A stretch of 64,000 nt of DNA from the NCBI RefSeq assembly GCF_014649535.1, contig NZ_BMTF01000008.1, positions 186,001 to 250,000 of the forward strand, given 5' to 3'. The notes beneath the pieces were generated by a model. The model made no database searches. It had not been told where the DNA came from and worked only from the letters and a program-made list of their open reading frames with translations. Of this stretch, positions 1 through 64,000 are shown piece by piece. Each line of letters starts with the position of its first letter. Position 1 is the stretch's first letter. The DNA is from Streptomyces gelaticus (GTDB lineage Bacteria > Actinomycetota > Actinomycetes > Streptomycetales > Streptomycetaceae). Both the position numbers and the translations under genes were made by a program.

Positions 1-1340
1 ACCCGCGCGTGCACGCCGGCATCCTCGCCGACCTCCGCCTCGACGCGCACCGCGAGCAGCTCGCCGAGCTGGGCGTGGAGCCGTTCGACCTGGTGGTCGT
101 CAACCTCTACCCGTTCAAGGAGACCGTCGCCTCCGGCGCCTTGGCCGACGAGTGCGTGGAGCAGATCGACATCGGCGGCCCGTCCATGGTCCGCGCCGCC
201 GCCAAGAACCACCCCTCCGTGGCGGTCGTCACCAGCCCCGAGCGGTACGCCGACGTCCTCGCCGCGGTCAAGGCGGGCGGCTTCGACCTGACCGCCCGCA
301 AGCGCCTGGCCGCCGAGGCGTTCCAGCACACCGCCGCGTACGACGTGGCCGTGGCCTCCTGGTTCGCCGACGACTACGCCGCCGCCGACGACTCGGGCTT
401 CCCCGACTTCTTCGGTACGACTTACGAGCGCAAGAACGTCCTGCGCTACGGCGAGAACCCGCACCAGCCCGCCGCGCTCTACACCTCCGGCACCGGCGGC
501 CTGGCCGAGGCGGAGCAGCTGCACGGCAAGGAGATGTCGTACAACAACTACACGGACACCGACGCCGCGCGCCGGGCCGCGTACGACCACGCCGAGCCGT
601 GCGTCGCGATCATCAAACACGCCAACCCGTGCGGCATCGCGATCGCCGACGACGTCGCCGAGGCGCACCGCAACGCGCACGCCTGCGACCCGCTGTCGGC
701 CTTCGGCGGTGTCATCGCCGTCAACCGTCCGGTGACCGTCGCCATGGCCGAGCAGGTTGCGGAGATCTTCACCGAGGTCGTCGTCGCCCCGGCGTACGAG
801 GACGGCGCGGTCGAGATCCTGGCCCGCAAGAAGAACATCCGCGTGCTGCGCTGCCCCGACGCCCCGACCGCCCCGGTCGAGGTCAAGCCGATCGACGGCG
901 GTGCGCTGCTCCAGGTCACCGACCGCCTCCAGGCCGAGGGCGACGACCCGGCCAACTGGACCCTCGCCACCGGTGAGGCCTTGTCCGCGGACGAGCTGAA
1001 GGAACTCGCCTTCGCGTGGAAGGCATGCCGCGCGGTCAAGTCCAACGCGATCCTGCTCGCCAAGGGCGGCGCCTCGGTCGGCGTCGGCATGGGTCAGGTC
1101 AACCGCGTCGACTCCGCGAAGCTGGCCGTCGAGCGGGCGGGCGAGGAGCGTGCCCGCGGCGCGTACGCCGCCTCCGACGCGTTCTTCCCGTTCCCGGACG
1201 GCCTGGAGATCCTGACCGCCGCGGGCGTCAAGGCCGTGGTCCAGCCGGGCGGTTCGGTCCGTGACGAGCTGGTCGTCGAGGCCGCGGAGAAGGCGGGCGT
1301 GACGATGTACTTCACGGGTACGCGGCACTTCTTCCACTGA
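1..1340 (+). CDS. purH: Bifunctional AICAR formyltransferase / IMP cyclohydrolase, 5' truncated by window edge
   Basis: Catalyses the last two steps of de novo IMP synthesis in the cytoplasm: formyl transfer from 10-formyl-THF to AICAR, then ring closure. The reading frame is open from the first bases (codons for P-R-V precede HAGILADLR), so the start lies outside the window and roughly the first 80 residues are missing. Visible parts are the end of the N-terminal MGS-like cyclohydrolase domain ([16 protein letters not shown]) and the whole transformylase domain, including the active-site segment KHANPCG and the C-terminal QPGGSVRD motif. It ends in TGA and is followed by a perfect hairpin. 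folD, which makes the one-carbon donor, lies about 1 kb downstream. Confidence 0.97.
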
Positions 1341-1353
1341 CCGTTCCCCAGCG

Positions 1354-1391
1354 CGAAGGGCCGGAACTCCTCGCGGAGTTCCGGCCCTTCG
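1354..1391. terminator. Bidirectional terminator between purH and the RDD gene
   Basis: Perfect 17-bp inverted repeat (arms 1354-1370 and 1375-1391) with a TCGC loop, between two convergent genes. There is no U-tract, which is usual for Streptomyces terminators. Confidence 0.85.
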
Positions 1392-1409
1392 TGTCGTGCG
1401 CGGTGCGTG

Positions 1410-2132
1410 TTACTTCTTGATCACCAGGGTGCCGGCGGCGCGGTCGTGCCAGCCCTGGAGCTTCCCGGAGTTGTCGAAGAACGGCGAGAGGTAGACCAGG
1501 AGCGCGCCGATGTAGCAGAGGAACACGCCGACGATCGGGATGATCCAGCGGATGAACCCGCCGCCGAGGCCCGGGTTCAGGCCGGTGTTCTCCTTGACGA
1601 CCTTCAGGCCGAGGGCCATCTTGCCGACGGTCGCGCCGAGCAGCGAGATCATCAGCCACTCGTAGAGCAGCGTGATCAGACCGAAGACCAGGATCATGCC
1701 GAGCATGGTGGCGATGAAGCCGCTGCTGGCCTCGTTCACACAGGACTGGTAGCCCGGGTCCAGGGAGGAGCCGCACTCGTCGACGCTGTCCGCGACGCCC
1801 ATCGCGCCGGCGATGCCGATCGCGCTGAAGATGGCGTAGACGACGCCGATGACCACCGCGTCGATGCAGCGCGCGCCGAGGCGGCGGCCCATCGAGGCGA
1901 CCTGGACGGTGCCCAGGACCGGGACGTTGATGTAGCCGTTGTTGGCCTGGAGGGTGCCCGGTGCCTGCTGCGGGTAGCCGGAACCCGGCTGTCCCTGCGG
2001 GTAGCCGTAGCCCGGCTGTCCCTGCGGCTGGCCCTGCTGCGGGTAGCCGTAACCGGGCTGCCCCTGCGGCGGCTGGCCCGGCTGCTGGCCGTACGGGTTG
2101 TTCGGATTCGGGTTCGGGTCGCCGAAACTCAT
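1410..2132 (-). CDS. RDD family membrane protein with Pro/Gln/Gly/Tyr-rich N-terminus
   Basis: 240-residue protein read from an ATG at 2132. The first 75 or so residues are a low-complexity cytoplasmic tail rich in repeats such as QGQPGYGYPQ. An RDD-type domain follows, beginning MGRRLGARCIDAVVIG, with the Arg and Asp that name the family and several hydrophobic segments. RDD proteins are integral membrane proteins of mostly unknown role; some have been linked to ion transport. The reading frame stays open far upstream to about 3203, but that extension runs antisense to folD and is not believed. It is divergent from folD and convergent with purH. No function is assigned beyond the family. Confidence 0.9.
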   Translation of the reverse strand: MSFGDPNPNPNNPYGQQPGQPPQGQPGYGYPQQGQPQGQPGYGYPQGQPGSGYPQQAPGTLQANNGYINVPVLGTVQVASMGRRLGARCIDAVVIGVVYAIFSAIGIAGAMGVADSVDECGSSLDPGYQSCVNEASSGFIATMLGMILVFGLITLLYEWLMISLLGATVGKMALGLKVVKENTGLNPGLGGGFIRWIIPIVGVFLCYIGALLVYLSPFFDNSGKLQGWHDRAAGTLVIKK

Positions 2133-2358
2133 CTGGGCGTTCCTCCAACGTGCGTGCGGGGACGATGCGGCCGCACGGAGGAAAGAAAGGTCAGCGGTCC
2201 GCCCCCCGGGTACTACTGCGGCACTGCGGCAATAATCGTTATAAACGAAATGTAAGTTTGTCCAGTCGCAGCCCTTGCTTGTTGCGCAAGCGCAACATCG
2301 CGCCACCGCCTGCGGCCTGAATTGGTATGCGGGCGGGGTCATCCGCGAGTATGGGGAC
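2133..2358. promoter_or_regulatory. Divergent intergenic region of the RDD gene and folD, with an inverted repeat
   Basis: An AT-richer stretch at about 2225-2260 stands out from the GC-rich background and probably carries promoter elements. An 18-bp inverted repeat, TGTTGCGC-AA-GCGCAACA at 2280-2297, lies about 60 bp upstream of the folD start. It could be an operator, but no regulator gene is adjacent. Confidence 0.45.
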
Positions 2359-3219
2359 ATGACTGCCCAGATTCTCGATGGCAAGGCCACCGCAGCCGCG
2401 ATCAAGTCCGATCTCACCGTCCGCGTGGCGGCCCTCAAGGCGCGGGGCATCACCCCTGGCCTGGGAACCCTGCTCGTCGGGGACGACCCGGGCAGCCGGT
2501 GGTACGTGAACGGCAAGCACCGTGACTGCGCGCAGGTCGGCATCGGCTCCATCCAGCGCGAACTCCCCGACACCGCCACCCAGGAGGAGATCGAGGACGT
2601 CGTACGGGAGCTCAACGCCAACCCCGACTGCACGGGGTACATCGTGCAGCTTCCCCTCCCCAAGGGGATCGACACCAACCGCGTCCTGGAGCTGATGGAC
2701 CCGGCCAAGGACGCCGACGGCCTCCACCCGATGAACCTCGGCCGGCTCGTGCTGAACGAGACGGGCCCGCTGCCCTGCACCCCGCAGGGCGTCGTCCAGC
2801 TGCTCCGCCACCACGACGTGGAGATCAACGGGGCACATGTCGTGGTCGTCGGCCGCGGTGTCACCATCGGCCGCTCCATCCCGCTGCTGCTGACCCGTAA
2901 GTCCGAGAACGCCACCGTCACCCAGTGCCACACGGGTACGCGTGACCTCTCCGCCCAGCTCAAGCAGGCCGACATCATCGTCGCCGCCGCCGGGGTGCCG
3001 CACATCATCAAGCCCGAGGACGTGAAGCCGGGCGCCGCCGTGCTCGACGTCGGCGTCAGCCGGGACGAGCACGGCAAGATCGTCGGGGACGTCCACCCGG
3101 GCGTGGCCGAGGTCGCCGCCTGGATCTCTCCGAACCCGGGCGGTGTCGGCCCGATGACCCGCGCCCAGCTGCTCGTCAACGTGGTCGAGGCGGCCGAGCG
3201 CAACGCGGCCGCCGTCTGA
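2359..3219 (+). CDS. folD: Bifunctional methylene-THF dehydrogenase / methenyl-THF cyclohydrolase
   Basis: Interconverts 5,10-methylene-, methenyl- and 10-formyl-tetrahydrofolate with NADP, supplying one-carbon units for purines, thymidylate and fMet. The protein of 286 residues has the family length. Visible motifs are [14 protein letters not shown] with the catalytic Lys region near residue 54, [13 protein letters not shown], and the nucleotide-binding segment [14 protein letters not shown]. The ATG at 2359 (MTAQILDGK) matches family N-termini; the frame is open upstream to 2275 but that part has no homology-like content. A DUF3017 gene follows after 29 bp, probably in the same operon. Confidence 0.97.
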
Positions 3220-3248
3220 GCCGGCCGACCCGATCCGGAGGGAACCCC

Positions 3249-3839
3249 ATGGGTGCTGGTACGAGTCCGGCCGACCCGGCCGCCGAGGCGGACGGCACGT
3301 CCGCGGTGCCGTCACGCGCGGACGAGGAGCCGTCGGACGAGGCGGCGGCCGGCAAGGGGCCGGCGGACGAGGCCGCACCGGGCCGGGACGCCGCCGCGTC
3401 CGGTGACGCCCCCGCGAGCGGACCGGCGGCCGGCGGTAAGCGCCCCTCGCGGCGGTTCCCGTCGCTCACCCGGGACACCGCGCGTCCCGAGGGCGGGGGC
3501 AGGGCCGCGTCCGGGGACGCACCCGCCCCGGCCCGTCAGTGGCCGCTGCTCGCCGTGCTCTGCACGGCCGGGATCGGGCTGCTGATCGTGGCGGTCGACC
3601 CGTTCGCCGAGGCCTTCCGGATCGGCACGATACTGATCGGCGTCGCCCTCCTCGGCGGCGCCGTGCTGCGGCTCGTGGTGCCGTCGGTGGGCATGCTGGC
3701 GGTACGTTCCCGCTTCACCGACCTGGTGACGTACGGGCTGCTCGGCTTTCTCATCGTGATGCTCGCGCTGGTGGCGCAGCCCAAGCCATGGCTGGACCTT
3801 CCGTTCCTGGAACAGGCGGTCCACTTCACCATCCGCTGA
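3249..3839 (+). CDS. DUF3017-type small membrane protein
   Basis: 196 residues. The first 95 or so are Ala/Pro/Asp-rich and look disordered. The remainder holds three hydrophobic segments: WPLLAVLCTAGIGLLIVAV, then IGTILIGVALLGGAVL, then LVTYGLLGFLIVMLALVA. This arrangement right after folD is known for the actinobacterial DUF3017 family, so the assignment rests on topology plus context. The start ATG at 3249 follows a GGAGGG ribosome-binding site. Function unknown. Confidence 0.8.
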   Translation: MGAGTSPADPAAEADGTSAVPSRADEEPSDEAAAGKGPADEAAPGRDAAASGDAPASGPAAGGKRPSRRFPSLTRDTARPEGGGRAASGDAPAPARQWPLLAVLCTAGIGLLIVAVDPFAEAFRIGTILIGVALLGGAVLRLVVPSVGMLAVRSRFTDLVTYGLLGFLIVMLALVAQPKPWLDLPFLEQAVHFTIR

Positions 3840-3871
3840 GCCCGCCCGGACGGCCGGGCCGCTCGGAAGCG

Positions 3872-3905
3872 GTGCCCGTCCCCTCCCCCGAGAAGGGACG
3901 GACAC
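3872..3905 (+). terminator. Terminator after the folD-DUF3017 unit
   Basis: Inverted repeat GTG-C-CCGTCCC / GGGACGG-A-CAC around a 12-nt loop, 33 bp after the DUF3017 stop. Confidence 0.6.
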
Positions 3906-5354
<1,449 letters not shown>

Positions 5355-5379
5355 TCCGTACGTCTCTCCGCACGTGCCC

Positions 5380-5415
5380 CGTCGCCCCCGGCAGCACCCG
5401 CTGCCGGGGGCGACG
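5380..5415 (+). terminator. mdh terminator
   Basis: Perfect 15-bp inverted repeat (5380-5394 and 5401-5415) with a 6-nt loop, 25 bp after the mdh stop. Confidence 0.85.
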
Positions 5416-5474
5416 GCGTATTCGGGCGGCCGTGGCCGGGAACTGACCGCAGCCCTTGCGGAGTCTGGGCTGTC

Positions 5475-6851
5475 ATGCGTGTGACGATGATCCTTCCGGC
5501 TCTGACCGAGGCGACCAGCCCGCTGTTCAGGCCCATCAAGTACTCGCTCTTCCCGCCGCTCGGCCTGGCGACCCTCGCCGGGTACCTCGATCCGGACGAC
5601 GAGGTGACGCTCCTCGACGAACACGTCGAGCGGGTCGACATCGAGGCGCTGGACAGCCCCGATCTCCTGGTCGTCCAGCCGTACATCACCTCGGCCCGGC
5701 GCGGCTACGAGATCGCCGACCACTTCCGTGCCCGGGGCGTCCACGTCGCCATGGGCGGCCTCCACGTGACCTCGCTCCCGGACGAGGCCGCGGCGCACGC
5801 CGACACGATCTTCACCGGGCCGGGCGAGGACATCTGGCCGCTGTTCCTCAAGGAGTTCCGCGACGGGGTGCCGGCCCGTCGGTACGACTCGAAGCTGCGC
5901 ACCCTGGCCGGGCTGCCGCCGGTGCGGCGCGACCTGATCAAGCGGCAGCTGTATCTCGTACCGAACTCGATCGTCGTCTCGCGCGGCTGCCCGCACCACT
6001 GCGACTTCTGTTACAAGGACGCCTTCTTCGAGGGCGGGAAGTCCTTCTACACCCAGGCCGTGGACGACGCGCTCACCGAGATCGAGCGGCTGCCGGGCAG
6101 GCATCTGTACTTCCTCGACGACCATCTGTTCGGCAACCGGCGCTTCGCCGAGGCGCTCTTCGACGGGATGGCCGGGATGGGGCGGCTCTGGCAGGCCGCC
6201 GGCACCGTGAAGTCCGTGCTCCAGCCGGATCTGCTGGAGCGCGCCGTGGACGCGGGGCTGCGCAGCCTGTTCGTCGGCTTCGAGACCGTCAACAGCGCGA
6301 ACCTCGCCGAGCGGCGCAAGGACCAGAACATCGGCAAGGACTACGCGGCCGCCGTCCGCCGGCTCCATGACGCCGGGGTCATGGTCAACGCCAGCTTCGT
6401 CTTCGGGCTCGACCACGACGGCCCGGACGTCTTCGACCGCACGGTGGAGTGGGCCGTGGAGCAGGGCATCGAGACGTCCACCTTCCACATCATGACGCCG
6501 TATCCGTCCACCGGACTGTGGAAACAGCTGGAGGCGGAGGACAGGATCGTCCACCGGGACTGGGACCTCTACGACACCCGCCATGTCGTCCACCGCCCGA
6601 AGGGGATGACCGCGCGCCAGCTGGAGGACGGGTACTGGCGTGCGTACCGCGACTTCTACCGGTGGTCCAGCATCTGGCGCGGCGCGGCCGCCCAGCCGGG
6701 CACGCACGAACGGCTCAGGCACCTGGCGTACGCGGGCGGCTGGAAGAAGTTCGAGCCCGCCTGGGACGCCCTGATCCGCTCCCGCAACGTGGTGCGGGCC
6801 ATGCCGATGCTGGAGCGGACCCTGGCGGCCTTCGGCGGCAGACGGGCCTGA
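5475..6851 (+). CDS. B12-binding-type radical SAM protein
   Basis: 458 residues. The N-terminal part (about 1-150) looks like a cobalamin-binding Rossmann domain: PPLGLATLAGYL, then VAMGGLHVTSLPDEA and a GPGEDIWP turn. The radical SAM core follows, with the iron-sulfur motif CPHHCDFC (Cys172, Cys176, Cys179) and FVFGLDHDGPDVF later. A C-terminal segment of the kind seen in hopanoid and other B12-radical SAM enzymes follows. The canonical DxHxxG of B12 binding is not evident, so cobalamin dependence is unproven. The gene stands alone, convergent with the next gene, and no substrate can be deduced. Confidence 0.88.
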   Translation: MRVTMILPALTEATSPLFRPIKYSLFPPLGLATLAGYLDPDDEVTLLDEHVERVDIEALDSPDLLVVQPYITSARRGYEIADHFRARGVHVAMGGLHVTSLPDEAAAHADTIFTGPGEDIWPLFLKEFRDGVPARRYDSKLRTLAGLPPVRRDLIKRQLYLVPNSIVVSRGCPHHCDFCYKDAFFEGGKSFYTQAVDDALTEIERLPGRHLYFLDDHLFGNRRFAEALFDGMAGMGRLWQAAGTVKSVLQPDLLERAVDAGLRSLFVGFETVNSANLAERRKDQNIGKDYAAAVRRLHDAGVMVNASFVFGLDHDGPDVFDRTVEWAVEQGIETSTFHIMTPYPSTGLWKQLEAEDRIVHRDWDLYDTRHVVHRPKGMTARQLEDGYWRAYRDFYRWSSIWRGAAAQPGTHERLRHLAYAGGWKKFEPAWDALIRSRNVVRAMPMLERTLAAFGGRRA

Positions 6852-6871
6852 CCGCGTGCCGACCGGGGCGC

Positions 6872-7606
6872 CTACCCCTTCAGCAGCTCGTTCGCGATCT
6901 CGCGTAGGGCCGTCATGGCCCGGCGCTGCAGCCCGGGGCCGAAGGTGATCCGGGTGGCGCCCAGCTCGCCCAGGCGTCGCGGGGGCGGTCCGTCCGGCCG
7001 GGCGAGGGCGTTGAGCGGGGCGGGGACGGCGGCGGCCAGAGCGGGCAGCGCCTCGGGCGGGGCCATGATCGGATAGACGCAGTCCGCGCCCGCCGCCACG
7101 TACAGCAGTGCGCGGCGGACCGTCTCCGTCTCCAGGTCCGTGCCGTGGGGGACCCCGTGGACATAGGTGTCGACACGGGCGTTGACGAAGAGCGCGTCGC
7201 CCGCGACCGCCCGCACCTCCGCGAGCCGGTCCGCCTGCCGCTGGGCGTCGACGAGGGTGCCGTCGGCGGAGTCCTCCAGATTGCAGCCGACGGCTCCGGT
7301 GTCGAGGAGCCGCTCGACGAGTTCCTCCGGTGCCAGTCCGTAACCCGCCTCGATGTCCGCCGAGACGGGCACGGAGGCCGGGACGGCGCGCACGATCCTG
7401 GCCACGGCCGCGAACATTTCGGCGGCGGGCGTCGCCCCGTCCTCGTGGCCGAGCGAGGCCGCGATCCCCGCGCTGGGCGTGGCGAGGGTCGGGAATCCCG
7501 CGTCGACGAAGACGCGCGCACTCGCCGCGTCCCACGGGCCGGGGACCACCAGCGGGTCCCCGGGGGTTCGGTCGTGGTGCAGGGCGCGCAGGACGGAAGC
7601 GGTCAC
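6872..7606 (-). CDS. Isocitrate lyase / PEP mutase superfamily enzyme
   Basis: 244 residues, GTG start at 7606 preceded by a GGAG site. The TIM-barrel signatures of the superfamily are visible: PGPWDAASARVFVDAGFPT, SVPVSADIEAGYG with the metal-binding Asp, and GCNLEDSADGT. The KKCGH motif of true isocitrate lyase is absent, so it is closer to PEP mutase, oxaloacetate hydrolase or carboxyphosphonoenolpyruvate mutase-like proteins. It probably acts on a C-C or P-C bond next to a carboxylate, but the substrate is unknown. It is read in the same direction as the following AhpD-like gene, 60 bp away. Confidence 0.85.
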   Translation of the reverse strand: MTASVLRALHHDRTPGDPLVVPGPWDAASARVFVDAGFPTLATPSAGIAASLGHEDGATPAAEMFAAVARIVRAVPASVPVSADIEAGYGLAPEELVERLLDTGAVGCNLEDSADGTLVDAQRQADRLAEVRAVAGDALFVNARVDTYVHGVPHGTDLETETVRRALLYVAAGADCVYPIMAPPEALPALAAAVPAPLNALARPDGPPPRRLGELGATRITFGPGLQRRAMTALREIANELLKG

Positions 7607-7666
7607 ACGGGGCTCCTGTGGTGTCGAGCGGTGGCGGGGCCGGCCTGCCGGGCCGGTCCTTTCGGG

Positions 7667-8182
7667 TCAGTGCTTGAGGTCGCCCGGCTTGTAGTGGCCG
7701 GGGACCATGCGGGTGGTCACGGCGAAGCGGTTCCAGGCGTTGATCGTCGTGATCGCGGCGACGAGATGGGCGAGCTCCGTCTCGTCGAAGTGCTTCGCTG
7801 CCTTCTCCCACACCTCGTCCGGCACGAAACCGTCGGTCAGCACCGTCACCGCTTCGGTCAGCTCGATGGCCGCGATCTCCTTGGGCGTGTAGAAGTGCTG
7901 CGACTCCTCCCACGCGTTGAGCTGGACGATCCGCTCGATGGTCTCGCCTGCCGCGAGCGCGTCCTTGGTGTGCATGTCGAGGCAGAACGCGCAGTGGTTG
8001 AGCTGCGAGGCGCGGATCTTCACCAGCTCCGCCACGACCGGGTCGAGGCCCTTACGGGAGGCTGCGTCCAGCCGGACCATGGCCTTGTAGACGTCGGGGG
8101 CGAGCTCGGCCCAGGGCTGCATGCGCGGGGCGTGCTCGGGGTTGAGGCCGGCGGTCGGGTGGTTGTGTCCGTTCGTTGTCAT
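7667..8182 (-). CDS. Carboxymuconolactone decarboxylase family (AhpD-like alkylhydroperoxidase)
   Basis: 171 residues with the family active-site motif N-H-C-A-F-C-L-D-M-H (Cys64, Cys67, His71). AhpD-like proteins reduce peroxides or disulfides through this cysteine pair. The start at 8182 is followed upstream by a TAACGT -10-like box only 7 bp away, which suggests leaderless transcription. The gene is divergent from a MocR-type regulator with 47 bp between starts. This arrangement is common for MocR regulators and their targets, so control by that regulator is likely. Confidence 0.92.
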   Translation of the reverse strand: MTTNGHNHPTAGLNPEHAPRMQPWAELAPDVYKAMVRLDAASRKGLDPVVAELVKIRASQLNHCAFCLDMHTKDALAAGETIERIVQLNAWEESQHFYTPKEIAAIELTEAVTVLTDGFVPDEVWEKAAKHFDETELAHLVAAITTINAWNRFAVTTRMVPGHYKPGDLKH

Positions 8183-8229
8183 GGGTACGACGTTACGGCG
8201 CGGATGGCACCCCGGTATGGTCCATTTCC
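8183..8229. promoter_or_regulatory. Divergent promoter region with a small palindrome, probable MocR target
   Basis: The 47-bp gap holds the -10-like box for the leftward gene (8190-8195, reverse strand) and the odd-centred palindrome ATGG-T-CCAT at 8217-8225, next to the MocR start. Binding by the adjacent regulator is inferred from position. Confidence 0.4.
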
Positions 8230-9645
8230 ATGACGGATTCGTGGGCCACTTTCGGGGCCGACCTGCATCTCGAAACGACCGGTGCGAAGGGGCTCCGGGC
8301 CGGGCTCATGGACGCCCTTCGCGAGGCCGTACGGACGGGGCGCCTGGTGCCCGGCACCCGGCTGCCGTCGTCCCGCGGCCTCGCCGCCGACCTCGGCATC
8401 GCCCGGAACACCGTCGCCGAGGCCTATGCGGAACTGGTCGCCGAGGGCTGGCTCACCGCCCGGCAGGGCTCGGGCACCCGGGTGGCGCAGCGGGCCGAGC
8501 CGCGCCGGCCGGCCACCAGGACCACGCGGCCCCGGGCGGTGCGGTCCCGGCCCGTCCACAACCTGCTGGGCGGCTCGCCCGACCTCTCGACCTTCCCGCG
8601 CGCCGACTGGCTCAAGGCCTCCCGGCGCGCCCTGGCGGCCGCGCCCAACGACGCCTTCGGGTACGGAGATCCGCGCGGGCGCATCGAACTGCGCACCGTG
8701 CTCGCCGACTATCTGGCGCGGGCCCGCGGGGTGTACGCGGACCCGGAGCGGATCATGGTCTGCGCGGGTTTCGTACAGGCGCTGAAACTGATGGGGCAGG
8801 TGCTGCGCAAGCGGCGGGTGCGGGAAGTGGCCGTCGAGTCGTACGGACTGGACGTGCACTGGAACCTGCTCTCGGAGGCCGGGCTGCGGCTGCCCTGCCT
8901 GCCGGTCGACGACCTCGGGGCCAGGACGGGTGAACTGGCGGGTCTGCGCGGCGCGGGCGCGGTCCTGATGACACCCGCGCACCAGTTCCCGACGGGGGTG
9001 CCGCTCCATCCCGACCGGCGGGCCGCGGCCGTGGACTGGGCGCGCGGCACGGGCGGGCTGATCCTGGAGGACGACTACGACGGCGAGTTCCGCTACGACC
9101 GGCAGCCGGTCGGCGCGCTCCAGGGTCTGGACCCCGAACGCGTGGTGCACCTGGGGACGACGAGCAAGTCGCTGGCCCCCGGGCTGCGGCTGGGATGGAT
9201 GGTGCTGCCGGAGTCGCTGGTGGGGGAGGTGTCCGAGGCCAAGGGGCTGAGCGACTGGTCGTCGAGCGCGCTGGACCAGCTGACGCTCGCGGAGTTCATC
9301 GCGTCGGGTGCGTACGACCGTCATGTGCGCTCGATGCGGCTGCGCTACCGGCACCGCCGCGACCAGCTCGTCGCGGCACTGGCGGAGCGGGCCCCCGGGG
9401 TCCGGATCAGCGGCATTGCGGCCGGGCTGCACGCCGTGCTCGAACTGCCGGAGGGCAGCGAGGCGTCGGTGCTCCGGGCGGCGGCGTGGCAGGGGCTGGC
9501 GCTGGAGGGGATCTCGCGCTTCCGGCACCCGGACGCGGCGCCGGGCCGCGATGCGCTGGTGATCGGCTACGGAACACCTACCGACAGCGCCTGGGCGGGT
9601 GCGCTGGACGCACTCTGCCGGGTGCTGCCCCGAGGTCTTCCCTAG
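8230..9645 (+). CDS. MocR-family transcriptional regulator (GntR HTH plus aminotransferase fold)
   Basis: 471 residues. The N-terminal GntR-type winged helix spans about 20-85, with LPSSRGLAADLGIARNTVAE and the wing motif GWLTARQGSGT. A fold-type I PLP domain follows, with YGDPRG, LEDDYDGEFRY and the PLP-lysine segment GTTSKSLAPG (Lys313). MocR/PdxR proteins sense PLP or amino-group ligands and usually act on a divergent neighbour, here the AhpD-like gene. The ATG at 8230 gives the normal short N-terminus; an upstream in-frame start at 8176 would overlap the divergent gene. Confidence 0.93.
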   Translation: MTDSWATFGADLHLETTGAKGLRAGLMDALREAVRTGRLVPGTRLPSSRGLAADLGIARNTVAEAYAELVAEGWLTARQGSGTRVAQRAEPRRPATRTTRPRAVRSRPVHNLLGGSPDLSTFPRADWLKASRRALAAAPNDAFGYGDPRGRIELRTVLADYLARARGVYADPERIMVCAGFVQALKLMGQVLRKRRVREVAVESYGLDVHWNLLSEAGLRLPCLPVDDLGARTGELAGLRGAGAVLMTPAHQFPTGVPLHPDRRAAAVDWARGTGGLILEDDYDGEFRYDRQPVGALQGLDPERVVHLGTTSKSLAPGLRLGWMVLPESLVGEVSEAKGLSDWSSSALDQLTLAEFIASGAYDRHVRSMRLRYRHRRDQLVAALAERAPGVRISGIAAGLHAVLELPEGSEASVLRAAAWQGLALEGISRFRHPDAAPGRDALVIGYGTPTDSAWAGALDALCRVLPRGLP

Positions 9646-9733
9646 GTGCCCCCGCTTCCTGCCGTACCCGGCGGCCCTTTAATCTGACGAACAGCCACAC
9701 TGGCTTGATTCGTACGGCGGGGGAGACGGAAAC

Positions 9734-10009
9734 ATGGCCACACGCAGGCTGAGGTCGAGCACCGTGGTGCTCGGCGGCATGGGGGTGCTCGCGGCGATGA
9801 TCACCTCCTGCGGTTCGGAGCCGGACAAGCGGTGCGTCGACCCGCTGACCCACGACAAACTGCCGAGCTACGAGTGCAAGAGGAGCGACGGCAAGGGGTC
9901 GTACTACTACGGCGGCAGCAGCAGGAACGGCAAGGTGGAGGGCGGCAGTTTCGACAAGTCCGCCGTCGAACGCGGCGGTTTCGGCTGTTCGGGCACCGGC
10001 GGCGGCTGA
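9734..10009 (+). CDS. Small lipoprotein, YgiB/YjfM-like partner of the downstream ATP-grasp protein
   Basis: 91 residues with basic start MATRRLR, a hydrophobic stretch and a lipobox-like AMITSC (Cys26), so probably a membrane-anchored lipoprotein. The mature part is rich in Ser, Gly, Lys and Tyr (SYYYGG) with three further Cys. Enterobacterial ygiB/ygiC and yjfM/yjfC pairs have the same layout: a small Cys/Gly-rich lipoprotein next to a glutathionylspermidine synthase-like gene. The stop is 5 bp before the next start, so the two are surely cotranscribed. Homology to YgiB is inferred mainly from context. Confidence 0.75.
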   Translation: MATRRLRSSTVVLGGMGVLAAMITSCGSEPDKRCVDPLTHDKLPSYECKRSDGKGSYYYGGSSRNGKVEGGSFDKSAVERGGFGCSGTGGG

Positions 10010-10014
10010 CCGGC

Positions 10015-11196
10015 ATGGAACGCCGCACCGTACAGCCGCGTGACGGCTGGCAGCAGACGGTGGAGGAGCAGGGGGTCGTCTTCCCGCTCACCCGCTACCC
10101 GGACGGATCGCTGCGCCCGTACTGGGACGAGAGCGCCTACTACGTCTTCTCGCTGCCCGAGGCCGAGGCGCTGGAGGACGTCGTCGAGGAACTGCACACG
10201 ATGTGTCTGGCCGCGGCCGGGCACATCGTGGAACGGGACCGCTTCGCCGAGCTCGGCATCACCGACCGGCGACTGGCCGAGCTGATCGCCCAGTCCTGGC
10301 GGCGCCGTGACGAACTGCCCTCGCTCTACGGCAGGTTCGACCTGTGCTATGACGGCACCGGTCCGGCCAAGATGCTGGAGTACAACGCGGACACCCCCAC
10401 CTCCCTGGTGGAGGCCGCGAGCGCCCAGTGGTTCTGGATGGAGGACCGTTTCCCGGGCGCCGACCAGTGGAACTCGCTGCACGAACGGCTCGTCGCGGCC
10501 TGGAAGAGGCAGGCCGCCCTGCTGCCGCCGGGGCCGCTGCACTTCGCGCACTCCGACGGGGACGAGCTGGGCGAGGACCTGATGACGGTCGCCTATCTGC
10601 GGGAGACCGCGGCGCAGGCCGGCATCGAGACGGAGGCGCTCTCCGTCGAGCGGATCGGCTGGGACCGGCTGAGCGGGCGGTTCGTCGACGAGCGGCTCCG
10701 TTTCATCCGGAGCTGCTTCAAGCTGTATCCGTGGGAGTGGCTGGCGACCGATCCGTTCGGCCCGCAGGTGCTCGACACCCTCGACAACGGCGGCGGTACG
10801 GGAACGACCTGCTGGATCGAGCCGGCTTGGAAGATGCTGCTGTCCAACAAGGCGCTGCTGGCGATCCTCTGGGAGCTCTACCCCGGCCACCCCAACCTGC
10901 TCGCCTCCTATCTCGACGGCCCCCGCGGACTCGCGTCTTCGGGCGGCTGGGCCGCCAAACCGCTGCTCGGCCGCGAGGGGGCCGGGGTCACGATCCACGA
11001 GCCGGGAAGCCCGGCCGCGTTGCGGGATGAGCCGTGCTGCTACCAGGAGCTGGCACCGCTGCCCGACTTCGACGGCAACCGTGTGGTGCTGGGGGCGTGG
11101 GTCGTCGAGGACGAGGCGGCCGGCCTCGGCATCCGCGAATCGGCCGGGCCGGTCACGGACGAGTACGCCCGCTTCCTGCCGCACGTCATTCTCTAG
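10015..11196 (+). CDS. Glutathionylspermidine synthase-like ATP-grasp protein (YgiC/YjfC type)
   Basis: 393 residues of the C-terminal amidase-less synthetase type: KMLEYNADTPTSLVEA, an acidic metal/ATP site, FKLYPWEW, and AKPLLGREGAGVTI in the ATP-grasp region. True glutathionylspermidine synthases join glutathione to spermidine. Actinomycetes use mycothiol instead, so the substrate here is unknown; ligation of an amine to a carboxylate is the likely chemistry. The TAG stop at 11194-11196 shares its last two bases with the left terminal repeat of a MITE, so the present C-terminus (FLPHVIL) may differ from the ancestral one. Confidence 0.87.
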   Translation: MERRTVQPRDGWQQTVEEQGVVFPLTRYPDGSLRPYWDESAYYVFSLPEAEALEDVVEELHTMCLAAAGHIVERDRFAELGITDRRLAELIAQSWRRRDELPSLYGRFDLCYDGTGPAKMLEYNADTPTSLVEAASAQWFWMEDRFPGADQWNSLHERLVAAWKRQAALLPPGPLHFAHSDGDELGEDLMTVAYLRETAAQAGIETEALSVERIGWDRLSGRFVDERLRFIRSCFKLYPWEWLATDPFGPQVLDTLDNGGGTGTTCWIEPAWKMLLSNKALLAILWELYPGHPNLLASYLDGPRGLASSGGWAAKPLLGREGAGVTIHEPGSPAALRDEPCCYQELAPLPDFDGNRVVLGAWVVEDEAAGLGIRESAGPVTDEYARFLPHVIL

Positions 11197-11396
11197 TGCC
11201 GCGACCGACAAGGTTTGCCCCGTCGCGACGCCCGGCACTTCCCCAAGCTCTCAGCTTCGTTCGAGCAGGGGAGCCCCCATTGCTCGCGGCGTCGGCCAAA
11301 AGCCCAGGCAGCGCCGCTACCCGGGCTTCCGGCCGCCTTGCGATCACCGCACCGGCCGCCGCTCCTTGACGGGCAGACCCTGCCGGTCGCGGCACT
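11195..11396. mobile_element. MITE-like element with about 26-bp terminal inverted repeats
   Basis: The left end starts AGTGCCGCGACCGACAAGG and the right end read in reverse starts AGTGCCGCGACCGGCAGGG. The two 26-bp ends agree at 23 positions. The 202-bp interior codes for nothing and contains an imperfect hairpin of the CTTCCCCAAGCTCTCAGC type that I recall as common between Streptomyces genes. No clear target-site duplication is seen. A related transposase encoded elsewhere would be needed to move it. Confidence 0.78.
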
Positions 11397-11426
11397 GGAC
11401 GGCAAAGGGCTGGGGCCGGACACGGA

Positions 11427-12194
11427 TCAGGACGCCCCGCCCGCGCGCAGCCAGCCGATCAGGTCGTCCGTGACCCGTTCGCCGGCCGCCGCCACGTCCC
11501 CGCCGATCGCGCCCAGCCCGAGCCGGTGGACGGAGGTCCGGTCGCGGCCGTGGTGGCGCATGAAGAATCCGTCGCCCCCGCTGTCGTCGCCGACCAGCAC
11601 CCAGCCGGGCGCGTACCGGGACACCTCGAAGGTCTCGTTGCGTTCCCGGACGAGGTGCGGACCGTAGACATGGACGCCGTTGTCGAGCAGCACGCCCGGC
11701 GTCGACCGCCACAGGCGGGCGACGGCGGGATTGGGCCCGTCCCGCAGCCCGTGCAGCCGCGCCGCCAGGACGGCCAGGAACCCGGCGAAGGACTCCGCCA
11801 TCGGGGACTCGCAGCCGTTCGTACCGTCACGGTGGACCACCGGGTACTCCCCGGTCTCCCCGGCCCGGTCGAGCGCGAAGCGGTACTCGTCGCCGCAGTC
11901 CGGCTCGACGGCGAAACAGAGCCGGTCGCCGCTCAGCCGCCACCCGGCGGTGACGGCCTCGTACATGTCGTCCTCGGACCCGGCCGCGCCGCCGCACGGC
12001 CCCACCGTCGCGATGTCCGCGTTCCCGGCCCGCCCGTGGCCGTACTCGGCCAGCCACCACCGGTACGACGGCGGCAGCGGGCCGACGCGGGCCTCGGCCT
12101 CGCGGATCAGCGCCTCCGGTACGGCACCGGCGCCCCGGCCGAACCCCGGTGATGCTTCGACCAGGTCCCGCAGCAGTGTCAGGTCAGGTCTCAC
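11427..12194 (-). CDS. SMI1/KNR4 (SUKH) family protein
   Basis: 255 residues. The N-terminal part has the SUKH signature: E-A-R-V-G-PLPPSYRWWLAEYG near residues 33-50, then a hydrophilic stretch with FAVEPDCGDEYRF and ESFAGFL. The last 100 residues (GVLLDNGVHVYGPHLV onward) look like a second small domain. SUKH proteins are often immunity proteins against contact-dependent or secreted toxins, but no toxin gene is adjacent, so the role is unknown. Its 3' end lies 31 bp from the MITE. Confidence 0.8.
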   Translation of the reverse strand: MRPDLTLLRDLVEASPGFGRGAGAVPEALIREAEARVGPLPPSYRWWLAEYGHGRAGNADIATVGPCGGAAGSEDDMYEAVTAGWRLSGDRLCFAVEPDCGDEYRFALDRAGETGEYPVVHRDGTNGCESPMAESFAGFLAVLAARLHGLRDGPNPAVARLWRSTPGVLLDNGVHVYGPHLVRERNETFEVSRYAPGWVLVGDDSGGDGFFMRHHGRDRTSVHRLGLGAIGGDVAAAGERVTDDLIGWLRAGGAS

Positions 12195-12261
12195 GGGGCG
12201 GATTCTGCCAGGGCGGGCCCGCCGGACAGGCCCCGGGCCTGCCCGGCGGGGTGCGCGGAGG

Positions 12262-13467
12262 TCAGCCGCGCAGTACGGCGCGGATCTGTTCGAGGCCCCA
12301 GTCCAGGTCCTCCTTGCTGATCACCAGCGGTGGGGCGATCCGGATCGTCGAGCCATGGGTGTCCTTGACCAGCACCCCGCGGCCCATCAGCTTCTCGGAG
12401 ATCTCCCGGCCGGTGCCGAGTGCCGGGACGATGTCGACGCCCGCCCACAGCCCGCGGCCGCGCACCTCCTCCACCGCGCTGCCGCCCACCAGCAGCCCCA
12501 GCTCCTGGTGCAGGTGCTCGCCCAGCTCGGCCGCCCGCTGCTGGAACTCGCCGGTGCGGAGCATCGCGATGACCTCCAGCGCGACCGCACAGGCCAGGGG
12601 ATTGCCGCCGAACGTCGAACCGTGCTCGCCGGGCCGGTACACCCCCAGCACCTCCTGCGACGAGACCACCGCCGACACCGGCACCACACCGCCGCCCAGC
12701 GCCTTGCCGAGCACGTACATGTCCGGCACGACGCCCTCGTGCTCGCAGGCGAAGGTCCGGCCGGTCCGGCCCAGTCCCGACTGGATCTCGTCCGCGATGA
12801 AGAGCACGTTCCGTTCGCGGGTGAGCGCGCGCACCCCGGGGAGATAGCCCGGCGGCGGCACCAGCACCCCGGCCTCGCCCTGGATCGGCTCCATGAGCAC
12901 CGCCACGGTGTTCTCGGTCATCGCCTCCCGGAGCGCCGTGAGATCCCCGTACGGCACGATCTCGAACCCCGGCGTGTACGGGCCGAAGTCCTCCCGCGCC
13001 TCCGGGTCCGTGGAGAAGCTGATGATCGTCGTCGTCCGGCCGTGGAAGTTGTTCGCGGCGACGATGATCTTCGCCATGCCGTCCGGGACACCTTTCACCT
13101 GGTAGCCCCACTTGCGGGCCGTCTTCACCGCGGTCTCCACGGCCTCCGCGCCCGTGTTCATCGGCAGCACCGACTCCATGCCGCACAACTCGGCGAGCTG
13201 CGTACAGAAGTCGGCGAACCGGTCGTGGTAGAAGGCGCGCGAGGTGAGGGTCACCCGCTCCAGCTGCGTCTTGGCCGCGTCGATCAGGCGCCGGTTGCCG
13301 TGACCGAAGTTGAGCGCCGAGTAGCCGGCGAGCATGTCGAGGTAGCGGCGGCCCTCGACATCGGTCATCCAGGCTCCGTCCGCCGTGGCGACGACGACCG
13401 GCAGCGGATGGTAGTTGTGCGCGCTGTGCGCCTCGGCGGAGGCGATGGCGGTTTCCGTGGTCGACAC
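12262..13467 (-). CDS. rocD: Ornithine--oxo-acid aminotransferase
   Basis: PLP enzyme converting ornithine and 2-oxoglutarate to glutamate semialdehyde and glutamate. The 401-residue protein has the class III signatures: YSALNFGHGN, NTGAEAVETAVKTARKWGY, LFIADEIQSGLGRTG with the PLP Asp, VLGKALGGG with the Schiff-base Lys, and HGSTFGGNPLA. The GTG at 13467 (VSTTETAIASAEAH) follows a GGAG site; the open frame upstream to 13599 has no family content. It is divergent from trpS. RocD versus other class III aminotransferases is supported by the sequence around NYHPLPVVV. Confidence 0.94.
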   Translation of the reverse strand: MSTTETAIASAEAHSAHNYHPLPVVVATADGAWMTDVEGRRYLDMLAGYSALNFGHGNRRLIDAAKTQLERVTLTSRAFYHDRFADFCTQLAELCGMESVLPMNTGAEAVETAVKTARKWGYQVKGVPDGMAKIIVAANNFHGRTTTIISFSTDPEAREDFGPYTPGFEIVPYGDLTALREAMTENTVAVLMEPIQGEAGVLVPPPGYLPGVRALTRERNVLFIADEIQSGLGRTGRTFACEHEGVVPDMYVLGKALGGGVVPVSAVVSSQEVLGVYRPGEHGSTFGGNPLACAVALEVIAMLRTGEFQQRAAELGEHLHQELGLLVGGSAVEEVRGRGLWAGVDIVPALGTGREISEKLMGRGVLVKDTHGSTIRIAPPLVISKEDLDWGLEQIRAVLRG

Positions 13468-13538
13468 GGGATCTCCGTTCGTCGTGGGGCGTGGGCGGGG
13501 TGGTGCCCACTTTGTATCGTCGGTCGGATCCGTGGTGA

Positions 13539-14621
<1,083 letters not shown>

Positions 14622-14685
14622 GTCCGAGGACCCTGGCGGTTTCGCGGCCGCAGGCGTCACACTGGCGACGGGAAGTCGAACCGGT

Positions 14686-14708
14686 CGGTGGCCGAAAACA
14701 GGCCACCG
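14686..14708 (+). terminator. Hairpin after trpS
   Basis: Perfect 8-bp stem CGGTGGCC / GGCCACCG with the 7-nt loop GAAAACA, 26 bp before the next start. Confidence 0.5.
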
Positions 14709-14733
14709 GTCATCGAGCATGGAGGAGGACGAC

Positions 14734-15324
14734 GTGGGGACCGTAACGCTCGGCGTTTCGATCGCGGTCCCGGAGCCCTACGGCAGCCTGCTCCAGGAGC
14801 GGCGCGCGAGCTTCGGGGATCCTGCCGCGTACGGCATTCCCACCCACGTCACCCTGCTTCCGCCGACCGAGGCCGAGGCGGCCGACCTGCCCGCGATCGA
14901 GGCGCATCTCGCCCAGATCGCGACGGTCGGCCGTCCCTTCCCGATGCGGCTGTCCGGCACGGGGACCTTCCGTCCCCTCTCGCCGGTCGTCTTCGTCCAG
15001 GTCGTCGAGGGCGCCTCGGCCTGCACCTGGCTGCAGAAGCGGGTCCGGGACGCCTCCGGGCCGCTGGTGCGCGAGCTCCAGTTCCCGTACCACCCGCATG
15101 TGACCGTGGCGCACGACATCGCCGAGGAGGCGATGGACCGGGCGTACGCGGAGCTCGCCGACTACGAGGCCGCCTGGGCCTGCGGTTCCTTCGCGCTGTA
15201 CGAGCAGGGCTCGGACAGTGTCTGGCGCAAGATCAACGAGTTCCCGTTCGGCGCCGGGGGCGGTGCGCCCGCCGTGCCCGCGCAGGGCGGCTCCTCCGTG
15301 GACGAGCCCTCCCTGCACCCCTGA
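14734..15324 (+). CDS. 2'-5' RNA ligase / 2H phosphoesterase superfamily protein
   Basis: 196 residues with the two HxT motifs that define the 2H superfamily, THVTLL and HPHVTVAH. Members cleave or ligate 2',3'-cyclic phosphates in RNA-derived substrates. The GTG at 14734 is preferred because GGAGGA sits just upstream of it; the ATG at 14719 has no such site. The last 30 residues are Gly/Ala/Pro-rich and probably disordered. It follows trpS by 112 bp, an arrangement I recall as conserved in Streptomyces, so a link to tRNA or RNA repair is possible but untested. Confidence 0.88.
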   Translation: MGTVTLGVSIAVPEPYGSLLQERRASFGDPAAYGIPTHVTLLPPTEAEAADLPAIEAHLAQIATVGRPFPMRLSGTGTFRPLSPVVFVQVVEGASACTWLQKRVRDASGPLVRELQFPYHPHVTVAHDIAEEAMDRAYAELADYEAAWACGSFALYEQGSDSVWRKINEFPFGAGGGAPAVPAQGGSSVDEPSLHP

Positions 15325-15366
15325 CCACGCGACCGCGCCCCCTGACCGCGCTCCGCCGCCTCCGGC

Positions 15367-16212
15367 TCAGATCGGCAGCCGCCGAAACAGCGGGCGCGGC
15401 ACATGCCGCAGCGCCGACATCACCGCCCGCAGCGACCCGGGCACCCATACCGTCTCCGAGCGCCGCCGCAGCCCCGTCACGATGGCCTCCGCGACCGCGT
15501 CCGGGGTCGTGGTGAGCGGCGACGCCTCCAGCGGCGCCGAGGCGAACCCGGCCGCCGCACGCACTGCTCCGGCGGCCCGTACCGTCCCGGCGGCCCGCAC
15601 CGTCTCCGCCGCCCACACCGTCTCCGCGGCCGGTTCCGGGCGTACGACGCCGGGGCGCACGACCATGACATGCACCCCCGTCCCGTGCAGTGCGTCCCCC
15701 AGCCCCTGCGTGAACGCGTCCAGCCCCGCCTTGCTGGACCCGTAGATGAAGTCGGCGCGGCGGACGCGCTCGCCCGCCACCGAGGACAGCACCACCAGTG
15801 AGCCGTGCCCCTGCGCCTGGAGCGCGCCGGCGCACACCAGCCCGGCGGAGACCGCTCCGGTGTAGTTGGTCTGGGCGACCCGGACCGCGGCGAGCGGCTC
15901 CTCCTCGTCGCGCCCCTGGTCGCCGGCGATGCCGAAGGCGAACAGCACCGTGTCGATGTCGCCCTCGGCGAAGACCTTGCCGAGCGTGGTCTCGTGCGAT
16001 GCGGAGTCCAGGGCGTCGAAGTCGACCGTACGGACGTCGGCGCCGAGTGCGTGCAGTTCGGCGGCGGCCGATTCGAGCGCGGGGGAGGGGCGCCCGGCCA
16101 GCCGGACCGTACGGGTCCGCAGGGCGATCAGCCGCCGCGCGGTGGCCAGGGCGATCTCCGACGTGCCGCCGAGGACGAGCAGGGACTGCGGGGCTCCGAA
16201 GGCGTCCTTCAC
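15367..16212 (-). CDS. SDR oxidoreductase, DprE2-like (decaprenylphosphoryl-erythropentosid-2-ulose reductase type)
   Basis: 281 residues, GTG start at 16212 behind an AAGGAG site. Short-chain dehydrogenase features are LVLGGTSEIALATARRL for NAD(P) binding, LSSVAGERVRRADFIYGSSK for the catalytic Ser-Tyr-Lys, and VMVVRPGVV. It lies 49 bp downstream of a DprE1-like oxidase on the same strand, the standard DprE1-DprE2 pair that epimerises the ribose 2' position of a polyprenyl-phosphate sugar. Streptomyces lack arabinogalactan, so the final product is uncertain. A short Ala/Val/Thr/Arg repeat interrupts the region after VVRPGVVR. Confidence 0.85.
   Translation of the reverse strand: MKDAFGAPQSLLVLGGTSEIALATARRLIALRTRTVRLAGRPSPALESAAAELHALGADVRTVDFDALDSASHETTLGKVFAEGDIDTVLFAFGIAGDQGRDEEEPLAAVRVAQTNYTGAVSAGLVCAGALQAQGHGSLVVLSSVAGERVRRADFIYGSSKAGLDAFTQGLGDALHGTGVHVMVVRPGVVRPEPAAETVWAAETVRAAGTVRAAGAVRAAAGFASAPLEASPLTTTPDAVAEAIVTGLRRRSETVWVPGSLRAVMSALRHVPRPLFRRLPI
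15551..15634 (-). repeat. In-frame repeat coding for an Ala-Glu/Gly-Thr-Val-Arg array in the DprE2-like gene
   Basis: About 4.5 degenerate copies of an 18-bp unit encode a run of the type AAETVR-AAGTVR-AAGAVR. Homologues of this enzyme family usually have only a short loop here, so the array looks like a recent expansion. Confidence 0.75.
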
Positions 16213-16261
16213 GTAAAAACTCCTTGCGACGTGGGGAGGTGGGGCGGGGCGGGCACGGGGG

Positions 16262-17611
16262 TCAGAGCGACAGGCGGCGCGACAGGTCGGAGCGGAAGGT
16301 CCCGTCCGGATCCAGCTCGGCGCGCAGCGACCGGAAGTCGGCCAGCCTCGGATACATCGCGGACAGCAGCTCCGGCCGGAGCCGGGAGTCCTTCGCCAGG
16401 CAGACCCGGCCGCCGGCCGTCGCCACCTCCTCGTCCAGCGAGTCCAGGAACCGGGCCAGGCCGGGCAGGGCGGCGGGCAGGTCGAGGGCGAGCGTCCAGC
16501 CGGGCACCGGGAACGACAACCACCCCGGGCCGCCGGTGCCGAACCGCTTGAGCAGCGCGTTCGACGCCGGGCAGCGCCGCTGGGAGATCCGGCGCACGAT
16601 CCGGCGCAGCGCCTCCTCCTGACCGTGCCCGACGACGAACTGGTACCGCACGGAGCCGGTCCGCCCAGGGGCCCGGCTCCACTGCGGCAGTCCGTCCAGC
16701 GGGTGCAAGAACGCGGCCAGCTTCTGGAGTTCGCCGATCCGGTACCTGGGAGCGCCCCGGTACCGGACCTCGTTGAGCAGGGCGGCCGGGGCACCGCCGA
16801 GCAGCGCCTCCGGTACGCGGGCGGGGGCGGCCGGCAGCGGCCCCGGGCGGAACGCGAGCGGTGTGCGCCGGGCGCGCGCCGGGAGCGCGTACCGGGGTAC
16901 GTGCTCCCCTCGGGTGAGTACGGAGCGGCCCGTCGCCCGGCCGCGGGCGCGGAGGTCGATCCAGGCGGCCGAGTAGCGGTAGCGGTGGTCCCCGGCGCAG
17001 AGCCTTTCCAGCAGGTCGTCCAGATCGACGGCGCGTTCGGTGTCGACCGACATCCAGGAGCTGGTGACGCGGTGGCACCGGAGGGTGGCCGAGAGAATCA
17101 CGCCCGTCAGTCCCAGGCCGCCCGCGGTCGCGTCGAACAGGGGGGTGCCGGACCGGACCGTACGGATCTCGCCCCCGGCGGTCAGCAGCTCCAGTTCCTG
17201 GACGTGCCGGGAGAAGGAGCCGGAGACGTGCTGGTTGTGGCCGTGGATGTCGGCGCCGATCGCGCCGCCCACCGTGACGTAGCGGGTCGTGGGCGTGACG
17301 GGGACGAACCAGCCGAGCGGCAGCAGGACCTCCATCAGCCGGTGCAGGCTGACCCCGGCGTCGCAGACCACGGTTCCGGTCCCGGCGTCGATGGTCCGGA
17401 TCCGGTTCAGCGCGGTCATGTCGAGGACGGAGCCGCCCGCGTTCTGGGCCGCGTCGCCATGGGCCCGGCCGAGGCCCCGGGCGATGGAGCCGCGCGGTCC
17501 GCAGCCGCGCACCGTCGCCGCCGCCTCCTCGTACGAACGGGGGCGGAAGCGCAGGGCGGTCGTCGGGGCGGTGCGGCCCCAGCCGGTCAGGGACACGGTG
17601 TCGACAGACAT
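16262..17611 (-). CDS. FAD-binding oxidase, DprE1-like (decaprenylphosphoryl-ribose oxidase type)
   Basis: 449 residues. The N-terminal FAD domain has GLGRAHGDAAQNAGG, VTVGGAIGADIHGHNQH and GGLGLTGVI. The C-terminal substrate domain has LSFPVPGWTLALDLP, a segment ending in LAKDSR, and a final PDGTFRSDL motif. In mycobacteria this enzyme oxidises decaprenylphosphoryl-ribose. The residue aligned with the benzothiazinone-reactive cysteine (Cys387 in M. tuberculosis) is Ala375 here. Its gene starts the dprE1-dprE2-like operon and is divergent from the YihY gene across an AT-rich 143-bp gap. Confidence 0.87.
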   Translation of the reverse strand: MSVDTVSLTGWGRTAPTTALRFRPRSYEEAAATVRGCGPRGSIARGLGRAHGDAAQNAGGSVLDMTALNRIRTIDAGTGTVVCDAGVSLHRLMEVLLPLGWFVPVTPTTRYVTVGGAIGADIHGHNQHVSGSFSRHVQELELLTAGGEIRTVRSGTPLFDATAGGLGLTGVILSATLRCHRVTSSWMSVDTERAVDLDDLLERLCAGDHRYRYSAAWIDLRARGRATGRSVLTRGEHVPRYALPARARRTPLAFRPGPLPAAPARVPEALLGGAPAALLNEVRYRGAPRYRIGELQKLAAFLHPLDGLPQWSRAPGRTGSVRYQFVVGHGQEEALRRIVRRISQRRCPASNALLKRFGTGGPGWLSFPVPGWTLALDLPAALPGLARFLDSLDEEVATAGGRVCLAKDSRLRPELLSAMYPRLADFRSLRAELDPDGTFRSDLSRRLSL

Positions 17612-17754
17612 GACGGTGACCGTATCGCCCGAGAAAACCCTTTCGAGGTATTTGTTACAACACTCACTGATATGGGTGATTGAGGAAGCGTCAGTCCTTA
17701 CGGCAACGAGGCCCGGTGCCGGATTTCCGCGCTCGGGAGGGTAAGCCGTACGTC

Positions 17755-18702
17755 ATGGACTGGCTGAAAAAACTCCCCGTCATCGGGCCGATCGTCGCCC
17801 GGCTGATGACGACGCACACCTGGCGCTCCTACGAGACGCTGGAGCGGGTCCACTGGGCCAGGCTCGCCGCCGCGATCACCTTCATCAGCTTCCTGGCGCT
17901 CTTCCCGCTGATCGCGGTGGGTGCGGCGATCGGCGCAGCGCTGCTCTCCACCGAGCAGCTCCACAGGATCGAGGAAAAGCTGGCCGAGCAGGTGCCCGGC
18001 ATCTCCGACCAGCTCGGCATCGAGAACCTGGTCACCCATGCCGGCACGGTCGGACTGGTGGCCGGTGCGCTGCTGCTCCTCACCGGCATCGGCTGGATCG
18101 GCTCGATGCGGGACTGCCTGCGCGCCGTCTGGGGCATGGACGACGTGGATCTGGGCAATCCGGTCCTGCGCAAACTCAAGGACGCGGGGCTGCTGTTCGG
18201 CCTCGGCGGGGCGGTGCTCGCCACTTTCGCCGTGTCGTCGGTCGGCTCCGTCGCCGTGGGCTGGGCCGCCGGTCTGCTGAACATCTCGGACCGGGGTGCG
18301 GGCGGCGTGGTGCTGCGGGTGGCCGCCCTGGTCGTGGCGGCGCTCGCCGGTTTCCTGCTGCTGCTCTATCTGCTGACCCTGCTGCCCGGCGTCGAGCCCC
18401 CGCGGCGCAGCCTCCTGGTCGCCGGGGCGATCGGCGCGGTCTGTTTCGAACTGCTCAAGCTGCTGCTCGGCAGCTATATGAGGAGCGTGGCGTCGAAGAG
18501 CATGTACGGCGCCTTCGGGGTGCCGGTGGCGCTGCTGCTGTGGATCAACTTCTCGGCGAGGCTGCTGCTGTTCTGCGCCGCCTGGACGGCGACGCCGAAC
18601 AACGAGGACGCCGAGGACGCCGAGGGCGCCGAGGCGGCGCCCGGGGACGTCAGCGGCGGGGAAGGCGGCGCACCAGGTCCGGCAGCGGCCAGCGGCGGTT
18701 GA
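17755..18702 (+). CDS. YihY/BrkB family membrane protein
   Basis: 315 residues with about six hydrophobic segments and the family landmarks ITFISFLALFPLIAVG near the N-terminus, YLLTLLPGVEPPRRS, and the late segment YGAFGVPVALLLWINFSARLLL. Function of the family is not settled; it is not RNase BN. The ATG at 17755 follows GGGAGGG. The C-terminus is a Glu/Ala/Gly-rich tail whose last 53 bp overlap the 3' end of the convergent carboxypeptidase gene. Confidence 0.9.
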   Translation: MDWLKKLPVIGPIVARLMTTHTWRSYETLERVHWARLAAAITFISFLALFPLIAVGAAIGAALLSTEQLHRIEEKLAEQVPGISDQLGIENLVTHAGTVGLVAGALLLLTGIGWIGSMRDCLRAVWGMDDVDLGNPVLRKLKDAGLLFGLGGAVLATFAVSSVGSVAVGWAAGLLNISDRGAGGVVLRVAALVVAALAGFLLLLYLLTLLPGVEPPRRSLLVAGAIGAVCFELLKLLLGSYMRSVASKSMYGAFGVPVALLLWINFSARLLLFCAAWTATPNNEDAEDAEGAEAAPGDVSGGEGGAPGPAAASGG

Positions 18703-19903
18703 CCAGGAACACCGCGCCGGCCAGCAGCACCAGGGCACCCCCGGCGATGCCCAGGGCGACCCCGACGCCTCCGCTGCCGTCCCCGGCCGCGGCGGCCTTC
18801 GCGTTCTGCGCGGGGCCGTTCCTGCCCTCGCCCTTGCCCTGCTCGGCCGCGGGTCCCTTCCCGGACCCGGCTCCGGTGGTGGCGGACTTCGGGGGCACCA
18901 GCTCACCGACCGGGGTCACCTTGCCGCTCGCGTCGAAGCCCCAGTCGAGGAGGCTGGCGGCCTCCTTGTAGACGGCGTGGGCCTCTTCGGACGAGGGGTT
19001 CATGACGGTGACGAGGAGCACCTTGCCGTCGCGTTCGGCGACACCGGTGAAGGTGTTGCCGGCGTGCGTGGTGTAGCCGTTCTTGACGCCCGCGATGCCC
19101 TTGTACGGGTCGACGCCGGCCGCGCCGGTGAGCAGCTTGTTCGTGTTCTGGATGGCGAAGCTCTCGCGCTTCCCCTTCTTCTCCGCGCCGGGGAACTGCG
19201 CCTCGGCCGTGGAGCAGTACTCCCGGAAGTCCGCCTTCTGCAGCCCGCTGCGGGCGAACAGCGTCAGGTCGTACGCGCTGGAGACCTGGTCGGGCGCGTC
19301 GTACCCGTCGGGCGAGACCACCTTGGTGTCGAGCGCCTGCAACTCCTCGGCGTGCGCCTGCATGGCGTCGACGGTCTTGGGGACACCGCCGTACATCGAG
19401 GACAGCACGTGCACCGCGTCGTTGCCCGACCGCAGGAACACCCCGAGCCACAGGTCGTGGACGGTGTAGCTGAGCTTCTCCTTGATGCCGACCAGGCTGC
19501 TGCCCTCGCCGACACCGGCGAGGTCCTCGTCCTTGACGGTGTACTCCTGGGTCTTCGGCTGGAGCGCGGGCATCAGGGTGTCCGCGAAGAGCATCTTCAG
19601 GGTGGAGGCGGGAGGCAGCCGCCAGTGCGAGTTGTGCGAGGCGAGGACCTGGCCGCTCTCCGCGTCCGCGACGATCCAGGACCTGCCCGTGAGGTCCTTC
19701 GGCAGCACCGGGGCGTCCGGTCCCAGATCGACCTGCGTGCCGGGCCGGCCCAGCAGTTCGCCACCGACCCTGGACATGTCCGAGGGCGGCTTCGGCCCGT
19801 CGTCGGAGGTGTCCTTGCCGACCGCCGATGCCGGACTGACGAGAAAAGTGGACACCAAGGCGGCAGAGATGACCGTCAGTGCGGTCTTTTTGAGAGCAGG
19901 CAC
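18650..19903 (-). CDS. D-alanyl-D-alanine carboxypeptidase (class A low-mass PBP)
   Basis: 417 residues. A signal sequence (KKTALTVISAALVSTFLVSPASA) leads to the penicillin-binding fold. Active-site motifs are S100-T-L-K103, SGN, and KNG in place of KTG. The C-terminus carries a Gly/Ala/Lys linker, one hydrophobic segment (GVALGIAGGALVLLAGAVFLV) and a basic tail, so the enzyme is anchored outside the membrane. It trims the terminal D-Ala of peptidoglycan pentapeptides. The start is taken as the GTG at 19903; it lacks a strong ribosome-binding site. The 3' end overlaps the YihY gene. Confidence 0.93.
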   Translation of the reverse strand: MPALKKTALTVISAALVSTFLVSPASAVGKDTSDDGPKPPSDMSRVGGELLGRPGTQVDLGPDAPVLPKDLTGRSWIVADAESGQVLASHNSHWRLPPASTLKMLFADTLMPALQPKTQEYTVKDEDLAGVGEGSSLVGIKEKLSYTVHDLWLGVFLRSGNDAVHVLSSMYGGVPKTVDAMQAHAEELQALDTKVVSPDGYDAPDQVSSAYDLTLFARSGLQKADFREYCSTAEAQFPGAEKKGKRESFAIQNTNKLLTGAAGVDPYKGIAGVKNGYTTHAGNTFTGVAERDGKVLLVTVMNPSSEEAHAVYKEAASLLDWGFDASGKVTPVGELVPPKSATTGAGSGKGPAAEQGKGEGRNGPAQNAKAAAAGDGSGGVGVALGIAGGALVLLAGAVFLVNRRWPLPDLVRRLPRR

Positions 19904-20024
19904 GATCGGAAACGTACAGGCAGAAGATATGAAAATGGGTCCGGATGGCTTGACCCGCCGGGTGTTCCGCCGGGACAGCCCACCCCGGGCGGCTCTGCCG
20001 GAGCGCGGCGGAGATACTGAGTCC

Positions 20025-20270
20025 ATGAAGCTCAGCCGCCCCGTCTCCTGGTTCCTGCTCGCCTTCGGGGTGTGGAGCTGGTTCATCTGGATCACTTTCG
20101 TCAAGAACCTGTGGAAGGACGGCAGCGGACTCGCCTTCGACGACGCGGGTGACCCGACTGCGTACTTCTGGGTGCATCTGCTGCTCGCCATCACGTCCTT
20201 TCTCCTGGGGACGGCTGTTGGTGTGATCGGGTTCCGTGGCGTCAAGGCCTTGCGCAGCGAACGCGCATAA
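20025..20270 (+). CDS. Small membrane protein, SCO4848 family type
   Basis: 81 residues with two hydrophobic segments, PVSWFLLAFGVWSWFIWITF and YFWVHLLLAITSFLLG, separated by a short loop. It lies divergent from the carboxypeptidase and 29 bp upstream of the metallophosphoesterase gene, a position I recall for the S. coelicolor SCO4848 family. The ATG at 20025 follows a weak GGAG site. Function unknown. Confidence 0.82.
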   Translation: MKLSRPVSWFLLAFGVWSWFIWITFVKNLWKDGSGLAFDDAGDPTAYFWVHLLLAITSFLLGTAVGVIGFRGVKALRSERA

Positions 20271-20299
20271 CTGGCCGTACGAGGGACGGGTGGGGGCGA

Positions 20300-21691
20300 G
20301 TGGCAGTGGCCGGTCTTGTGGTGGCGGTACTCGTGGTGCTCGCACTGTTCGCCGGTGTGCACCGCTATCTCTGGCAGCGCTTCGTCGGTGACACGACCGT
20401 CGAGGGCAGTGCCCTGCGCAGAGCCGGCACGGTGGCCGCGTACGTCCTGCCCCTGCTGAGCGTCGGCGCGCTGGTCTCCGGCCGCGCGGGTGCGCCCTTC
20501 CGGCTCCAGCAGGTGCTGGCCTGGCCGGGCTATCTGTGGCTGGCTGCCGTGCTGTACCTGACGCTGGCTCTGCTGGTGGGCGAGGCGGTACGGCCGGTTC
20601 TGCGCCGGGTGCTCGCGAGCCGGGCGGACCGGGCGGACCGGGCGGACCGGGCGGAGGATGCGGACGCGGCGTCAGCGGAGAGCACGCTTCTCGCGAATCG
20701 CTCAAACGGTGCAAATCGCCCGCCGGTTTCCTCGGCCGTGGAGGCTTCCGCCCCACCGGCTTCCGGCGGTGCGGCCCCGAGCGCCCTCGTCACCGTCACC
20801 GTCACCGTCACCGTCACCGACACCGACACCGACACCGACACCTCCGCCCCGCACCGTCCCGCCGCCCTCACGCGCCGGCTGTTCGTCGCGCGGGCCGTCG
20901 GGGGTGCCGCCGCCGTCGCCGGGCTCGGTACGGTCGGCTACGGCACCTACGGGGTGCTGCGCGGGCCGCGGGTCAAGCGGATCACCGTCCCGCTCGCCAA
21001 ACTGCCGCGCTCCGCCCACGGCTTCCGGATCGCCGTCGTCAGCGACATCCACCTCGGCCCGATCCTCGGCCGCGCCCACACCCAGCGCATCGTCGACACC
21101 ATCAACCGGACCCAGCCCGATCTGGTCGCCGTGGTCGGGGATCTCGTCGACGGAACCGTCGCCGATCTCGGGCCGGCCGCGGAGCCGCTCGCCCGGCTGA
21201 GTTCACGGCAGGGGAATTTCTTCGTCACCGGTAATCACGAGTACTACTCCGGCGCCGCCCAATGGATCGATCAGGTGAGGGAATTGGATCTTCACCCGCT
21301 GGAGAACGCCCGGGTCGAGATCGGTGGATTCGATCTTGCGGGCGTCAATGACGTGGCTGGGGAGAGCGAAGGGCAGGGCCCCGACTTCGCCCGTGCGCTC
21401 GGCGACCGGGACCGTACCCGCGCCGCCGTCCTCCTTGCCCACCAGCCCGTCGTCATCCATGACGCGGTCGCCCACGGAGTGGACCTCCAGCTCTCCGGCC
21501 ACACCCACGGGGGCCAGCTCTGGCCGGGCAACCACATCGCGGACCTGGCCAATCCCACGGTCGCCGGGCTCGACCGGTACGGCGACACCCAGCTGTACGT
21601 CTCACGGGGCGCGGGCGCCTGGGGGCCGCCCGTACGGGTCGGCGCGCCCTCCGACATCACCGTCGTGGAACTCGCATCACTACGGGCGTGA
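20300..21691 (+). CDS. Membrane-anchored metallophosphoesterase
   Basis: 463 residues. Hydrophobic segments near residues 1-20, 45-65 and 75-100 place the N-terminus in the membrane. A low-complexity linker (about 105-195) follows, then a twin-Arg-like RRLFVARAVGG segment. The calcineurin-like domain shows all metal motifs: VVSDIHLGP, VVGDLVDG, GNHEYYSG and SGHTHGGQLWPG. Relatives (YaeI/YkuE type) hydrolyse phospholipid pyrophosphates. The GTG start at 20300 is chosen for the complete first membrane segment. The linker contains two in-frame microsatellites. Confidence 0.9.
   Translation: MAVAGLVVAVLVVLALFAGVHRYLWQRFVGDTTVEGSALRRAGTVAAYVLPLLSVGALVSGRAGAPFRLQQVLAWPGYLWLAAVLYLTLALLVGEAVRPVLRRVLASRADRADRADRAEDADAASAESTLLANRSNGANRPPVSSAVEASAPPASGGAAPSALVTVTVTVTVTDTDTDTDTSAPHRPAALTRRLFVARAVGGAAAVAGLGTVGYGTYGVLRGPRVKRITVPLAKLPRSAHGFRIAVVSDIHLGPILGRAHTQRIVDTINRTQPDLVAVVGDLVDGTVADLGPAAEPLARLSSRQGNFFVTGNHEYYSGAAQWIDQVRELDLHPLENARVEIGGFDLAGVNDVAGESEGQGPDFARALGDRDRTRAAVLLAHQPVVIHDAVAHGVDLQLSGHTHGGQLWPGNHIADLANPTVAGLDRYGDTQLYVSRGAGAWGPPVRVGAPSDITVVELASLRA
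20622..20657 (+). repeat. Four-copy 9-bp tandem repeat in the metallophosphoesterase gene
   Basis: Three exact copies of GGGCGGACC and one variant copy encode an Arg-Ala-Asp array in the linker between the membrane part and the catalytic domain. Confidence 0.9.
20789..20842 (+). repeat. Nine-copy hexanucleotide microsatellite in the metallophosphoesterase gene
   Basis: Five copies of GTCACC followed directly by four copies of GACACC, encoding Val-Thr then Asp-Thr dipeptides. Being multiples of 3, copy changes would alter linker length without frameshift. Confidence 0.95.
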
Positions 21692-21878
21692 CTCTCCGTC
21701 GACGACAGGTTCCGGACGTTCACATGCACCCGAGGTTTCAAGTGCCGAACAAAAGGCTATGAGTCACAGTTTTACTCTTCCAGATGTGAAAACCTTGTGA
21801 TTGGCTGATCGCGAACATGCGGTGATGCGCGTATCTGGGCACAACACCGAGGTGGGGCTGGTAAGGGAGAGCACGTCA

Positions 21879-23435
21879 ATGCGGTCGATCCGGCTACGGA
21901 TTCTCGCGGTTCTCGCGGTATTGGGCATCGCAGGCGTTGTCGCCTGGCAACTGCTCCCCTCGGACGAGGTGAACCAGGACCCCGTCGCGGTGGGCACGAC
22001 GGACGAGGTCACCTCGCTCGATCCGGCCGGTGCGTACGACGCGGGTTCCTGGGCGATGTACAGCAACATCTACCAGTCCCTGCTGACGTTCAAGTCCGGG
22101 GCGGTCGTGCCCGAGCCCGACGCCGCCGAGAGCTGCGAGTTCATCGGCCAGAAGCTCCAGACGTACCAGTGCAAGCTCCGTGACGACCTGACGTTCTCCA
22201 ACGGCCGCAAGATCACGGCCGAGGACGTCAAGTACTCCATCGAGCGCATGATCAAGATCAAGACGGACGTCGGTCCCTGGGTGCTCTTCCCGAGCCTCAA
22301 GAACGTGGTGGCCGACGGCCGCACCATCACCTTCAACCTCTCCTCGCGCGACGCGACCTTCCCGCAGAAGCTCGCCACCGGAGCCGGTTCGATCGTCGAC
22401 CGCGAGTCGTACCCGGCGGACAAGCTCCGTGCGGGCGACACCGTCGACGGCTCGGGCCCGTACCTCCTGAAGTCGTACCGGCCGGGCGCGATCGCCGAGC
22501 TGGTCCCCAACCCCCTCTACAAGGGCGCGCTGAGCAAGACCGGTGTCCCGGTCACCGTGCACTACTACGACAAGTCGGAGGAGCTCCAGACCGCCTGGAA
22601 GGCCAAGCAGCTCGACGTCACGCACCGCGAACTGCCGCCGGCCACGCTCGCCGAGCTGAACCCCGGTGACCCCGACCTGCGCGTCACCGAGGCGGAGAGC
22701 GCCGAGATCCGCAACCTCGTCTTCAACGTCCGGCCGGGTTCCCCGCTGGCCGAGAAGAAGGTCCGGCAGGCCATCGCCTCGATCATCGACCGCGGGCCCC
22801 TGGTGACCGATATCTACAAGGGAACCGTCGAGCCGCTCTACTCGCTGATCCCGCAGGGCTACATCGGACACAGCACGCCGTTCTTCGACGCCTACCCGTC
22901 GCCCGACCCGGCGCGCGCCGAGCAGCTGCTGAAGGACGCCGGCGTGCAGACGCCGGTGAACATCAGCTTCGGCTACGGCGGCGGGAACGAGACCCAGGCG
23001 AAGGAGGCCGCGGAGCTCCGCCGTCAGCTGGAGGCCGACGGGCTGTTCAAAGTCACGGTCCACGCCGTCGACTGGCAGAAGTTCCAGAAGGAGTACGCGG
23101 CCGGCAAGTACGACGCGTACACGGTCGGCTGGCTCCCCGACTACCCGGACTCCGACACCTTCAGCCAGCCGCTGGTCGGCCGCAACAACAGCCTCCACAA
23201 CGGCTACTCCAGCAAGAAGGTGGACAGCCTGATCAGCTCCACGCTTCAGTACGGCGACCGCGGACGCACCTCGGCCGACTTCAAGGAGCTCCAGGCACAG
23301 GTCGGCGAGGACGTGCCGCTGGTCCCGCTGTGGCAGAAGAAGGACTACGTCGTCAGCACGACGGACGTCTCCGGTTCGCAGTACCTCTCGGACGGCACCG
23401 GACTCTGGCGGCTCTGGGAGCTGAGGCGGATCTGA
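21879..23435 (+). CDS. ABC transporter solute-binding protein, family 5 (peptide type)
   Basis: 518 residues. An N-terminal membrane segment (LRILAVLAVLGIAGVVAW) lacks a lipobox Cys, so the protein is anchored by this helix or cleaved elsewhere. The binding fold shows VGTTDEVTSLDPAGAYD, FSNGRKITAEDVKYSIERM and a late YDAYTVGWLPDYPD segment. The ATG at 21879 follows AGGGAGAG; an earlier start at 21801 would add residues with no signal-like character. No permease or ATPase genes are adjacent, so it is an orphan binding protein that must share a transporter. Four 9-bp repeats begin in its stop codon. Confidence 0.92.
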   Translation: MRSIRLRILAVLAVLGIAGVVAWQLLPSDEVNQDPVAVGTTDEVTSLDPAGAYDAGSWAMYSNIYQSLLTFKSGAVVPEPDAAESCEFIGQKLQTYQCKLRDDLTFSNGRKITAEDVKYSIERMIKIKTDVGPWVLFPSLKNVVADGRTITFNLSSRDATFPQKLATGAGSIVDRESYPADKLRAGDTVDGSGPYLLKSYRPGAIAELVPNPLYKGALSKTGVPVTVHYYDKSEELQTAWKAKQLDVTHRELPPATLAELNPGDPDLRVTEAESAEIRNLVFNVRPGSPLAEKKVRQAIASIIDRGPLVTDIYKGTVEPLYSLIPQGYIGHSTPFFDAYPSPDPARAEQLLKDAGVQTPVNISFGYGGGNETQAKEAAELRRQLEADGLFKVTVHAVDWQKFQKEYAAGKYDAYTVGWLPDYPDSDTFSQPLVGRNNSLHNGYSSKKVDSLISSTLQYGDRGRTSADFKELQAQVGEDVPLVPLWQKKDYVVSTTDVSGSQYLSDGTGLWRLWELRRI

Positions 23436-23469
23436 CGGATCCGACGGATCCGACGGATCCGACGGATCC
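23434..23469. repeat. Four exact 9-bp tandem repeats just after the solute-binding protein gene
   Basis: GACGGATCC occurs four times without interruption; the first copy overlaps the TGA stop. Confidence 0.95.
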
Positions 23470-23508
23470 GGGGTCCTGGGGGCGCTGACAGTCCGCCGGA
23501 CCGGACTC

Positions 23509-23544
23509 GGGGCGGTCGTACCGGCACTGCCGGACGGCCGCCCC
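23509..23544. terminator. Hairpin between the solute-binding protein gene and the TetR gene
   Basis: GGGGCGG at 23509 pairs with CCGCCCC ending at 23544; the genes are convergent, so it can serve both. Confidence 0.6.
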
Positions 23545-23553
23545 GCCGCTTTC

Positions 23554-24294
23554 CTAGGCCCCGTCCGGTCCGCTGGATCCGCCCCGGCGCCCGGACTTCG
23601 CGGCGCCGGGCAGGAACTCCTCCAGCACGTCGTGGACCTGCCGCACCAGCGGGCGCAGCACCCGGAACCGGGAGAGCGCGATGGCGCGGGCGCCGATCGG
23701 GGCGGAGCGCTCGACCAGGCGGCGGCTGCGCTCGGTGTGCTCCGTGCGGTCGTACACCCAGTACAGCACCAGACCCATCTGTATCAGCCACATCAACTGC
23801 GGGAGCAGCTCGGCCAGTTCGGGATCGGTCTTGGTGTCGGACCCGGCCAGGCAGCGCCGGTGGATGGAGATCGCCGCCTCGCGGGCCGCGACCGACTCCG
23901 CCGAGAACGGGCTGAGCGGGCTCTCCGGGTCGGCGGCGTTCTTGAAGAACTGGGCCGCGAAGCGGTGGTACGGCTCCGCCACGTCCAGCCAGGTGAGCAG
24001 GACCCCGCGCATGCGCACCGCGAGATCCCGGTCGCCGTCCAGGACCGGTTGCACGGCCGCCGCGTGCTCGGCGGCGAGCCGGTCGTAGAAGCCCTGGACG
24101 AGGTGTTCCTTGTTCGTGAAGTAGTAGTAGGCGTTCCCCACGGAGACGCCGGCCTCCTGGGCGATGGCCCGCATCGTCGTCCTGTCGTAGCCGCGTTCCT
24201 GGAAGAGCCGGAGCGCCGTTTCGAGGATGAGTGTGCGGGTCTGCTCGCTCTTGGAGGCCTTGGCTTCCTTCACGTCCTTCGCTTCCTTCACCAC
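23554..24294 (-). CDS. TetR family transcriptional regulator
   Basis: 246 residues. The HTH lies near residues 15-65: TRTLILETALRLFQERGYD, then TTMRAIAQEAGVSVGNAYYY, the classical TetR recognition helix. The rest is an all-helical ligand domain. The start is uncertain: the GTG at 24294 is 7 bp after a TACCCT -10-like box, and GTGs also occur at 24291 and 24273. It is the third gene behind the membrane protein and DCC1-like genes on the same strand. It is the best candidate to bind the two perfect palindromes upstream of that operon. Confidence 0.9.
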   Translation of the reverse strand: MVKEAKDVKEAKASKSEQTRTLILETALRLFQERGYDRTTMRAIAQEAGVSVGNAYYYFTNKEHLVQGFYDRLAAEHAAAVQPVLDGDRDLAVRMRGVLLTWLDVAEPYHRFAAQFFKNAADPESPLSPFSAESVAAREAAISIHRRCLAGSDTKTDPELAELLPQLMWLIQMGLVLYWVYDRTEHTERSRRLVERSAPIGARAIALSRFRVLRPLVRQVHDVLEEFLPGAAKSGRRGGSSGPDGA

Positions 24295-24317
24295 AGTCCC
24301 GAGGGTATCCGCCGCTG

Positions 24318-24785
24318 TCAGCCGCCGGATCCGGGGACCGTACAGCCACCCTCCCCGTCCCCGTCGCCGCACGGGGGAGCGGTCAGGGACCGGTACTCCG
24401 CGGCGGCGAGCACGGCGGCACGGGCGAACGGGCGGCCCGCCGGGGCGGCCAGCCGGTGCGCCCCGGGCCGGTGCTCGGCCAGCGCCCAGAGGCACACGAT
24501 CCACGCGGAGGCGGAGCGGTAGATCTGCCCCCGGTCGCCGACCACCGTGATCTCGTCCAGCGTCCCGGCGTGATCGAGACCGGGGAAGCGGCGGCGCGCC
24601 TCCGCGGAGGCCGCCGGGACGAGGTCGAGCGGCACGAGTTGACGCTGCTTCATCAGCCACTGCCGCAGATGGCGGCAGAGCGGGCACCGCGCGTCGTACA
24701 GCACCGTGAGGCGCTCGACGGGGAGCGGCCGCCCGCCCGGTCCGTCCGGCACGGCGCTCAGGCCCTCGGCGCGGGCGCCGCCCAC
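24318..24785 (-). CDS. DCC1-like thiol-disulfide oxidoreductase family protein (DUF393)
   Basis: 155 residues from a GTG at 24785, or 144 from a GTG at 24752 just after the upstream stop. The family signature LTVLYDARCPLCRHLRQWL includes the CPLC pair (Cys34 and Cys37 in the longer form), followed by LVPLDLVPAAS. The thioredoxin-like fold predicts redox activity, but substrates of the family are not known. The 5' end overlaps the upstream membrane protein gene or sits 5 bp beyond it, so translation is coupled. A second Cys (ASAWIVCLWAL) and a late PPCGDG are also present. Confidence 0.85.
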   Translation of the reverse strand: MGGARAEGLSAVPDGPGGRPLPVERLTVLYDARCPLCRHLRQWLMKQRQLVPLDLVPAASAEARRRFPGLDHAGTLDEITVVGDRGQIYRSASAWIVCLWALAEHRPGAHRLAAPAGRPFARAAVLAAAEYRSLTAPPCGDGDGEGGCTVPGSGG

Positions 24786-25189
24786 GGACCCCCGCCCGGT
24801 CCCGTCCAGCCCTGCGGGGCCACCGGCGGGGTCTGCTCACGCTCCATCAGACCGCGGCGGCGGATCTTGTTGAGCACATAGACATTGCCGAGGTGCATCA
24901 CGCCGAGGACGAGCAGGACGACGCCGAGCTTCACCGACAGCGCCTCGAAGAGCCCGCGGGCGTCGGTGACGCCGTCGGAGCTCCTCAGATAGAGGGTGAC
25001 GAAGCCCAGGTTGACCAGGTAGAAGCCGACCACCAGCAGATGGTTGACGGCGTCGGCGAGCTTCTCGTTCCCATGCAGCACATCGGCCAGGAACACCCTG
25101 CCGTTGCGGCTGAGCGTGCGCGCGACCCAGATGGTCAACGCCACGCTGATCAGCAGGTAGATGACATACGCGACAACAGTGAGGTCCAT
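24758..25189 (-). CDS. Small integral membrane protein of unknown function, first gene of the TetR operon
   Basis: 143 residues from the ATG at 25189 behind GGGAGGG. Three hydrophobic segments are visible: TVVAYVIYLLISVALTIWV, LLVVGFYLVNLGFVTLYL and LGVVLLVLGVMHLGNVYVL, then a basic cytoplasmic tail ending in Pro/Gly/Ala residues. It is not a family I can name. It leads an operon with the DCC1-like and TetR genes and is preceded by a strong promoter with paired operators, so its expression is probably ligand-controlled. Confidence 0.85.
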   Translation of the reverse strand: MDLTVVAYVIYLLISVALTIWVARTLSRNGRVFLADVLHGNEKLADAVNHLLVVGFYLVNLGFVTLYLRSSDGVTDARGLFEALSVKLGVVLLVLGVMHLGNVYVLNKIRRRGLMEREQTPPVAPQGWTGPGGGPWAAPAPRA

Positions 25190-25202
25190 GCCCCACCCTC
25201 CC

Positions 25203-25216
25203 TTGAACGCGTTCAA
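25203..25216. promoter_or_regulatory. Perfect palindromic operator, promoter-proximal copy
   Basis: TTGAACGCGTTCAA, a perfect 14-bp palindrome of the form TTGAAC-NN-GTTCAA, lies 13 bp upstream of the membrane protein start and just after the predicted transcription start. Confidence 0.85.
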
Positions 25217-25231
25217 AAGCTGTTGTCATGG

Positions 25232-25260
25232 ACTGTAGACCCACTTTTGAACATGTTCAA
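25232..25260 (-). promoter_or_regulatory. Promoter of the membrane protein-DCC1-TetR operon
   Basis: On the minus strand, -35 TTGAAC (25260-25255), a 17-nt spacer and -10 TACAGT (25237-25232) form a near-consensus housekeeping promoter. The -35 box is inside the distal operator. Confidence 0.75.
25247..25260. promoter_or_regulatory. Perfect palindromic operator, promoter-distal copy
   Basis: TTGAACATGTTCAA, the second perfect 14-bp palindrome of the same form, 44 bp from the first. It covers the -35 box and also contains the stop codon of the upstream MFS gene. Confidence 0.85.
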
Positions 25261-26483
25261 GCCGGATGGGCGGCAAGCTGCTCCGCCTGCTTGCCCGGCG
25301 CCCCGAAGCGTCGTACGCCCGGCACCGCCGCCGTCCCCAGGCAGGCCGCGCCGACCGCCACCGCGGCAACGGCCAGGGGCACTTCGGCACCCCAGGCCGA
25401 GGCGGCGAGCGGGGCCAGGGCGTAGCCGAGCGGCATCGCGCCCAGGGAGAGCAGCCAGTCGTACGAGGTCACCCGGGCCAGCGCGTGCGCCGGTACGGCG
25501 GACTGGACCGAGGTATCCCAGACCGGGCCGAGGAAGCCGAGGCCGGCCTGGGCGACACCGTACGCGGCGATGGTCAGCGCGACGGGCGCATGGGCGGCCA
25601 GCAGGCCGAGCGGCAGGGCGTACGTGGCCAGGCCCAGGTTGGCCGTCAGGACCGGGCGGCGGGGGCGGGCCCGGCCGGCCAGCAGAGAGCCGAGGAGCAG
25701 GCCGACCGCGCCGGTCTGGAGGAGGGCGATCCAGACGCCCTCGCCGCCCAGCTCCCGGACGAAGAGCGCCGGGCCGACCGTCATCAGGACGGCTGCCGCG
25801 CCGTTCCAGACGGCGTGCGCGATCAGGCTCGTCCAGTACCAGTCACGGCCGCGGACCTCTCCCCAGCCCTCCTTGAGGTCGGTGAACAGCGAGCGCCTCG
25901 GGACGGGTACGTGCCGGACCTCGACGGCGGCCAGCAGGGCGGCGCTCGCCGCGAAGGTGGCGCCGTCCAGCACGAAGGCCCAGCCCGGACCCGCGGTGAG
26001 GATCAGCGCACCGGCGAGGGCCGGCCCGCCGAGCCGGGTGGAGCTGTTGACGACCGCCATCAGCGAATTGGCGCGCAGCAGCCCGGACTCCGCCACGGTG
26101 CCGCGGATCAGCGGCGACGCGGTCGGCATCGCGAAGGCCCCGGCGGCGCCGCCGATCGCCTCGGCGAGGGCGATCTGCCAGAGCGCGGGGGAGCCGCCGA
26201 GCAGCTCGGCGCCGACGAAGAGCTGGGTCGCGCACCGTACGAGATCCGTGGTGAGCGCGACCGTACGGGCGTTGAAGCGGTCGCCCACGACGCCGCCCAG
26301 CGGCAGCAGGAGCAGCTTGGGGACCATCGCGCAGCCCAGGACGAGGGCGAGCGCCCCGGTCGAACCGGTGGCCAGATAGACGGCCAGGGAGAGGGCGGTG
26401 GGGATGACGGCGTCGCCGAGGAGCGAGAGCGTGCGGCCGATGAAGAGCAGGCGGAAGGCGCGCGTGCGCAAGGGGTGTGGCAT
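25257..26483 (-). CDS. MFS transporter, probable drug or metabolite exporter
   Basis: 408 residues with about twelve hydrophobic segments and the DHA3-like features of the N-half: FIGRTLSLLGDAVIPTALS and the cytoplasmic loop GGVVGDRFNARTV of the motif A type. Such proteins export drugs or siderophores; the substrate here is unknown. It is divergent from a MarR regulator with 88 bp between starts and a perfect palindrome in the gap, so it is probably repressed by that regulator. Its stop codon lies within the operator of the next operon. Confidence 0.9.
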   Translation of the reverse strand: MPHPLRTRAFRLLFIGRTLSLLGDAVIPTALSLAVYLATGSTGALALVLGCAMVPKLLLLPLGGVVGDRFNARTVALTTDLVRCATQLFVGAELLGGSPALWQIALAEAIGGAAGAFAMPTASPLIRGTVAESGLLRANSLMAVVNSSTRLGGPALAGALILTAGPGWAFVLDGATFAASAALLAAVEVRHVPVPRRSLFTDLKEGWGEVRGRDWYWTSLIAHAVWNGAAAVLMTVGPALFVRELGGEGVWIALLQTGAVGLLLGSLLAGRARPRRPVLTANLGLATYALPLGLLAAHAPVALTIAAYGVAQAGLGFLGPVWDTSVQSAVPAHALARVTSYDWLLSLGAMPLGYALAPLAASAWGAEVPLAVAAVAVGAACLGTAAVPGVRRFGAPGKQAEQLAAHPA

Positions 26484-26494
26484 GCGTGAGAATC

Positions 26495-26512
26495 TATTTC
26501 GGTACCGAACTA
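26495..26512. promoter_or_regulatory. MarR operator between the MFS and MarR genes
   Basis: Perfect palindrome TTCGGTACCGAA (26498-26509) extended by TA on both sides. It covers the likely promoters of both divergent genes. A weaker related site, GGTTCCGAAGGATAGTT, follows at about 26531-26547. Confidence 0.7.
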
Positions 26513-26571
26513 TTCGTCAACGAAATATTGGGTTCCGAAGGATAGTTGGAGGTCCGGCGTACGCTTTCCCC

Positions 26572-27081
26572 ATGGAGCGACGTGACTGGACCGACGGACA
26601 TGTGGAGCGCTGGAAGCCCGTGCTTCCCGGCCTCGATCCCGAGGTCGAGGGCGCAGTGACCCGTATGAAGAAGCTCTCCGTGCATCTGCGCCGGGTACGC
26701 GAGCAGTCCCTGGTCGACTTCGACCTGGACCGTCAGGAGTTCGACACGCTCCACAAGCTGGCCGGACGCGGCGGGAAGGCGGCCCCCTCCGAACTCGCCG
26801 CCGACCTCGACCTCGCGCCCGCCTCCGTCACCGGCCGGCTGGACGTGCTCGAACGGCGCGGCTTCGTCCGCCGCACGCCCTCCACCACCGACCGCCGGCG
26901 GGTCGACGTGGAGCTCACCGACCAGGGCCGCTCGACCTGGCTGGGCGCGATGGATGTCCTCGGCCACGAGGAGTACCGGCTGCTCGGCGTCCTCGACAAG
27001 GACGAACGCACCCTGCTCAACGACATGCTGCGGCGCGTCATGGTGGTCGCGGAGGACCAGGGCGGCGCCGCCTGGGACTGA
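26572..27081 (+). CDS. MarR family transcriptional regulator
   Basis: 169 residues. The winged-helix region shows LDRQEFDTLHKLAGRG, PSELAADLDLAPASVTGRLD for the recognition helix and the wing RRTPSTTDRRRVDVELTDQG, the usual MarR pattern. The ATG at 26572 is used because the upstream part of the frame overlaps the operator region. The divergent MFS gene and shared palindrome suggest it represses both itself and the exporter, relieved by an exported compound. Confidence 0.92.
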   Translation: MERRDWTDGHVERWKPVLPGLDPEVEGAVTRMKKLSVHLRRVREQSLVDFDLDRQEFDTLHKLAGRGGKAAPSELAADLDLAPASVTGRLDVLERRGFVRRTPSTTDRRRVDVELTDQGRSTWLGAMDVLGHEEYRLLGVLDKDERTLLNDMLRRVMVVAEDQGGAAWD

Positions 27082-27140
27082 GCCGCGGACGCCCGATCGG
27101 ACCCAGCGGGCGCTCAGCTGTCCCCGTCGCCCGCGTCGTC

Positions 27141-27165
27141 CACCGGTCCGGCGCGCGGACCGGTG
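27141..27165. terminator. Bidirectional terminator between MarR and the next minus-strand gene
   Basis: Perfect 10-bp stem CACCGGTCCG / CGGACCGGTG with a 5-nt loop between convergent genes. Confidence 0.7.
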
Positions 27166-27200
27166 ACGGTGTGGTGGAGGCGGGCCATCGGCTCCGGACG

Positions 27201-27800
27201 TCAGACGCTCATCGCACGAGCCGTGTTGAGCTGGGCCATCACCATGGGGAAGGTGTCGGGGCCGGCCGCCGGGATCATCGTCGAGTGGTGCCGCCCGCCG
27301 CTGGTCACCGAGACCTGCACGAAGCCGGTCGTCCGCTTCTCCTTCATCAGCAGGAAGAGCAGACCGACCAGGCAGAACAGCGCGAAGACGATCGCGAGCA
27401 CGATCCCCACCGTCGGGATCTTCTCCTCGGTGCGGGTCAGGTCCGTGGCCGTCCACACCGCGCCCTTGAGCGGCATCGGGCCGGCCGGGGTCACGATCTG
27501 GTCCTGCATCACAGCGATGTCACCGAACACCAGGACCGGCAGCCCGGCACCCGTCGGGGCGCCCGGCTGCTGTGCGAAGCCGGGGCCGGGCATGGTCGGC
27601 TGGGCCGCGACGCCCTGGGGATAGCCGTAGCCGGGGCCGGGCTGGACCGCGGATTCGGGCAGCGGCTGCGGGTAGCCGTAGGCCGGGGTGCCCGGACCGG
27701 GCTGGGCCTGGCCGTCCGCGACGGTGGGCGGACGGCCCGGCTGCTGGGGAGCCGGCCCCCACTTGTATGAGTCGTCCGCGTACGGATTCGGATCGCTCAA
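27201..27800 (-). CDS. Membrane protein with Pro/Gly/Tyr-rich N-terminus
   Basis: 199 residues from a TTG at 27800 (LSDPNPYADDSYKWG) preceded by GGGGA. The first 90 residues are rich in Pro, Gly, Gln and Tyr. A beta-rich segment VLVFGDIAVMQDQIVTPAG follows, then a hydrophobic helix VGIVLAIVFALFCLVGLLFLL and a C-terminal segment with KTTGFVQVSVTSGGR-like content. The layout resembles other Streptomyces membrane proteins downstream of sdhB. Function unknown; the frame is open upstream to 28082 antisense to sdhB, which is not believed. Confidence 0.78.
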   Translation of the reverse strand: MSDPNPYADDSYKWGPAPQQPGRPPTVADGQAQPGPGTPAYGYPQPLPESAVQPGPGYGYPQGVAAQPTMPGPGFAQQPGAPTGAGLPVLVFGDIAVMQDQIVTPAGPMPLKGAVWTATDLTRTEEKIPTVGIVLAIVFALFCLVGLLFLLMKEKRTTGFVQVSVTSGGRHHSTMIPAAGPDTFPMVMAQLNTARAMSV

Positions 27801-27911
27801 CGTTCCCCGCTCTCGATCAAGCCTGTGCGCCCCGGGCCCTGCTGCACCGGCGGCGAACCGGCACCCGGTTCCGCACGACCGTACCGTCAAGACCCGCGCG
27901 GCGCAGCAACA

Positions 27912-27950
27912 GGCCCCGTTCTCCGCGGTGTTCCTGCGGAGAACGGGGCC
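27912..27950 (-). terminator. Terminator of the sdhCDAB operon
   Basis: Perfect 15-bp inverted repeat (27912-27926, 27936-27950) with a 9-nt loop, 24 bp after the sdhB stop. Confidence 0.85.
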
Positions 27951-27973
27951 GGACGAGGCTGCCGTGGCGGCGG

Positions 27974-28732
27974 TCAGAAGCGGCGCGTGATGAGCGCCCG
28001 CTTGACCTCCTGGATCGCCTTGGTGACCTCGATGCCACGCGGGCAGGCGTCCGTGCAGTTGAAGGTGGTGCGGCAGCGCCACACCCCGTCACGGTCGTTG
28101 AGGATCTCCAGGCGCTGCTCGCCGCCCTCGTCGCGCGAGTCGAAGATGAAGCGGTGCGCGTTGACGATCGCCGCCGGGCCGAAGTACTGGCCGTCGTTCC
28201 AGAACACCGGGCACGAGGACGTGCACGCGGCGCAGAGGATGCACTTGGTGGTGTCGTCGAAGCGCTCGCGGTCCTCGGCGGACTGCAGGCGCTCACGGGT
28301 CGGCTCGTTCCCCTTGGTGATGAGGAAGGGCATGACGTCGCGGTAGGCCTGGAAGAACGGCTCCATGTCGACCACGAGGTCCTTGAGGACCGTGAGGCCC
28401 TTGATGGCCTCGATCGTGATCGGCTTCTCCGGGCTGATGTCCTTGATCAGCGTCTTGCAGGCGAGCCTGTTCTTGCCGTTGATCCGCATCGCGTCGGAGC
28501 CGCAGATGCCGTGCGCGCAGGAGCGGCGGAAGGTCAGGGTGCCGTCCGTCTCCCACTTGACCTTGTGAAGGGCGTCGAGCACGCGCTCCTTCGGGTCGAT
28601 CGAGATCTGGAAGTCCTGCCACTGGGCCTCGTCGGAGACCTCGGGGTTGAAGCGGCGGATCCGGAGGGTGACCGTGATGTACGGGGAGGCGGCGGAGTCC
28701 GCTTCGACCTTGTCCAGAATCGGGGTTGCCAT
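27974..28732 (-). CDS. sdhB: Succinate dehydrogenase iron-sulfur subunit
   Basis: 252 residues. The plant-type ferredoxin domain has RRSCAHGICGSDAM and a later Cys in RLACKTL for the 2Fe-2S centre. The C-terminal domain has CILCAACTSSCPVFW and CRTTFNCTDACPRGI for the 4Fe-4S and 3Fe-4S centres. It carries electrons from the SdhA flavin to menaquinone in the membrane subunits. Its ATG overlaps the sdhA stop by one base (TGATG), so translation is coupled. It is the last gene of sdhCDAB. Confidence 0.98.
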   Translation of the reverse strand: MATPILDKVEADSAASPYITVTLRIRRFNPEVSDEAQWQDFQISIDPKERVLDALHKVKWETDGTLTFRRSCAHGICGSDAMRINGKNRLACKTLIKDISPEKPITIEAIKGLTVLKDLVVDMEPFFQAYRDVMPFLITKGNEPTRERLQSAEDRERFDDTTKCILCAACTSSCPVFWNDGQYFGPAAIVNAHRFIFDSRDEGGEQRLEILNDRDGVWRCRTTFNCTDACPRGIEVTKAIQEVKRALITRRF

Positions 28733-30486
28733 CAGTACTTACGCTCCATCGGCTGGTAGCGGGTCTGGACGACCGGCTTGTAGTCGAGCCGGATCGACTC
28801 GGTGCCGTCGGCCGAGACCTCGCGGTACGCCATGGTGTGGCGCATGAAGTTGACGTCGTCGCGGTTCGGGTAGTCCTCGCGGTAGTGACCGCCGCGCGAC
28901 TCCTTGCGGGCCAGAGCGGAGGTCGCCATGACCTCGGCCAGATCGAGCAGGTTGCCGAGCTCGATGGCCTCCAGGAGGTCCGTGTTGAACCGCTTGCCCT
29001 TGTCCTGGATGGACACCTCGAGGTAGCGCTTGCGCAGCTCGGCGATCTTGTCGACGGCCGTCTTGATGGTCTGCTCGGTGCGGAACACCATCACATTGGC
29101 GTCCATGCACTCCTGCAGCTCCTGACGGATCGCCGCGACCCGCTCGGTGCCCGTCGAGTTGCGCAGCCGCTCGATCTGCTCCTCGACCATCTGCGCCGGG
29201 TTCTCGGGAAGCTCGACGAAGTCGTTCTTCACGGCGTACTCGGCGGCGCCGATGCCCGAGCGGCGTCCGAAGACGTTGATGTCGAGCAGCGAGTTGGTAC
29301 CGAGGCGGTTGGCGCCGTGTACCGAGACGCAGGCGACCTCGCCGGCGGCGTACAGGCCCGGGACGACGGTGGTGTTGTCGGCCAGCACCTCGCCCTCGAC
29401 GTTGGTCGGGATGCCGCCCATGGCGTAGTGCGCGGTCGGCTGGATCGGGATCGGGTCCGTGTAGGGCTCGATGCCGAGGTACGTACGCGCGAACTCGGTG
29501 ATGTCCGGGAGCTTGGCGTCCAGCTGCTCCGGCGGCAGGTGCGTGAGGTCGAGGTAGACGTGGTCGCCCTCGGGACCGCAGCCGCGGCCCTCACGGATCT
29601 CGGTGTAGATGGAGCGGGACACGACGTCACGGGACGCGAGGTCCTTCATGACCGGCGCGTACTTCTCCATGAAGCGCTCGCCGTCCTTGTTGCGGAGGAT
29701 GCCGCCCTCACCGCGGGCGCCCTCCGTCAGCAGGATGCCCATGCGCCAGATGCCCGTCGGGTGGAACTGGAAGAACTCCATGTCCTCCAGCGGCAGGCCC
29801 CGGCGCCAGGCGGCGGCCTGGCCGTCACCGGTCAGGGTGTGCGCGTTGGACGTCACCTTGAAGAACTTGCCGGTGCCGCCGGACGCGAAGATGATCGACT
29901 TCGCCTGGAAGACGTGGATCTCGCCGGTCGCCAGCTCGTACGCGACGACACCGGCGGACTTCTTGACCCCGTCCACCTCCTGGAGCAGCAGGTCCAGGAC
30001 GTAGAACTCGTTGAAGAACTCCACACCCTCCTTGACGCAGTTCTGGTACAGCGTCTGGAGGATCATGTGGCCGGTGCGGTCCGAGGCGTAGCAGGACCGG
30101 CGCACCGGGGCCTCGCCGTGGCCGCGGGTGTGACCGCCGAAGCGGCGCTGGTCGATGCGGCCCTCGGGCGTGCGGTTGAACGGGAGGCCCATCTTCTCCA
30201 GGTCGAGGACGGCGTCGATGGCCTCCTTCGCCAGGATCTCGGCGGCATCCTGGTCGACCAGGTAGTCGCCGCCCTTGACCGTGTCGAAGGTGTGCCACTC
30301 CCAGTTGTCCTCCTCCACGTTGGCGAGCGCGGCGGCCATGCCGCCCTGCGCGGCGCCCGTGTGGGAGCGGGTCGGGTACAGCTTCGTGAGCACGGCGGTA
30401 CGGCTGCGCTTGGTGGACTCGATGGCCGCGCGCATACCGGCGCCGCCGGCGCCGACGATGACGGTGTCGTACTTGTGGATCTGCAT
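28732..30486 (-). CDS. sdhA: Succinate dehydrogenase flavoprotein subunit
   Basis: 584 residues. FAD binding is shown by [18 protein letters not shown] and the covalent-flavin His region [12 protein letters not shown]. Substrate-site motifs include [10 protein letters not shown], the HAMGG-like HYAMGGIPT and RLGTNSLLD. It oxidises succinate to fumarate in the TCA cycle and respiratory chain. The ATG at 30486 is the family start; the open frame upstream to 30684 is not used. It follows sdhD by 29 bp. Confidence 0.98.
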
Positions 30487-30515
30487 GATTTCCTCTGGTC
30501 CCTCTGGCCCGGCGC

Positions 30516-30992
30516 CTAGCGGATGTTCGGGTCGAAGGTGAAGATCACCAGCGTGCCCAGCAGGACGGTGAACACCGTGGCGGTGTACAGGAGCATCTTC
30601 AGCCAGAACCGGGTGTTGTCCCGCTCGGCGTAGTCGTTGATGACCGTACGGAGACCATTGGCGCCGTGCAGCATGGCCAGCCACAGCATCGCCAGGTCCC
30701 AGACCTGCCAGAACGGCGAGGCCCAGCGGCCCGCCACGAAGGCGAAGCCGATCTTGGAGACGCCGCCGTCCAGCACCAGCTGGATCAGCAGGTGGCCCAG
30801 GACCAGGACGACCAGGACGATGCCCGACAGGCGCATGAAGAGCCAGGCGTACATCTCGAAGTTGGTGCGCGAACCCTTGGGGGTCTTGCCGGTCCGCTTG
30901 CGCGGCGGCTCGATGACCGGGGCCGGGTGGTCGACGTCGTAGAGGCTGACGCCCTCGACGGAGCCGATCGCGGCGGAGGACTCGGTGGACAT
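30516..30992 (-). CDS. sdhD: Succinate dehydrogenase hydrophobic membrane anchor subunit
   Basis: 158 residues. A 45-residue N-terminal cytoplasmic part leads to three hydrophobic helices: [36 protein letters not shown] with the haem/quinone-side His, and [19 protein letters not shown]. It anchors SdhAB and takes part in quinone binding. The ATG at 30992 lies 5 bp after the sdhC stop. Confidence 0.95.
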
Positions 30993-30997
30993 TGGCC

Positions 30998-31378
30998 TCA
31001 GCTCCCGAATACTTCGCGTACGGCGTGGCCGAGGACCGGGTACAGCGCCCCGACCATCAGCACGACCCAGATACCCACGACCGACCAGAGCATCTGCTTC
31101 TGGTAGCGCGGGCCCTTGGCCCAGAAGTCCACGGCGACGATCCGGAGACCGTTCAGCGCGTGGAAGAGAATGGCGGCCACCAGGCCGTATTCGAGGAGCG
31201 CGACGATCGGCGTCTTGTACGTGGCCACGACGTCGTCGTAGGCCTCGGGGGAGACGCGGACGAGAGCGGTGTCCAGGACGTGTACGAACAGGAAGAAGAA
31301 GATGAGGACACCGGTGACTCGATGAGCCACCCAGGACCACATGCCTTCCCGGCCGCGGTACAGCGTTCCAGCCGGCAC
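30998..31378 (-). CDS. sdhC: Succinate dehydrogenase cytochrome b556 subunit
   Basis: 126 residues from the GTG at 31378 ([12 protein letters not shown]) behind GGAGGG, the usual actinobacterial length; an upstream frame to 31453 has no family content. Three helices are visible with the signature [20 protein letters not shown], the haem-ligand His region, and [10 protein letters not shown]. It is the first gene of the operon and contributes to haem b and quinone binding. Confidence 0.95.
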
Positions 31379-31584
31379 GGAAGAACCCTCCGGGAGCGGG
31401 GATTGGGGTCGGCCGGCTTGACTGTCGGTCTGACCCGGCCGGGTACGGTCCACCGGCCCCGGCCATCGTAGCGACGGTTTGTCGGTTCGTTCGCGCGGGG
31501 GCCCGCGGTGTGATCAAAGTGGCAATCAAACAGGCACGGACGGCCTAGAAAGCGCTGCTGGCTCTCTCCACCGAGCCCGTTCCG
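31379..31584 (-). promoter_or_regulatory. sdh promoter region
   Basis: A TACGAT -10-like hexamer lies on the minus strand at 31470-31465, about 90 bp upstream of sdhC. No consensus -35 and no recognised operator was found. Confidence 0.4.
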
Positions 31585-32145
31585 TTATGAACCCGATACC
31601 AGCTCGATGATGCGGCCCCGGGCGAGCCGTCGCATCTCCTCCGCGGAGACCACCCGCTCCTGGTCGGGTTCATGGCCAAGCCTGGCCCGGATCCCGGCGA
31701 GCACATGGTCCGGCTGTTCGGCGGGCGCCAGCCCGTCCACGCACATCACGAAGACATGGCCGAAGCGCGACTCGTACGCGGCGTGCGCGGCCCGCAGCGC
31801 GAGATGGGCGGAGTGCGGCGCGGCGTGGTGCAGACCGGGCGGGATCTCGACGGCGAGCGCCTCGGCGAGATCGGCCGGGGCCAGGTCGTAACCCGCCTCG
31901 TCGGCCGCGGCCAGCAGTGCGTCCAGGTCGGGATAGGGGCGGTGGGCGGTCAGCCGCTGCGCCCAGCGGCGGCTGCCGCAGCACTCCAGCAGCGCGGCCT
32001 CGACCTCGGCGGGCGGCACGGTGTTGAAGAGGCCGAGGCCCGGGGCGTGCGCGGATCCGGAACTCTGGACGGGTACGGCCGTCCGGGTGGCCGGTTGCCG
32101 CAGTTGCTCCGGGAGGCCGGCGTGGGAATCGCTGGACCTGGACAG
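31585..32145 (-). CDS. 2-oxo-4-hydroxy-4-carboxy-5-ureidoimidazoline (OHCU) decarboxylase
   Basis: Third step of urate breakdown to S-allantoin. Family motifs are CCGSRRWAQRL, HRPYPDLDALLAAAD, AAHAAYESRFGHVFVMCVDG and ARLGHEPDQERVVSAEE. The start is uncertain. A GTG at 32019 gives 144 residues but cuts off the conserved FN-T/A-x-P segment that precedes it. A CTG at 32145, 6 bp after GAGGAG and just after an in-frame stop, gives 186 residues and keeps it; there is no ATG, GTG or TTG between. The longer form is annotated. No other urate genes are nearby, so its partners lie elsewhere. Confidence 0.85.
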   Translation of the reverse strand: MSRSSDSHAGLPEQLRQPATRTAVPVQSSGSAHAPGLGLFNTVPPAEVEAALLECCGSRRWAQRLTAHRPYPDLDALLAAADEAGYDLAPADLAEALAVEIPPGLHHAAPHSAHLALRAAHAAYESRFGHVFVMCVDGLAPAEQPDHVLAGIRARLGHEPDQERVVSAEEMRRLARGRIIELVSGS

Positions 32146-32421
32146 CGTGGGCTCCTCGGATCAACGGCATCTGTGACCCTGGAGCGGAAAGGGACGGACA
32201 GGACCAGGCAGATGCGGGGTGAAGGGAGAGACGAATGTGCCTCAAAGCTACCGAGGAGGGGCAACGGACGTCCGACAAATGCGCGAACTTCACCCGGACG
32301 GGAGGGTTTCGGAACGCCCGCTGAACCGCGATCCAAGGAGAATGCCCGGCTGTCTGCCCGATTCTGATTGGGTCTGCCTGGTTCTGCCTTGTTTTCCGTA
32401 AACGACGGAGGTTTCTGAACG
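32146..32421. other. Divergent gap between the OHCU decarboxylase and GH20 genes
   Basis: 276 bp. It should hold both promoters. A short frame with a fair ribosome-binding site (GTG at 32237 to 32401) encodes 54 residues of no recognisable type and is not called. No DasR-type palindrome was found despite the downstream chitin-related gene. Confidence 0.4.
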
Positions 32422-34029
32422 ATGTCGCCCTCACGTGGCGCTCTCGTGGCCGGTGCGGTCCTCACCGCGGTGGCCGCCGCGACGATCACGGTCGTCGTCT
32501 GGCAGGAAGGCTCCGGCGGCGGACTCGCCGGCAAGAGGCCGGACGCCCGCACCCCGGCGCCCTCCACGGCCGCCCCCTCGCCCACCCGGAGCTACCCGCT
32601 CTCCACCGCCCCGCGCACCATCCCCGCCGTACGGGAGCACCTTGCGGCCCGCGGCCCCGGCTGGCGCCCCGGCCCGGACGGCGGGGTGGTCGTCGCCGGA
32701 GGCAGCGCGGCACTGGCGGACGAGGGGCGGCTGCTGGCCGAGGAGCTGAAGATCCACTACCGGGGCGAGGTTCCCGCCCGCGCGGGCGATGTGGAGCTGG
32801 CGCTCGCCCCGGGCGGGGGCGCTCCCGAGTCGTACACCCTCGACGTCCGCGACGGCCGGGTCAGGATCAGCGGACCCGACCAGGCCGGGGTCTTCTACGG
32901 GACCCGCACCCTGAAGCAGTCGGTGCGCGCCGACGGCGCGATGCCGGAGGGCGAGGTGCGCGACCGCCCCGACCGGCCGCAGCGCGGCCTCAACCTCGAC
33001 ATCGCGCGCAAGTACTACACCGCCGCCTGGATCGAGGACCGGCTGCGCGAGATGGCCGACCTCAAGCTCAACCAGCTCGGCCTGCACTTCTCCGACGACC
33101 AGGCCTTCCGTATCGAGTCCGACACCCACCCCGAGGTGGTGTCGCCGGAGCACCTCAGCAAGGCGGAGGTACGGCGGATCCTCGCTCTCGCGTCGCGGCT
33201 GCACATCGAGGTCGTCCCGGAGATCGACTCGCCGGGGCATCTCGGCGCGGTGCTGCGGGCCCACCCTGGCCTCCAGCTGCGCAATGTGTCGGGCACGCCT
33301 TCGCCCGGCTCCCTCGACATCTCCGACCCGGGCTCGGCGAAACTCATCGACGAACTCCTCGGCGAGTACACCGAGCTGTTCGGCGGCGCGTACTGGCATC
33401 TGGGCGGTGACGAATACCTCGCGCTGATGGCACGGGACCCGGCCGCCTCCTACCCGCAGCTCCAGCGCGCCGCCCAGCAGAAGTACGGAGCGCAGGCCGG
33501 TATCAAGGACCTGGCGACCGGCTGGCTCAACGACCGTGCGGCGGTGGTGCGCCCGCACGGCAAACGGCCCAAGGCATGGAACGACGGCTTCTTCCGCGAC
33601 GGGATCGTCCACGCCGACAAGGACATCGAGGTCGAGTACTGGACGGGCAGGGAGTACGGCGCCCGGCAGCCGGAGGAGTATCTGCGCGAGGGGCGGCGCG
33701 TGGTGAACCTCAACGACGAGTTCCTCTATTACGTGCTCGGCCAGCCCAACAACTTCGTCTACCCGACGGGCGAGCGGATCTACGACCAGTGGACCCCGCT
33801 CGTCCTGCGCGGCACCCGGCCGGTCCCGGCGCGCTACTCCGGCCAGATCCTCGGCGGCCGGTTCGCGGTCTGGGGTGACCTCCCACAGGCGCAGACCGCC
33901 GCGCAGGTGGCGCAGGGCATCCGGATGCCGCTGCGGGCGACCGCCCAGAAGCTGTGGGCTCCGGGGAAGCCGGCGCTGAGCTGGGACGGGTTCCGGGCAC
34001 TGGCCGCACGGATCGACGGGGCGGGCTGA
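32422..34029 (+). CDS. Beta-N-acetylhexosaminidase, GH20
   Basis: 535 residues. An N-terminal hydrophobic segment (GALVAGAVLTAVAAATITVVV) and Pro/Thr-rich linker predict export and membrane anchoring. The GH20 N-domain spans about 60-175; the barrel begins RGLNLDIARKYYTAAWI and carries the catalytic pair in HLGGDEY (Asp330-Glu331). It removes terminal GlcNAc or GalNAc from chitooligosaccharides, peptidoglycan fragments or glycans outside the cell. The ATG at 32422 follows GGAGG. Confidence 0.94.
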   Translation: MSPSRGALVAGAVLTAVAAATITVVVWQEGSGGGLAGKRPDARTPAPSTAAPSPTRSYPLSTAPRTIPAVREHLAARGPGWRPGPDGGVVVAGGSAALADEGRLLAEELKIHYRGEVPARAGDVELALAPGGGAPESYTLDVRDGRVRISGPDQAGVFYGTRTLKQSVRADGAMPEGEVRDRPDRPQRGLNLDIARKYYTAAWIEDRLREMADLKLNQLGLHFSDDQAFRIESDTHPEVVSPEHLSKAEVRRILALASRLHIEVVPEIDSPGHLGAVLRAHPGLQLRNVSGTPSPGSLDISDPGSAKLIDELLGEYTELFGGAYWHLGGDEYLALMARDPAASYPQLQRAAQQKYGAQAGIKDLATGWLNDRAAVVRPHGKRPKAWNDGFFRDGIVHADKDIEVEYWTGREYGARQPEEYLREGRRVVNLNDEFLYYVLGQPNNFVYPTGERIYDQWTPLVLRGTRPVPARYSGQILGGRFAVWGDLPQAQTAAQVAQGIRMPLRATAQKLWAPGKPALSWDGFRALAARIDGAG

Positions 34030-34143
34030 GCGGAGCCGGCGTGGACAGCGGTATGGGCGGGGGCTAGGTTCCGCATGCCGCGCGTTCCGGGGAGGGGCGC
34101 GCGCTCTCGCGTTCGCGCTCAGAACCTTGGGGGGTTCCGTTTC

Positions 34144-34974
34144 ATGCTCTGTTCCGCCTGCCGTCTCAGACCGCCGGTCACCGACGACGGACGCTGTCTG
34201 CTCTGTGCCGGGCCGGCCGGTGCCGCTGCCCCGACTTCGCCCGCCGCGGCCTTCTACGCGCCGCAGCAGTATCTGCGCTCGCCCGAGGGGCTCGCGAAGG
34301 CCGTGGTCGTGCTGCTGGCGCTCATGGTCGTGGCGGACCTGCTCGCCCTGGCGGCGGGGCTGAACATCCACCGCGTGCTGGCGGCCGGGGTGGCGAACGA
34401 CTTCGCGACGTACGACGAAGAGGAGGCGACCTTCGCGTACAACCTGTACGGGGCCGCGAGCTCGCTCCAGACCTTTGTCGGCCTGGCCATCGCGGTCGTC
34501 TTCATCATCTGGTTCCGGCGGGTGCGGCTCAACGCCGAGGTGTTCGACCCGAGCATGCAGTCGATGAGGCCCGGCTGGGCCGTCGGCGCCTGGTTCATCC
34601 CGATCGCCAACTGGGTGCTACCGCGCCGGATCGCGGGCGGCATCTGGACCGCGAGCGCCCAGACCAACACCGACGGCAGCTGGCGCACGGTCCCGGCCAC
34701 CGTGATGAACCTGTGGTGGGGCGCCTGGGTCTGCTCGCAGATCATCTCCCAGTACACGGCCCGGCAGTACTGGGCGGCCGAGCAGCCGCAGGAGATCATG
34801 GACACGACGGGCCTGTTGGTGGCGACCGACGCCATCGACATCGCGGCCGCGGTGTTCGCCATCCTCTTCGTGCGCAAGCTGACCCGGATGCAGGGGGAGC
34901 GGGCAGCACTCGGCGTGTATCCGCTGAGCAGGCCGGGTCTGGCGGAGCGCGCCCACTGGGGCCGCGCCCACTGA
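34144..34974 (+). CDS. DUF4328 membrane protein with N-terminal zinc ribbon
   Basis: 276 residues. The N-terminus has two CxxC pairs, MLCSACRLRPP and GRCLLCAG, of zinc-ribbon type. Four or more hydrophobic segments follow, with the family-typical VFDPSMQSMRPGWAVGAWF and NLWWGAWV regions. The ATG at 34144 places the CxxC pair at the start, as expected, and follows a GGGGGG stretch. Function of the family is unknown. Confidence 0.88.
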   Translation: MLCSACRLRPPVTDDGRCLLCAGPAGAAAPTSPAAAFYAPQQYLRSPEGLAKAVVVLLALMVVADLLALAAGLNIHRVLAAGVANDFATYDEEEATFAYNLYGAASSLQTFVGLAIAVVFIIWFRRVRLNAEVFDPSMQSMRPGWAVGAWFIPIANWVLPRRIAGGIWTASAQTNTDGSWRTVPATVMNLWWGAWVCSQIISQYTARQYWAAEQPQEIMDTTGLLVATDAIDIAAAVFAILFVRKLTRMQGERAALGVYPLSRPGLAERAHWGRAH

Positions 34975-35090
34975 GCGATGCAATTCGGCCTCCAGTAGTG
35001 ACGGTTTTGAGCCATCCGGCGCTGAACGCGGTAACAGGAAGCGCCTCGTCCCCATGTGCGCGCACGGGGGCGTGCCGACGGGAGCCGCCG

Positions 35091-35660
35091 ATGAGCCTGC
35101 TGGACCTGATCGCCGCCGCCGACGAGCGCGGGCTCGCCGCGAGTGCGGTCGCCTGCCTCGACCGCTGTCTGCCGCAGCCCCCGGACGGAGCGGACCCCGA
35201 TCCGCTCCGTCCGCTCTGGGCGGCGTGCGCGGACCCGGGGCTCTGGCCCGACCGCCTCGCGGAGGTCCGTGCGGCGCTGGACGCCGTGGCCGACGCCAGG
35301 GGCGCGGCTCCGCGGGTCCGGGAGCTGCTGGGCGAGGCGCCGGCCGGCCGGGCGGCGCCGGGGCTGCGGGAGTGGGCCGACGCCTGCTCGCTGCTGGCCC
35401 TGGCGGTCCACCTCGGCGCGGAAGCGGGGCCGGCCGCCGACGCGGAAACGGTGCGCCGCTGCCGCGAGGCCGGTCCGGACGGGGCGGGTCCCCTGCCGGC
35501 CGGGGAACTGCGCCGCCAGAGCCGGATCCTGGAGCTGCTGGCGGAGACCGCGGACGCCTCGTCGGCGGGAGCCGGGCTGCGCCAGGTGCTGGACGCGTCG
35601 GCGGAGGGGCAGCGGGTGCTGCGCGCGGCCATCTCGCGGCAGGCCCGCGGGCGGGGCTGA
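35091..35660 (+). CDS. Hypothetical helical protein
   Basis: 189 residues, ATG at 35091 behind GGGAGC. It is Ala/Leu/Arg-rich with no signal or membrane segment and appears mostly helical (LLDLIAAADERGLAASAVAC, then LREWADACSLLALAVHLGA). I do not recognise a family. It is followed by a strong terminator and precedes the sigma factor gene on the same strand but is probably a separate unit. Confidence 0.7.
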   Translation: MSLLDLIAAADERGLAASAVACLDRCLPQPPDGADPDPLRPLWAACADPGLWPDRLAEVRAALDAVADARGAAPRVRELLGEAPAGRAAPGLREWADACSLLALAVHLGAEAGPAADAETVRRCREAGPDGAGPLPAGELRRQSRILELLAETADASSAGAGLRQVLDASAEGQRVLRAAISRQARGRG

Positions 35661-35686
35661 GGTGCCCATGGCCGGAGGGAAACGAG

Positions 35687-35730
35687 GACGACCGGGGCCG
35701 CCACCCCCCACAGGAGAGGCCCCGGTCGTC
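35687..35730 (+). terminator. Terminator before the sigma factor gene
   Basis: Perfect 13-bp inverted repeat (35687-35699, 35718-35730) with an 18-nt loop, 26 bp after the preceding stop. Confidence 0.8.
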
Positions 35731-35933
35731 TTCCGCGGGGCCGTAGGACGACCCCGTACTCCACTCAGCGCCGTCGCTGCGTTTTCTGTCACACCACCAG
35801 GCATCGAGTGAATGTTGCAGGTTGTACAAGACGTGGACGCGAGCCCCGCCGAGGACGTAGCGTGCGGAGTCGCGCAGGGTGGCGCGGCAGTGATGACCAG
35901 CTGCGATCCGGGACAGCAGGGCAGGTTGAGGGA

Positions 35934-36704
35934 GTGCTGGGGGACGACGCGGAGCTGACTGCCGCGGTACTCGCGGCACAGGACGGGGACGAGGACGCCT
36001 TCCGTACTGTGTACCGCGCTGTGCAGCCGCGGCTGCTGGGCTATATAAGGACACTGGTGGGGGAGCCGGACGCCGAGGACGTGGCGTCCGAATCCTGGCT
36101 CCAGATAGCGCGGGACCTCGACCGGTTCAGCGGCGACGCCGACCGTTTCCGCGGCTGGGCGGCGCGCATAGCCCGCAACCGTGCGCTGGACCACCTGCGG
36201 ATGCGCGGCAGGCGCCCCGCGATCGGTGGCGACGAGTCCGAACTGTCCGAGCGGCCGGCCGAGTCCGACACCGCGGGCGAGGCGATGGAGGCCCTGGCCA
36301 CCGGCCGCACGATGTCGCTCATCGCCCAGCTGCCGCAGGACCAGGCCGAGGCGGTGGTGCTGCGGGTGGTCGTGGGCCTGGACGCGAAGAGCGCCGCGCA
36401 GACCCTGGGCAAGCGCCCGGGAGCGGTACGCACCGCGGCGCACCGGGGCCTGAAACGGCTGGCCGAGCTCTTGCGCACGGACACTGGCAGCAGTAACGAC
36501 GCCGGCCCCGGTGGAACGGACACCAGTGACTGCGACGACGCCGCTCCCGCGGAGGAACCGGCGGATCCGTCCGCCACGCACCGGAGCGCGTCGGACCGGA
36601 CGGCGGAACTCGACGCGGTGCCCGCGCAGCGCCCCGCCCGCAACGGCCTGGCGGCGCCGGCCGGTGTGACGCATTCGCGTCCGTGGACGCAGAAGGACAT
36701 GTGA
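35934..36704 (+). CDS. Sigma-70 family RNA polymerase sigma factor (ECF-like)
   Basis: 256 residues from the GTG at 35934 (VLGDDAELTAAVL). Region 2 shows DAFRTVYRAVQPRLLGYIR, then DAEDVASESWLQIARDLDRF. Region 4 shows AQLPQDQAEAVVLRVVVGLD, then AAQTLGKRPGAVRTAAHRGL for the HTH. Region 3 is absent, as in ECF factors. The last 80 residues are an acidic, disordered-looking extension. Its TGA overlaps the next ATG (TGATG), so the downstream membrane protein is cotranslated and is the likely regulator of this factor. Confidence 0.9.
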   Translation: MLGDDAELTAAVLAAQDGDEDAFRTVYRAVQPRLLGYIRTLVGEPDAEDVASESWLQIARDLDRFSGDADRFRGWAARIARNRALDHLRMRGRRPAIGGDESELSERPAESDTAGEAMEALATGRTMSLIAQLPQDQAEAVVLRVVVGLDAKSAAQTLGKRPGAVRTAAHRGLKRLAELLRTDTGSSNDAGPGGTDTSDCDDAAPAEEPADPSATHRSASDRTAELDAVPAQRPARNGLAAPAGVTHSRPWTQKDM

Positions 36705-37804
36705 TGGCCGACGAGCGGTACGAATGGCTTGACAAGGACGCGGCGGAGAGATTGCTCCGCGGCGAGCCGGTCGATCCCGTCGGCGGCCAGTCGTGTACGG
36801 ACGCCGAGAGGCTCGTGGCCGCTCTGGAAGCCGCCGCACGGGCCGCCCGCCCGGCCGCCGGTGAACTGCCCGGCGAGGCCGCGGCGCTGGCCGCCTTCCG
36901 CACCGCCACCCATGCGGCGCGTACGAGGACCCGGACGAACGCGCAGGTGAAGGGCGGCGCGGAGAAGGCGGGCGGGCCGGCCGGTGCCGAGCTGCCCGAA
37001 CCGGTGCGCATCGCGGCAGCCTCCGTCGGCTCCGTGTCCTCCGCGGCCTCCGGCCGTCTCCGTACCTCGCGCTGGAGCCGGCCCGTCCGCTTCGGTCTGG
37101 TCGCCTCCCTCGCGGGCTGTGCGCTCGGCGGGGTGGCCGTGGCGGCGGGGACCGGAATGCTGCCCGGCCCGTTCGGCGGGCACACCCCCCTTCCGGCGAG
37201 CTCGGTCTCGGCCGAGGCGACACCCGAGGAGCTGGATTCGGGGCTCACCGAGAAGGAGGCTCCGAAGTCGAAGCCGCCCGCCTCCCCGGAGACGGGAACC
37301 TCCGCGCCTGCCGCGGATCCCTCCGCCCCGGCCGGTGACCCGGCCCGCGGCGGATCGGGCCGGGCGAAGAAGGACGTCGGCGGCGGCGAGCGCAGGCCCG
37401 GTGGCGCCGCGACCGGCTCCGCGGGCAGGCCCGAGAACGGCGAGCAGCCCGAGAGCTCCGGGAACGACGGCTCCGGTGCGTGGTACGCCAAGGCGCTCAG
37501 GGCCTGCCGCGACTACCGCGAAGGCAGGCTGAACGACACCCAGCGGCGCAAGCTCGAAGCGCTGGCGAAGGGCGCCCACAACCTGGACCGGTTCTGCGAC
37601 CGCGTGATCGAGGCATCCGGCAAGAACCAGAACGGCCAGAACGACACGGGCGAGGACGGCGACGAGGACGAGCAGGGCGACGGGGCCTCGAACACGAACA
37701 GCGGCTCCGGCTCCGGCGCGTCCTCCTCGGCCCGGTTCGCCAACGGTGTGCGGCCGCCCTCGACCCCGGCCTCCCTGGTGCCTTCGGCCCGGACCGCAGG
37801 CTGA
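36704..37804 (+). CDS. Single-pass membrane protein coupled to the sigma factor, probable anti-sigma partner
   Basis: 366 residues. The cytoplasmic part of about 125 residues is followed by a hydrophobic segment (FGLVASLAGCALGGVAVAAG) and a long Ser/Pro/Gly/Glu-rich outer part with one compact region, WYAKALRACRDYREGRLNDT. No zinc-binding HxxxCxxC anti-sigma motif is present. The role as anti-sigma factor is inferred from the overlapping stop/start with the sigma gene and the topology. It is convergent with the L,D-transpeptidase gene. Confidence 0.82.
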   Translation: MADERYEWLDKDAAERLLRGEPVDPVGGQSCTDAERLVAALEAAARAARPAAGELPGEAAALAAFRTATHAARTRTRTNAQVKGGAEKAGGPAGAELPEPVRIAAASVGSVSSAASGRLRTSRWSRPVRFGLVASLAGCALGGVAVAAGTGMLPGPFGGHTPLPASSVSAEATPEELDSGLTEKEAPKSKPPASPETGTSAPAADPSAPAGDPARGGSGRAKKDVGGGERRPGGAATGSAGRPENGEQPESSGNDGSGAWYAKALRACRDYREGRLNDTQRRKLEALAKGAHNLDRFCDRVIEASGKNQNGQNDTGEDGDEDEQGDGASNTNSGSGSGASSSARFANGVRPPSTPASLVPSARTAG

Positions 37805-38029
37805 GCGGAGCCGTTCGCAACAGGCTTTTTTCAGCCCTCCGCCGCCAGGTGTGACGTTTTTCGGGCCCGCGGCGCAGTACTGAGTGAGCCGACTGGTCAT
37901 CGGCAGCGCACAGAGCCGGGGTTCCCCCCGTACCTACGGCTCAGCGCACATGGCGCGGGCGGGACACGTTCCCCCGGTCCCGTCCGCGCCTCTTTCTCCT
38001 TCGGCCGGCCCGGATCCGCCGGACAGCCC
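37805..38029. other. Intergenic stretch with a rightward promoter-like element and no gene
   Basis: 225 bp without a coding frame. GGTGTGAC-N15-GGCGC at 37848-37875 resembles a promoter facing right, but the next gene to the right is on the opposite strand. An identical-spacing copy faces left at 35768-35795 on the other side of the sigma operon. Confidence 0.4.
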
Positions 38030-38962
38030 TCAGCCGTAGACCACGACCTTGTCGCCGTTCTTCACCTGGGCGAAGAGCGAGGCGATCTTCCCCTCGTCCC
38101 GGACGTTGACGCAGCCGTGCGAGGCACCGCTGTAGCCGCGGGCCGCGAAGTCCGCGGAGTAGTGCACCGCCTGGCCGCCGCTGAAGAACATCGCGTACGG
38201 CATGGCCGTGTGATAGATCGTCGACACGTGGTGGCGGGACTTCCAGTGGACCGAGAAGGTGCCTTCGCGCGTCGGGGTGTACTGGGAGCCGAAGCGGACG
38301 TCCATCGATGACACGACGCGCCCGTCGATCATCCAGGCCAGCGTCCGGCTGTTCTTGCTGATGCACAGGACCCGGCCGGTCATGCAGCGCTTGTCCGGCT
38401 CGGCGACCGTCCGGGTGGTCGGCGGATTCAGCTCGGCGGCCGTCGGCTCGTGCGTCATGCCGAGCAGCTTCCGCCAGGTGAGGGTGTCCGCTTTCCCTGT
38501 GCGGGAGAGGCCGCGCTTGCCCTGGAAGGACTGGACCGCGGCGACGGTGACGGTGCCGTAGTAGCCGGTGGGGCTGCGGTCGAAGTGACCGATCTGCCGC
38601 AGCCGGGCCTGGAGTTCCCGCACCTGCTTGCCCTCGGATCCGCTCGCCATCAGAGTCCTGCCCTGCGGGTCCGGCTTCGGCGTGGGTGATGCGGTGGCCG
38701 TCGGCGACGACGCGGCGGGCGACGGTGCAGTGGGCGACGGCTGCCGGGGCGCGGGCTTGCCGTCGTCGGTGGCGGCGGCCCTCGGCGGTGCCGACGGGGC
38801 CGCCGGTGCGCCGTTGGTGGCCTGCGCCTTGCAGCCGGCCGTCGCGGCGGCGACGGTGAGCACGGTGAGCACCGCCGCGGCCCCCGCCCTGCCCCGTTTC
38901 GCGGTCCGGGCCGTGCCCCGTATCCCGGTCCGCGTCGTGCTCCTGTCGGTGCTGTCCATCAT
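38030..38962 (-). CDS. L,D-transpeptidase with peptidoglycan-binding domain
   Basis: 310 residues from the ATG at 38962 (MMDSTDRS) behind AGGGGGCC. A basic N-terminus and hydrophobic stretch end in ATAGC, a weak lipobox, so a lipoprotein is likely. After a Pro/Ser/Thr linker comes a PG-binding domain (VRELQARLRQIGHF, AVQSFQGKRGL) and then a YkuD catalytic domain with GASHGCVNVRD, where the Cys is the nucleophile. It makes 3-3 crosslinks in the cell wall or attaches proteins to it. It is the last gene before the divergent acyl-CoA mutase. Confidence 0.93.
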   Translation of the reverse strand: MMDSTDRSTTRTGIRGTARTAKRGRAGAAAVLTVLTVAAATAGCKAQATNGAPAAPSAPPRAAATDDGKPAPRQPSPTAPSPAASSPTATASPTPKPDPQGRTLMASGSEGKQVRELQARLRQIGHFDRSPTGYYGTVTVAAVQSFQGKRGLSRTGKADTLTWRKLLGMTHEPTAAELNPPTTRTVAEPDKRCMTGRVLCISKNSRTLAWMIDGRVVSSMDVRFGSQYTPTREGTFSVHWKSRHHVSTIYHTAMPYAMFFSGGQAVHYSADFAARGYSGASHGCVNVRDEGKIASLFAQVKNGDKVVVYG

Positions 38963-39059
38963 CTCGGCCCCCTGTGTGTCCGGTGTCCCCTTGGACGGAT
39001 TCCCGCTCTGCCCGGTTGCCAAAGCCCGCGCATGATGGGGAGAGCGGAAACGAGGACGT

Positions 39060-39095
39060 GGGCAGGGGCTGTGAGCAAGGTCCCAGCCCCTGCCC
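39060..39095. promoter_or_regulatory. Inverted repeat in the L,D-transpeptidase / acyl-CoA mutase gap
   Basis: Perfect 12-bp arms GGGCAGGGGCTG / CAGCCCCTGCCC with a 12-nt spacer, between divergent genes. It could form a leader hairpin in the mutase transcript or be a protein site. Confidence 0.4.
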
Positions 39096-39143
39096 CTCCA
39101 ACGGTCTCGCGCCCGCCGCTACAGTCCGTCGCGGGAACCGTGG

Positions 39144-39157
39144 TTACCGGCAAGTAG
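39144..39157. promoter_or_regulatory. Candidate TetR-type operator before the mutase gene
   Basis: TTACCGGCAAGTAG has palindromic ends (TTAC / GTAG) of the kind seen in operators of actinobacterial acyl-CoA metabolism genes; 35 bp upstream of the start. Confidence 0.3.
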
Positions 39158-39191
39158 CTTTACTGGGCAACTTCAGCGGGAGGCACAGCAG

Positions 39192-40772
39192 ATGACGCGC
39201 GAGTCGGAGTCGGGACTGCCCATCGAACCGGTCTACGGACCGGACGCACTCGACGGCTGGAACCCGGGCGAGAAGCTGGGAGAGCCGGGCGCCTACCCCT
39301 TCACGCGCGGTGTCTACCCCACGATGTACACCGGCCGTCCGTGGACGATGCGCCAGTACGCGGGCTTCGGTACGGCCACGGAATCCAACGCCCGCTACCG
39401 GCAACTGATCGCCCACGGGACGACGGGCCTGTCCGTCGCCTTCGACCTGCCCACCCAGATGGGCCACGACTCCGACGCGCCGATCGCGTCCGGCGAGGTC
39501 GGCAAGGTCGGCGTCGCGATCGACTCGATCGACGACATGCGGGTCCTGTTCGACGGGATCCCGCTGGACAAGGTCTCCACGTCCATGACGATCAACGCCC
39601 CGGCGGCGCTGCTCCTGCTGCTCTACCAACTGGTCGGCGAGGAGCAGGGGGTCCCGGCGGAGAAGCTCACCGGCACCATCCAGAACGATGTCCTCAAGGA
39701 GTACATCGCGCGCGGCACGTACATCTTCCCGCCGGGTCCCTCGCTGCGGCTGATCGCCGACATCTTCAAGTACTGCCGGACCGAGATCCCGAGGTGGAAC
39801 ACCATCTCGATCTCCGGCTACCACATGGCCGAGGCCGGGGCCTCGCCCGCGCAGGAGATCGCGTTCACCCTCGCCGACGGCATCGAGTACGTCCGTACCG
39901 CCGTCGCGGCCGGCATGGACGTCGACGACTTCGCGCCCCGGCTCTCCTTCTTCTTCGTCGCCCGTACGACGATCCTCGAAGAGGTAGCCAAGTTCCGTGC
40001 GGCCCGCCGGATCTGGGCCCGGGTGATGAAGGAGGAGTTCGGCGCCGAGAACCCCAAGTCGCTGATGCTGCGCTTCCACACCCAGACCGCGGGCGTCCAG
40101 CTCACCGCCCAGCAGCCCGAGGTCAACCTGGTGCGCGTCGCCGTGCAGGGGCTGGCCGCGGTCCTCGGCGGCACGCAGTCGCTGCACACCAACTCCTTCG
40201 ACGAGGCGATCGCCCTCCCCACCGACAAGTCCGCCCGGCTGGCCCTGCGCACCCAGCAGGTCCTGGCGTACGAGACGGACGTCACCGCGACGGTCGACCC
40301 GTTCGCCGGGTCGTACGTCGTCGAGAAGATGACCGACGACGTCGAAGCGGCCGTCCTGGAGCTGATGGCCAAGGTCGAGGACATGGGCGGCGCGGTCAGC
40401 GCGATCGAGCGCGGCTTCCAGAAGAGCGAGATCGAGCGCTCCGCGTACCGCATCGCCCTGGAGACCGACAGCGCGGAGCGCGTCGTGGTCGGCGTGAACC
40501 GCTTCCAGCTCGACGAGGAGGAGCCGTACGAGCCGCTGCGCGTCGACCCCGCGATCGAGGCCGAGCAGGCGGCCCGCCTGGCGAGGCTCCGCGCCGAACG
40601 CGACCAGGACGCGGTGGACACCGCACTGGCCCGGCTGCGGAAGGCGGCCGAGGGCACGGACAACGTCCTCTACCCGATGAAGGACGCGCTCAGGGCGCGG
40701 GCGACGGTGGGCGAGGTCTGCGACGCGCTGCGCGAGGTGTGGGGGAGGTACGTGCCGTCGGACGCGTTCTGA
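39192..40772 (+). CDS. Acyl-CoA mutase large subunit (methylmalonyl-CoA mutase family)
   Basis: 526 residues, the large-subunit length without the C-terminal B12-binding domain, so a separate small subunit is needed. TIM-barrel motifs are [54 protein letters not shown], and the substrate His segment [12 protein letters not shown]. The motif TYIFPP in place of TYIYPP suggests an isobutyryl-, ethylmalonyl- or related mutase as readily as methylmalonyl-CoA mutase; the acyl specificity is not settled by sequence alone. No small-subunit or chaperone gene is adjacent. Confidence 0.9.
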
Positions 40773-40859
40773 GGGGGCGGATACGCACGGGTGATCTCTC
40801 GCTGAATGTCCGCGACCGTGGATAAGCTCATGAACAGTGGTCCCCGAAAGGAGGATGCC

Positions 40860-41471
40860 GTGGCCGTAATACAGCACGAGGAGCAGGTGCACGTGCAGGA
40901 ACAGCCGGAGCTGACGCTCGGCGAGGCAGCCGACCAGCTCGCACGCTCGCTGCCTGGGCATCGCGTGGAGATTCTCCAGGGGAGGCTCACTGTGACACCA
41001 CCGGCGGACGGGACGCACGCTCTGGCGCTGTCCTGGCTCAGCGAGGAGTTCGGCGCCCGGGCCCGCAAGACAGGGCTCAGGCTCGTCCAGGGCGTCGGCC
41101 TGTGGCTGCCCACCGGCCCCGACGACTACGCGATTCCCGACCTGTCGGTCGTCGAGGCGGACTTCCGGGACCATCACGCCATGAAGAACTGCTATGCCAC
41201 GCACGTCTTCCGCATGGTCGTGGAGGTGACCTCGACCAACTGGGCGGACGACCTCGGCCCCAAGGTCGAGGACTACGCCCAGGCGGGCATCCCGGTCTAC
41301 GTCGTGGCCGACCGCAAGCACGACCAGGTGCTGCTCTGCACCGACCCCCGGGGCGGCGAGTACAAGAACAAGAAGCACCACAAGCGCGGGACCTCGTTCA
41401 CCGTGCCGGACGTGGTCGGCGTCGAGATGGAGCTCTCCGTCGACCGCCTCCTCGGCGGCGACGAGGACTGA
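40860..41471 (+). CDS. Uma2 family endonuclease-like protein (DUF820)
   Basis: 203 residues from the GTG at 40860, five bases after AAAGGAGG. The family fold of PD-(D/E)XK type is indicated by HRVEILQGRLTVTPPADGTH, AIPDLSVVEADF and VVEVTSTNWADDLGPK with the acidic and Lys residues. Uma2 proteins are abundant in actinobacteria and cyanobacteria and have no proven cellular role. An ATG upstream at 40806 is less likely. Confidence 0.9.
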   Translation: MAVIQHEEQVHVQEQPELTLGEAADQLARSLPGHRVEILQGRLTVTPPADGTHALALSWLSEEFGARARKTGLRLVQGVGLWLPTGPDDYAIPDLSVVEADFRDHHAMKNCYATHVFRMVVEVTSTNWADDLGPKVEDYAQAGIPVYVVADRKHDQVLLCTDPRGGEYKNKKHHKRGTSFTVPDVVGVEMELSVDRLLGGDED

Positions 41472-41496
41472 CCCCGCCCCTTCCCGAAACCCCCTG

Positions 41497-41530
41497 GACG
41501 GAGTGCCGCACCTGCGTGCGACACTCCGTC
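41497..41530. promoter_or_regulatory. Inverted repeat immediately upstream of the LysE gene
   Basis: Perfect 9-bp arms GACGGAGTG / CACTCCGTC separated by 16 bp, ending 2 bp before the ATG. It is close enough to mask the translation start or act as an operator. Confidence 0.4.
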
Positions 41531-41532
41531 TC

Positions 41533-42198
41533 ATGCTGGGTGTCACCGATCTTCCGACCTATCTCGCCGGCCTGGTGCTGATCGTCCTGCTGCCGGGACC
41601 GAATTCGCTGTACGTGCTCTCTGTCGCCGCCCGGCGCGGAGTGCGGACCGGGTATGTGGCGGCGGCCGGGGTGTGGACCGGGGACACCGTCCTGATGACG
41701 CTGTCCGCGCTCGGGGCCTCGTCGCTGCTGAAGACGACGCCGGTGCTCTTCGCCGTCGTCAAGTTCGCTGGTGCGGGCTATCTGACCTGGCTGGCGATCG
41801 GCATGCTGCGGGCCGCGGTGGCCATGTGGCGCGAGCGGCACCGGCGGATGGCCGAGCTGACCGAGGAGGATGCCGGGCCCGCGGTCGCGGCGGCGATGGA
41901 GCGGCCGTACCGGCGGGCGCTGGTGGTCAGCCTCTTCAACCCGAAGGCGATCCTGTTCCTGATCTCGTTCTTCGTGCAGTTCGTCGATCCCGGCTACGCC
42001 TATCCGGCGCTCTCCTTCCTGGTGTTGGGCACCCTGCTGCAGATCGCCAGCTTCCTCTACCTGTCGATGCTGATATTCGGCGGCACCCGGCTGTCCGCCG
42101 CGTTCCGCCGCCGCAAGCGGCTGTCGGCGGGGGCCACTTCGGCGGCCGGGCTGCTCTTCCTCGGCTTCGCGGCCAAGCTCTCGCTCAGCAGCGTGTGA
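41533..42198 (+). CDS. LysE family translocator
   Basis: 221 residues with about six hydrophobic segments. LysE/RhtB landmarks are LIVLLPGPNSLYVLSVAARRG near the start and LVVSLFNPKAILFLISFFVQF midway. Such proteins export amino acids such as lysine, leucine or homoserine lactones; the substrate is not known. The ATG at 41533 lacks a ribosome-binding site and may be leaderless or controlled by the inverted repeat just upstream. Confidence 0.92.
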   Translation: MLGVTDLPTYLAGLVLIVLLPGPNSLYVLSVAARRGVRTGYVAAAGVWTGDTVLMTLSALGASSLLKTTPVLFAVVKFAGAGYLTWLAIGMLRAAVAMWRERHRRMAELTEEDAGPAVAAAMERPYRRALVVSLFNPKAILFLISFFVQFVDPGYAYPALSFLVLGTLLQIASFLYLSMLIFGGTRLSAAFRRRKRLSAGATSAAGLLFLGFAAKLSLSSV

Positions 42199-42500
42199 CG
42201 CGGTGCGGGGTGCGCTGACGCGGGGAGCCGAAGTGCGCGGCACGGGGTGTGACTGACGCAGGGCTTCGTAGTGCGGTGCGGGCTGCGCCGACCCGTGCGC
42301 GTACCTGCGGGGTCGGTGCGCAGTTTCCGGTACCGACAGGGTGAGTTCATCCAGCGGCCGCTCAGGTTTCTTAGCGTGACGCGGAACCGATCACGCGCGC
42401 CGGGCATCCGCCCCTCGACGGAGCGGGGCTCCGTGCGCGCCCCGGTGACCGCACACCCGCACCCGCCCCTCCCCCCACGGGCACAGACGCTTGGAGCGCC
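42199..42500 (+). promoter_or_regulatory. Intergenic region with the promoter of the glycopolymer cluster's first unit
   Basis: 302 bp without a gene. A TAGCGT -10-like hexamer at 42372-42377 is followed by GACGCGG. The promoter of the cluster's minus-strand unit has the same hexamer followed by GAGACGG (48832-48827, reverse). No clear -35 was found. Confidence 0.4.
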
Positions 42501-44018
42501 ATGAGAGAAGCCCGCACCCGTTGGCCACGGCAGCGTGACGCGGCCCCGCCCGGGAGTGCCGCTCCGCAGCTCGCCTCCGTCACCCCGACCGACGTGGACG
42601 TGTGCCTGCGGGCCTGTGCCGCACACAGCACCAAGCTGGTGGCGGGGCTCGACCGGCGGCGTACGGCACTCGCGGAGGCGCTGCGGCACCTGCTGGCCGT
42701 GCACGCCGCGACGCAGCCCGCGGGCCCGCCGGCCGCCGGGTCCTCGATCCCGCTGATACGGCGGGCGGGCAAGGCGGGCGCGGCCTCCACGGCGGCTCTC
42801 GCCGACGAGCTGCTCGACCCGCTGCTCGCGGTCGGCAACAAGGCGCTGGACTGCGGCTACGAGGACGAGCTGAAGCTCGCGGTGCTCATCGGGGACACCG
42901 TGCTGACCCAGCGCAAGGGCTCACGGGCCGGCTGGCGGCTGCGGGCCAGGACACTGGAGGCGATGGGCGCGGAGGCCGCGGCCATCGAGGCGTACGAGCG
43001 CTACCTCTCGTACACCGAGGACGACGGCTTCGGCGTCGCGGCCAAGGTCGTCGGGCTGCGGGCGGGCGCGCGGCTCCAGGACGAGCTGCTGCGCGGCCAG
43101 GAGCGCGACTGCCCCGCCGCCGCCGAGTACGCCGCCCGCCCCGTCACCGAGACCTGGGCCGAGGGCCTGGCCCTCCAGGCGCGGGGCGACTGGGGCCGGG
43201 CGCGGCCCCGGCTGGTCGGCGCCCTGCTCGCCCAGGAGCGTGCCGGGGCCCCGGTGACGGAGATCCAGGAAGCCACCTCGCAGTACCTCGCACTGGCCAT
43301 GGAGGCGGCCGGAACGGACCCCGGCGCCGTGGCCGGGCTCACCGGGATCGTCGGCCTCTACGCCGAACAGCGCAGGAGCCGGATGCGCGGCCCGGTCGAG
43401 GACCCCACCTTCGGTGGCGTCGAGTGGACCACGGTCGGCGAGTTCCGCAACCGGATCGCCGGCAGGTCGATCTGCCTCATCGCCAACTCCCGGCGGGTCG
43501 GCGGCAGTTCGATGGGCACCGAGATCGACGGCTACGACCTGATCGTCCGCTTCAACTCGTACCGGATCGACCCGGCGGCGACCGGACGGCGCACCGACAT
43601 CCACGCCACCATCCACAAGCACGGATTCAACTGGGACCAGAAGGTGCACACCCGGCTGGTCTTCGGCGGGATCTCCGGCGACTGGAAGCACTCCCTGCGC
43701 AACCGCCTCGTCCCCGGCGCCCAGCAGTACTTGGGCGACGAGTCGCTGCGCTGGCCGCTGCGCGACATCGGGCGCGTCGGCGCCGACGCCTGGCCGGCCA
43801 TCCCCACCACCGGCTTCAACATGCTGTGGCTCCTGGACCACCTGGACGTCAGCAGCCGGATCGACCTCATCGGCTTCGACTTCTACGAGAGCGGCGCCTA
43901 CCGCGTGCCCGGCGCGATGCGGATGCCCATCACCTCCGTGCACGAGTACACCAGTGAAAAGGCGTGGGTGATGGAACGCGCCCAGAGCGTCACCGACATG
44001 AGGATCCGACTGCGATGA
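42501..44018 (+). CDS. Glycosyltransferase family 29 (sialyltransferase-type) protein
   Basis: 505 residues, ATG at 42501 behind TTGGAGC. The N-terminal 310 residues are helical and Ala-rich without clear homology. The C-terminal domain shows the sialyltransferase L-motif pattern: ICLIANSRRVGGSSMG, then TEIDGYDLIVRFNSYRI, at about 321-355. An S-motif-like TTGFNMLWLLDHLD lies near 433 and the VS-like HEYTSEKAW near 480. GT29 enzymes transfer sialic acids or Kdn from CMP-sugars. It opens the cluster and overlaps the next gene by ATGA. No membrane segment is seen, so it probably acts in the cytoplasm. Confidence 0.88.
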   Translation: MREARTRWPRQRDAAPPGSAAPQLASVTPTDVDVCLRACAAHSTKLVAGLDRRRTALAEALRHLLAVHAATQPAGPPAAGSSIPLIRRAGKAGAASTAALADELLDPLLAVGNKALDCGYEDELKLAVLIGDTVLTQRKGSRAGWRLRARTLEAMGAEAAAIEAYERYLSYTEDDGFGVAAKVVGLRAGARLQDELLRGQERDCPAAAEYAARPVTETWAEGLALQARGDWGRARPRLVGALLAQERAGAPVTEIQEATSQYLALAMEAAGTDPGAVAGLTGIVGLYAEQRRSRMRGPVEDPTFGGVEWTTVGEFRNRIAGRSICLIANSRRVGGSSMGTEIDGYDLIVRFNSYRIDPAATGRRTDIHATIHKHGFNWDQKVHTRLVFGGISGDWKHSLRNRLVPGAQQYLGDESLRWPLRDIGRVGADAWPAIPTTGFNMLWLLDHLDVSSRIDLIGFDFYESGAYRVPGAMRMPITSVHEYTSEKAWVMERAQSVTDMRIRLR

Positions 44019-46372
44019 CGACGACCGCCACGACCCTGTCCGCCACCGGCCCGGACCTCCCTGTCTCACCCGCGCCCGCCAACCCGCTCACCGGCAAGCG
44101 CCGGGTCGCCTTCGCGAGCTTCGTCGACGAAAACTACCTGCCCGGCTTCCTCGCCCTGCTGCGCAGTCTGGCCCTGTCCAACCCGAACGTCTGCGAGGAC
44201 TTCCTCGTCCTGCACGACGGGCTGCGCCCCGCCTCCGTCGCACAGATCCGGGCCCTGCACCCGCGCATCGACTTCCGCCGGGTCGACGCCGAGCACTACG
44301 ACTCGTACGCCAAGGGCGACCAGGACAACTACCTGGTCCGCAAGGCCTACTTCATCCTCGACATCTTCCGGGTCCGCGACTACGACACCGTGATCACGCT
44401 CGACACCGACATGGTCGTCCTCGGCGATCTCGGTGAACTGCTGGCCCTGCGCGACGGACTGGCCGCCGTACCGCAGTTCTTCTACGGGCAGCACAAGCTC
44501 AACAGCGGGCTGCTGGTCATCCAGCGCGAGTATCTGAGCGACGCGTTCTGCGCGCGGCTCGACGAGGTCGGCCGGGCCGGCACGTACGAGCTCGACAAGC
44601 ACGACCAGGGCATCCTCAACGCCGTGCTCGACGGCGACTTCGTCCAGCTCGACGCCCGCTACAACTTCGTCAAACGGCGGCTCTCGGGCGACCTCCCGGT
44701 CCCCGAATCCACTGCGATCCTGCACTTCACCGGACGGCACAAGCCCTGGCAGGGCGGTGAGGCCGGCTACCGCGAGGCGGAGGACCGCTGGCGCGAATTC
44801 GAGCTGTCCGACGCCGAGTTCCACTCCGCGTACGTGGAACTGCCCGGCGCCAAGCACCACGACCTGCTCGTCCACTACGGCACCCCGCACGTGCTGCGCA
44901 CCGGCTCCCCGGAGGCCGCTCGCAAGGTCGCCGCCGCCCACATCGCGGCGGGCGAGTACCAGGAGGCGGCCGATCTGCTGGGCCGGGTCACGATCCCCGT
45001 CGACGAGTCCTGGCCGCACGAAGTGCTCGGCCACGCACTGATGAGCGTCTCCCGCTACGAGGAGGCCCGCGCCCGGCTGCTGCTCGCCACCGCCTCGCCC
45101 AACCGGGCCGCGACCGCCTTCGCCCGCCTCGCCCAGATCGCCTGGATCCACGGTGACGACGGCGCGGCGGCCGAGTACGCCCTGAAGGGCCTCGCGGTCG
45201 ACCCCACCCACCGCGCCAGCCGGCTGATGCACCAGCGCACCGCGGATGCGGCCGCGCCCGTGGAGGGCCCCGCCTCCGGCCAACTGGCCCATGTCGCCTT
45301 CTACATGGAGCGCCAGGGCAACGCCGGCGACAAACTGCTGCCGGAGAGCGTACGGCTGGCCTTCGGCCGGGACACCGGACCGCGGCGCTGGCACTCGATC
45401 CACGCCCACCGGCTCTTCGACGAGGCCGCGCTGGAGCGGGTCAACGAGCGCCGGGGCCTGGTCATCGGCGGCGGCGGCCTCTTCATCCCGGACACCGCGC
45501 CCAACGGCAACAGCGGCTGGCAGTGGAACGTCCCGGACGAACTGCTCGACCGGATCGACGTACCCGTCATGGTGTACGCGGTCGGCTTCAACGCCTTCGA
45601 CGGCCAGGCGTACGGGCACGGGCGCGACCGGTTCCTGTCCAGCCTGCGGAGGCTCGTCGAACGGGCCTCGTTCTTCGGGCTGCGCAACCACGGCTCCATC
45701 GAGAAGGTCCGCGAACTGCTGCCCGCCTCGCTCCACGACAAGGTGCGCTTCCAGCCCTGCCCGACCACGGTCACCCGGCAGCTGGTGGACGGCTGGACGG
45801 ACCCGGAGCGGCGCGAGGACACCGTGCTGATCAATGCCGCGTACGACCGTGCCGGGCTCCGCTTCGGGCACGACTACGGGCATTTCCTGGGCGAGATGGC
45901 GACCGCGGTGCGGGAGCTCGGCAAGCGGGCCGAGGTCCGCTGCGTCGCCCACTCGCTGGACGACGAGCGGATCGCCTTCGACCTGCGGCGCGAGCACGGG
46001 ATCGCGCTGCCGGTGATCCCGATGTACGACTTCGGCAACGACGAGATCCGGGACACCTACGCCCGCACCAAGCTGGTCATCGGGATGCGCGGGCACGCGG
46101 GGATGATCCCGTTCGGCTGCGGTACGCCGATCATCAGCCTGATCTCGCACCCGAAGATGGCGTACTTCCTGGCCGACATCGACCGTCCGGAGTGGGGGAT
46201 CTCGGTCCACGACCGGCACCTCGGGGCCCGGCTCACCGAGCGGGCGGCCGGGCTGCTCGACGACCACGCGGCGACGGTCGCCGATGTGCACGGCCGGCAG
46301 TGGGAGCTCTGGAAGATCACCGAGGCCAACGCGGCGGACCTGAGGGTGATCCAGGGCGGTGTGCCCGCCTGA
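44015..46372 (+). CDS. Fusion of GT8-like glycosyltransferase and polysaccharide pyruvyl transferase domains
   Basis: 785 residues, ATG overlapping the GT29 stop. Residues about 25-290 are a GT8-type transferase: VAFASFVDENYLPGFLALLR, the metal-binding DTDMV near 129-133, and HFTGRHKPW. Residues about 310-420 are helical with TPR-like features (EAARKVAAAHIAAGEYQEAA). Residues about 425-770 are a pyruvyl transferase domain: YMERQGNAGDKLLPES, RGLVIGGGGLFIPD, and TKLVIGMRGHAGMIPFGCG. Such domains add ketal pyruvate to sugars or resemble transferases of that fold. It ends at a very large hairpin. Confidence 0.87.
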   Translation: MTTTATTLSATGPDLPVSPAPANPLTGKRRVAFASFVDENYLPGFLALLRSLALSNPNVCEDFLVLHDGLRPASVAQIRALHPRIDFRRVDAEHYDSYAKGDQDNYLVRKAYFILDIFRVRDYDTVITLDTDMVVLGDLGELLALRDGLAAVPQFFYGQHKLNSGLLVIQREYLSDAFCARLDEVGRAGTYELDKHDQGILNAVLDGDFVQLDARYNFVKRRLSGDLPVPESTAILHFTGRHKPWQGGEAGYREAEDRWREFELSDAEFHSAYVELPGAKHHDLLVHYGTPHVLRTGSPEAARKVAAAHIAAGEYQEAADLLGRVTIPVDESWPHEVLGHALMSVSRYEEARARLLLATASPNRAATAFARLAQIAWIHGDDGAAAEYALKGLAVDPTHRASRLMHQRTADAAAPVEGPASGQLAHVAFYMERQGNAGDKLLPESVRLAFGRDTGPRRWHSIHAHRLFDEAALERVNERRGLVIGGGGLFIPDTAPNGNSGWQWNVPDELLDRIDVPVMVYAVGFNAFDGQAYGHGRDRFLSSLRRLVERASFFGLRNHGSIEKVRELLPASLHDKVRFQPCPTTVTRQLVDGWTDPERREDTVLINAAYDRAGLRFGHDYGHFLGEMATAVRELGKRAEVRCVAHSLDDERIAFDLRREHGIALPVIPMYDFGNDEIRDTYARTKLVIGMRGHAGMIPFGCGTPIISLISHPKMAYFLADIDRPEWGISVHDRHLGARLTERAAGLLDDHAATVADVHGRQWELWKITEANAADLRVIQGGVPA

Positions 46373-46443
46373 CGGCCCCGGGAACGCGGCGGGGCGGGGC
46401 CGGGTTCGGTGCCCGGCCCCGCCCCGCCGCGTTCCCGGGGCCG
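46373..46443. terminator. Exceptionally long perfect hairpin between convergent cluster genes
   Basis: Two perfect 32-bp arms (46373-46404 and 46412-46443) around a 7-nt loop, almost wholly G/C. It starts at the stop codon of the fusion gene and ends 4 bp from that of the minus-strand gene. Confidence 0.9.
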
Positions 46444-46447
46444 CCGC

Positions 46448-47833
46448 CTACTGCCGCACCACCCGGCGCCGCACCGACCGCGCCACCCTGCGCACCACCG
46501 CGTTGCGCGGCAGGAACGCGAGCTGCGCCGGTACCGCCCCCGGCAGCGCCAGCGAGGTCAGCCGCTTGCGCTTGAAGTACCGCCGGGTGGTGGTGTCCAG
46601 GTGCGCGGCCAGATACCGCTCGGCGGCGGGCCGCAGCCCCGGGTAGATCCTCGGCTGCATCGCGAATCCGACCGCGGTGACCAGCCCGGTCAGGTCCGCC
46701 GGGTCCACCGGCCCGGCGCCCTGCGCCGTCCCCGCCCGCTCCACGGCCGCCCGGTCCGTCACCTCCGGCACCAGCGCGTCCACGAGCGTGACCGGGACGC
46801 GGTTGCTGTTCTCGTACGGGGCGAGCCGGTCCAGCAGCATCTCGGTGCCGACCCGGGCCACCGGCAGCCCGTAGAACGCCGAGGCGGTGAGCAGCGCCGT
46901 CGAGAAGCAGCCGACGACCAGCGCGGGCCGCATCCGCTGGTAGAGCATCTCGGCGAGGACCGGAGCGGTGAGCACCCCGTCGTCCAGCACCGTCAGCTCG
47001 GCGCCGAGCTTCCCCGCCTCCTCGCCCATCGCCCTCGACCACTGCGCCGGGGCCGTGGGATGCGGTTTGAAGACGATTTGGGTGTGACCGAGCGCGACCG
47101 CGCCGCGCATCATCCGCAGATGCAGCTCCTCCTCCTCGGCCGCGCTGATCAGCCCGAGCGCCGAGAGGTACTGGCCGAGCAGCAGCGCGGGCGCCTCCAC
47201 GGCCGGAACGCCGTCCTGGGCCCCCGGCGCGTCCGCCAGCTCACCGAGCACCTTGAGGAACACCTCGGTCGGTACGAGCTGCGGAGCCACCCCGAACTCC
47301 GTGAGCAGCAGCGGCTTCAGCCCCGGCACCAGGTCGAGGTGGAGCAGCCGGCGCACCCGCGTACCGATCAGCGGGTCGATCTTGTTGCGGGTGGGGCCGT
47401 AACTCATCAGCCCGTCCGCGTACACATCGACCGGAGCGCCGGTGAAGATCTGTGCGACGGCCAGCGCGGGGTTGACCTGGATCGACTCGACCGCGAGCTC
47501 GATGTCGTCGTCGCCGAGTCCCCAGGCCAGGCGCAGATGGCGCTCCCACAGGGGGACGTCGTCGGGGCGCGGCGCCCAGCCGCCCGGGTGGAACGGGGCG
47601 ATCGTGGTGTTCCACGACACCACGTCGTCGAACCGGCCGCGCAGCGCGTCGAAGCCGGGCATCGCGTCGAGGGAGGCCGTCGTCTCCGGCACGGCCGCGT
47701 TGTTCGAGACGAGCAGGATGCGGCGGTCCGCGTCCGGGAAGCAGCCCGCGTCGAGCGCGGCGGCGAGCGTGGCGGTGCCGTAGAGCGTGGAGGCGAGGAA
47801 GATCTGCGTGGTGCGGGAGCGGGCGGTGTTCAC
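46448..47833 (-). CDS. Polysialyltransferase-family glycosyltransferase
   Basis: 461 residues from the GTG at 47833, with AAGGAGG upstream. The start overlaps the GT2 stop (GTGA). The fold resembles the alpha-2,8-polysialyltransferase family: TTQIFLASTLYGTATLAAAL at the N-terminus, then GHTQIVFKPHPTAP with the HP motif that binds CMP-sialic acid, and VVGCFSTALLTASAFYGLPV with the Ser/Thr pair. The C-terminus is basic and could bind membrane lipid. It probably polymerises or adds the ulosonic acid; the linkage is unknown. Confidence 0.85.
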   Translation of the reverse strand: MNTARSRTTQIFLASTLYGTATLAAALDAGCFPDADRRILLVSNNAAVPETTASLDAMPGFDALRGRFDDVVSWNTTIAPFHPGGWAPRPDDVPLWERHLRLAWGLGDDDIELAVESIQVNPALAVAQIFTGAPVDVYADGLMSYGPTRNKIDPLIGTRVRRLLHLDLVPGLKPLLLTEFGVAPQLVPTEVFLKVLGELADAPGAQDGVPAVEAPALLLGQYLSALGLISAAEEEELHLRMMRGAVALGHTQIVFKPHPTAPAQWSRAMGEEAGKLGAELTVLDDGVLTAPVLAEMLYQRMRPALVVGCFSTALLTASAFYGLPVARVGTEMLLDRLAPYENSNRVPVTLVDALVPEVTDRAAVERAGTAQGAGPVDPADLTGLVTAVGFAMQPRIYPGLRPAAERYLAAHLDTTTRRYFKRKRLTSLALPGAVPAQLAFLPRNAVVRRVARSVRRRVVRQ

Positions 47834-48819
47834 GCTGCCGTCACCTCCTTGGCGCCCGCGGCGGCCGGGCGGCGGCGCAGCCGGCGCAGCAGGGTGGCGC
47901 GCTGCACGTCCATCGAGTCCAGGGCGTCGTCGAGTACCTGCTGCGGCATGCGCCTGAGCGCGGCGGCACTCATGGACTTCAGTGTGCGGGCCACGGCGGG
48001 TTCGAACCTTTCGATCGAGCTCATGTGGTGAGAAATGATCGCGCAATAGGTACGGACCGCTTTCGGTAGCAGTACCTCTGCGTCACGGTCTTCCACGGTT
48101 TCCTGAATGACCTGGTCGAACGAGCGAATGAAATCGAGCTGGCGTACGTCGCCGATCTGTGTGAGGGAAGAGGCGACACCGCGCCGGTAGAAAATCCCCA
48201 GAAGCCCCAGCACCGCGAAAGAATCCGCCTCGCGATGCAGCCGCCAGATCCACGGACGGTCCTCCGCGGTACGCAGCCCGTCCGTGAAATGCAGCAGCCC
48301 GCGCTCCAGCAGCCGCCGGTGGTACAGCCCGGCCCAGGCGTACGGGTAGTCGACCGAGGTGGACCGCTCGGCGGGCAGGATCGCGTCCCGCGGATCGAGC
48401 ACCTCGCCGCGCCTGCCGTGCGGCACCCGGTGCACCGTGCGGTTCCTGTGCTCGACCTGGACATGGTCGGTGCGGACGAAGTCGCAGCCCAACTCCTCGG
48501 TCCGGGACAGGAGTTCGGTGTAGAACCCGGGGGCGAGCCAGTCGTCGCCGTCCAGGAAGGCGAGGTACTCGCCGCGCGCGGCGTCCAGGCCGGTGTTCCG
48601 GGCGGTGGCCAGTCCGCCGTTCTGCTTGTGTCTGCGTACGACCACCCCCGGAATCTCGTCCTCGGCGCGGCGCAGTATGTCCGCGGTCCCGTCGGTCGAA
48701 CAGTCGTCGACGAGGATGAATTCGAAGTCCTCGCGGGCATTGGCCCGCAGGCTTCTCAAGGTGTCGGGGGCGTATGTCTGCACGTTGTAGAACGGCACGA
48801 TGACCGAGAGCTTAACCAC
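47830..48819 (-). CDS. Glycosyltransferase family 2
   Basis: 329 residues from the GTG at 48819 (VVKLSVIVPFYN), 8 bp after a TAGCGT -10-like box, which suggests a leaderless transcript; another GTG lies at 48828. GT-A motifs are LSVIVPFYNVQTYAPDTLR, FILVDDCSTDGT, GLATARNTGLDAARGEYLAF and LDGDDW, with a late RTAEDRPWIWRL. The segment coding for about residues 190-270 is visibly less GC-rich than its neighbours. It precedes the polysialyltransferase-like gene and probably builds the acceptor or adds side sugars. Confidence 0.9.
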   Translation of the reverse strand: MVKLSVIVPFYNVQTYAPDTLRSLRANAREDFEFILVDDCSTDGTADILRRAEDEIPGVVVRRHKQNGGLATARNTGLDAARGEYLAFLDGDDWLAPGFYTELLSRTEELGCDFVRTDHVQVEHRNRTVHRVPHGRRGEVLDPRDAILPAERSTSVDYPYAWAGLYHRRLLERGLLHFTDGLRTAEDRPWIWRLHREADSFAVLGLLGIFYRRGVASSLTQIGDVRQLDFIRSFDQVIQETVEDRDAEVLLPKAVRTYCAIISHHMSSIERFEPAVARTLKSMSAAALRRMPQQVLDDALDSMDVQRATLLRRLRRRPAAAGAKEVTAA

Positions 48820-49028
48820 CCGTCTCACGCTAGGCGCGAGCCCGTCATTTGCCTTGGCGCCGGGACGGACGGCGGGTGAACGGCGAATGTCGGAATGATG
48901 AACCGGGCTGAATCGTGGGCGATTGCGTCCCCTTTGTGAAGGCGATTCGCCAAGCGTCGGCGGGCTGTTAACCAGCTGTTGCCGTCACGTTGGGCCGCGA
49001 ATCGAAATGCCTTCCTAAGTTCTTGGAC
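48820..49028. promoter_or_regulatory. Divergent promoter region inside the glycopolymer cluster
   Basis: About 209 bp between two probably leaderless starts. The leftward -10 is TAGCGT (48832-48827, reverse) and the rightward -10 is TAAGTT (49016-49021), each 7-8 bp from its GTG. No palindromic operator was recognised. Confidence 0.5.
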
Positions 49029-50378
49029 GTGCCCCCACGTACCGAAAAGACGACCGCCCTCCGGGTAGCCGTGCTCGCCGACTCCGACACCCGGTGGAAA
49101 TGGGGCGCGCTCACCGCGCGCCGCCTCACCGCCGGTGCGTCCGGGACGCCGGCGCGGCGCGTCGAGATCAGCGGACTGCTGCTGCGCGGCCGGGCCACCC
49201 CGACGCCGCGCCAGCTCGCCGAGGTCGGCGACGTCGGCATCGAGGCCGGCCGGGTGCGCGAGGTGACGGCCGTCGAATTCCTGCACGGTGTGCGGGACGA
49301 GGGGTACGACGTCGTCGTCCTCGCCCTCGTCGGCGGCGCCGTCCAGGCGATGCTGCACGGACTCGCCGCACTGCGGCTGCCCGCCCGGCCCGTCGTCGTC
49401 ACCGGCTATGTCGGCGTCGTCTACGAGAAGCTCGCCGACGGGCTTCTGCTGCGGCACGGCGCCGACGTCGTCCTCGCCAACTCCCGCCACGACGCGGAGC
49501 GTTTCCGCGCGGTGTACGAGGGAGTGGGCGCCGACGCCTCGGCCGTCACCGAGGCCGCCCTGCCGTTCCTCGGCGGCGAACCGCACCGCCCGCAGGAGGG
49601 CCGCGACACCGTCGTCTTCGCCGCCCAGCCCTCCGTACCGGCCTCCCGCGACGACCGGATGTACCTGCTGCGCAGGCTCGTCGAGCACGCCAGGCTGCAC
49701 CCGGAGCGCGAGGTGCTGCTGAAGCTGCGCTCCAAGCCCGGCGAGCACACCACGCACATCGAGGAACTCCCGTACCAGCGGCTCGCCGAGAAGCTGCCCG
49801 GCGGACTGCCACCCAACTTCCGCCTGGTGTACGGGCACATGGGCGAGGTCCTGGACCGCACCGACCTGCTGGTCACGGTCTCCTCGACCGCCGCGCTGGA
49901 GTCCCTGCACCGGCGCGTCCCGACCGCGGTCCTCACCGACCTCGGCGTCCGCGAGGCCCTCGGCAACCACCACTTCATCGGCTCCGGCCTGCTCACCTCC
50001 TGGGACCACCTGGACGGCGGCTTCCGCCCGGAACCCGACCCGCAGTGGCTGGCCGGCCAGGGCGTCGCCGCCGACGGCACGTACGCCACCGCCTACGATC
50101 ACGCCCGCGCCCGGGTCGACGCCCTGCTCGCCGCCGCCCGGCTGCCCGACCTCGCGCCCTACTACACGCCTGCCGCCGCCCCCGGCTACCTCCCCGGCAT
50201 CCTCGCCCGGCACCACCTCGCCCCCGACGGCCACCCGCTGCCGGGCGCCGAACGGCCCCGCGAGACCGGCGGCGTGCGCGGCGCGGTCCGCGAGGCGGTC
50301 CGGGAAGCGGCGCGCGGCGCCTACCGGCACGGCGTCCAGCGGGTCGCCCCGGTGATCCGACGGATGGGCGAGCTGTGA
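49029..50378 (+). CDS. Putative glycosyltransferase, polysialyltransferase-like (perhaps DUF6716 family)
   Basis: 449 residues from the GTG at 49029, 7 bp after TAAGTT. The N-domain has LRVAVLADSDTRWKWGALTA and PVVVTGYVGVVYEKLADGLL. The C-domain has EVLLKLRSKPGEHTTHIEEL, then a GHMGEVLDRTDLLVTVSSTAA segment with a Ser-Ser-Thr nucleotide-site pattern as in GT-B polysialyltransferases. I recall such proteins being filed as DUF6716 glycosyltransferases, which is not certain. It leads the operon with the CMP-synthetase and NeuB genes, so it likely uses their product. Confidence 0.75.
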   Translation: MPPRTEKTTALRVAVLADSDTRWKWGALTARRLTAGASGTPARRVEISGLLLRGRATPTPRQLAEVGDVGIEAGRVREVTAVEFLHGVRDEGYDVVVLALVGGAVQAMLHGLAALRLPARPVVVTGYVGVVYEKLADGLLLRHGADVVLANSRHDAERFRAVYEGVGADASAVTEAALPFLGGEPHRPQEGRDTVVFAAQPSVPASRDDRMYLLRRLVEHARLHPEREVLLKLRSKPGEHTTHIEELPYQRLAEKLPGGLPPNFRLVYGHMGEVLDRTDLLVTVSSTAALESLHRRVPTAVLTDLGVREALGNHHFIGSGLLTSWDHLDGGFRPEPDPQWLAGQGVAADGTYATAYDHARARVDALLAAARLPDLAPYYTPAAAPGYLPGILARHHLAPDGHPLPGAERPRETGGVRGAVREAVREAARGAYRHGVQRVAPVIRRMGEL

Positions 50379-50398
50379 ACACCACTTCAGGAGCAGAG

Positions 50399-51634
50399 AT
50401 GACCCCGACCCCCATCGTGCTCGCCGTGATCCCCGCCCGCGGCGGATCCAAGGGCGTACCGGCCAAGAACCTCGCCAAGGTCGGCGGCGTACCGCTGATC
50501 GCCCGCGCGGTACGGGCCTGCCTGGCCTCCCGCGAGGTCACGGACGTCGTCGTGACGACCGACGAAGCGGCCATCGCGGATGAGGCCCAGACCGCCGCCG
50601 ACACGCTGGGCGCCCCCGAGCGGCTGCACATCGTCCAGCGGCCCGCGGCCATCGCCGGGGACAAGTCGAGCAGCGAGGACGCGGTGCTGCACGCCCTGGA
50701 CGCCTACGAGGCGATGCGCGAGCGGACCGCCGACGTGGTGCTGCTGGTCCAGTGCACCAGCCCCTTCGTGCTGCGGGAGGACATCGACGGCGTCGCCGCC
50801 GCGGTCGCCCGTGACGGCGCCGACACGGCGGTCACGGTCGCCCCCTTCCACGGCTTCCTCTGGCGCGACGGCAGCGCGATCGAGGAGGACAACTACGGCG
50901 TCAACCACGACAAGTCCGTCCGGCAGATGCGCCAGGACCGCCCCGAGGACCTTCTCGAAACGGGCACCGCGTACGCCATGAACGCCGCGGGCTTCCGTAC
51001 CCACCGCCACCGCTTCTTCGGCCACACCGCCCTGGTGCGCACCGACGCCGCACGGGTCCTGGAGATCGACGACCCGCACGACCTGGCCCGCGCCCGCGCC
51101 CTCGCGCCGCTGCTCGACCCCTCGCCGCTGCCCACCCTCGACGACATCGACGCGGTCGTCCTCGACTTCGACGGCACGCAGACCGACGACCGGGTCCTCA
51201 TCGACGCCGACGGACGCGAGATCGTCGCCGTCCACCGCGGCGACGGTCTGGGCATCGCCGCCCTGCGCAAGGCCGGACTGCCGCTGCTGATCCTCTCCAG
51301 CGAGCAGAACCCGGTCGTCGCCGCCCGCGCCCACAAGCTCCGCATCCCGGTCCTGCACGGCATCGACCGCAAGGACCGGGCGCTCAAGCAGTGGTGCGAC
51401 GAACAGTCCATCGCTCCCGAACGTGTCCTCTACGTCGGCAACGACGTCAACGACCTGCCGTGCTTCGCACTCGCCGGCTGGCCCGTCGCCGTCGCGAGCG
51501 CCCACGACTCGGTACGGGCGGCCGCACGCGCCGTCACGACCACCCCCGGCGGGTCCGGCGCCATCCGCGAGATCGCGGCCTGGCTGCTCGGCCCCACCCT
51601 CACAGCCACGCGTCCCACTCAGTCCCCCAAGTGA
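50399..51634 (+). CDS. neuA: CMP-acylneuraminate (Kdn) synthetase fused to a HAD phosphatase
   Basis: 411 residues, ATG at 50399 behind AGGAG; a GTG at 50375 overlapping the upstream stop is possible. Residues about 1-235 are the cytidylyltransferase domain: LAVIPARGGSKGVPAKNLA, VVVTTDEAAIADEA, and LLVQCTSPFVLREDIDG. Residues about 250-400 are a KdsC-like HAD domain: VVLDFDGTQTDD with the nucleophile and acid Asp, a Lys in RKDRALKQW, and YVGNDVNDLPC. The HAD part would dephosphorylate the 9-phosphate and the N-part activate the sugar with CTP. It is 52 bp before neuB. Confidence 0.92.
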   Translation: MTPTPIVLAVIPARGGSKGVPAKNLAKVGGVPLIARAVRACLASREVTDVVVTTDEAAIADEAQTAADTLGAPERLHIVQRPAAIAGDKSSSEDAVLHALDAYEAMRERTADVVLLVQCTSPFVLREDIDGVAAAVARDGADTAVTVAPFHGFLWRDGSAIEEDNYGVNHDKSVRQMRQDRPEDLLETGTAYAMNAAGFRTHRHRFFGHTALVRTDAARVLEIDDPHDLARARALAPLLDPSPLPTLDDIDAVVLDFDGTQTDDRVLIDADGREIVAVHRGDGLGIAALRKAGLPLLILSSEQNPVVAARAHKLRIPVLHGIDRKDRALKQWCDEQSIAPERVLYVGNDVNDLPCFALAGWPVAVASAHDSVRAAARAVTTTPGGSGAIREIAAWLLGPTLTATRPTQSPK

Positions 51635-51685
51635 TCCCGGGTCCCCCAAACCCGCGAAGTCATCCGATCTAAGGAAACACACCTC

Positions 51686-52621
51686 ATGAGCACCTCCCGT
51701 CTGCGCACCCTCGGCACCCGCACCGCCGGCCCCGGCCGGCCCGTGTACGTCACCGGCGAGATCGGCATCAACCACAACGGCGACCTCGACAACGCCCTCG
51801 CCCTGATCGACGTCGCCGCCGAAGCCGGCTGCGACGCCGTCAAGTTCCAGAAGCGCACCCCGGAGATCTGCACCCCGCGCGACCAGTGGGACATCGAGCG
51901 CGACACCCCCTGGGGCCGGATGACGTACATCGACTACCGCCACCGCGTCGAGTTCGGCGAGGACGAGTACCGGGCCATCTCCGAGCACTGCGCCAAGCGC
52001 GGCATCGACTGGTTCGCCTCCCCGTGGGACACCGAGGCCGTCGCCTTCCTGGAGAAGTTCGACGTCCCCGCCCACAAGGTCGCCTCGGCCTCGCTCACCG
52101 ACGACGAGCTGCTGCGCGCCCTGCGCGCCACCGGCCGCACGGTCATCCTCTCCACCGGCATGTCGACCCCGCGCCAGATCCGCCACGCGGTCGAGGTCCT
52201 CGGCTCCGACAACATTCTTCTCTGCCACGCCACTTCGACGTACCCGGCCAAGGCCGAGGAGCTGAACCTCCGGGTCATCAACACCCTCCAGCAGGAGTAC
52301 CCCAACGTCCCGATCGGCTACAGCGGCCACGAGACCGGCCTCCAGACGACCCTCGCCGCCGTCGCCCTCGGCGCCGCGTTCGTCGAGCGCCACATCACCC
52401 TCGACCGCGCCATGTGGGGCTCCGACCAGGCCGCCTCCGTCGAGCCGCAGGGCCTCACCCGCCTCGTCCGCGACATCCGCACCATCGAGGCCTCGCTCGG
52501 CGACGGCGTCAAGAAGGTGTACGAGTCCGAGCTCGGCCCGATGAAGAAGCTCCGCCGGGTCGCGGGCGTCGTCGCCGAGAGCACCGAGGCGGCCCCGGTC
52601 GCCGAGCCGGTCGCGGTCTGA
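51686..52621 (+). CDS. neuB: N-acetylneuraminate/Kdn-9-phosphate synthase family protein
   Basis: 311 residues, ATG at 51686 behind AAGGAA. The TIM-barrel motifs are VYVTGEIGINHNGDLDNAL, CDAVKFQKRTPEICTPRDQ, LLCHATSTYPAK, IGYSGHETGL and VERHITLDRAMWGSDQAASVE, including the metal and PEP-binding residues. The C-terminal SAF (antifreeze-like) domain of NeuB is missing, so the protein is about 35 residues shorter than usual. It condenses PEP with mannose-6-phosphate (for Kdn) or an N-acyl-mannosamine. The tail is Ala/Val/Glu-rich. Confidence 0.94.
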   Translation: MSTSRLRTLGTRTAGPGRPVYVTGEIGINHNGDLDNALALIDVAAEAGCDAVKFQKRTPEICTPRDQWDIERDTPWGRMTYIDYRHRVEFGEDEYRAISEHCAKRGIDWFASPWDTEAVAFLEKFDVPAHKVASASLTDDELLRALRATGRTVILSTGMSTPRQIRHAVEVLGSDNILLCHATSTYPAKAEELNLRVINTLQQEYPNVPIGYSGHETGLQTTLAAVALGAAFVERHITLDRAMWGSDQAASVEPQGLTRLVRDIRTIEASLGDGVKKVYESELGPMKKLRRVAGVVAESTEAAPVAEPVAV

Positions 52622-52632
52622 CGGGCCGACCG

Positions 52633-53688
52633 GTGAACCTCGCCTTCGTCGAGAGCCCGGTCCAGCTCCTGAACGTCCTGGAGTGGGCCTACGCAGAGGG
52701 AGGCGGCGACCGGGTCCTCACGGACATCACGGTCGTCGTCCTCCCCCCGGTCGACCCGATGTCGCGCGGTCAGCTGCGCCGGATGGCGGAGCTGGCCCGC
52801 GACGAGGGCATCAACGTCCGCTGGCAGGAGGCGCGCGGCGGCGCGGGCGCGCCCCTGAAGAGCCTGCGCGACCTGTCCGGACTGGTCCGCAGGGCGCAGC
52901 ACATCGTCATCGGCGACCCGTTCTCCCGGTACGTCCAGCTCCTGCTCACCCTGGTCCGGGCCCGCCGTCTCACCGTGGTCGACGACGGCACGGCCACCAT
53001 GGAGTTCGTCGCCCAGCTCGCGCGCGGCGAGCGCCTGGTGCGCTGGCACCGCAAGGGCAGCTCGGGCCCGCGCGAACTGGTCCTGGCCCCGGTCACGGCC
53101 CGCGCCCGCCGCCGCTTCACGCCCTCCGCCACCCGTACGGTCGAGGTCTTCACGGCCATGCCGGTCGAGGCTCCGCCCGGCGTGACCGTCACCCCCAACA
53201 CCTTCGCCTGGACCCGCGCCCGCTTCGGCCCGCCGCTGCTCACCAAGGGCGCGGACCTGGTCGGCACCTCGCTGGTCGAGACGGGCGTGGTCGACCGGGA
53301 CCAGTACCTGGAGGCCGTCGCGGCCCTGGCCCGCACCCACGGGGCGACCCGCTACTTCGCGCACCGCCGCGAGTCCACCGACAAGCTCCACGCCCTGGAG
53401 GCCGCCACCGGCCTGGAGATCGTCCGCCCCGACCTCCCCCTGGAACTCATCGCCCGCCGCGGCCCCATCGGCCGCACGGTCCTGAGCTTCCCCTCCACCG
53501 TCGTCCACACCCTGCCCCTGGCCCTGGCCGGCACCGACGTGAAGGTCGCCGTCTGCGACATCGCCCCCGAATGGCTCCGCGAGACGGCCTCCCCCCGCGC
53601 CCAGGGCTTCCTGAGCGGCGTCACGGAAACCGCCCGCGACGTCCAGCGCCTGGCGCCCTGGCGGGCGACGGCGGTGACGGAGGCGTAG
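52633..53688 (+). CDS. Putative glycosyltransferase of sialyltransferase-like (GT52-like) type
   Basis: 351 residues from the GTG at 52633, 11 bp after neuB. N-terminal VNLAFVESPVQLLNVLEWA and HIVIGDPFSRYVQLLL resemble family 52 sialyltransferases and related proteins. RLTVVDDGTATMEF and GATRYFAHRRESTDKLHAL fit the conserved glycine and H/R-E sites of that fold. No membrane segment is seen. The assignment is tentative but context (after neuA and neuB) supports transfer of the CMP-activated ulosonic acid. It ends 16 bp before the converging antitoxin gene. Confidence 0.72.
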   Translation: MNLAFVESPVQLLNVLEWAYAEGGGDRVLTDITVVVLPPVDPMSRGQLRRMAELARDEGINVRWQEARGGAGAPLKSLRDLSGLVRRAQHIVIGDPFSRYVQLLLTLVRARRLTVVDDGTATMEFVAQLARGERLVRWHRKGSSGPRELVLAPVTARARRRFTPSATRTVEVFTAMPVEAPPGVTVTPNTFAWTRARFGPPLLTKGADLVGTSLVETGVVDRDQYLEAVAALARTHGATRYFAHRRESTDKLHALEAATGLEIVRPDLPLELIARRGPIGRTVLSFPSTVVHTLPLALAGTDVKVAVCDIAPEWLRETASPRAQGFLSGVTETARDVQRLAPWRATAVTEA

Positions 53689-53704
53689 CCCGTTCGGCAT
53701 TTCA

Positions 53705-53947
53705 TCAGCGCATCCCGAAGGCGTCGGCCAGGTCGTCCGGCAGGTCGTCGAAGTCGTCCTTGATGTGGATCTGCCCGCTGAGCGAGCCGCGCCCGGTCCG
53801 CCTTGTACGAGGATGGAGCGGCACCACCTTGGCCACTGGCTCTCCCGCTTTGGAGATCACCACTTCCTCGCCCGTGGCCACCTGCTCCAGGATGCGCGAG
53901 AGGTGGGTCGTCGCCTCGTGGACGTTGTACTGACGAGCTGCTTCCAC
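53705..53947 (-). CDS. Phd/YefM-type antitoxin, without a toxin gene
   Basis: 80 residues from a GTG at 53947. The N-domain is the Phd DNA-binding fold: QYNVHEATTHLSRILEQVAT, EEVVISKAGEPVAKVVPL. The acidic C-terminus, IKDDFDDLPDDLADAFGMR, is the toxin-neutralising region. In typical loci a PIN-type toxin ORF starts within the last codons (ATGCGC); here that ATG is followed after one codon by TGA and then by the converging glycopolymer gene. So the toxin is missing and the antitoxin is an orphan. Confidence 0.85.
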   Translation of the reverse strand: MEAARQYNVHEATTHLSRILEQVATGEEVVISKAGEPVAKVVPLHPRTRRTGRGSLSGQIHIKDDFDDLPDDLADAFGMR

Positions 53948-54220
53948 GGCTGTCTCACAGGGGCGGATCGAGGGGGGACTAACCAGTGGACCAAGTCTGC
54001 CTCGCGCAGGCGGATCATGCCGGTGTGCCCGTTTCGTGTGCGGCCTGTGCGTTCGGAGCGCACGCGGAGTGCCTCGACGGCGTCGAGCTGCACCTGATGC
54101 AGAGGGTGGACGCCCCGACGCCGTCATGGATCACCCTGAGCCGTAAGTGGCCAGTCCCCAGGGTTTGTTGGGGGTAAGCCCCGATGGCGGGCAGGGGCCG
54201 CCGGGCGCGAGCATCGACGC
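53948..54220. other. Gene-poor stretch at the edge of the glycopolymer cluster
   Basis: 273 bp with short frames on both strands but none with a recognisable product or clear ribosome-binding site. It may include remains of a deleted gene next to the antitoxin. Confidence 0.4.
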
Positions 54221-54862
54221 ATGACGACGATGCGGATGGCGACGGAGCGGCAGGGCGGGGCAGCCGGTGTGCAGGGCACGGCCGGGGCGACGGTCGGAGC
54301 GGCCCTCCTCGCGGGGCCCGCCCTGATGGCGGGGTACGGGGCCGTGCGGCTGGCCGGGCGGGCCGTCGGTGATTACGGGCCCGGGGTGTGGTGGACGGCG
54401 GCGCATCTGCTGTTCCTGGCCGGGGTGTTCGCCTTCGTCCCGGTCTTCCTGGGGTTGCGGGGACTCGCCGGGGAGCGCGGCGGCAGACGGGTCGCCGTCG
54501 AGGTGGCCGCCTGGACCGGGCTGCTCGGTGCGGCGGCGGTGGCGGTGCAGGCGGTGATCGACCTGGCGGCCGCGTTCGTCGCCGCGGACAAGCAGGCCAT
54601 GAGCGAGATCTTCGAGCGGGTGCAGGACGTGCCCGGCGTGATGCCGTTGGTCTACACCGTGGTGCCGATGCTGTTCTGGCTCGGGCTGCTGGCCCTGGTC
54701 ACCCTGCTCGCGTTCTTCCGCCGTGACGCGGTCCCGGCGTGGGCCCCGGTGCTGGTGCTGGCGGGCACGGCGCTGATGGCCGTGAGTCTGGATCTGCTGC
54801 CGGTCGGGGCCCTGTGTATCGGGGCGGCCCTGTTGCCGGTGCGCCGGGGGCTGTCCGGCTGA
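54221..54862 (+). CDS. Polytopic membrane protein of unknown function
   Basis: 213 residues with about six hydrophobic segments: TVGAALLAGPALMAGYGAV, WWTAAHLLFLAGVFAFVPVF, AAWTGLLGAAAVAVQAVID, MPLVYTVVPMLFWLGLLALV, and two more to the end. No family motif is recognised. The ATG at 54221 has no strong ribosome-binding site, and another ATG lies at 54230. Codon use is normal for Streptomyces. Confidence 0.75.
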   Translation: MTTMRMATERQGGAAGVQGTAGATVGAALLAGPALMAGYGAVRLAGRAVGDYGPGVWWTAAHLLFLAGVFAFVPVFLGLRGLAGERGGRRVAVEVAAWTGLLGAAAVAVQAVIDLAAAFVAADKQAMSEIFERVQDVPGVMPLVYTVVPMLFWLGLLALVTLLAFFRRDAVPAWAPVLVLAGTALMAVSLDLLPVGALCIGAALLPVRRGLSG

Positions 54863-55043
54863 CGGGGCCGGGTGGCCCGTTGCAGCCGCCGATCGTGGTT
54901 GCGGATCATGGTGCAAAAGGGGGCGAGTGTACCCACCCCGCCGTCACCTCACACGCCACGACGCAGTCATTTATTCGTCTATGTGGCTGAACTTTTCTTG
55001 TTTCATGGTCAGTTGAAGGGGGAAGGGCCTTACCCTTCACCAG

Positions 55044-56288
55044 GTGAACCCGTTGATGTCCCGCGATTCCGATGTCCAGCTGCCCGGCGACGAGGCGCTG
55101 CCCGGCACCCTGCCCGAGAACCTGCGTGCCGAGCTGATCGCCTTCCGGCGCGACCTGCACATGCACCCCGAGCTGGGCAACCAGGAGTTCCGCACCACCG
55201 CGGCCATCAAGGCCCGGCTGGAGAAGGCCGGGCTCGCACCCCGGGTGCTCGACACGGGGACGGGGCTCATCTGCGACGTGGGCACGCGGGACGACTCCAC
55301 CGCGCCGATGCTCGCGCTGCGCGCCGACATCGACGCACTGCCGATCCCGGACACCAAGAGCGGCGTCCCGTACCGCTCCACCGTCCCCGACCGGGCGCAC
55401 GCGTGCGGGCACGACATCCACACCACCTCGGTCCTCGGCGCCGGGCTCGTGCTCGCCGACCTCGACCGGCGCGGGCTGCTCCCGAACCCGGTGCGGCTGA
55501 TCTTCCAGCCGGCCGAGGAGGTGCTGCCCGGCGGGGCGCCCGACACGATCCTGTCCGGGGCACTGGAGGGCGTCGGGCGGATCATCGGGGTGCACTGCGA
55601 CCCGAAGGTGGACGTCGGGCGGATCGGGCTCCGGGTCGGGGCGATCACCTCGGCCTGCGACCGGCTGGAGGTGTCGCTCGACGGCCCCGGCGGCCACACC
55701 GCCCGCCCGCACCTGACCACCGACCTGGTCACCGCCGCCGCCAAGGTCGCCACCGAAGTGCCCGCGCTGCTGGCCCGCCGGGTCGACGCGCGCGCCGGGC
55801 TCGCCGTCACCTGGGGGCGGCTGGAGGCCGGTCACGCCTGCAATGTGATTCCGCAGCACGCCGAGCTGTCGGGCACCGTCCGCTGCCTGGAGCTGGCCGC
55901 CTGGCGGGAGGCCCCCGACCTGGTGCACGCCGCGATCGACGAGGTGGCCGGAATGCACGGCGCCAAGACGGTGATCAACTACGTCCGCGGCGTCCCGCCC
56001 GTCGTGAACGACGCCGCCATGATTGATCTGCTCGCCACGGCGATGACCGCGCGCCGCGGATCGTGCGCGATCGAGGACACCGAACAGAGTCTGGGCGGCG
56101 AGGACTTCTCCTGGTACCTGGAAAACGTGCCCGGCGCCATGGCCCGGCTCGGGGTGCGCACGCCCGGCGACACCGCCCGTCTCGACCTGCATCGCGGCGA
56201 TTTCGACGCCGACGAGGAGGCGATCACGGTCGCCGTCGAGCTGTTCACTGCCTCCGCGTTGCTTGAAAAGACTCGGACCTCATTCTGA
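55044..56288 (+). CDS. M20 family amidohydrolase
   Basis: 414 residues from a GTG at 55044 that lies 7 bp after a TACCCT -10-like box, so probably leaderless. M20 peptidase/aminoacylase motifs are RRDLHMHPELGNQEFRTT, ADIDALPIPD, HACGHDIHTTSVL, FQPAEEVLPGGAP and LGGEDFSWYLENVPG, giving a complete two-metal site. Such enzymes hydrolyse N-acyl amino acids or related amides in the cytoplasm. It lies just upstream of an IS4-type remnant. Confidence 0.93.
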   Translation: MNPLMSRDSDVQLPGDEALPGTLPENLRAELIAFRRDLHMHPELGNQEFRTTAAIKARLEKAGLAPRVLDTGTGLICDVGTRDDSTAPMLALRADIDALPIPDTKSGVPYRSTVPDRAHACGHDIHTTSVLGAGLVLADLDRRGLLPNPVRLIFQPAEEVLPGGAPDTILSGALEGVGRIIGVHCDPKVDVGRIGLRVGAITSACDRLEVSLDGPGGHTARPHLTTDLVTAAAKVATEVPALLARRVDARAGLAVTWGRLEAGHACNVIPQHAELSGTVRCLELAAWREAPDLVHAAIDEVAGMHGAKTVINYVRGVPPVVNDAAMIDLLATAMTARRGSCAIEDTEQSLGGEDFSWYLENVPGAMARLGVRTPGDTARLDLHRGDFDADEEAITVAVELFTASALLEKTRTSF

Positions 56289-56299
56289 ATTGATCAGTT

Positions 56300-56705
56300 G
56301 GACCCACCGGTGTTGATGCGCGTGTCCCCGCCCGTGGTGGTCGACGAGGTGGTCGCTGGGTGCGGTGATGGTCTATTTCGTGCTCGCGACGTGTCTGTTC
56401 TCCGGGCAGGGCTATGAGGAGGTGGCCCGGCTGCTCGCGCAGGAGCTGGAGCGGCTCCGCTGGTGGGAGAAGCCGTGACGGGTGCCGACGACAGCGGCGA
56501 TCGGCCCGGCCCGCCGACGACTGGGGCTGGAGCCGCTGAAGGTGTTGTTCGCGCGGGTGTGTCGGCCGCTGGCGGGCGAGGACACTGCTGGCGCCTGGCA
56601 CCGTCTTCGATGTGCCGGACACAGAGGCGAACGGCGGTTTCTTCGCGGCTTCCTCTGCTGCTTCAGACGACTTCTTCGCCTCACCACATAGGACACGGTT
56701 TTGGT
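56300..56705 (+). pseudogene. Remnant of an IS4-type transposase gene
   Basis: Pieces of an IS4 transposase N-terminus occur in different frames. These are VSPPVVVDEVVAGCG from about 56325; MVYFVLATCLFSGQGYEEVA from 56368, with an in-frame TGA at 56476; RVPTTAAIGPARRRLGLEPL beyond it; and GTVFDVPDTEANGGFF from 56597 in a third frame. Frameshifts, a stop and the loss of the catalytic C-terminal domain make it inactive. No terminal repeats could be defined. Confidence 0.82.
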
Positions 56706-56721
56706 GAGTGAGATCGTGCAG

Positions 56722-56758
56722 GGGCGCCGTCCCGCCTGGTGTGGATTGGACGGCGCCC
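56722..56758 (-). terminator. Terminator of the first small secreted protein gene
   Basis: Perfect 11-bp inverted repeat (56722-56732 and 56748-56758) with a 15-nt loop, 10 bp beyond the stop at 56769. Confidence 0.75.
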
Positions 56759-56768
56759 TCAGCTATCG

Positions 56769-57107
56769 TCAGATGCGGTAGACGTTTGCTCCCACCTTGT
56801 ACACACCGACGTTGGGGTTGTCGGAGCACTTTGCGCTGGAAGTTTCTCCGTTGCCCTTACCCCGGCCGTAGACGACCCATTGGCTCCCACGAGGGTCGAT
56901 GCAGATGACCTTTACCTGCTGACGCTCAACAAGGGGCAGCATCCCCGTGCATTTTGAGTAGCCGGTCCACGGGGCCTTGCTGGACTTCCATACCTCACAG
57001 TCGGCCTTTTGGATTCGTACCTCGCTTGCTGTGGCGCTTGGCGCCACCAGTAAAGATCCAGCCACTGCAGTGAAAGCGAGCACTGAAGTGATCGAACGCC
57101 TTTTCAT
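56769..57107 (-). CDS. Small secreted cysteine protein, copy 1
   Basis: 112 residues, ATG at 57107 behind AGGAGGGG. A signal peptide (MKRRSITSVLAFTAVAGSLL, ending at SATAS) precedes a mature part of about 83 residues. The mature part has DCEVWKSSKAPWTGYSKCTG, IDPRGSQWVVYGRGK and SSAKCSDNPNVGVYKVG. It contains four cysteines shared with the neighbouring paralogue, likely two disulfides. I do not recognise the family. It is in the same direction as copy 2, 97 bp away. Confidence 0.85.
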   Translation of the reverse strand: MKRRSITSVLAFTAVAGSLLVAPSATASEVRIQKADCEVWKSSKAPWTGYSKCTGMLPLVERQQVKVICIDPRGSQWVVYGRGKGNGETSSAKCSDNPNVGVYKVGANVYRI

Positions 57108-57204
57108 CTCTGCCCCTCCTTGTAATTCTGGCACCAAGTACCCCGCCGATGGGGACTCTTTGGCTGCCTGAGCAAGATAAAGAGTCACCGACTTGGTGAT
57201 CTCC

Positions 57205-57531
57205 TCAGTGATCGAAAGTGAAACCGACTTTCAGGATGCCGACATTTGGATTATCTGAGCACTTCGCGGTGGAGGTCTCGGTGTTCTTCTTCCAGGGGCC
57301 GTAGGCGATCCACTGCGATCCGCGTGGGTCAACGCAGGTGACCTTCACTCGGAACTTGTCGGCCCATGCCATGCCGCTGCAGTAAGCAGAGCCGGTCCAC
57401 GGTGCCCTGTTCGACTTCCAGGTGTTGCAGTCGCCGACTCGCACCCCTGCCGATGCGCCGGGGGCTAGCGCGAACGTTCCGGCGGTGAGTGTGAGCGCGA
57501 TTCCCGTAACAACGGAGACCTTCTTCTTCAC
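57205..57531 (-). CDS. Small secreted cysteine protein, copy 2
   Basis: 108 residues, GTG at 57531 behind GGAAGGGG. The signal peptide is KKKVSVVTGIALTLTAGTFA to GASA. The mature part, DCNTWKSNRAPWTGSAYCSG, VDPRGSQWIAYGPWK, STAKCSDNPNVGILKVG, is about half identical to copy 1 with the same four cysteines. The pair came from a tandem duplication. The function is unknown; a small disulfide-bonded extracellular protein is indicated. Confidence 0.85.
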   Translation of the reverse strand: MKKKVSVVTGIALTLTAGTFALAPGASAGVRVGDCNTWKSNRAPWTGSAYCSGMAWADKFRVKVTCVDPRGSQWIAYGPWKKNTETSTAKCSDNPNVGILKVGFTFDH

Positions 57532-57984
57532 GGTTCCCCTTCCGCATCGCAAAAACCAGGCCGGGAGACAAATTCGGCATCCAGTTTTCGGGCAGCGTAA
57601 ATTATTCCCGGTCAAGGTGCAGAACTCTCTGAGTGGCACGCACTGACGGGGGTTGAGTGGTCGGTCAATTCTTATCATTGAATGAACGGGCTTGGCAATG
57701 AGATGGTCAATTATGCAGGCGAGGGGCATGGAGCGGGGAATTCCGCTTTTCCTTCTCTCGGGGCTTTTTTCTCCTGGCGTGTTCCCTTTCGGTGCTCGGC
57801 GACGTTGGTCACGCAGCGTGGCCGCATCACTACTCGCACTGCCCTGGTGGTCGGCCTCGCGGTGGTTCGCGACGATCCGATAACGACTCGTGAACGGGTG
57901 CTTAACTGACATCTACGCGCGTTACGATCGCCGCGAAACCAGCGCCGGAAGAGGCGCTTCGGTCAGGTTTGAAGGAGCCTTCCC
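57532..57984. promoter_or_regulatory. Intergenic region before the BMP lipoprotein gene, with promoter and operator
   Basis: 453 bp, less GC-rich than neighbours near 57540-57720. No gene is supported. Near the right end lie TTAACT (57902-57907), a CTACGCGCGTTA site (57913-57924) and a TACGAT -10-like hexamer (57923-57928). The CTACGCGCGT element recurs upstream of the downstream genes. Confidence 0.55.
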
Positions 57985-59025
57985 TTGCGCCGGGTATCCA
58001 AGATCACCGCTGCGTGTGCCGTCACTGCGACTCTGGCACTCACCGCCAGCGCGTGCGGCGAGTCGTCCACCGAGAGCTCCGGCTCCGACAAGGGCAAGAT
58101 GAAGATCGGCATGGCCTACGACGTGGGCGGCCGTGGTGACAACTCGTTCAACGACTCCGCCGCGCGCGGCCTGGACAAGGCCAAGTCCGAGTTCGGTGCC
58201 GAGACCAAGGAGCTCACCGCCAAGACCGGTGAGACCCCTGCCGACCGCGAGCAGCGCCTGGAGTCGCTCGCCGAGGGCGGCTACAACCCGGTCGTCGCCG
58301 TCGGCTTCGCGTACAAGGACGCGGTCGACAAGGTCGCCGCCAAGTACCCGAAGGTGAACTTCGGTCTGGTCGACTCGGTCGCCACCGCCAAGAACGTCGA
58401 CAGCATAGTCTTCACCGAGGAGCAGGGCTCCTACCTCGCCGGCGTCGCCGCCGCGCTGAAGTCGAAGGACGGCCAGGTCGGCTTCATCGGCGGTGTGGAC
58501 CTTCCGCTGATCAAGAAGTTCGCCGCGGGCTTCCAGCAGGGTGTCCTGGACACCAACCCGAAGGCCAAGGTGCAGATCCAGTACCTGTCCACCGGTTCGG
58601 ACCTGTCCGGCTTCGGCAGCCCCGACAAGGGCTCGGCCGCCGCCAAGGGCATGCTCGACAAGGGCGCCGACGTCATCTTCGCCGCCGCGGGCGGCTCGGG
58701 CGCCGGTTCGATCGAGGCCGTCGCGGGCAAGAAGGGCGCCTGGTCCATCGGCGTCGACTCCGACCAGGCCCTCGACCCGTCCCTGGCGAAGTACAAGGAC
58801 ACGATCATGACCTCCGTCGTCAAGAACGTCGACGGCGGTGTCTACGACCTGGTCAAGTCCGTCAAGGACGGCAAGCCGCTGACCGGCACGCAGACGTACA
58901 CCCTGGCCAAGGACGGCGTCAGCCTGACCACCACGGGTGACCACATCAAGGACATCCAGACCAAGCTCGACGAGGCGAAGAAGAAGATCGCCGACGGCAC
59001 CATCAAGGTCAAGACCACGACCTGA
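57985..59025 (+). CDS. BMP family lipoprotein, nucleoside-binding
   Basis: 346 residues from a TTG at 57985 behind GAAGGAGCC. The signal ends in a lipobox ASAC (Cys24). BMP/Med family features are GMAYDVGGRGDNSFNDSAAR, VVAVGFAYKDAVDKVAAKYP, QGSYLAGVAAALKS and VIFAAAGGSGAGSIEAV. These proteins bind nucleosides outside the membrane for the ATPase and permeases encoded next. A hairpin after the stop suggests the gene can be expressed separately at higher level. Confidence 0.94.
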   Translation: MRRVSKITAACAVTATLALTASACGESSTESSGSDKGKMKIGMAYDVGGRGDNSFNDSAARGLDKAKSEFGAETKELTAKTGETPADREQRLESLAEGGYNPVVAVGFAYKDAVDKVAAKYPKVNFGLVDSVATAKNVDSIVFTEEQGSYLAGVAAALKSKDGQVGFIGGVDLPLIKKFAAGFQQGVLDTNPKAKVQIQYLSTGSDLSGFGSPDKGSAAAKGMLDKGADVIFAAAGGSGAGSIEAVAGKKGAWSIGVDSDQALDPSLAKYKDTIMTSVVKNVDGGVYDLVKSVKDGKPLTGTQTYTLAKDGVSLTTTGDHIKDIQTKLDEAKKKIADGTIKVKTTT

Positions 59026-59035
59026 TCCGACGTCG

Positions 59036-59079
59036 ATCGGGGCCCGCGTGAGCCGCTTCGGCTTCACACGGGCCCCGAT
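59036..59079 (+). terminator. Hairpin after the BMP lipoprotein gene
   Basis: Nearly perfect inverted repeat ATCGGGGCCCG ... CGGGCCCCGAT spanning 44 bp, 10 bp after the stop; may permit partial read-through. Confidence 0.8.
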
Positions 59080-59162
59080 TTCACGTACGGACCCGGCCGG
59101 ATTGCCGTAGCCGTACGCACACGGTCCGCGACCTGTCATCAGGTGGCCAACGATTCGGTGGC

Positions 59163-59176
59163 GCTACGCGCGTAGC
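59163..59176. promoter_or_regulatory. Perfect palindromic operator upstream of the nucleoside ABC genes
   Basis: GCTACGCGCGTAGC, a perfect 14-bp palindrome sharing the CTACGCGCGTAG core with sites before the BMP gene and before the thymidine phosphorylase gene. Confidence 0.65.
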
Positions 59177-59274
59177 CCCCCACCGGGCGCGATACCTTTC
59201 ACGCTCCCACCGCCTCCGCCCTCCGCTCCTGCCAAGGAGAGTGCGCCATCAACGCGTCCAGCAGTCCCCATGCC

Positions 59275-60876
59275 GTGGAGCTCCGCGGCATCACCAAGCG
59301 GTTCCCCGGGGTCGTGGCCAACCACGACATCGACATCACCGTGCGCCGCGGCACCGTCCACGCCCTCGTCGGCGAGAACGGCGCCGGCAAGTCCACTCTG
59401 ATGAAGATCCTTTACGGCATGCAGAAGCCGGACGAGGGCACCATCGCGGTGGACGGCGAGCAGGTCTCGTTCCACAACCCCGGTGATGCCATCGCGCGCG
59501 GCATCGGCATGGTGCACCAGCACTTCATGCTCGCCGACTACCTCACCGTCCTGGAGAACGTCGTCCTCGGCTCGGAGAAGCTGTACGGCATCGGTGACCG
59601 GGCCCGCGCGAAGATCAAGGAGATCTCCGACTCGTACGGCCTCGGGGTCCGCTCGGACGCCATGGTCGAGGACCTCGGGGTCGCCGACCGGCAGCGCGTG
59701 GAGATCCTCAAGGTCCTCTACCGCGGCGCCCGCACCCTGATCCTCGACGAGCCCACCGCGGTCCTCGTACCGCAGGAGGTCGACGCGCTCTTCGACAACC
59801 TGCGCGAGCTCAAGGCCGAGGGCCTGACCGTCATCTTCATCTCGCACAAGCTGGGCGAGGTCCTGTCGGTCGCCGACGAGATCACCGTCATCCGGCGCGG
59901 TACGACGGTGGGTACCGCCGACCCGAAGAGCACCACGACCAAGCAGCTCGCCGAGCTGATGGTCGGCAGCGAGCTCCCGTCCCCCGAGACCCGCGAGTCG
60001 ACCGTCACCGACGTGCCGATGCTGACCGTCGACGGGCTGCGGCTGAGCGCCACGGACCCGGACGGCGTGGTCCGCTCGGTCCTCGACGGCATCGGCTTCA
60101 CCATCCACAAGGGCGAGGTCCTCGGGATCGCGGGCGTCGAGGGCAACGGCCAGTCCGAACTCGTCGACGCGATCATGGGCATGCGCCAGCTCGACGCCGG
60201 AGTGCTCACCCTCGACGGCGCCGACATCTCCCGCACTCCCACCCGCAAGCGCCGCGAGGACGGCATGGGCGTCATCCCCGAGGACCGCCACCGGCACGGA
60301 CTGCTGCTGGAGGCCCCCCTCTGGGAGAACCGCATCCTCGGCCACGTCACCGAACGCCCCAACAGCAAGGGCGCGTTCCTCGACCTCAAGGGCGCCCGCG
60401 CCGACACCGAGCGGATCGTCCGCGAGTACGACGTGCGCACCCCCGGCATCGACGTCACGGCCGCCTCGCTCTCCGGCGGCAACCAGCAGAAGCTGATCGT
60501 CGGCCGTGAGATGAGCCACGACCCCAAGCTCCTGATCGCCGCGCACCCGACCCGGGGCGTGGACGTCGGCGCGCAGGCGCAGATCTGGGACCAGATCCGC
60601 GAGGCGCGCCGCGAGGGCCTCGCGGTGCTGCTGATCTCCGCCGACCTGGACGAGCTGATCGGGCTCTCCGACACCCTGCGTGTCATGTACCGCGGGCGGC
60701 TGGTCGCGGACGCCGACCCGGCGACCATCACTCCGGAGGAGCTCGGCTCGGCGATGACGGGCGCGGCCACCGGACACCTGGAAGCCCCGGATGCGTCCCC
60801 GGCCTCCGAAGACGCGGCCCCCGACGGCGCCGACAGCACCGACACCGACCCCCGGAACGGGGGAGAGGACCGATGA
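59275..60876 (+). CDS. Nucleoside ABC transporter ATP-binding protein (two ABC domains)
   Basis: 533 residues from the GTG at 59275. The frame continues upstream to an ATC at 59248 that lies 6 bp after AAGGAGAG, so an unusual ATC start giving 542 residues is possible. Domain 1 has Walker A GENGAGKST, then VLGVADRQRVEILK in place of a standard signature, and LILDEPTAVL. Domain 2 has GVEGNGQSELV (degenerate Walker A), LSGGNQQKLIVGRE and HPTRGVDVGA. This sugar/nucleoside-type tandem ATPase energises the two permeases encoded next. It overlaps the first permease gene by 4 bp. Confidence 0.95.
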   Translation: MELRGITKRFPGVVANHDIDITVRRGTVHALVGENGAGKSTLMKILYGMQKPDEGTIAVDGEQVSFHNPGDAIARGIGMVHQHFMLADYLTVLENVVLGSEKLYGIGDRARAKIKEISDSYGLGVRSDAMVEDLGVADRQRVEILKVLYRGARTLILDEPTAVLVPQEVDALFDNLRELKAEGLTVIFISHKLGEVLSVADEITVIRRGTTVGTADPKSTTTKQLAELMVGSELPSPETRESTVTDVPMLTVDGLRLSATDPDGVVRSVLDGIGFTIHKGEVLGIAGVEGNGQSELVDAIMGMRQLDAGVLTLDGADISRTPTRKRREDGMGVIPEDRHRHGLLLEAPLWENRILGHVTERPNSKGAFLDLKGARADTERIVREYDVRTPGIDVTAASLSGGNQQKLIVGREMSHDPKLLIAAHPTRGVDVGAQAQIWDQIREARREGLAVLLISADLDELIGLSDTLRVMYRGRLVADADPATITPEELGSAMTGAATGHLEAPDASPASEDAAPDGADSTDTDPRNGGEDR

Positions 60877-61991
60877 AGAAGATCGACAAGGAGCGGCTGC
60901 TCCTGGGGATCGCGGCCCCCGTACTCGCGATCGTGGTCGCCTTCCTGGTGACCGCACTCGTGCTGGCCGCCACCGGCAAGGAGCCGTTCAGCGCCTTCGG
61001 CATCATGTTCGACTACGGAATGAAGTCGGACAGCCAGGTCTACATCCTCAACAAGGCGACGACGTACTACCTCGCGGGTCTCGCGGTGGCCGTCGGCTTC
61101 CGGATGAACCTCTTCAACATCGGCGTCGACGGCCAGTACCGCCTCGCCGCCTTCTTCGCCGCCGCTGTCGGCGGCGCGCTGACACTGCCCGGCGCCCTCC
61201 AGATCCCGCTGATCATCCTCACCGCGGTGATCGTCGGCGCGATGTGGGCCGGCATCGCCGGTGTCCTCAAGGTCACCCGTGGCGTCAGCGAGGTCGTCTC
61301 GACGATCATGCTGAACGCCATCGCGACCGCGATCATCGGCTACCTCCTCCAGCAGGGGCGCCTCGGCCACCTGGACGAGGCCGGCACGAAGATCTCCACC
61401 AATCCGATCCCGGAGTCCTCGCACTTCTTCGAGTTCCCGACCACCCCGTCGCCCGTCTGGGGCTTCATCGTGATCGCGGTCGTCGCGGGCGTCGCCTACT
61501 GGTTCACGCTCTCGCGCACCCGCTTCGGCTTCGACCTGCGCACGGTCGGCCAGTCCGGTTCCGCGGCCGAGGCCAGCGGTGTCGACGTCAAGAAGATGGT
61601 CGTCACCTCGATGCTGATCTCCGGCGCCGTCGCCGGTCTGGTCGGAATGCCGACCCTCCTCAACGACAGCTACGAGTACAGCGGCGACTTCCCGGTGGGC
61701 ATCGGCTTCACCGGTATCGCCATCGCCCTTCTCGGCCGCAACCACCCCGTCGGCATCGCACTCGGCGCGCTGCTCTGGGGCTTCCTGGAGCGCGGCACCG
61801 GCAAGCTCGAATTCGAGGGCTACGACAAGGAGATCGTCGGTGTGATCCAGGGAGTCATCGTCCTGTGCGTCGTCATCGCCTACGAAGTCGTCCGCCGCTA
61901 CGGACTCAAGCGCCAGCAGAGCAAGGTCGGCGCGGAACTGGCCGCACAGGCCGCCGCCCGTAACAACGACCAGCAGGAGGTGTCGGCGTGA
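60873..61991 (+). CDS. Nucleoside ABC transporter permease 1
   Basis: 372 residues with about nine hydrophobic helices. BPD_transp_2 landmarks are GLAVAVGFRMNLFNIGVDGQ, VSEVVSTIMLNAIATAIIGY and SGDFPVGIGFTGIAIALLGR. With the second permease it forms the channel for the BMP-type nucleoside importer. It starts within the ATPase stop (ATGA) and ends overlapping the next start by 4 bp. Confidence 0.95.
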   Translation: MKKIDKERLLLGIAAPVLAIVVAFLVTALVLAATGKEPFSAFGIMFDYGMKSDSQVYILNKATTYYLAGLAVAVGFRMNLFNIGVDGQYRLAAFFAAAVGGALTLPGALQIPLIILTAVIVGAMWAGIAGVLKVTRGVSEVVSTIMLNAIATAIIGYLLQQGRLGHLDEAGTKISTNPIPESSHFFEFPTTPSPVWGFIVIAVVAGVAYWFTLSRTRFGFDLRTVGQSGSAAEASGVDVKKMVVTSMLISGAVAGLVGMPTLLNDSYEYSGDFPVGIGFTGIAIALLGRNHPVGIALGALLWGFLERGTGKLEFEGYDKEIVGVIQGVIVLCVVIAYEVVRRYGLKRQQSKVGAELAAQAAARNNDQQEVSA

Positions 61992-63277
61992 GCGCCACGG
62001 CGACTTCCACCCCGCCCCCCGCGGCCCCCAAGGTCTCCGGTGGCAAGGGCGGCCGCACCCGCCTCTCCTTCCCCGTCGTCCTGCTGATCATCGCGGGCGT
62101 GCTGCTCGCGCTGTCCGCCGTGCGCGCCATCACCGGTGCGGAGGATGTCACTTCGGCGGGCCAGATCAGCGCGGCGCTCGCCATGGCCGTACCGATCGGA
62201 CTCGCCGGTCTCGGCGGCCTGTGGGCCGAGCGGGCCGGTGTGGTCAACATCGGCCTCGAAGGCATGATGATCCTGGGCACCTTCTTCGGCGCCTGGGCCG
62301 GCTGGCAGACCAACCCGTGGCTCGGCGTACTGGCCGGGGTCGTCGGCGGCATGCTCGGCGGGCTGCTGCACGCGATCGCGACCGTCACCTTCGGCGTCGA
62401 CCACATCATCTCCGGTATCGCCATCAACATCCTGGCGCTCGGCTTCACCACCTACTTCGCCAAGCTCTGGTTCAACTCGGGCGAGGCCGCGGCCAAGGGC
62501 GGCAGCCCGAAGCAGTCCCCACCGGCCGACGACATCACCTCGGTGACGATCCCGGGCCTCTCCGACTGGCTGCACTCCATCGAGAAGCACCACTGGTTCT
62601 TCGTCTCCGACCTGGCCGGTGTCATCGGCGGCCTGGTCACCAACGTGTCGCTGCTGACGATCGTGGCCATCGTCCTGTTCGTCCTCACGTTCTTCGTGCT
62701 GTGGAAGACCTCGTTCGGGCTGCGGCTGCGCTCCTGCGGTGAGAACCCGGTCGCCGCCGAGTCGCTCGGTGTGAACGTCTACACGTACAAGTACATCGCG
62801 GTGATCGTCTCCGGCGGTATGGCCGGCCTCGGAGGTGCCTTCCTCTCGCTGGTCACCTCGCACATCTACAACGAGGGTCAGACCGGCGGCCGCGGCTACA
62901 TCGGTCTCGCCGCGATGATCTTCGGCAACTGGCGGCCCGGCGGACTCGCCATGGGCGCCGGGCTGTTCGGCTTCGCCGACGCGCTCCAGCTGCGCAACGG
63001 CGGCGAGTCCGTCCACGCGCTGCTCCTGCTGCTCGTGGTCGTGCTGGCCGTGCTCGCGGCCTGGAAGCTCTACCGCAAGAGCTTCGTCCAGGGCGTGGTC
63101 AGCGCGGTCATCGCCGCCGCGGTGCTGGTCTGGTACCTCGGTACGGACACCGTGCCCACCGAGTTCGTGAGCGCCACCCCGTACATTGTCACGCTGCTCG
63201 TCCTCTCTCTCTCCGCCCAGCGGCTGCGGATGCCGAAGGCGGACGGCATGCGCTACCGCAAGGGCCAGGGCAAGTGA
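61988..63277 (+). CDS. Nucleoside ABC transporter permease 2
   Basis: 429 residues, GTG at 61988 overlapping the upstream stop. About ten hydrophobic helices with the family signatures LAGLGGLWAERAGVVNIGLE, FGVDHIISGIAINILALGFT and GRGYIGLAAMIFGNWRPGG. An inserted loop (residues about 165-205, GGSPKQSPPADDITS) lies outside or inside between helices. It overlaps the cytidine deaminase gene by 4 bp, tying uptake to salvage. Confidence 0.95.
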   Translation: MSATATSTPPPAAPKVSGGKGGRTRLSFPVVLLIIAGVLLALSAVRAITGAEDVTSAGQISAALAMAVPIGLAGLGGLWAERAGVVNIGLEGMMILGTFFGAWAGWQTNPWLGVLAGVVGGMLGGLLHAIATVTFGVDHIISGIAINILALGFTTYFAKLWFNSGEAAAKGGSPKQSPPADDITSVTIPGLSDWLHSIEKHHWFFVSDLAGVIGGLVTNVSLLTIVAIVLFVLTFFVLWKTSFGLRLRSCGENPVAAESLGVNVYTYKYIAVIVSGGMAGLGGAFLSLVTSHIYNEGQTGGRGYIGLAAMIFGNWRPGGLAMGAGLFGFADALQLRNGGESVHALLLLLVVVLAVLAAWKLYRKSFVQGVVSAVIAAAVLVWYLGTDTVPTEFVSATPYIVTLLVLSLSAQRLRMPKADGMRYRKGQGK

Positions 63278-63672
63278 CGGCCGCCGCCGAGGTCGACTGG
63301 GCGGCGCTGCGGAGCGCCGCACGGTCCGCGATGACCCACGCGTACGTCCCGTACTCGCACTACCCGGTCGGCGCCGCGGCGCTCGTCGACGACGGCCGTA
63401 CGGTCTTCGGCTGCAACGTCGAGAACGCCTCGTACGGCATCGGGCTGTGCGCCGAGTGCGGCCTGGTCTCCCAGCTGCACGCCACCGGGGGCGGCCGACT
63501 CACCCACTTCACCTGCGTGGACGGGGCCGGCGAGATCCTGGTGCCGTGCGGCCGGTGCAGGCAGCTGCTGTACGAGTTCGGCGGCCCCGAGCTGGTCCTG
63601 GAGACGCCCGACGGGCTGCGCACGCTCGACGAGATGCTGCCGCAGGCGTTCGGCCCGGACCATCTGAAGTAG
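63274..63672 (+). CDS. cdd: Cytidine deaminase
   Basis: 132 residues, GTG overlapping the permease stop. The homotetrameric short form with three Cys zinc ligands is shown by GLCAECGL (Cys59, catalytic Glu61) and PCGRCRQ (Cys92, Cys95), plus FGCNVENASYG for substrate binding. It converts cytidine and deoxycytidine to uridine and deoxyuridine, feeding the phosphorylase encoded next. A strong hairpin follows. Confidence 0.97.
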   Translation: MTAAAEVDWAALRSAARSAMTHAYVPYSHYPVGAAALVDDGRTVFGCNVENASYGIGLCAECGLVSQLHATGGGRLTHFTCVDGAGEILVPCGRCRQLLYEFGGPELVLETPDGLRTLDEMLPQAFGPDHLK

Positions 63673-63695
63673 CGGGCGCCCGCAGCGCGCCCACC

Positions 63696-63724
63696 GTGGC
63701 CCTCCCGCCCGCCGGGAGGGCCAC
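63696..63724 (+). terminator. Terminator after the nucleoside uptake operon
   Basis: Perfect 11-bp inverted repeat GTGGCCCTCCC / GGGAGGGCCAC with a 7-nt loop, 24 bp after the cdd stop. Confidence 0.85.
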
Positions 63725-63738
63725 CTCCATCTCCCCCC

Positions 63739-63752
63739 TCTATGCGCGTAGA
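63739..63752. promoter_or_regulatory. Palindromic operator and -10 region of the thymidine phosphorylase gene
   Basis: TCTATGCGCGTAGA, palindromic except for one pair, with the same core as the sites at 57913 and 59163. A TAGAGT -10-like hexamer (63749-63754) overlaps it. Confidence 0.6.
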
Positions 63753-63817
63753 GTCATTCGGGACTCTTGCGTACCGCACGCACTCCTGTACGTACCGGCC
63801 GGAAGGACTCCCAGGAC

Positions 63818-64000
63818 ATGGACGCCATCTCCGTCATCCGCACCAAGCGGGACCGAGGCGAGCTGACCCCCGAGCAGATCGACTGGGTGATCGACGCGTA
63901 CACCCGCGGTGAGGTCGCCGACGAGCAGATGTCCGCGCTGGCCATGGCGATCCTGCTGAACGGCATGAACCGCACCGAGATCGCCCGCTGGACCGCCGCG
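63818..64000 (+). CDS. deoA: Thymidine (pyrimidine-nucleoside) phosphorylase, 3' truncated by window edge
   Basis: The first 61 residues are present: MDAISVIRTKRDRGELTPEQ, then the helical N-domain segment DEQMSALAMAILLNGMN. This is the typical N-terminus of the thymidine/pyrimidine phosphorylase family (about 425 residues), which splits thymidine or deoxyuridine into base and deoxyribose-1-phosphate. The ATG at 63818 follows AGGAC. It has its own promoter with an operator matching the uptake genes. Confidence 0.93.
   Translation, partial: MDAISVIRTKRDRGELTPEQIDWVIDAYTRGEVADEQMSALAMAILLNGMNRTEIARWTAA

Follow-up and report, generated by a model that had tools for sequence, protein, structure and literature searches.

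Two palindromes flank the promoter of a three-gene operon in the window (the whole 64,000-nucleotide stretch of Streptomyces gelaticus DNA analyzed here), and they raise the question of which protein recognizes them, with what effect, and at how many promoters. We computed the sites, their geometry and conservation, their co-occurrence with the TetR gene of the operon, and the identity of the target genes. The results point to this TetR-family protein, which would use the palindrome to repress its own operon, at two operators, as well as a small regulon, and would be released by a ligand; we put the probability of this reading, which draws on sequence comparison, at roughly 0.88.

Two exact palindromes bracket a leftward promoter

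Operator 1, TTGAACATGTTCAA, occupies positions 25247-25260 and operator 2, TTGAACGCGTTCAA, positions 25203-25216 (neither is assigned to a strand); both are exact palindromes, and the spacing between them in the window sequence is 44 bp. The promoter is directed leftward, on the minus strand. Its -35 element TTGAAC (25255-25260) is identical to the operator 1 half-site, the left half as read on the minus strand, and is separated by a 17-nt spacer from the -10 element TACAGT (25232-25237), the position of which predicts transcription to start at 25223-25226. Operator 2 begins about 16 nt past the -10 element, at approximately +8 to +22 of this predicted start, and lies between the start and the ribosome-binding site, a purine-rich stretch followed by the ATG at 25189. 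The sequence-only reading had described two perfect palindromes around a near-consensus leftward promoter, with one including the -35 element and the other just past the transcription start; base for base, palindromes and promoter are as it described, and the coordinates bear out the placement of the operators relative to the predicted start.

Chance occurrence of such palindromes was considered and rejected. When up to two mismatches are allowed, the window contains four matches against 0.44 expected. The whole 7.75-Mb genome holds six exact sites, all six just upstream of genes, and none for a reversed-pattern control. Across 199 genomes of the genus we counted 573 exact sites and seven matches to the reversed control, an excess far beyond chance. 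Allowing one mismatch in this genome adds three sites, against one for the control; the signal is therefore taken to be the exact palindrome, with one-mismatch sites treated as background.

Genes of the operon and identity of its TetR

The gene order downstream of the promoter, membrane protein-DCC1-TetR, had been read correctly. The first gene (24758-25189, minus strand) encodes a small membrane protein of 143 amino acids, for which profile searches gave no Pfam or NCBIfam match and an AlphaFold2 model reached a pLDDT of 64.9 and a pTM of 0.34. It is followed by a DCC1-like thiol-disulfide oxidoreductase (24318-24785, minus strand; start codon uncertain), which matches PF04134 with an E-value of 2e-11 and 45.5 bits against a cut-off of 27.8, and carries the CxxC motif as CPLC. 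The third gene (23554-24291, minus strand) encodes the TetR-family regulator that is the proposed binder; its GTG start at 24291 was picked by comparison with relatives. The gap of about 27 bp between the DCC1 and TetR genes falls inside the 35-bp intergenic distance at which co-transcription has been called (PMC3511530).

The regulator has an N-terminal helix-turn-helix domain (PF00440, 69.3 bits, cut-off 24) and a C-terminal ligand and dimerization domain (PF17931, TetR_C_23, 94.9 bits, cut-off 29.1). Over residues 10-232 it is a clear ortholog of the putative TetR-family regulator in PDB entry 3C07 (3c07_A, E-value 8e-102), which we take to be SCO4850 of S. coelicolor. Our literature search found no operator, regulon or ligand for 3C07/SCO4850, with SCO4850 appearing solely in the tables of two transcriptome papers; the present analysis gives a TetR of solved structure, for which we found no function, an operator and a regulon that can be tested. 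In a profile test for ScbR-type gamma-butyrolactone receptors (NF041196) the regulator scored 54.4 bits, below the cut-off of 150 and over the helix-turn-helix region only.

The two-site promoter is conserved across two orders

We collected 161 TetR loci, 134 of which have the membrane protein and enough upstream sequence. Both sites are present at all 134, perfect in 131 and with one mismatch in one site in the remaining three. Among 116 distinct promoters, the 12 half-site bases are conserved at 0.99-1.00 identity, while the flanking columns mostly lie at 0.35-0.7; the spacing between sites is 43-46 bp in the operon promoters of relatives. Of the 116, 84 have TACAGT as the -10 element and 11 have TAGAGT. 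In 121 of 128 distinct operon promoters a -10-like hexamer follows TTGAAC at a distance of exactly 17 nt; the operator half-site has therefore become fixed as the -35 box. The central dinucleotide differs consistently with position: 71 of the 116 upstream sites have AT there, and 81 of the 116 downstream sites have GC.

The arrangement is not confined to the genus. Within the same order, a different genus contributes five loci (L168-L172) at which the operon has both sites 45-46 bp apart and a TetR 50-52% identical. From another order, three genomes (L223-L225) have the operon with sites 43 bp apart and a membrane protein 54-64% identical; over these eight loci TetR identity is 50-61%. Palindromes in the regulator's own promoter are conserved together with the gene, both within the genus and outside it, in other genera and a second order, and the DCC1-TetR operon with its two sites is found in two actinomycete orders. 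Variants of the arrangement were also seen. At L223 the pair is shifted upstream by about 450 bp and stands before another small reading frame. A further genus of the same order (L165, L166) has the two sites ahead of the TetR gene; at neither locus was the membrane protein or DCC1 found between them and the regulator gene, and L166 has a different membrane-like reading frame at this place. Each of the two sites at L167 carries one mismatch. At L186 (2442-2499; G205:C37) a second two-site promoter is followed by sequences resembling pieces of the membrane protein and TetR genes, and this region is apparently a decayed duplicate.

The same palindrome precedes further operons

The sequence-only reading had considered control of the membrane protein-DCC1-TetR operon, a view that proved too small, as the same palindromes stand at further operons and the operon's TetR, judged from the sites, very probably controls several of them. 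The remaining exact sites of this genome belong to three further promoters. Two sites 44 bp apart (C1:384225 and C1:384269, spanning 384225-384282; L005 3726-3783) precede an operon for YndJ (PF14158), a DUF1990 protein (PF09348) and a lipase maturation factor (PF06762 and PF25179). This two-site layout recurs in relatives, and all 14 distinct paired YndJ promoters have the -10 element at 17 nt. A single site at C15:145138 precedes a penicillin-binding protein (PBP; PF00905) with a MecA_N domain (PF05223) and occupies the operator 2 position: in 12 of 12 distinct PBP promoters a TANNNT hexamer ends 16-18 nt upstream of the site, as it does for operator 2. The single PBP site just past the predicted start is seen at L007 3139-3152 and at the orthologous loci L175-L178, L206, L210, L212, L214, L217, L219 and L222. 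Another single site, at C14:37433, stands before the gene for a small predicted lipoprotein; the hexamer CAGGGT lies at 17 nt here. In relatives, sites are also found before genes for an SDR/DUF1731 protein and additional small membrane proteins; one genus has them before genes for DUF1990 and a DUF2071-like protein (a weak match, below the Pfam cut-off).

A literature search found none of four exact 14-mers and no paper that names at least two of the regulon's families together, and no publication on the regulon came up in the literature searched. The regulon thus appears to be undescribed; it is conserved and groups several families without known roles, while its mechanism would be that of ordinary TetR autoregulation. 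It ties DCC1, YndJ, DUF1990 and bacterial lipase maturation factors together, and knowledge of the ligand would point to the signal that these families answer. In Streptomyces, the short, invariant operator could also be used as it stands as a sensor promoter.

Operator positions favor repression

Physical binding, repression rather than activation, a ligand, and an envelope or lipid role are what we infer from these sites. Dimers of the TetR would bind TTGAACNNGTTCAA and occupy both operators at once, one over the -35 element and the other just past the transcription start, shutting out RNA polymerase at both ends of the promoter; the repressor would in this way limit its own synthesis along with that of the membrane protein and DCC1. 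Through a promoter with this two-site layout the same TetR would also repress the YndJ-DUF1990-lipase maturation factor operon, and it would likewise act at the single-site promoters of the MecA_N-type PBP and the small lipoprotein. A probably lipophilic ligand would release it.

TetR/tetO is the prototype of autoregulated TetR-family repressors with paired palindromic operators. The system described here resembles it in pairing a dimeric helix-turn-helix repressor with its own promoter, where palindromes overlap the (here predicted) promoter elements. It differs in that the regulator gene is the last of the controlled operon rather than divergent from its target, and in that a second operon shares the two-site layout.

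Repression is proposed because the sites overlie the -35 element and adjoin the start, where a bound protein is expected to block polymerase. The same positions count against the idea that the TetR binds both palindromes and at some promoters works as an activator or as a dual regulator. TetR-family activators exist, and the PBP promoters, where the site is found solely in the downstream position, could be read this way, but we consider such a role very unlikely.

As to the signal, our best guess is an envelope or lipid signal, since membrane, cell-wall or thiol-redox proteins account for several of the targets. Extending this, a single lipophile-sensing TetR might switch on DCC1, YndJ, DUF1990, the lipase maturation factor, SDR/DUF1731, the PBP and small lipoproteins as a hitherto undescribed actinomycete envelope or lipid-redox response. 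This is a tentative proposal that may well prove wrong; if true, it would give several orphan families a common pathway.

The sites follow the operon's own TetR

The TetR was detected in 147 of the 199 genomes of the genus. The membrane protein occurs in 116, together with the TetR in 115; the exception, G017, was rejected as a case of sites without the TetR, as a contig end cuts its operon just after DCC1. Exact sites average 4.3 per genome (minimum 2) in the 115 genomes with both genes, 2.09 in the 32 with the TetR and no membrane protein, and 0.14 in those with neither, where 45 of 51 have none; these counts treat related genomes as separate, which inflates the Fisher p-values. Taken by genome class, they indicate that the sites persist with the TetR even where the local target has been lost and nearly vanish without it. 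Recurrence in other genera and another order is a stronger argument than the genome counts. The recognition helix, TTMRAIAQEAGVSVGNAYYYF, hardly varies over 173 loci, the other order included, and is as invariant as the operator.

In the genus, 23 distinct loci that have the TetR and no membrane protein showed no exact site within 1.2 kb upstream, and one-mismatch remnants occur at only two of them. The correspondence is not perfect. Three genomes (G092, G133 and G142; loci L194, L195 and L196) keep the TetR with its recognition helix intact and have no exact site anywhere in the genome. In G139 and G147, both assemblies of hundreds of contigs, sites stand at recognized target genes and the TetR was not detected. 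On balance, conservation at all 134 loci, co-occurrence, the invariant helix and recurrence in other genera support the original proposal that the operon's own TetR is the probable binder, and autorepression by this protein may be regarded as well supported by comparative genomics.

A different regulator could bind the palindromes, most plausibly a KstR-like TetR encoded on contig C3 (C3:318584), which scores 197 bits, below the KstR cut-off of 280. The palindrome TTGAACNNGTTCAA fits the KstR core motif TnnAACnnGTTnnA (PMC1995591), and the operon's TetR has features in common with KstR (Rv3574) of mycobacteria: membership of the TetR family, a 14-bp palindrome with this core, and autoregulation combined with a regulon. 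The operon's TetR is, however, similar to KstR in the helix-turn-helix region only (NF033703, 35.6 bits against 280), its targets are different and are not steroid-catabolism genes, and the KstR-like protein of this genome is a separate gene. That protein is nearly ubiquitous, occurring in 187 of the 199 genomes, including most of those that lack both the TetR and the palindromes, and so does not track the distribution of the sites, which across genera and an order follow the operon's own TetR instead. Despite the fit of the motif, we rejected the KstR-like protein as the binder, and consider binding by another regulator very unlikely.

The upstream gene and minor observations

An MFS gene (25257-26483) lies upstream on the same, minus, strand as the operon. 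Its stop codon overlaps operator 1 at 25257-25260, a feature absent from the sequence-only reading that makes read-through from the MFS gene possible, and 67 bp separate it from the membrane protein gene. That the operon is mainly transcribed by such read-through, leaving the palindromes of little weight, is scarcely credible given that the -35 element, 17-nt spacer and -10 element are conserved before the operon in nearly all relatives, that paired sites also precede the YndJ operons, which have a different upstream gene, and that in the other order they precede the operon beside translations that, read by eye, resemble an AcuC-type deacetylase and a sigma factor.

Positions 23434-23469 of the window hold four head-to-tail copies of GACGGATCC, right after the stop codon of a substrate-binding-protein gene and between convergent genes.
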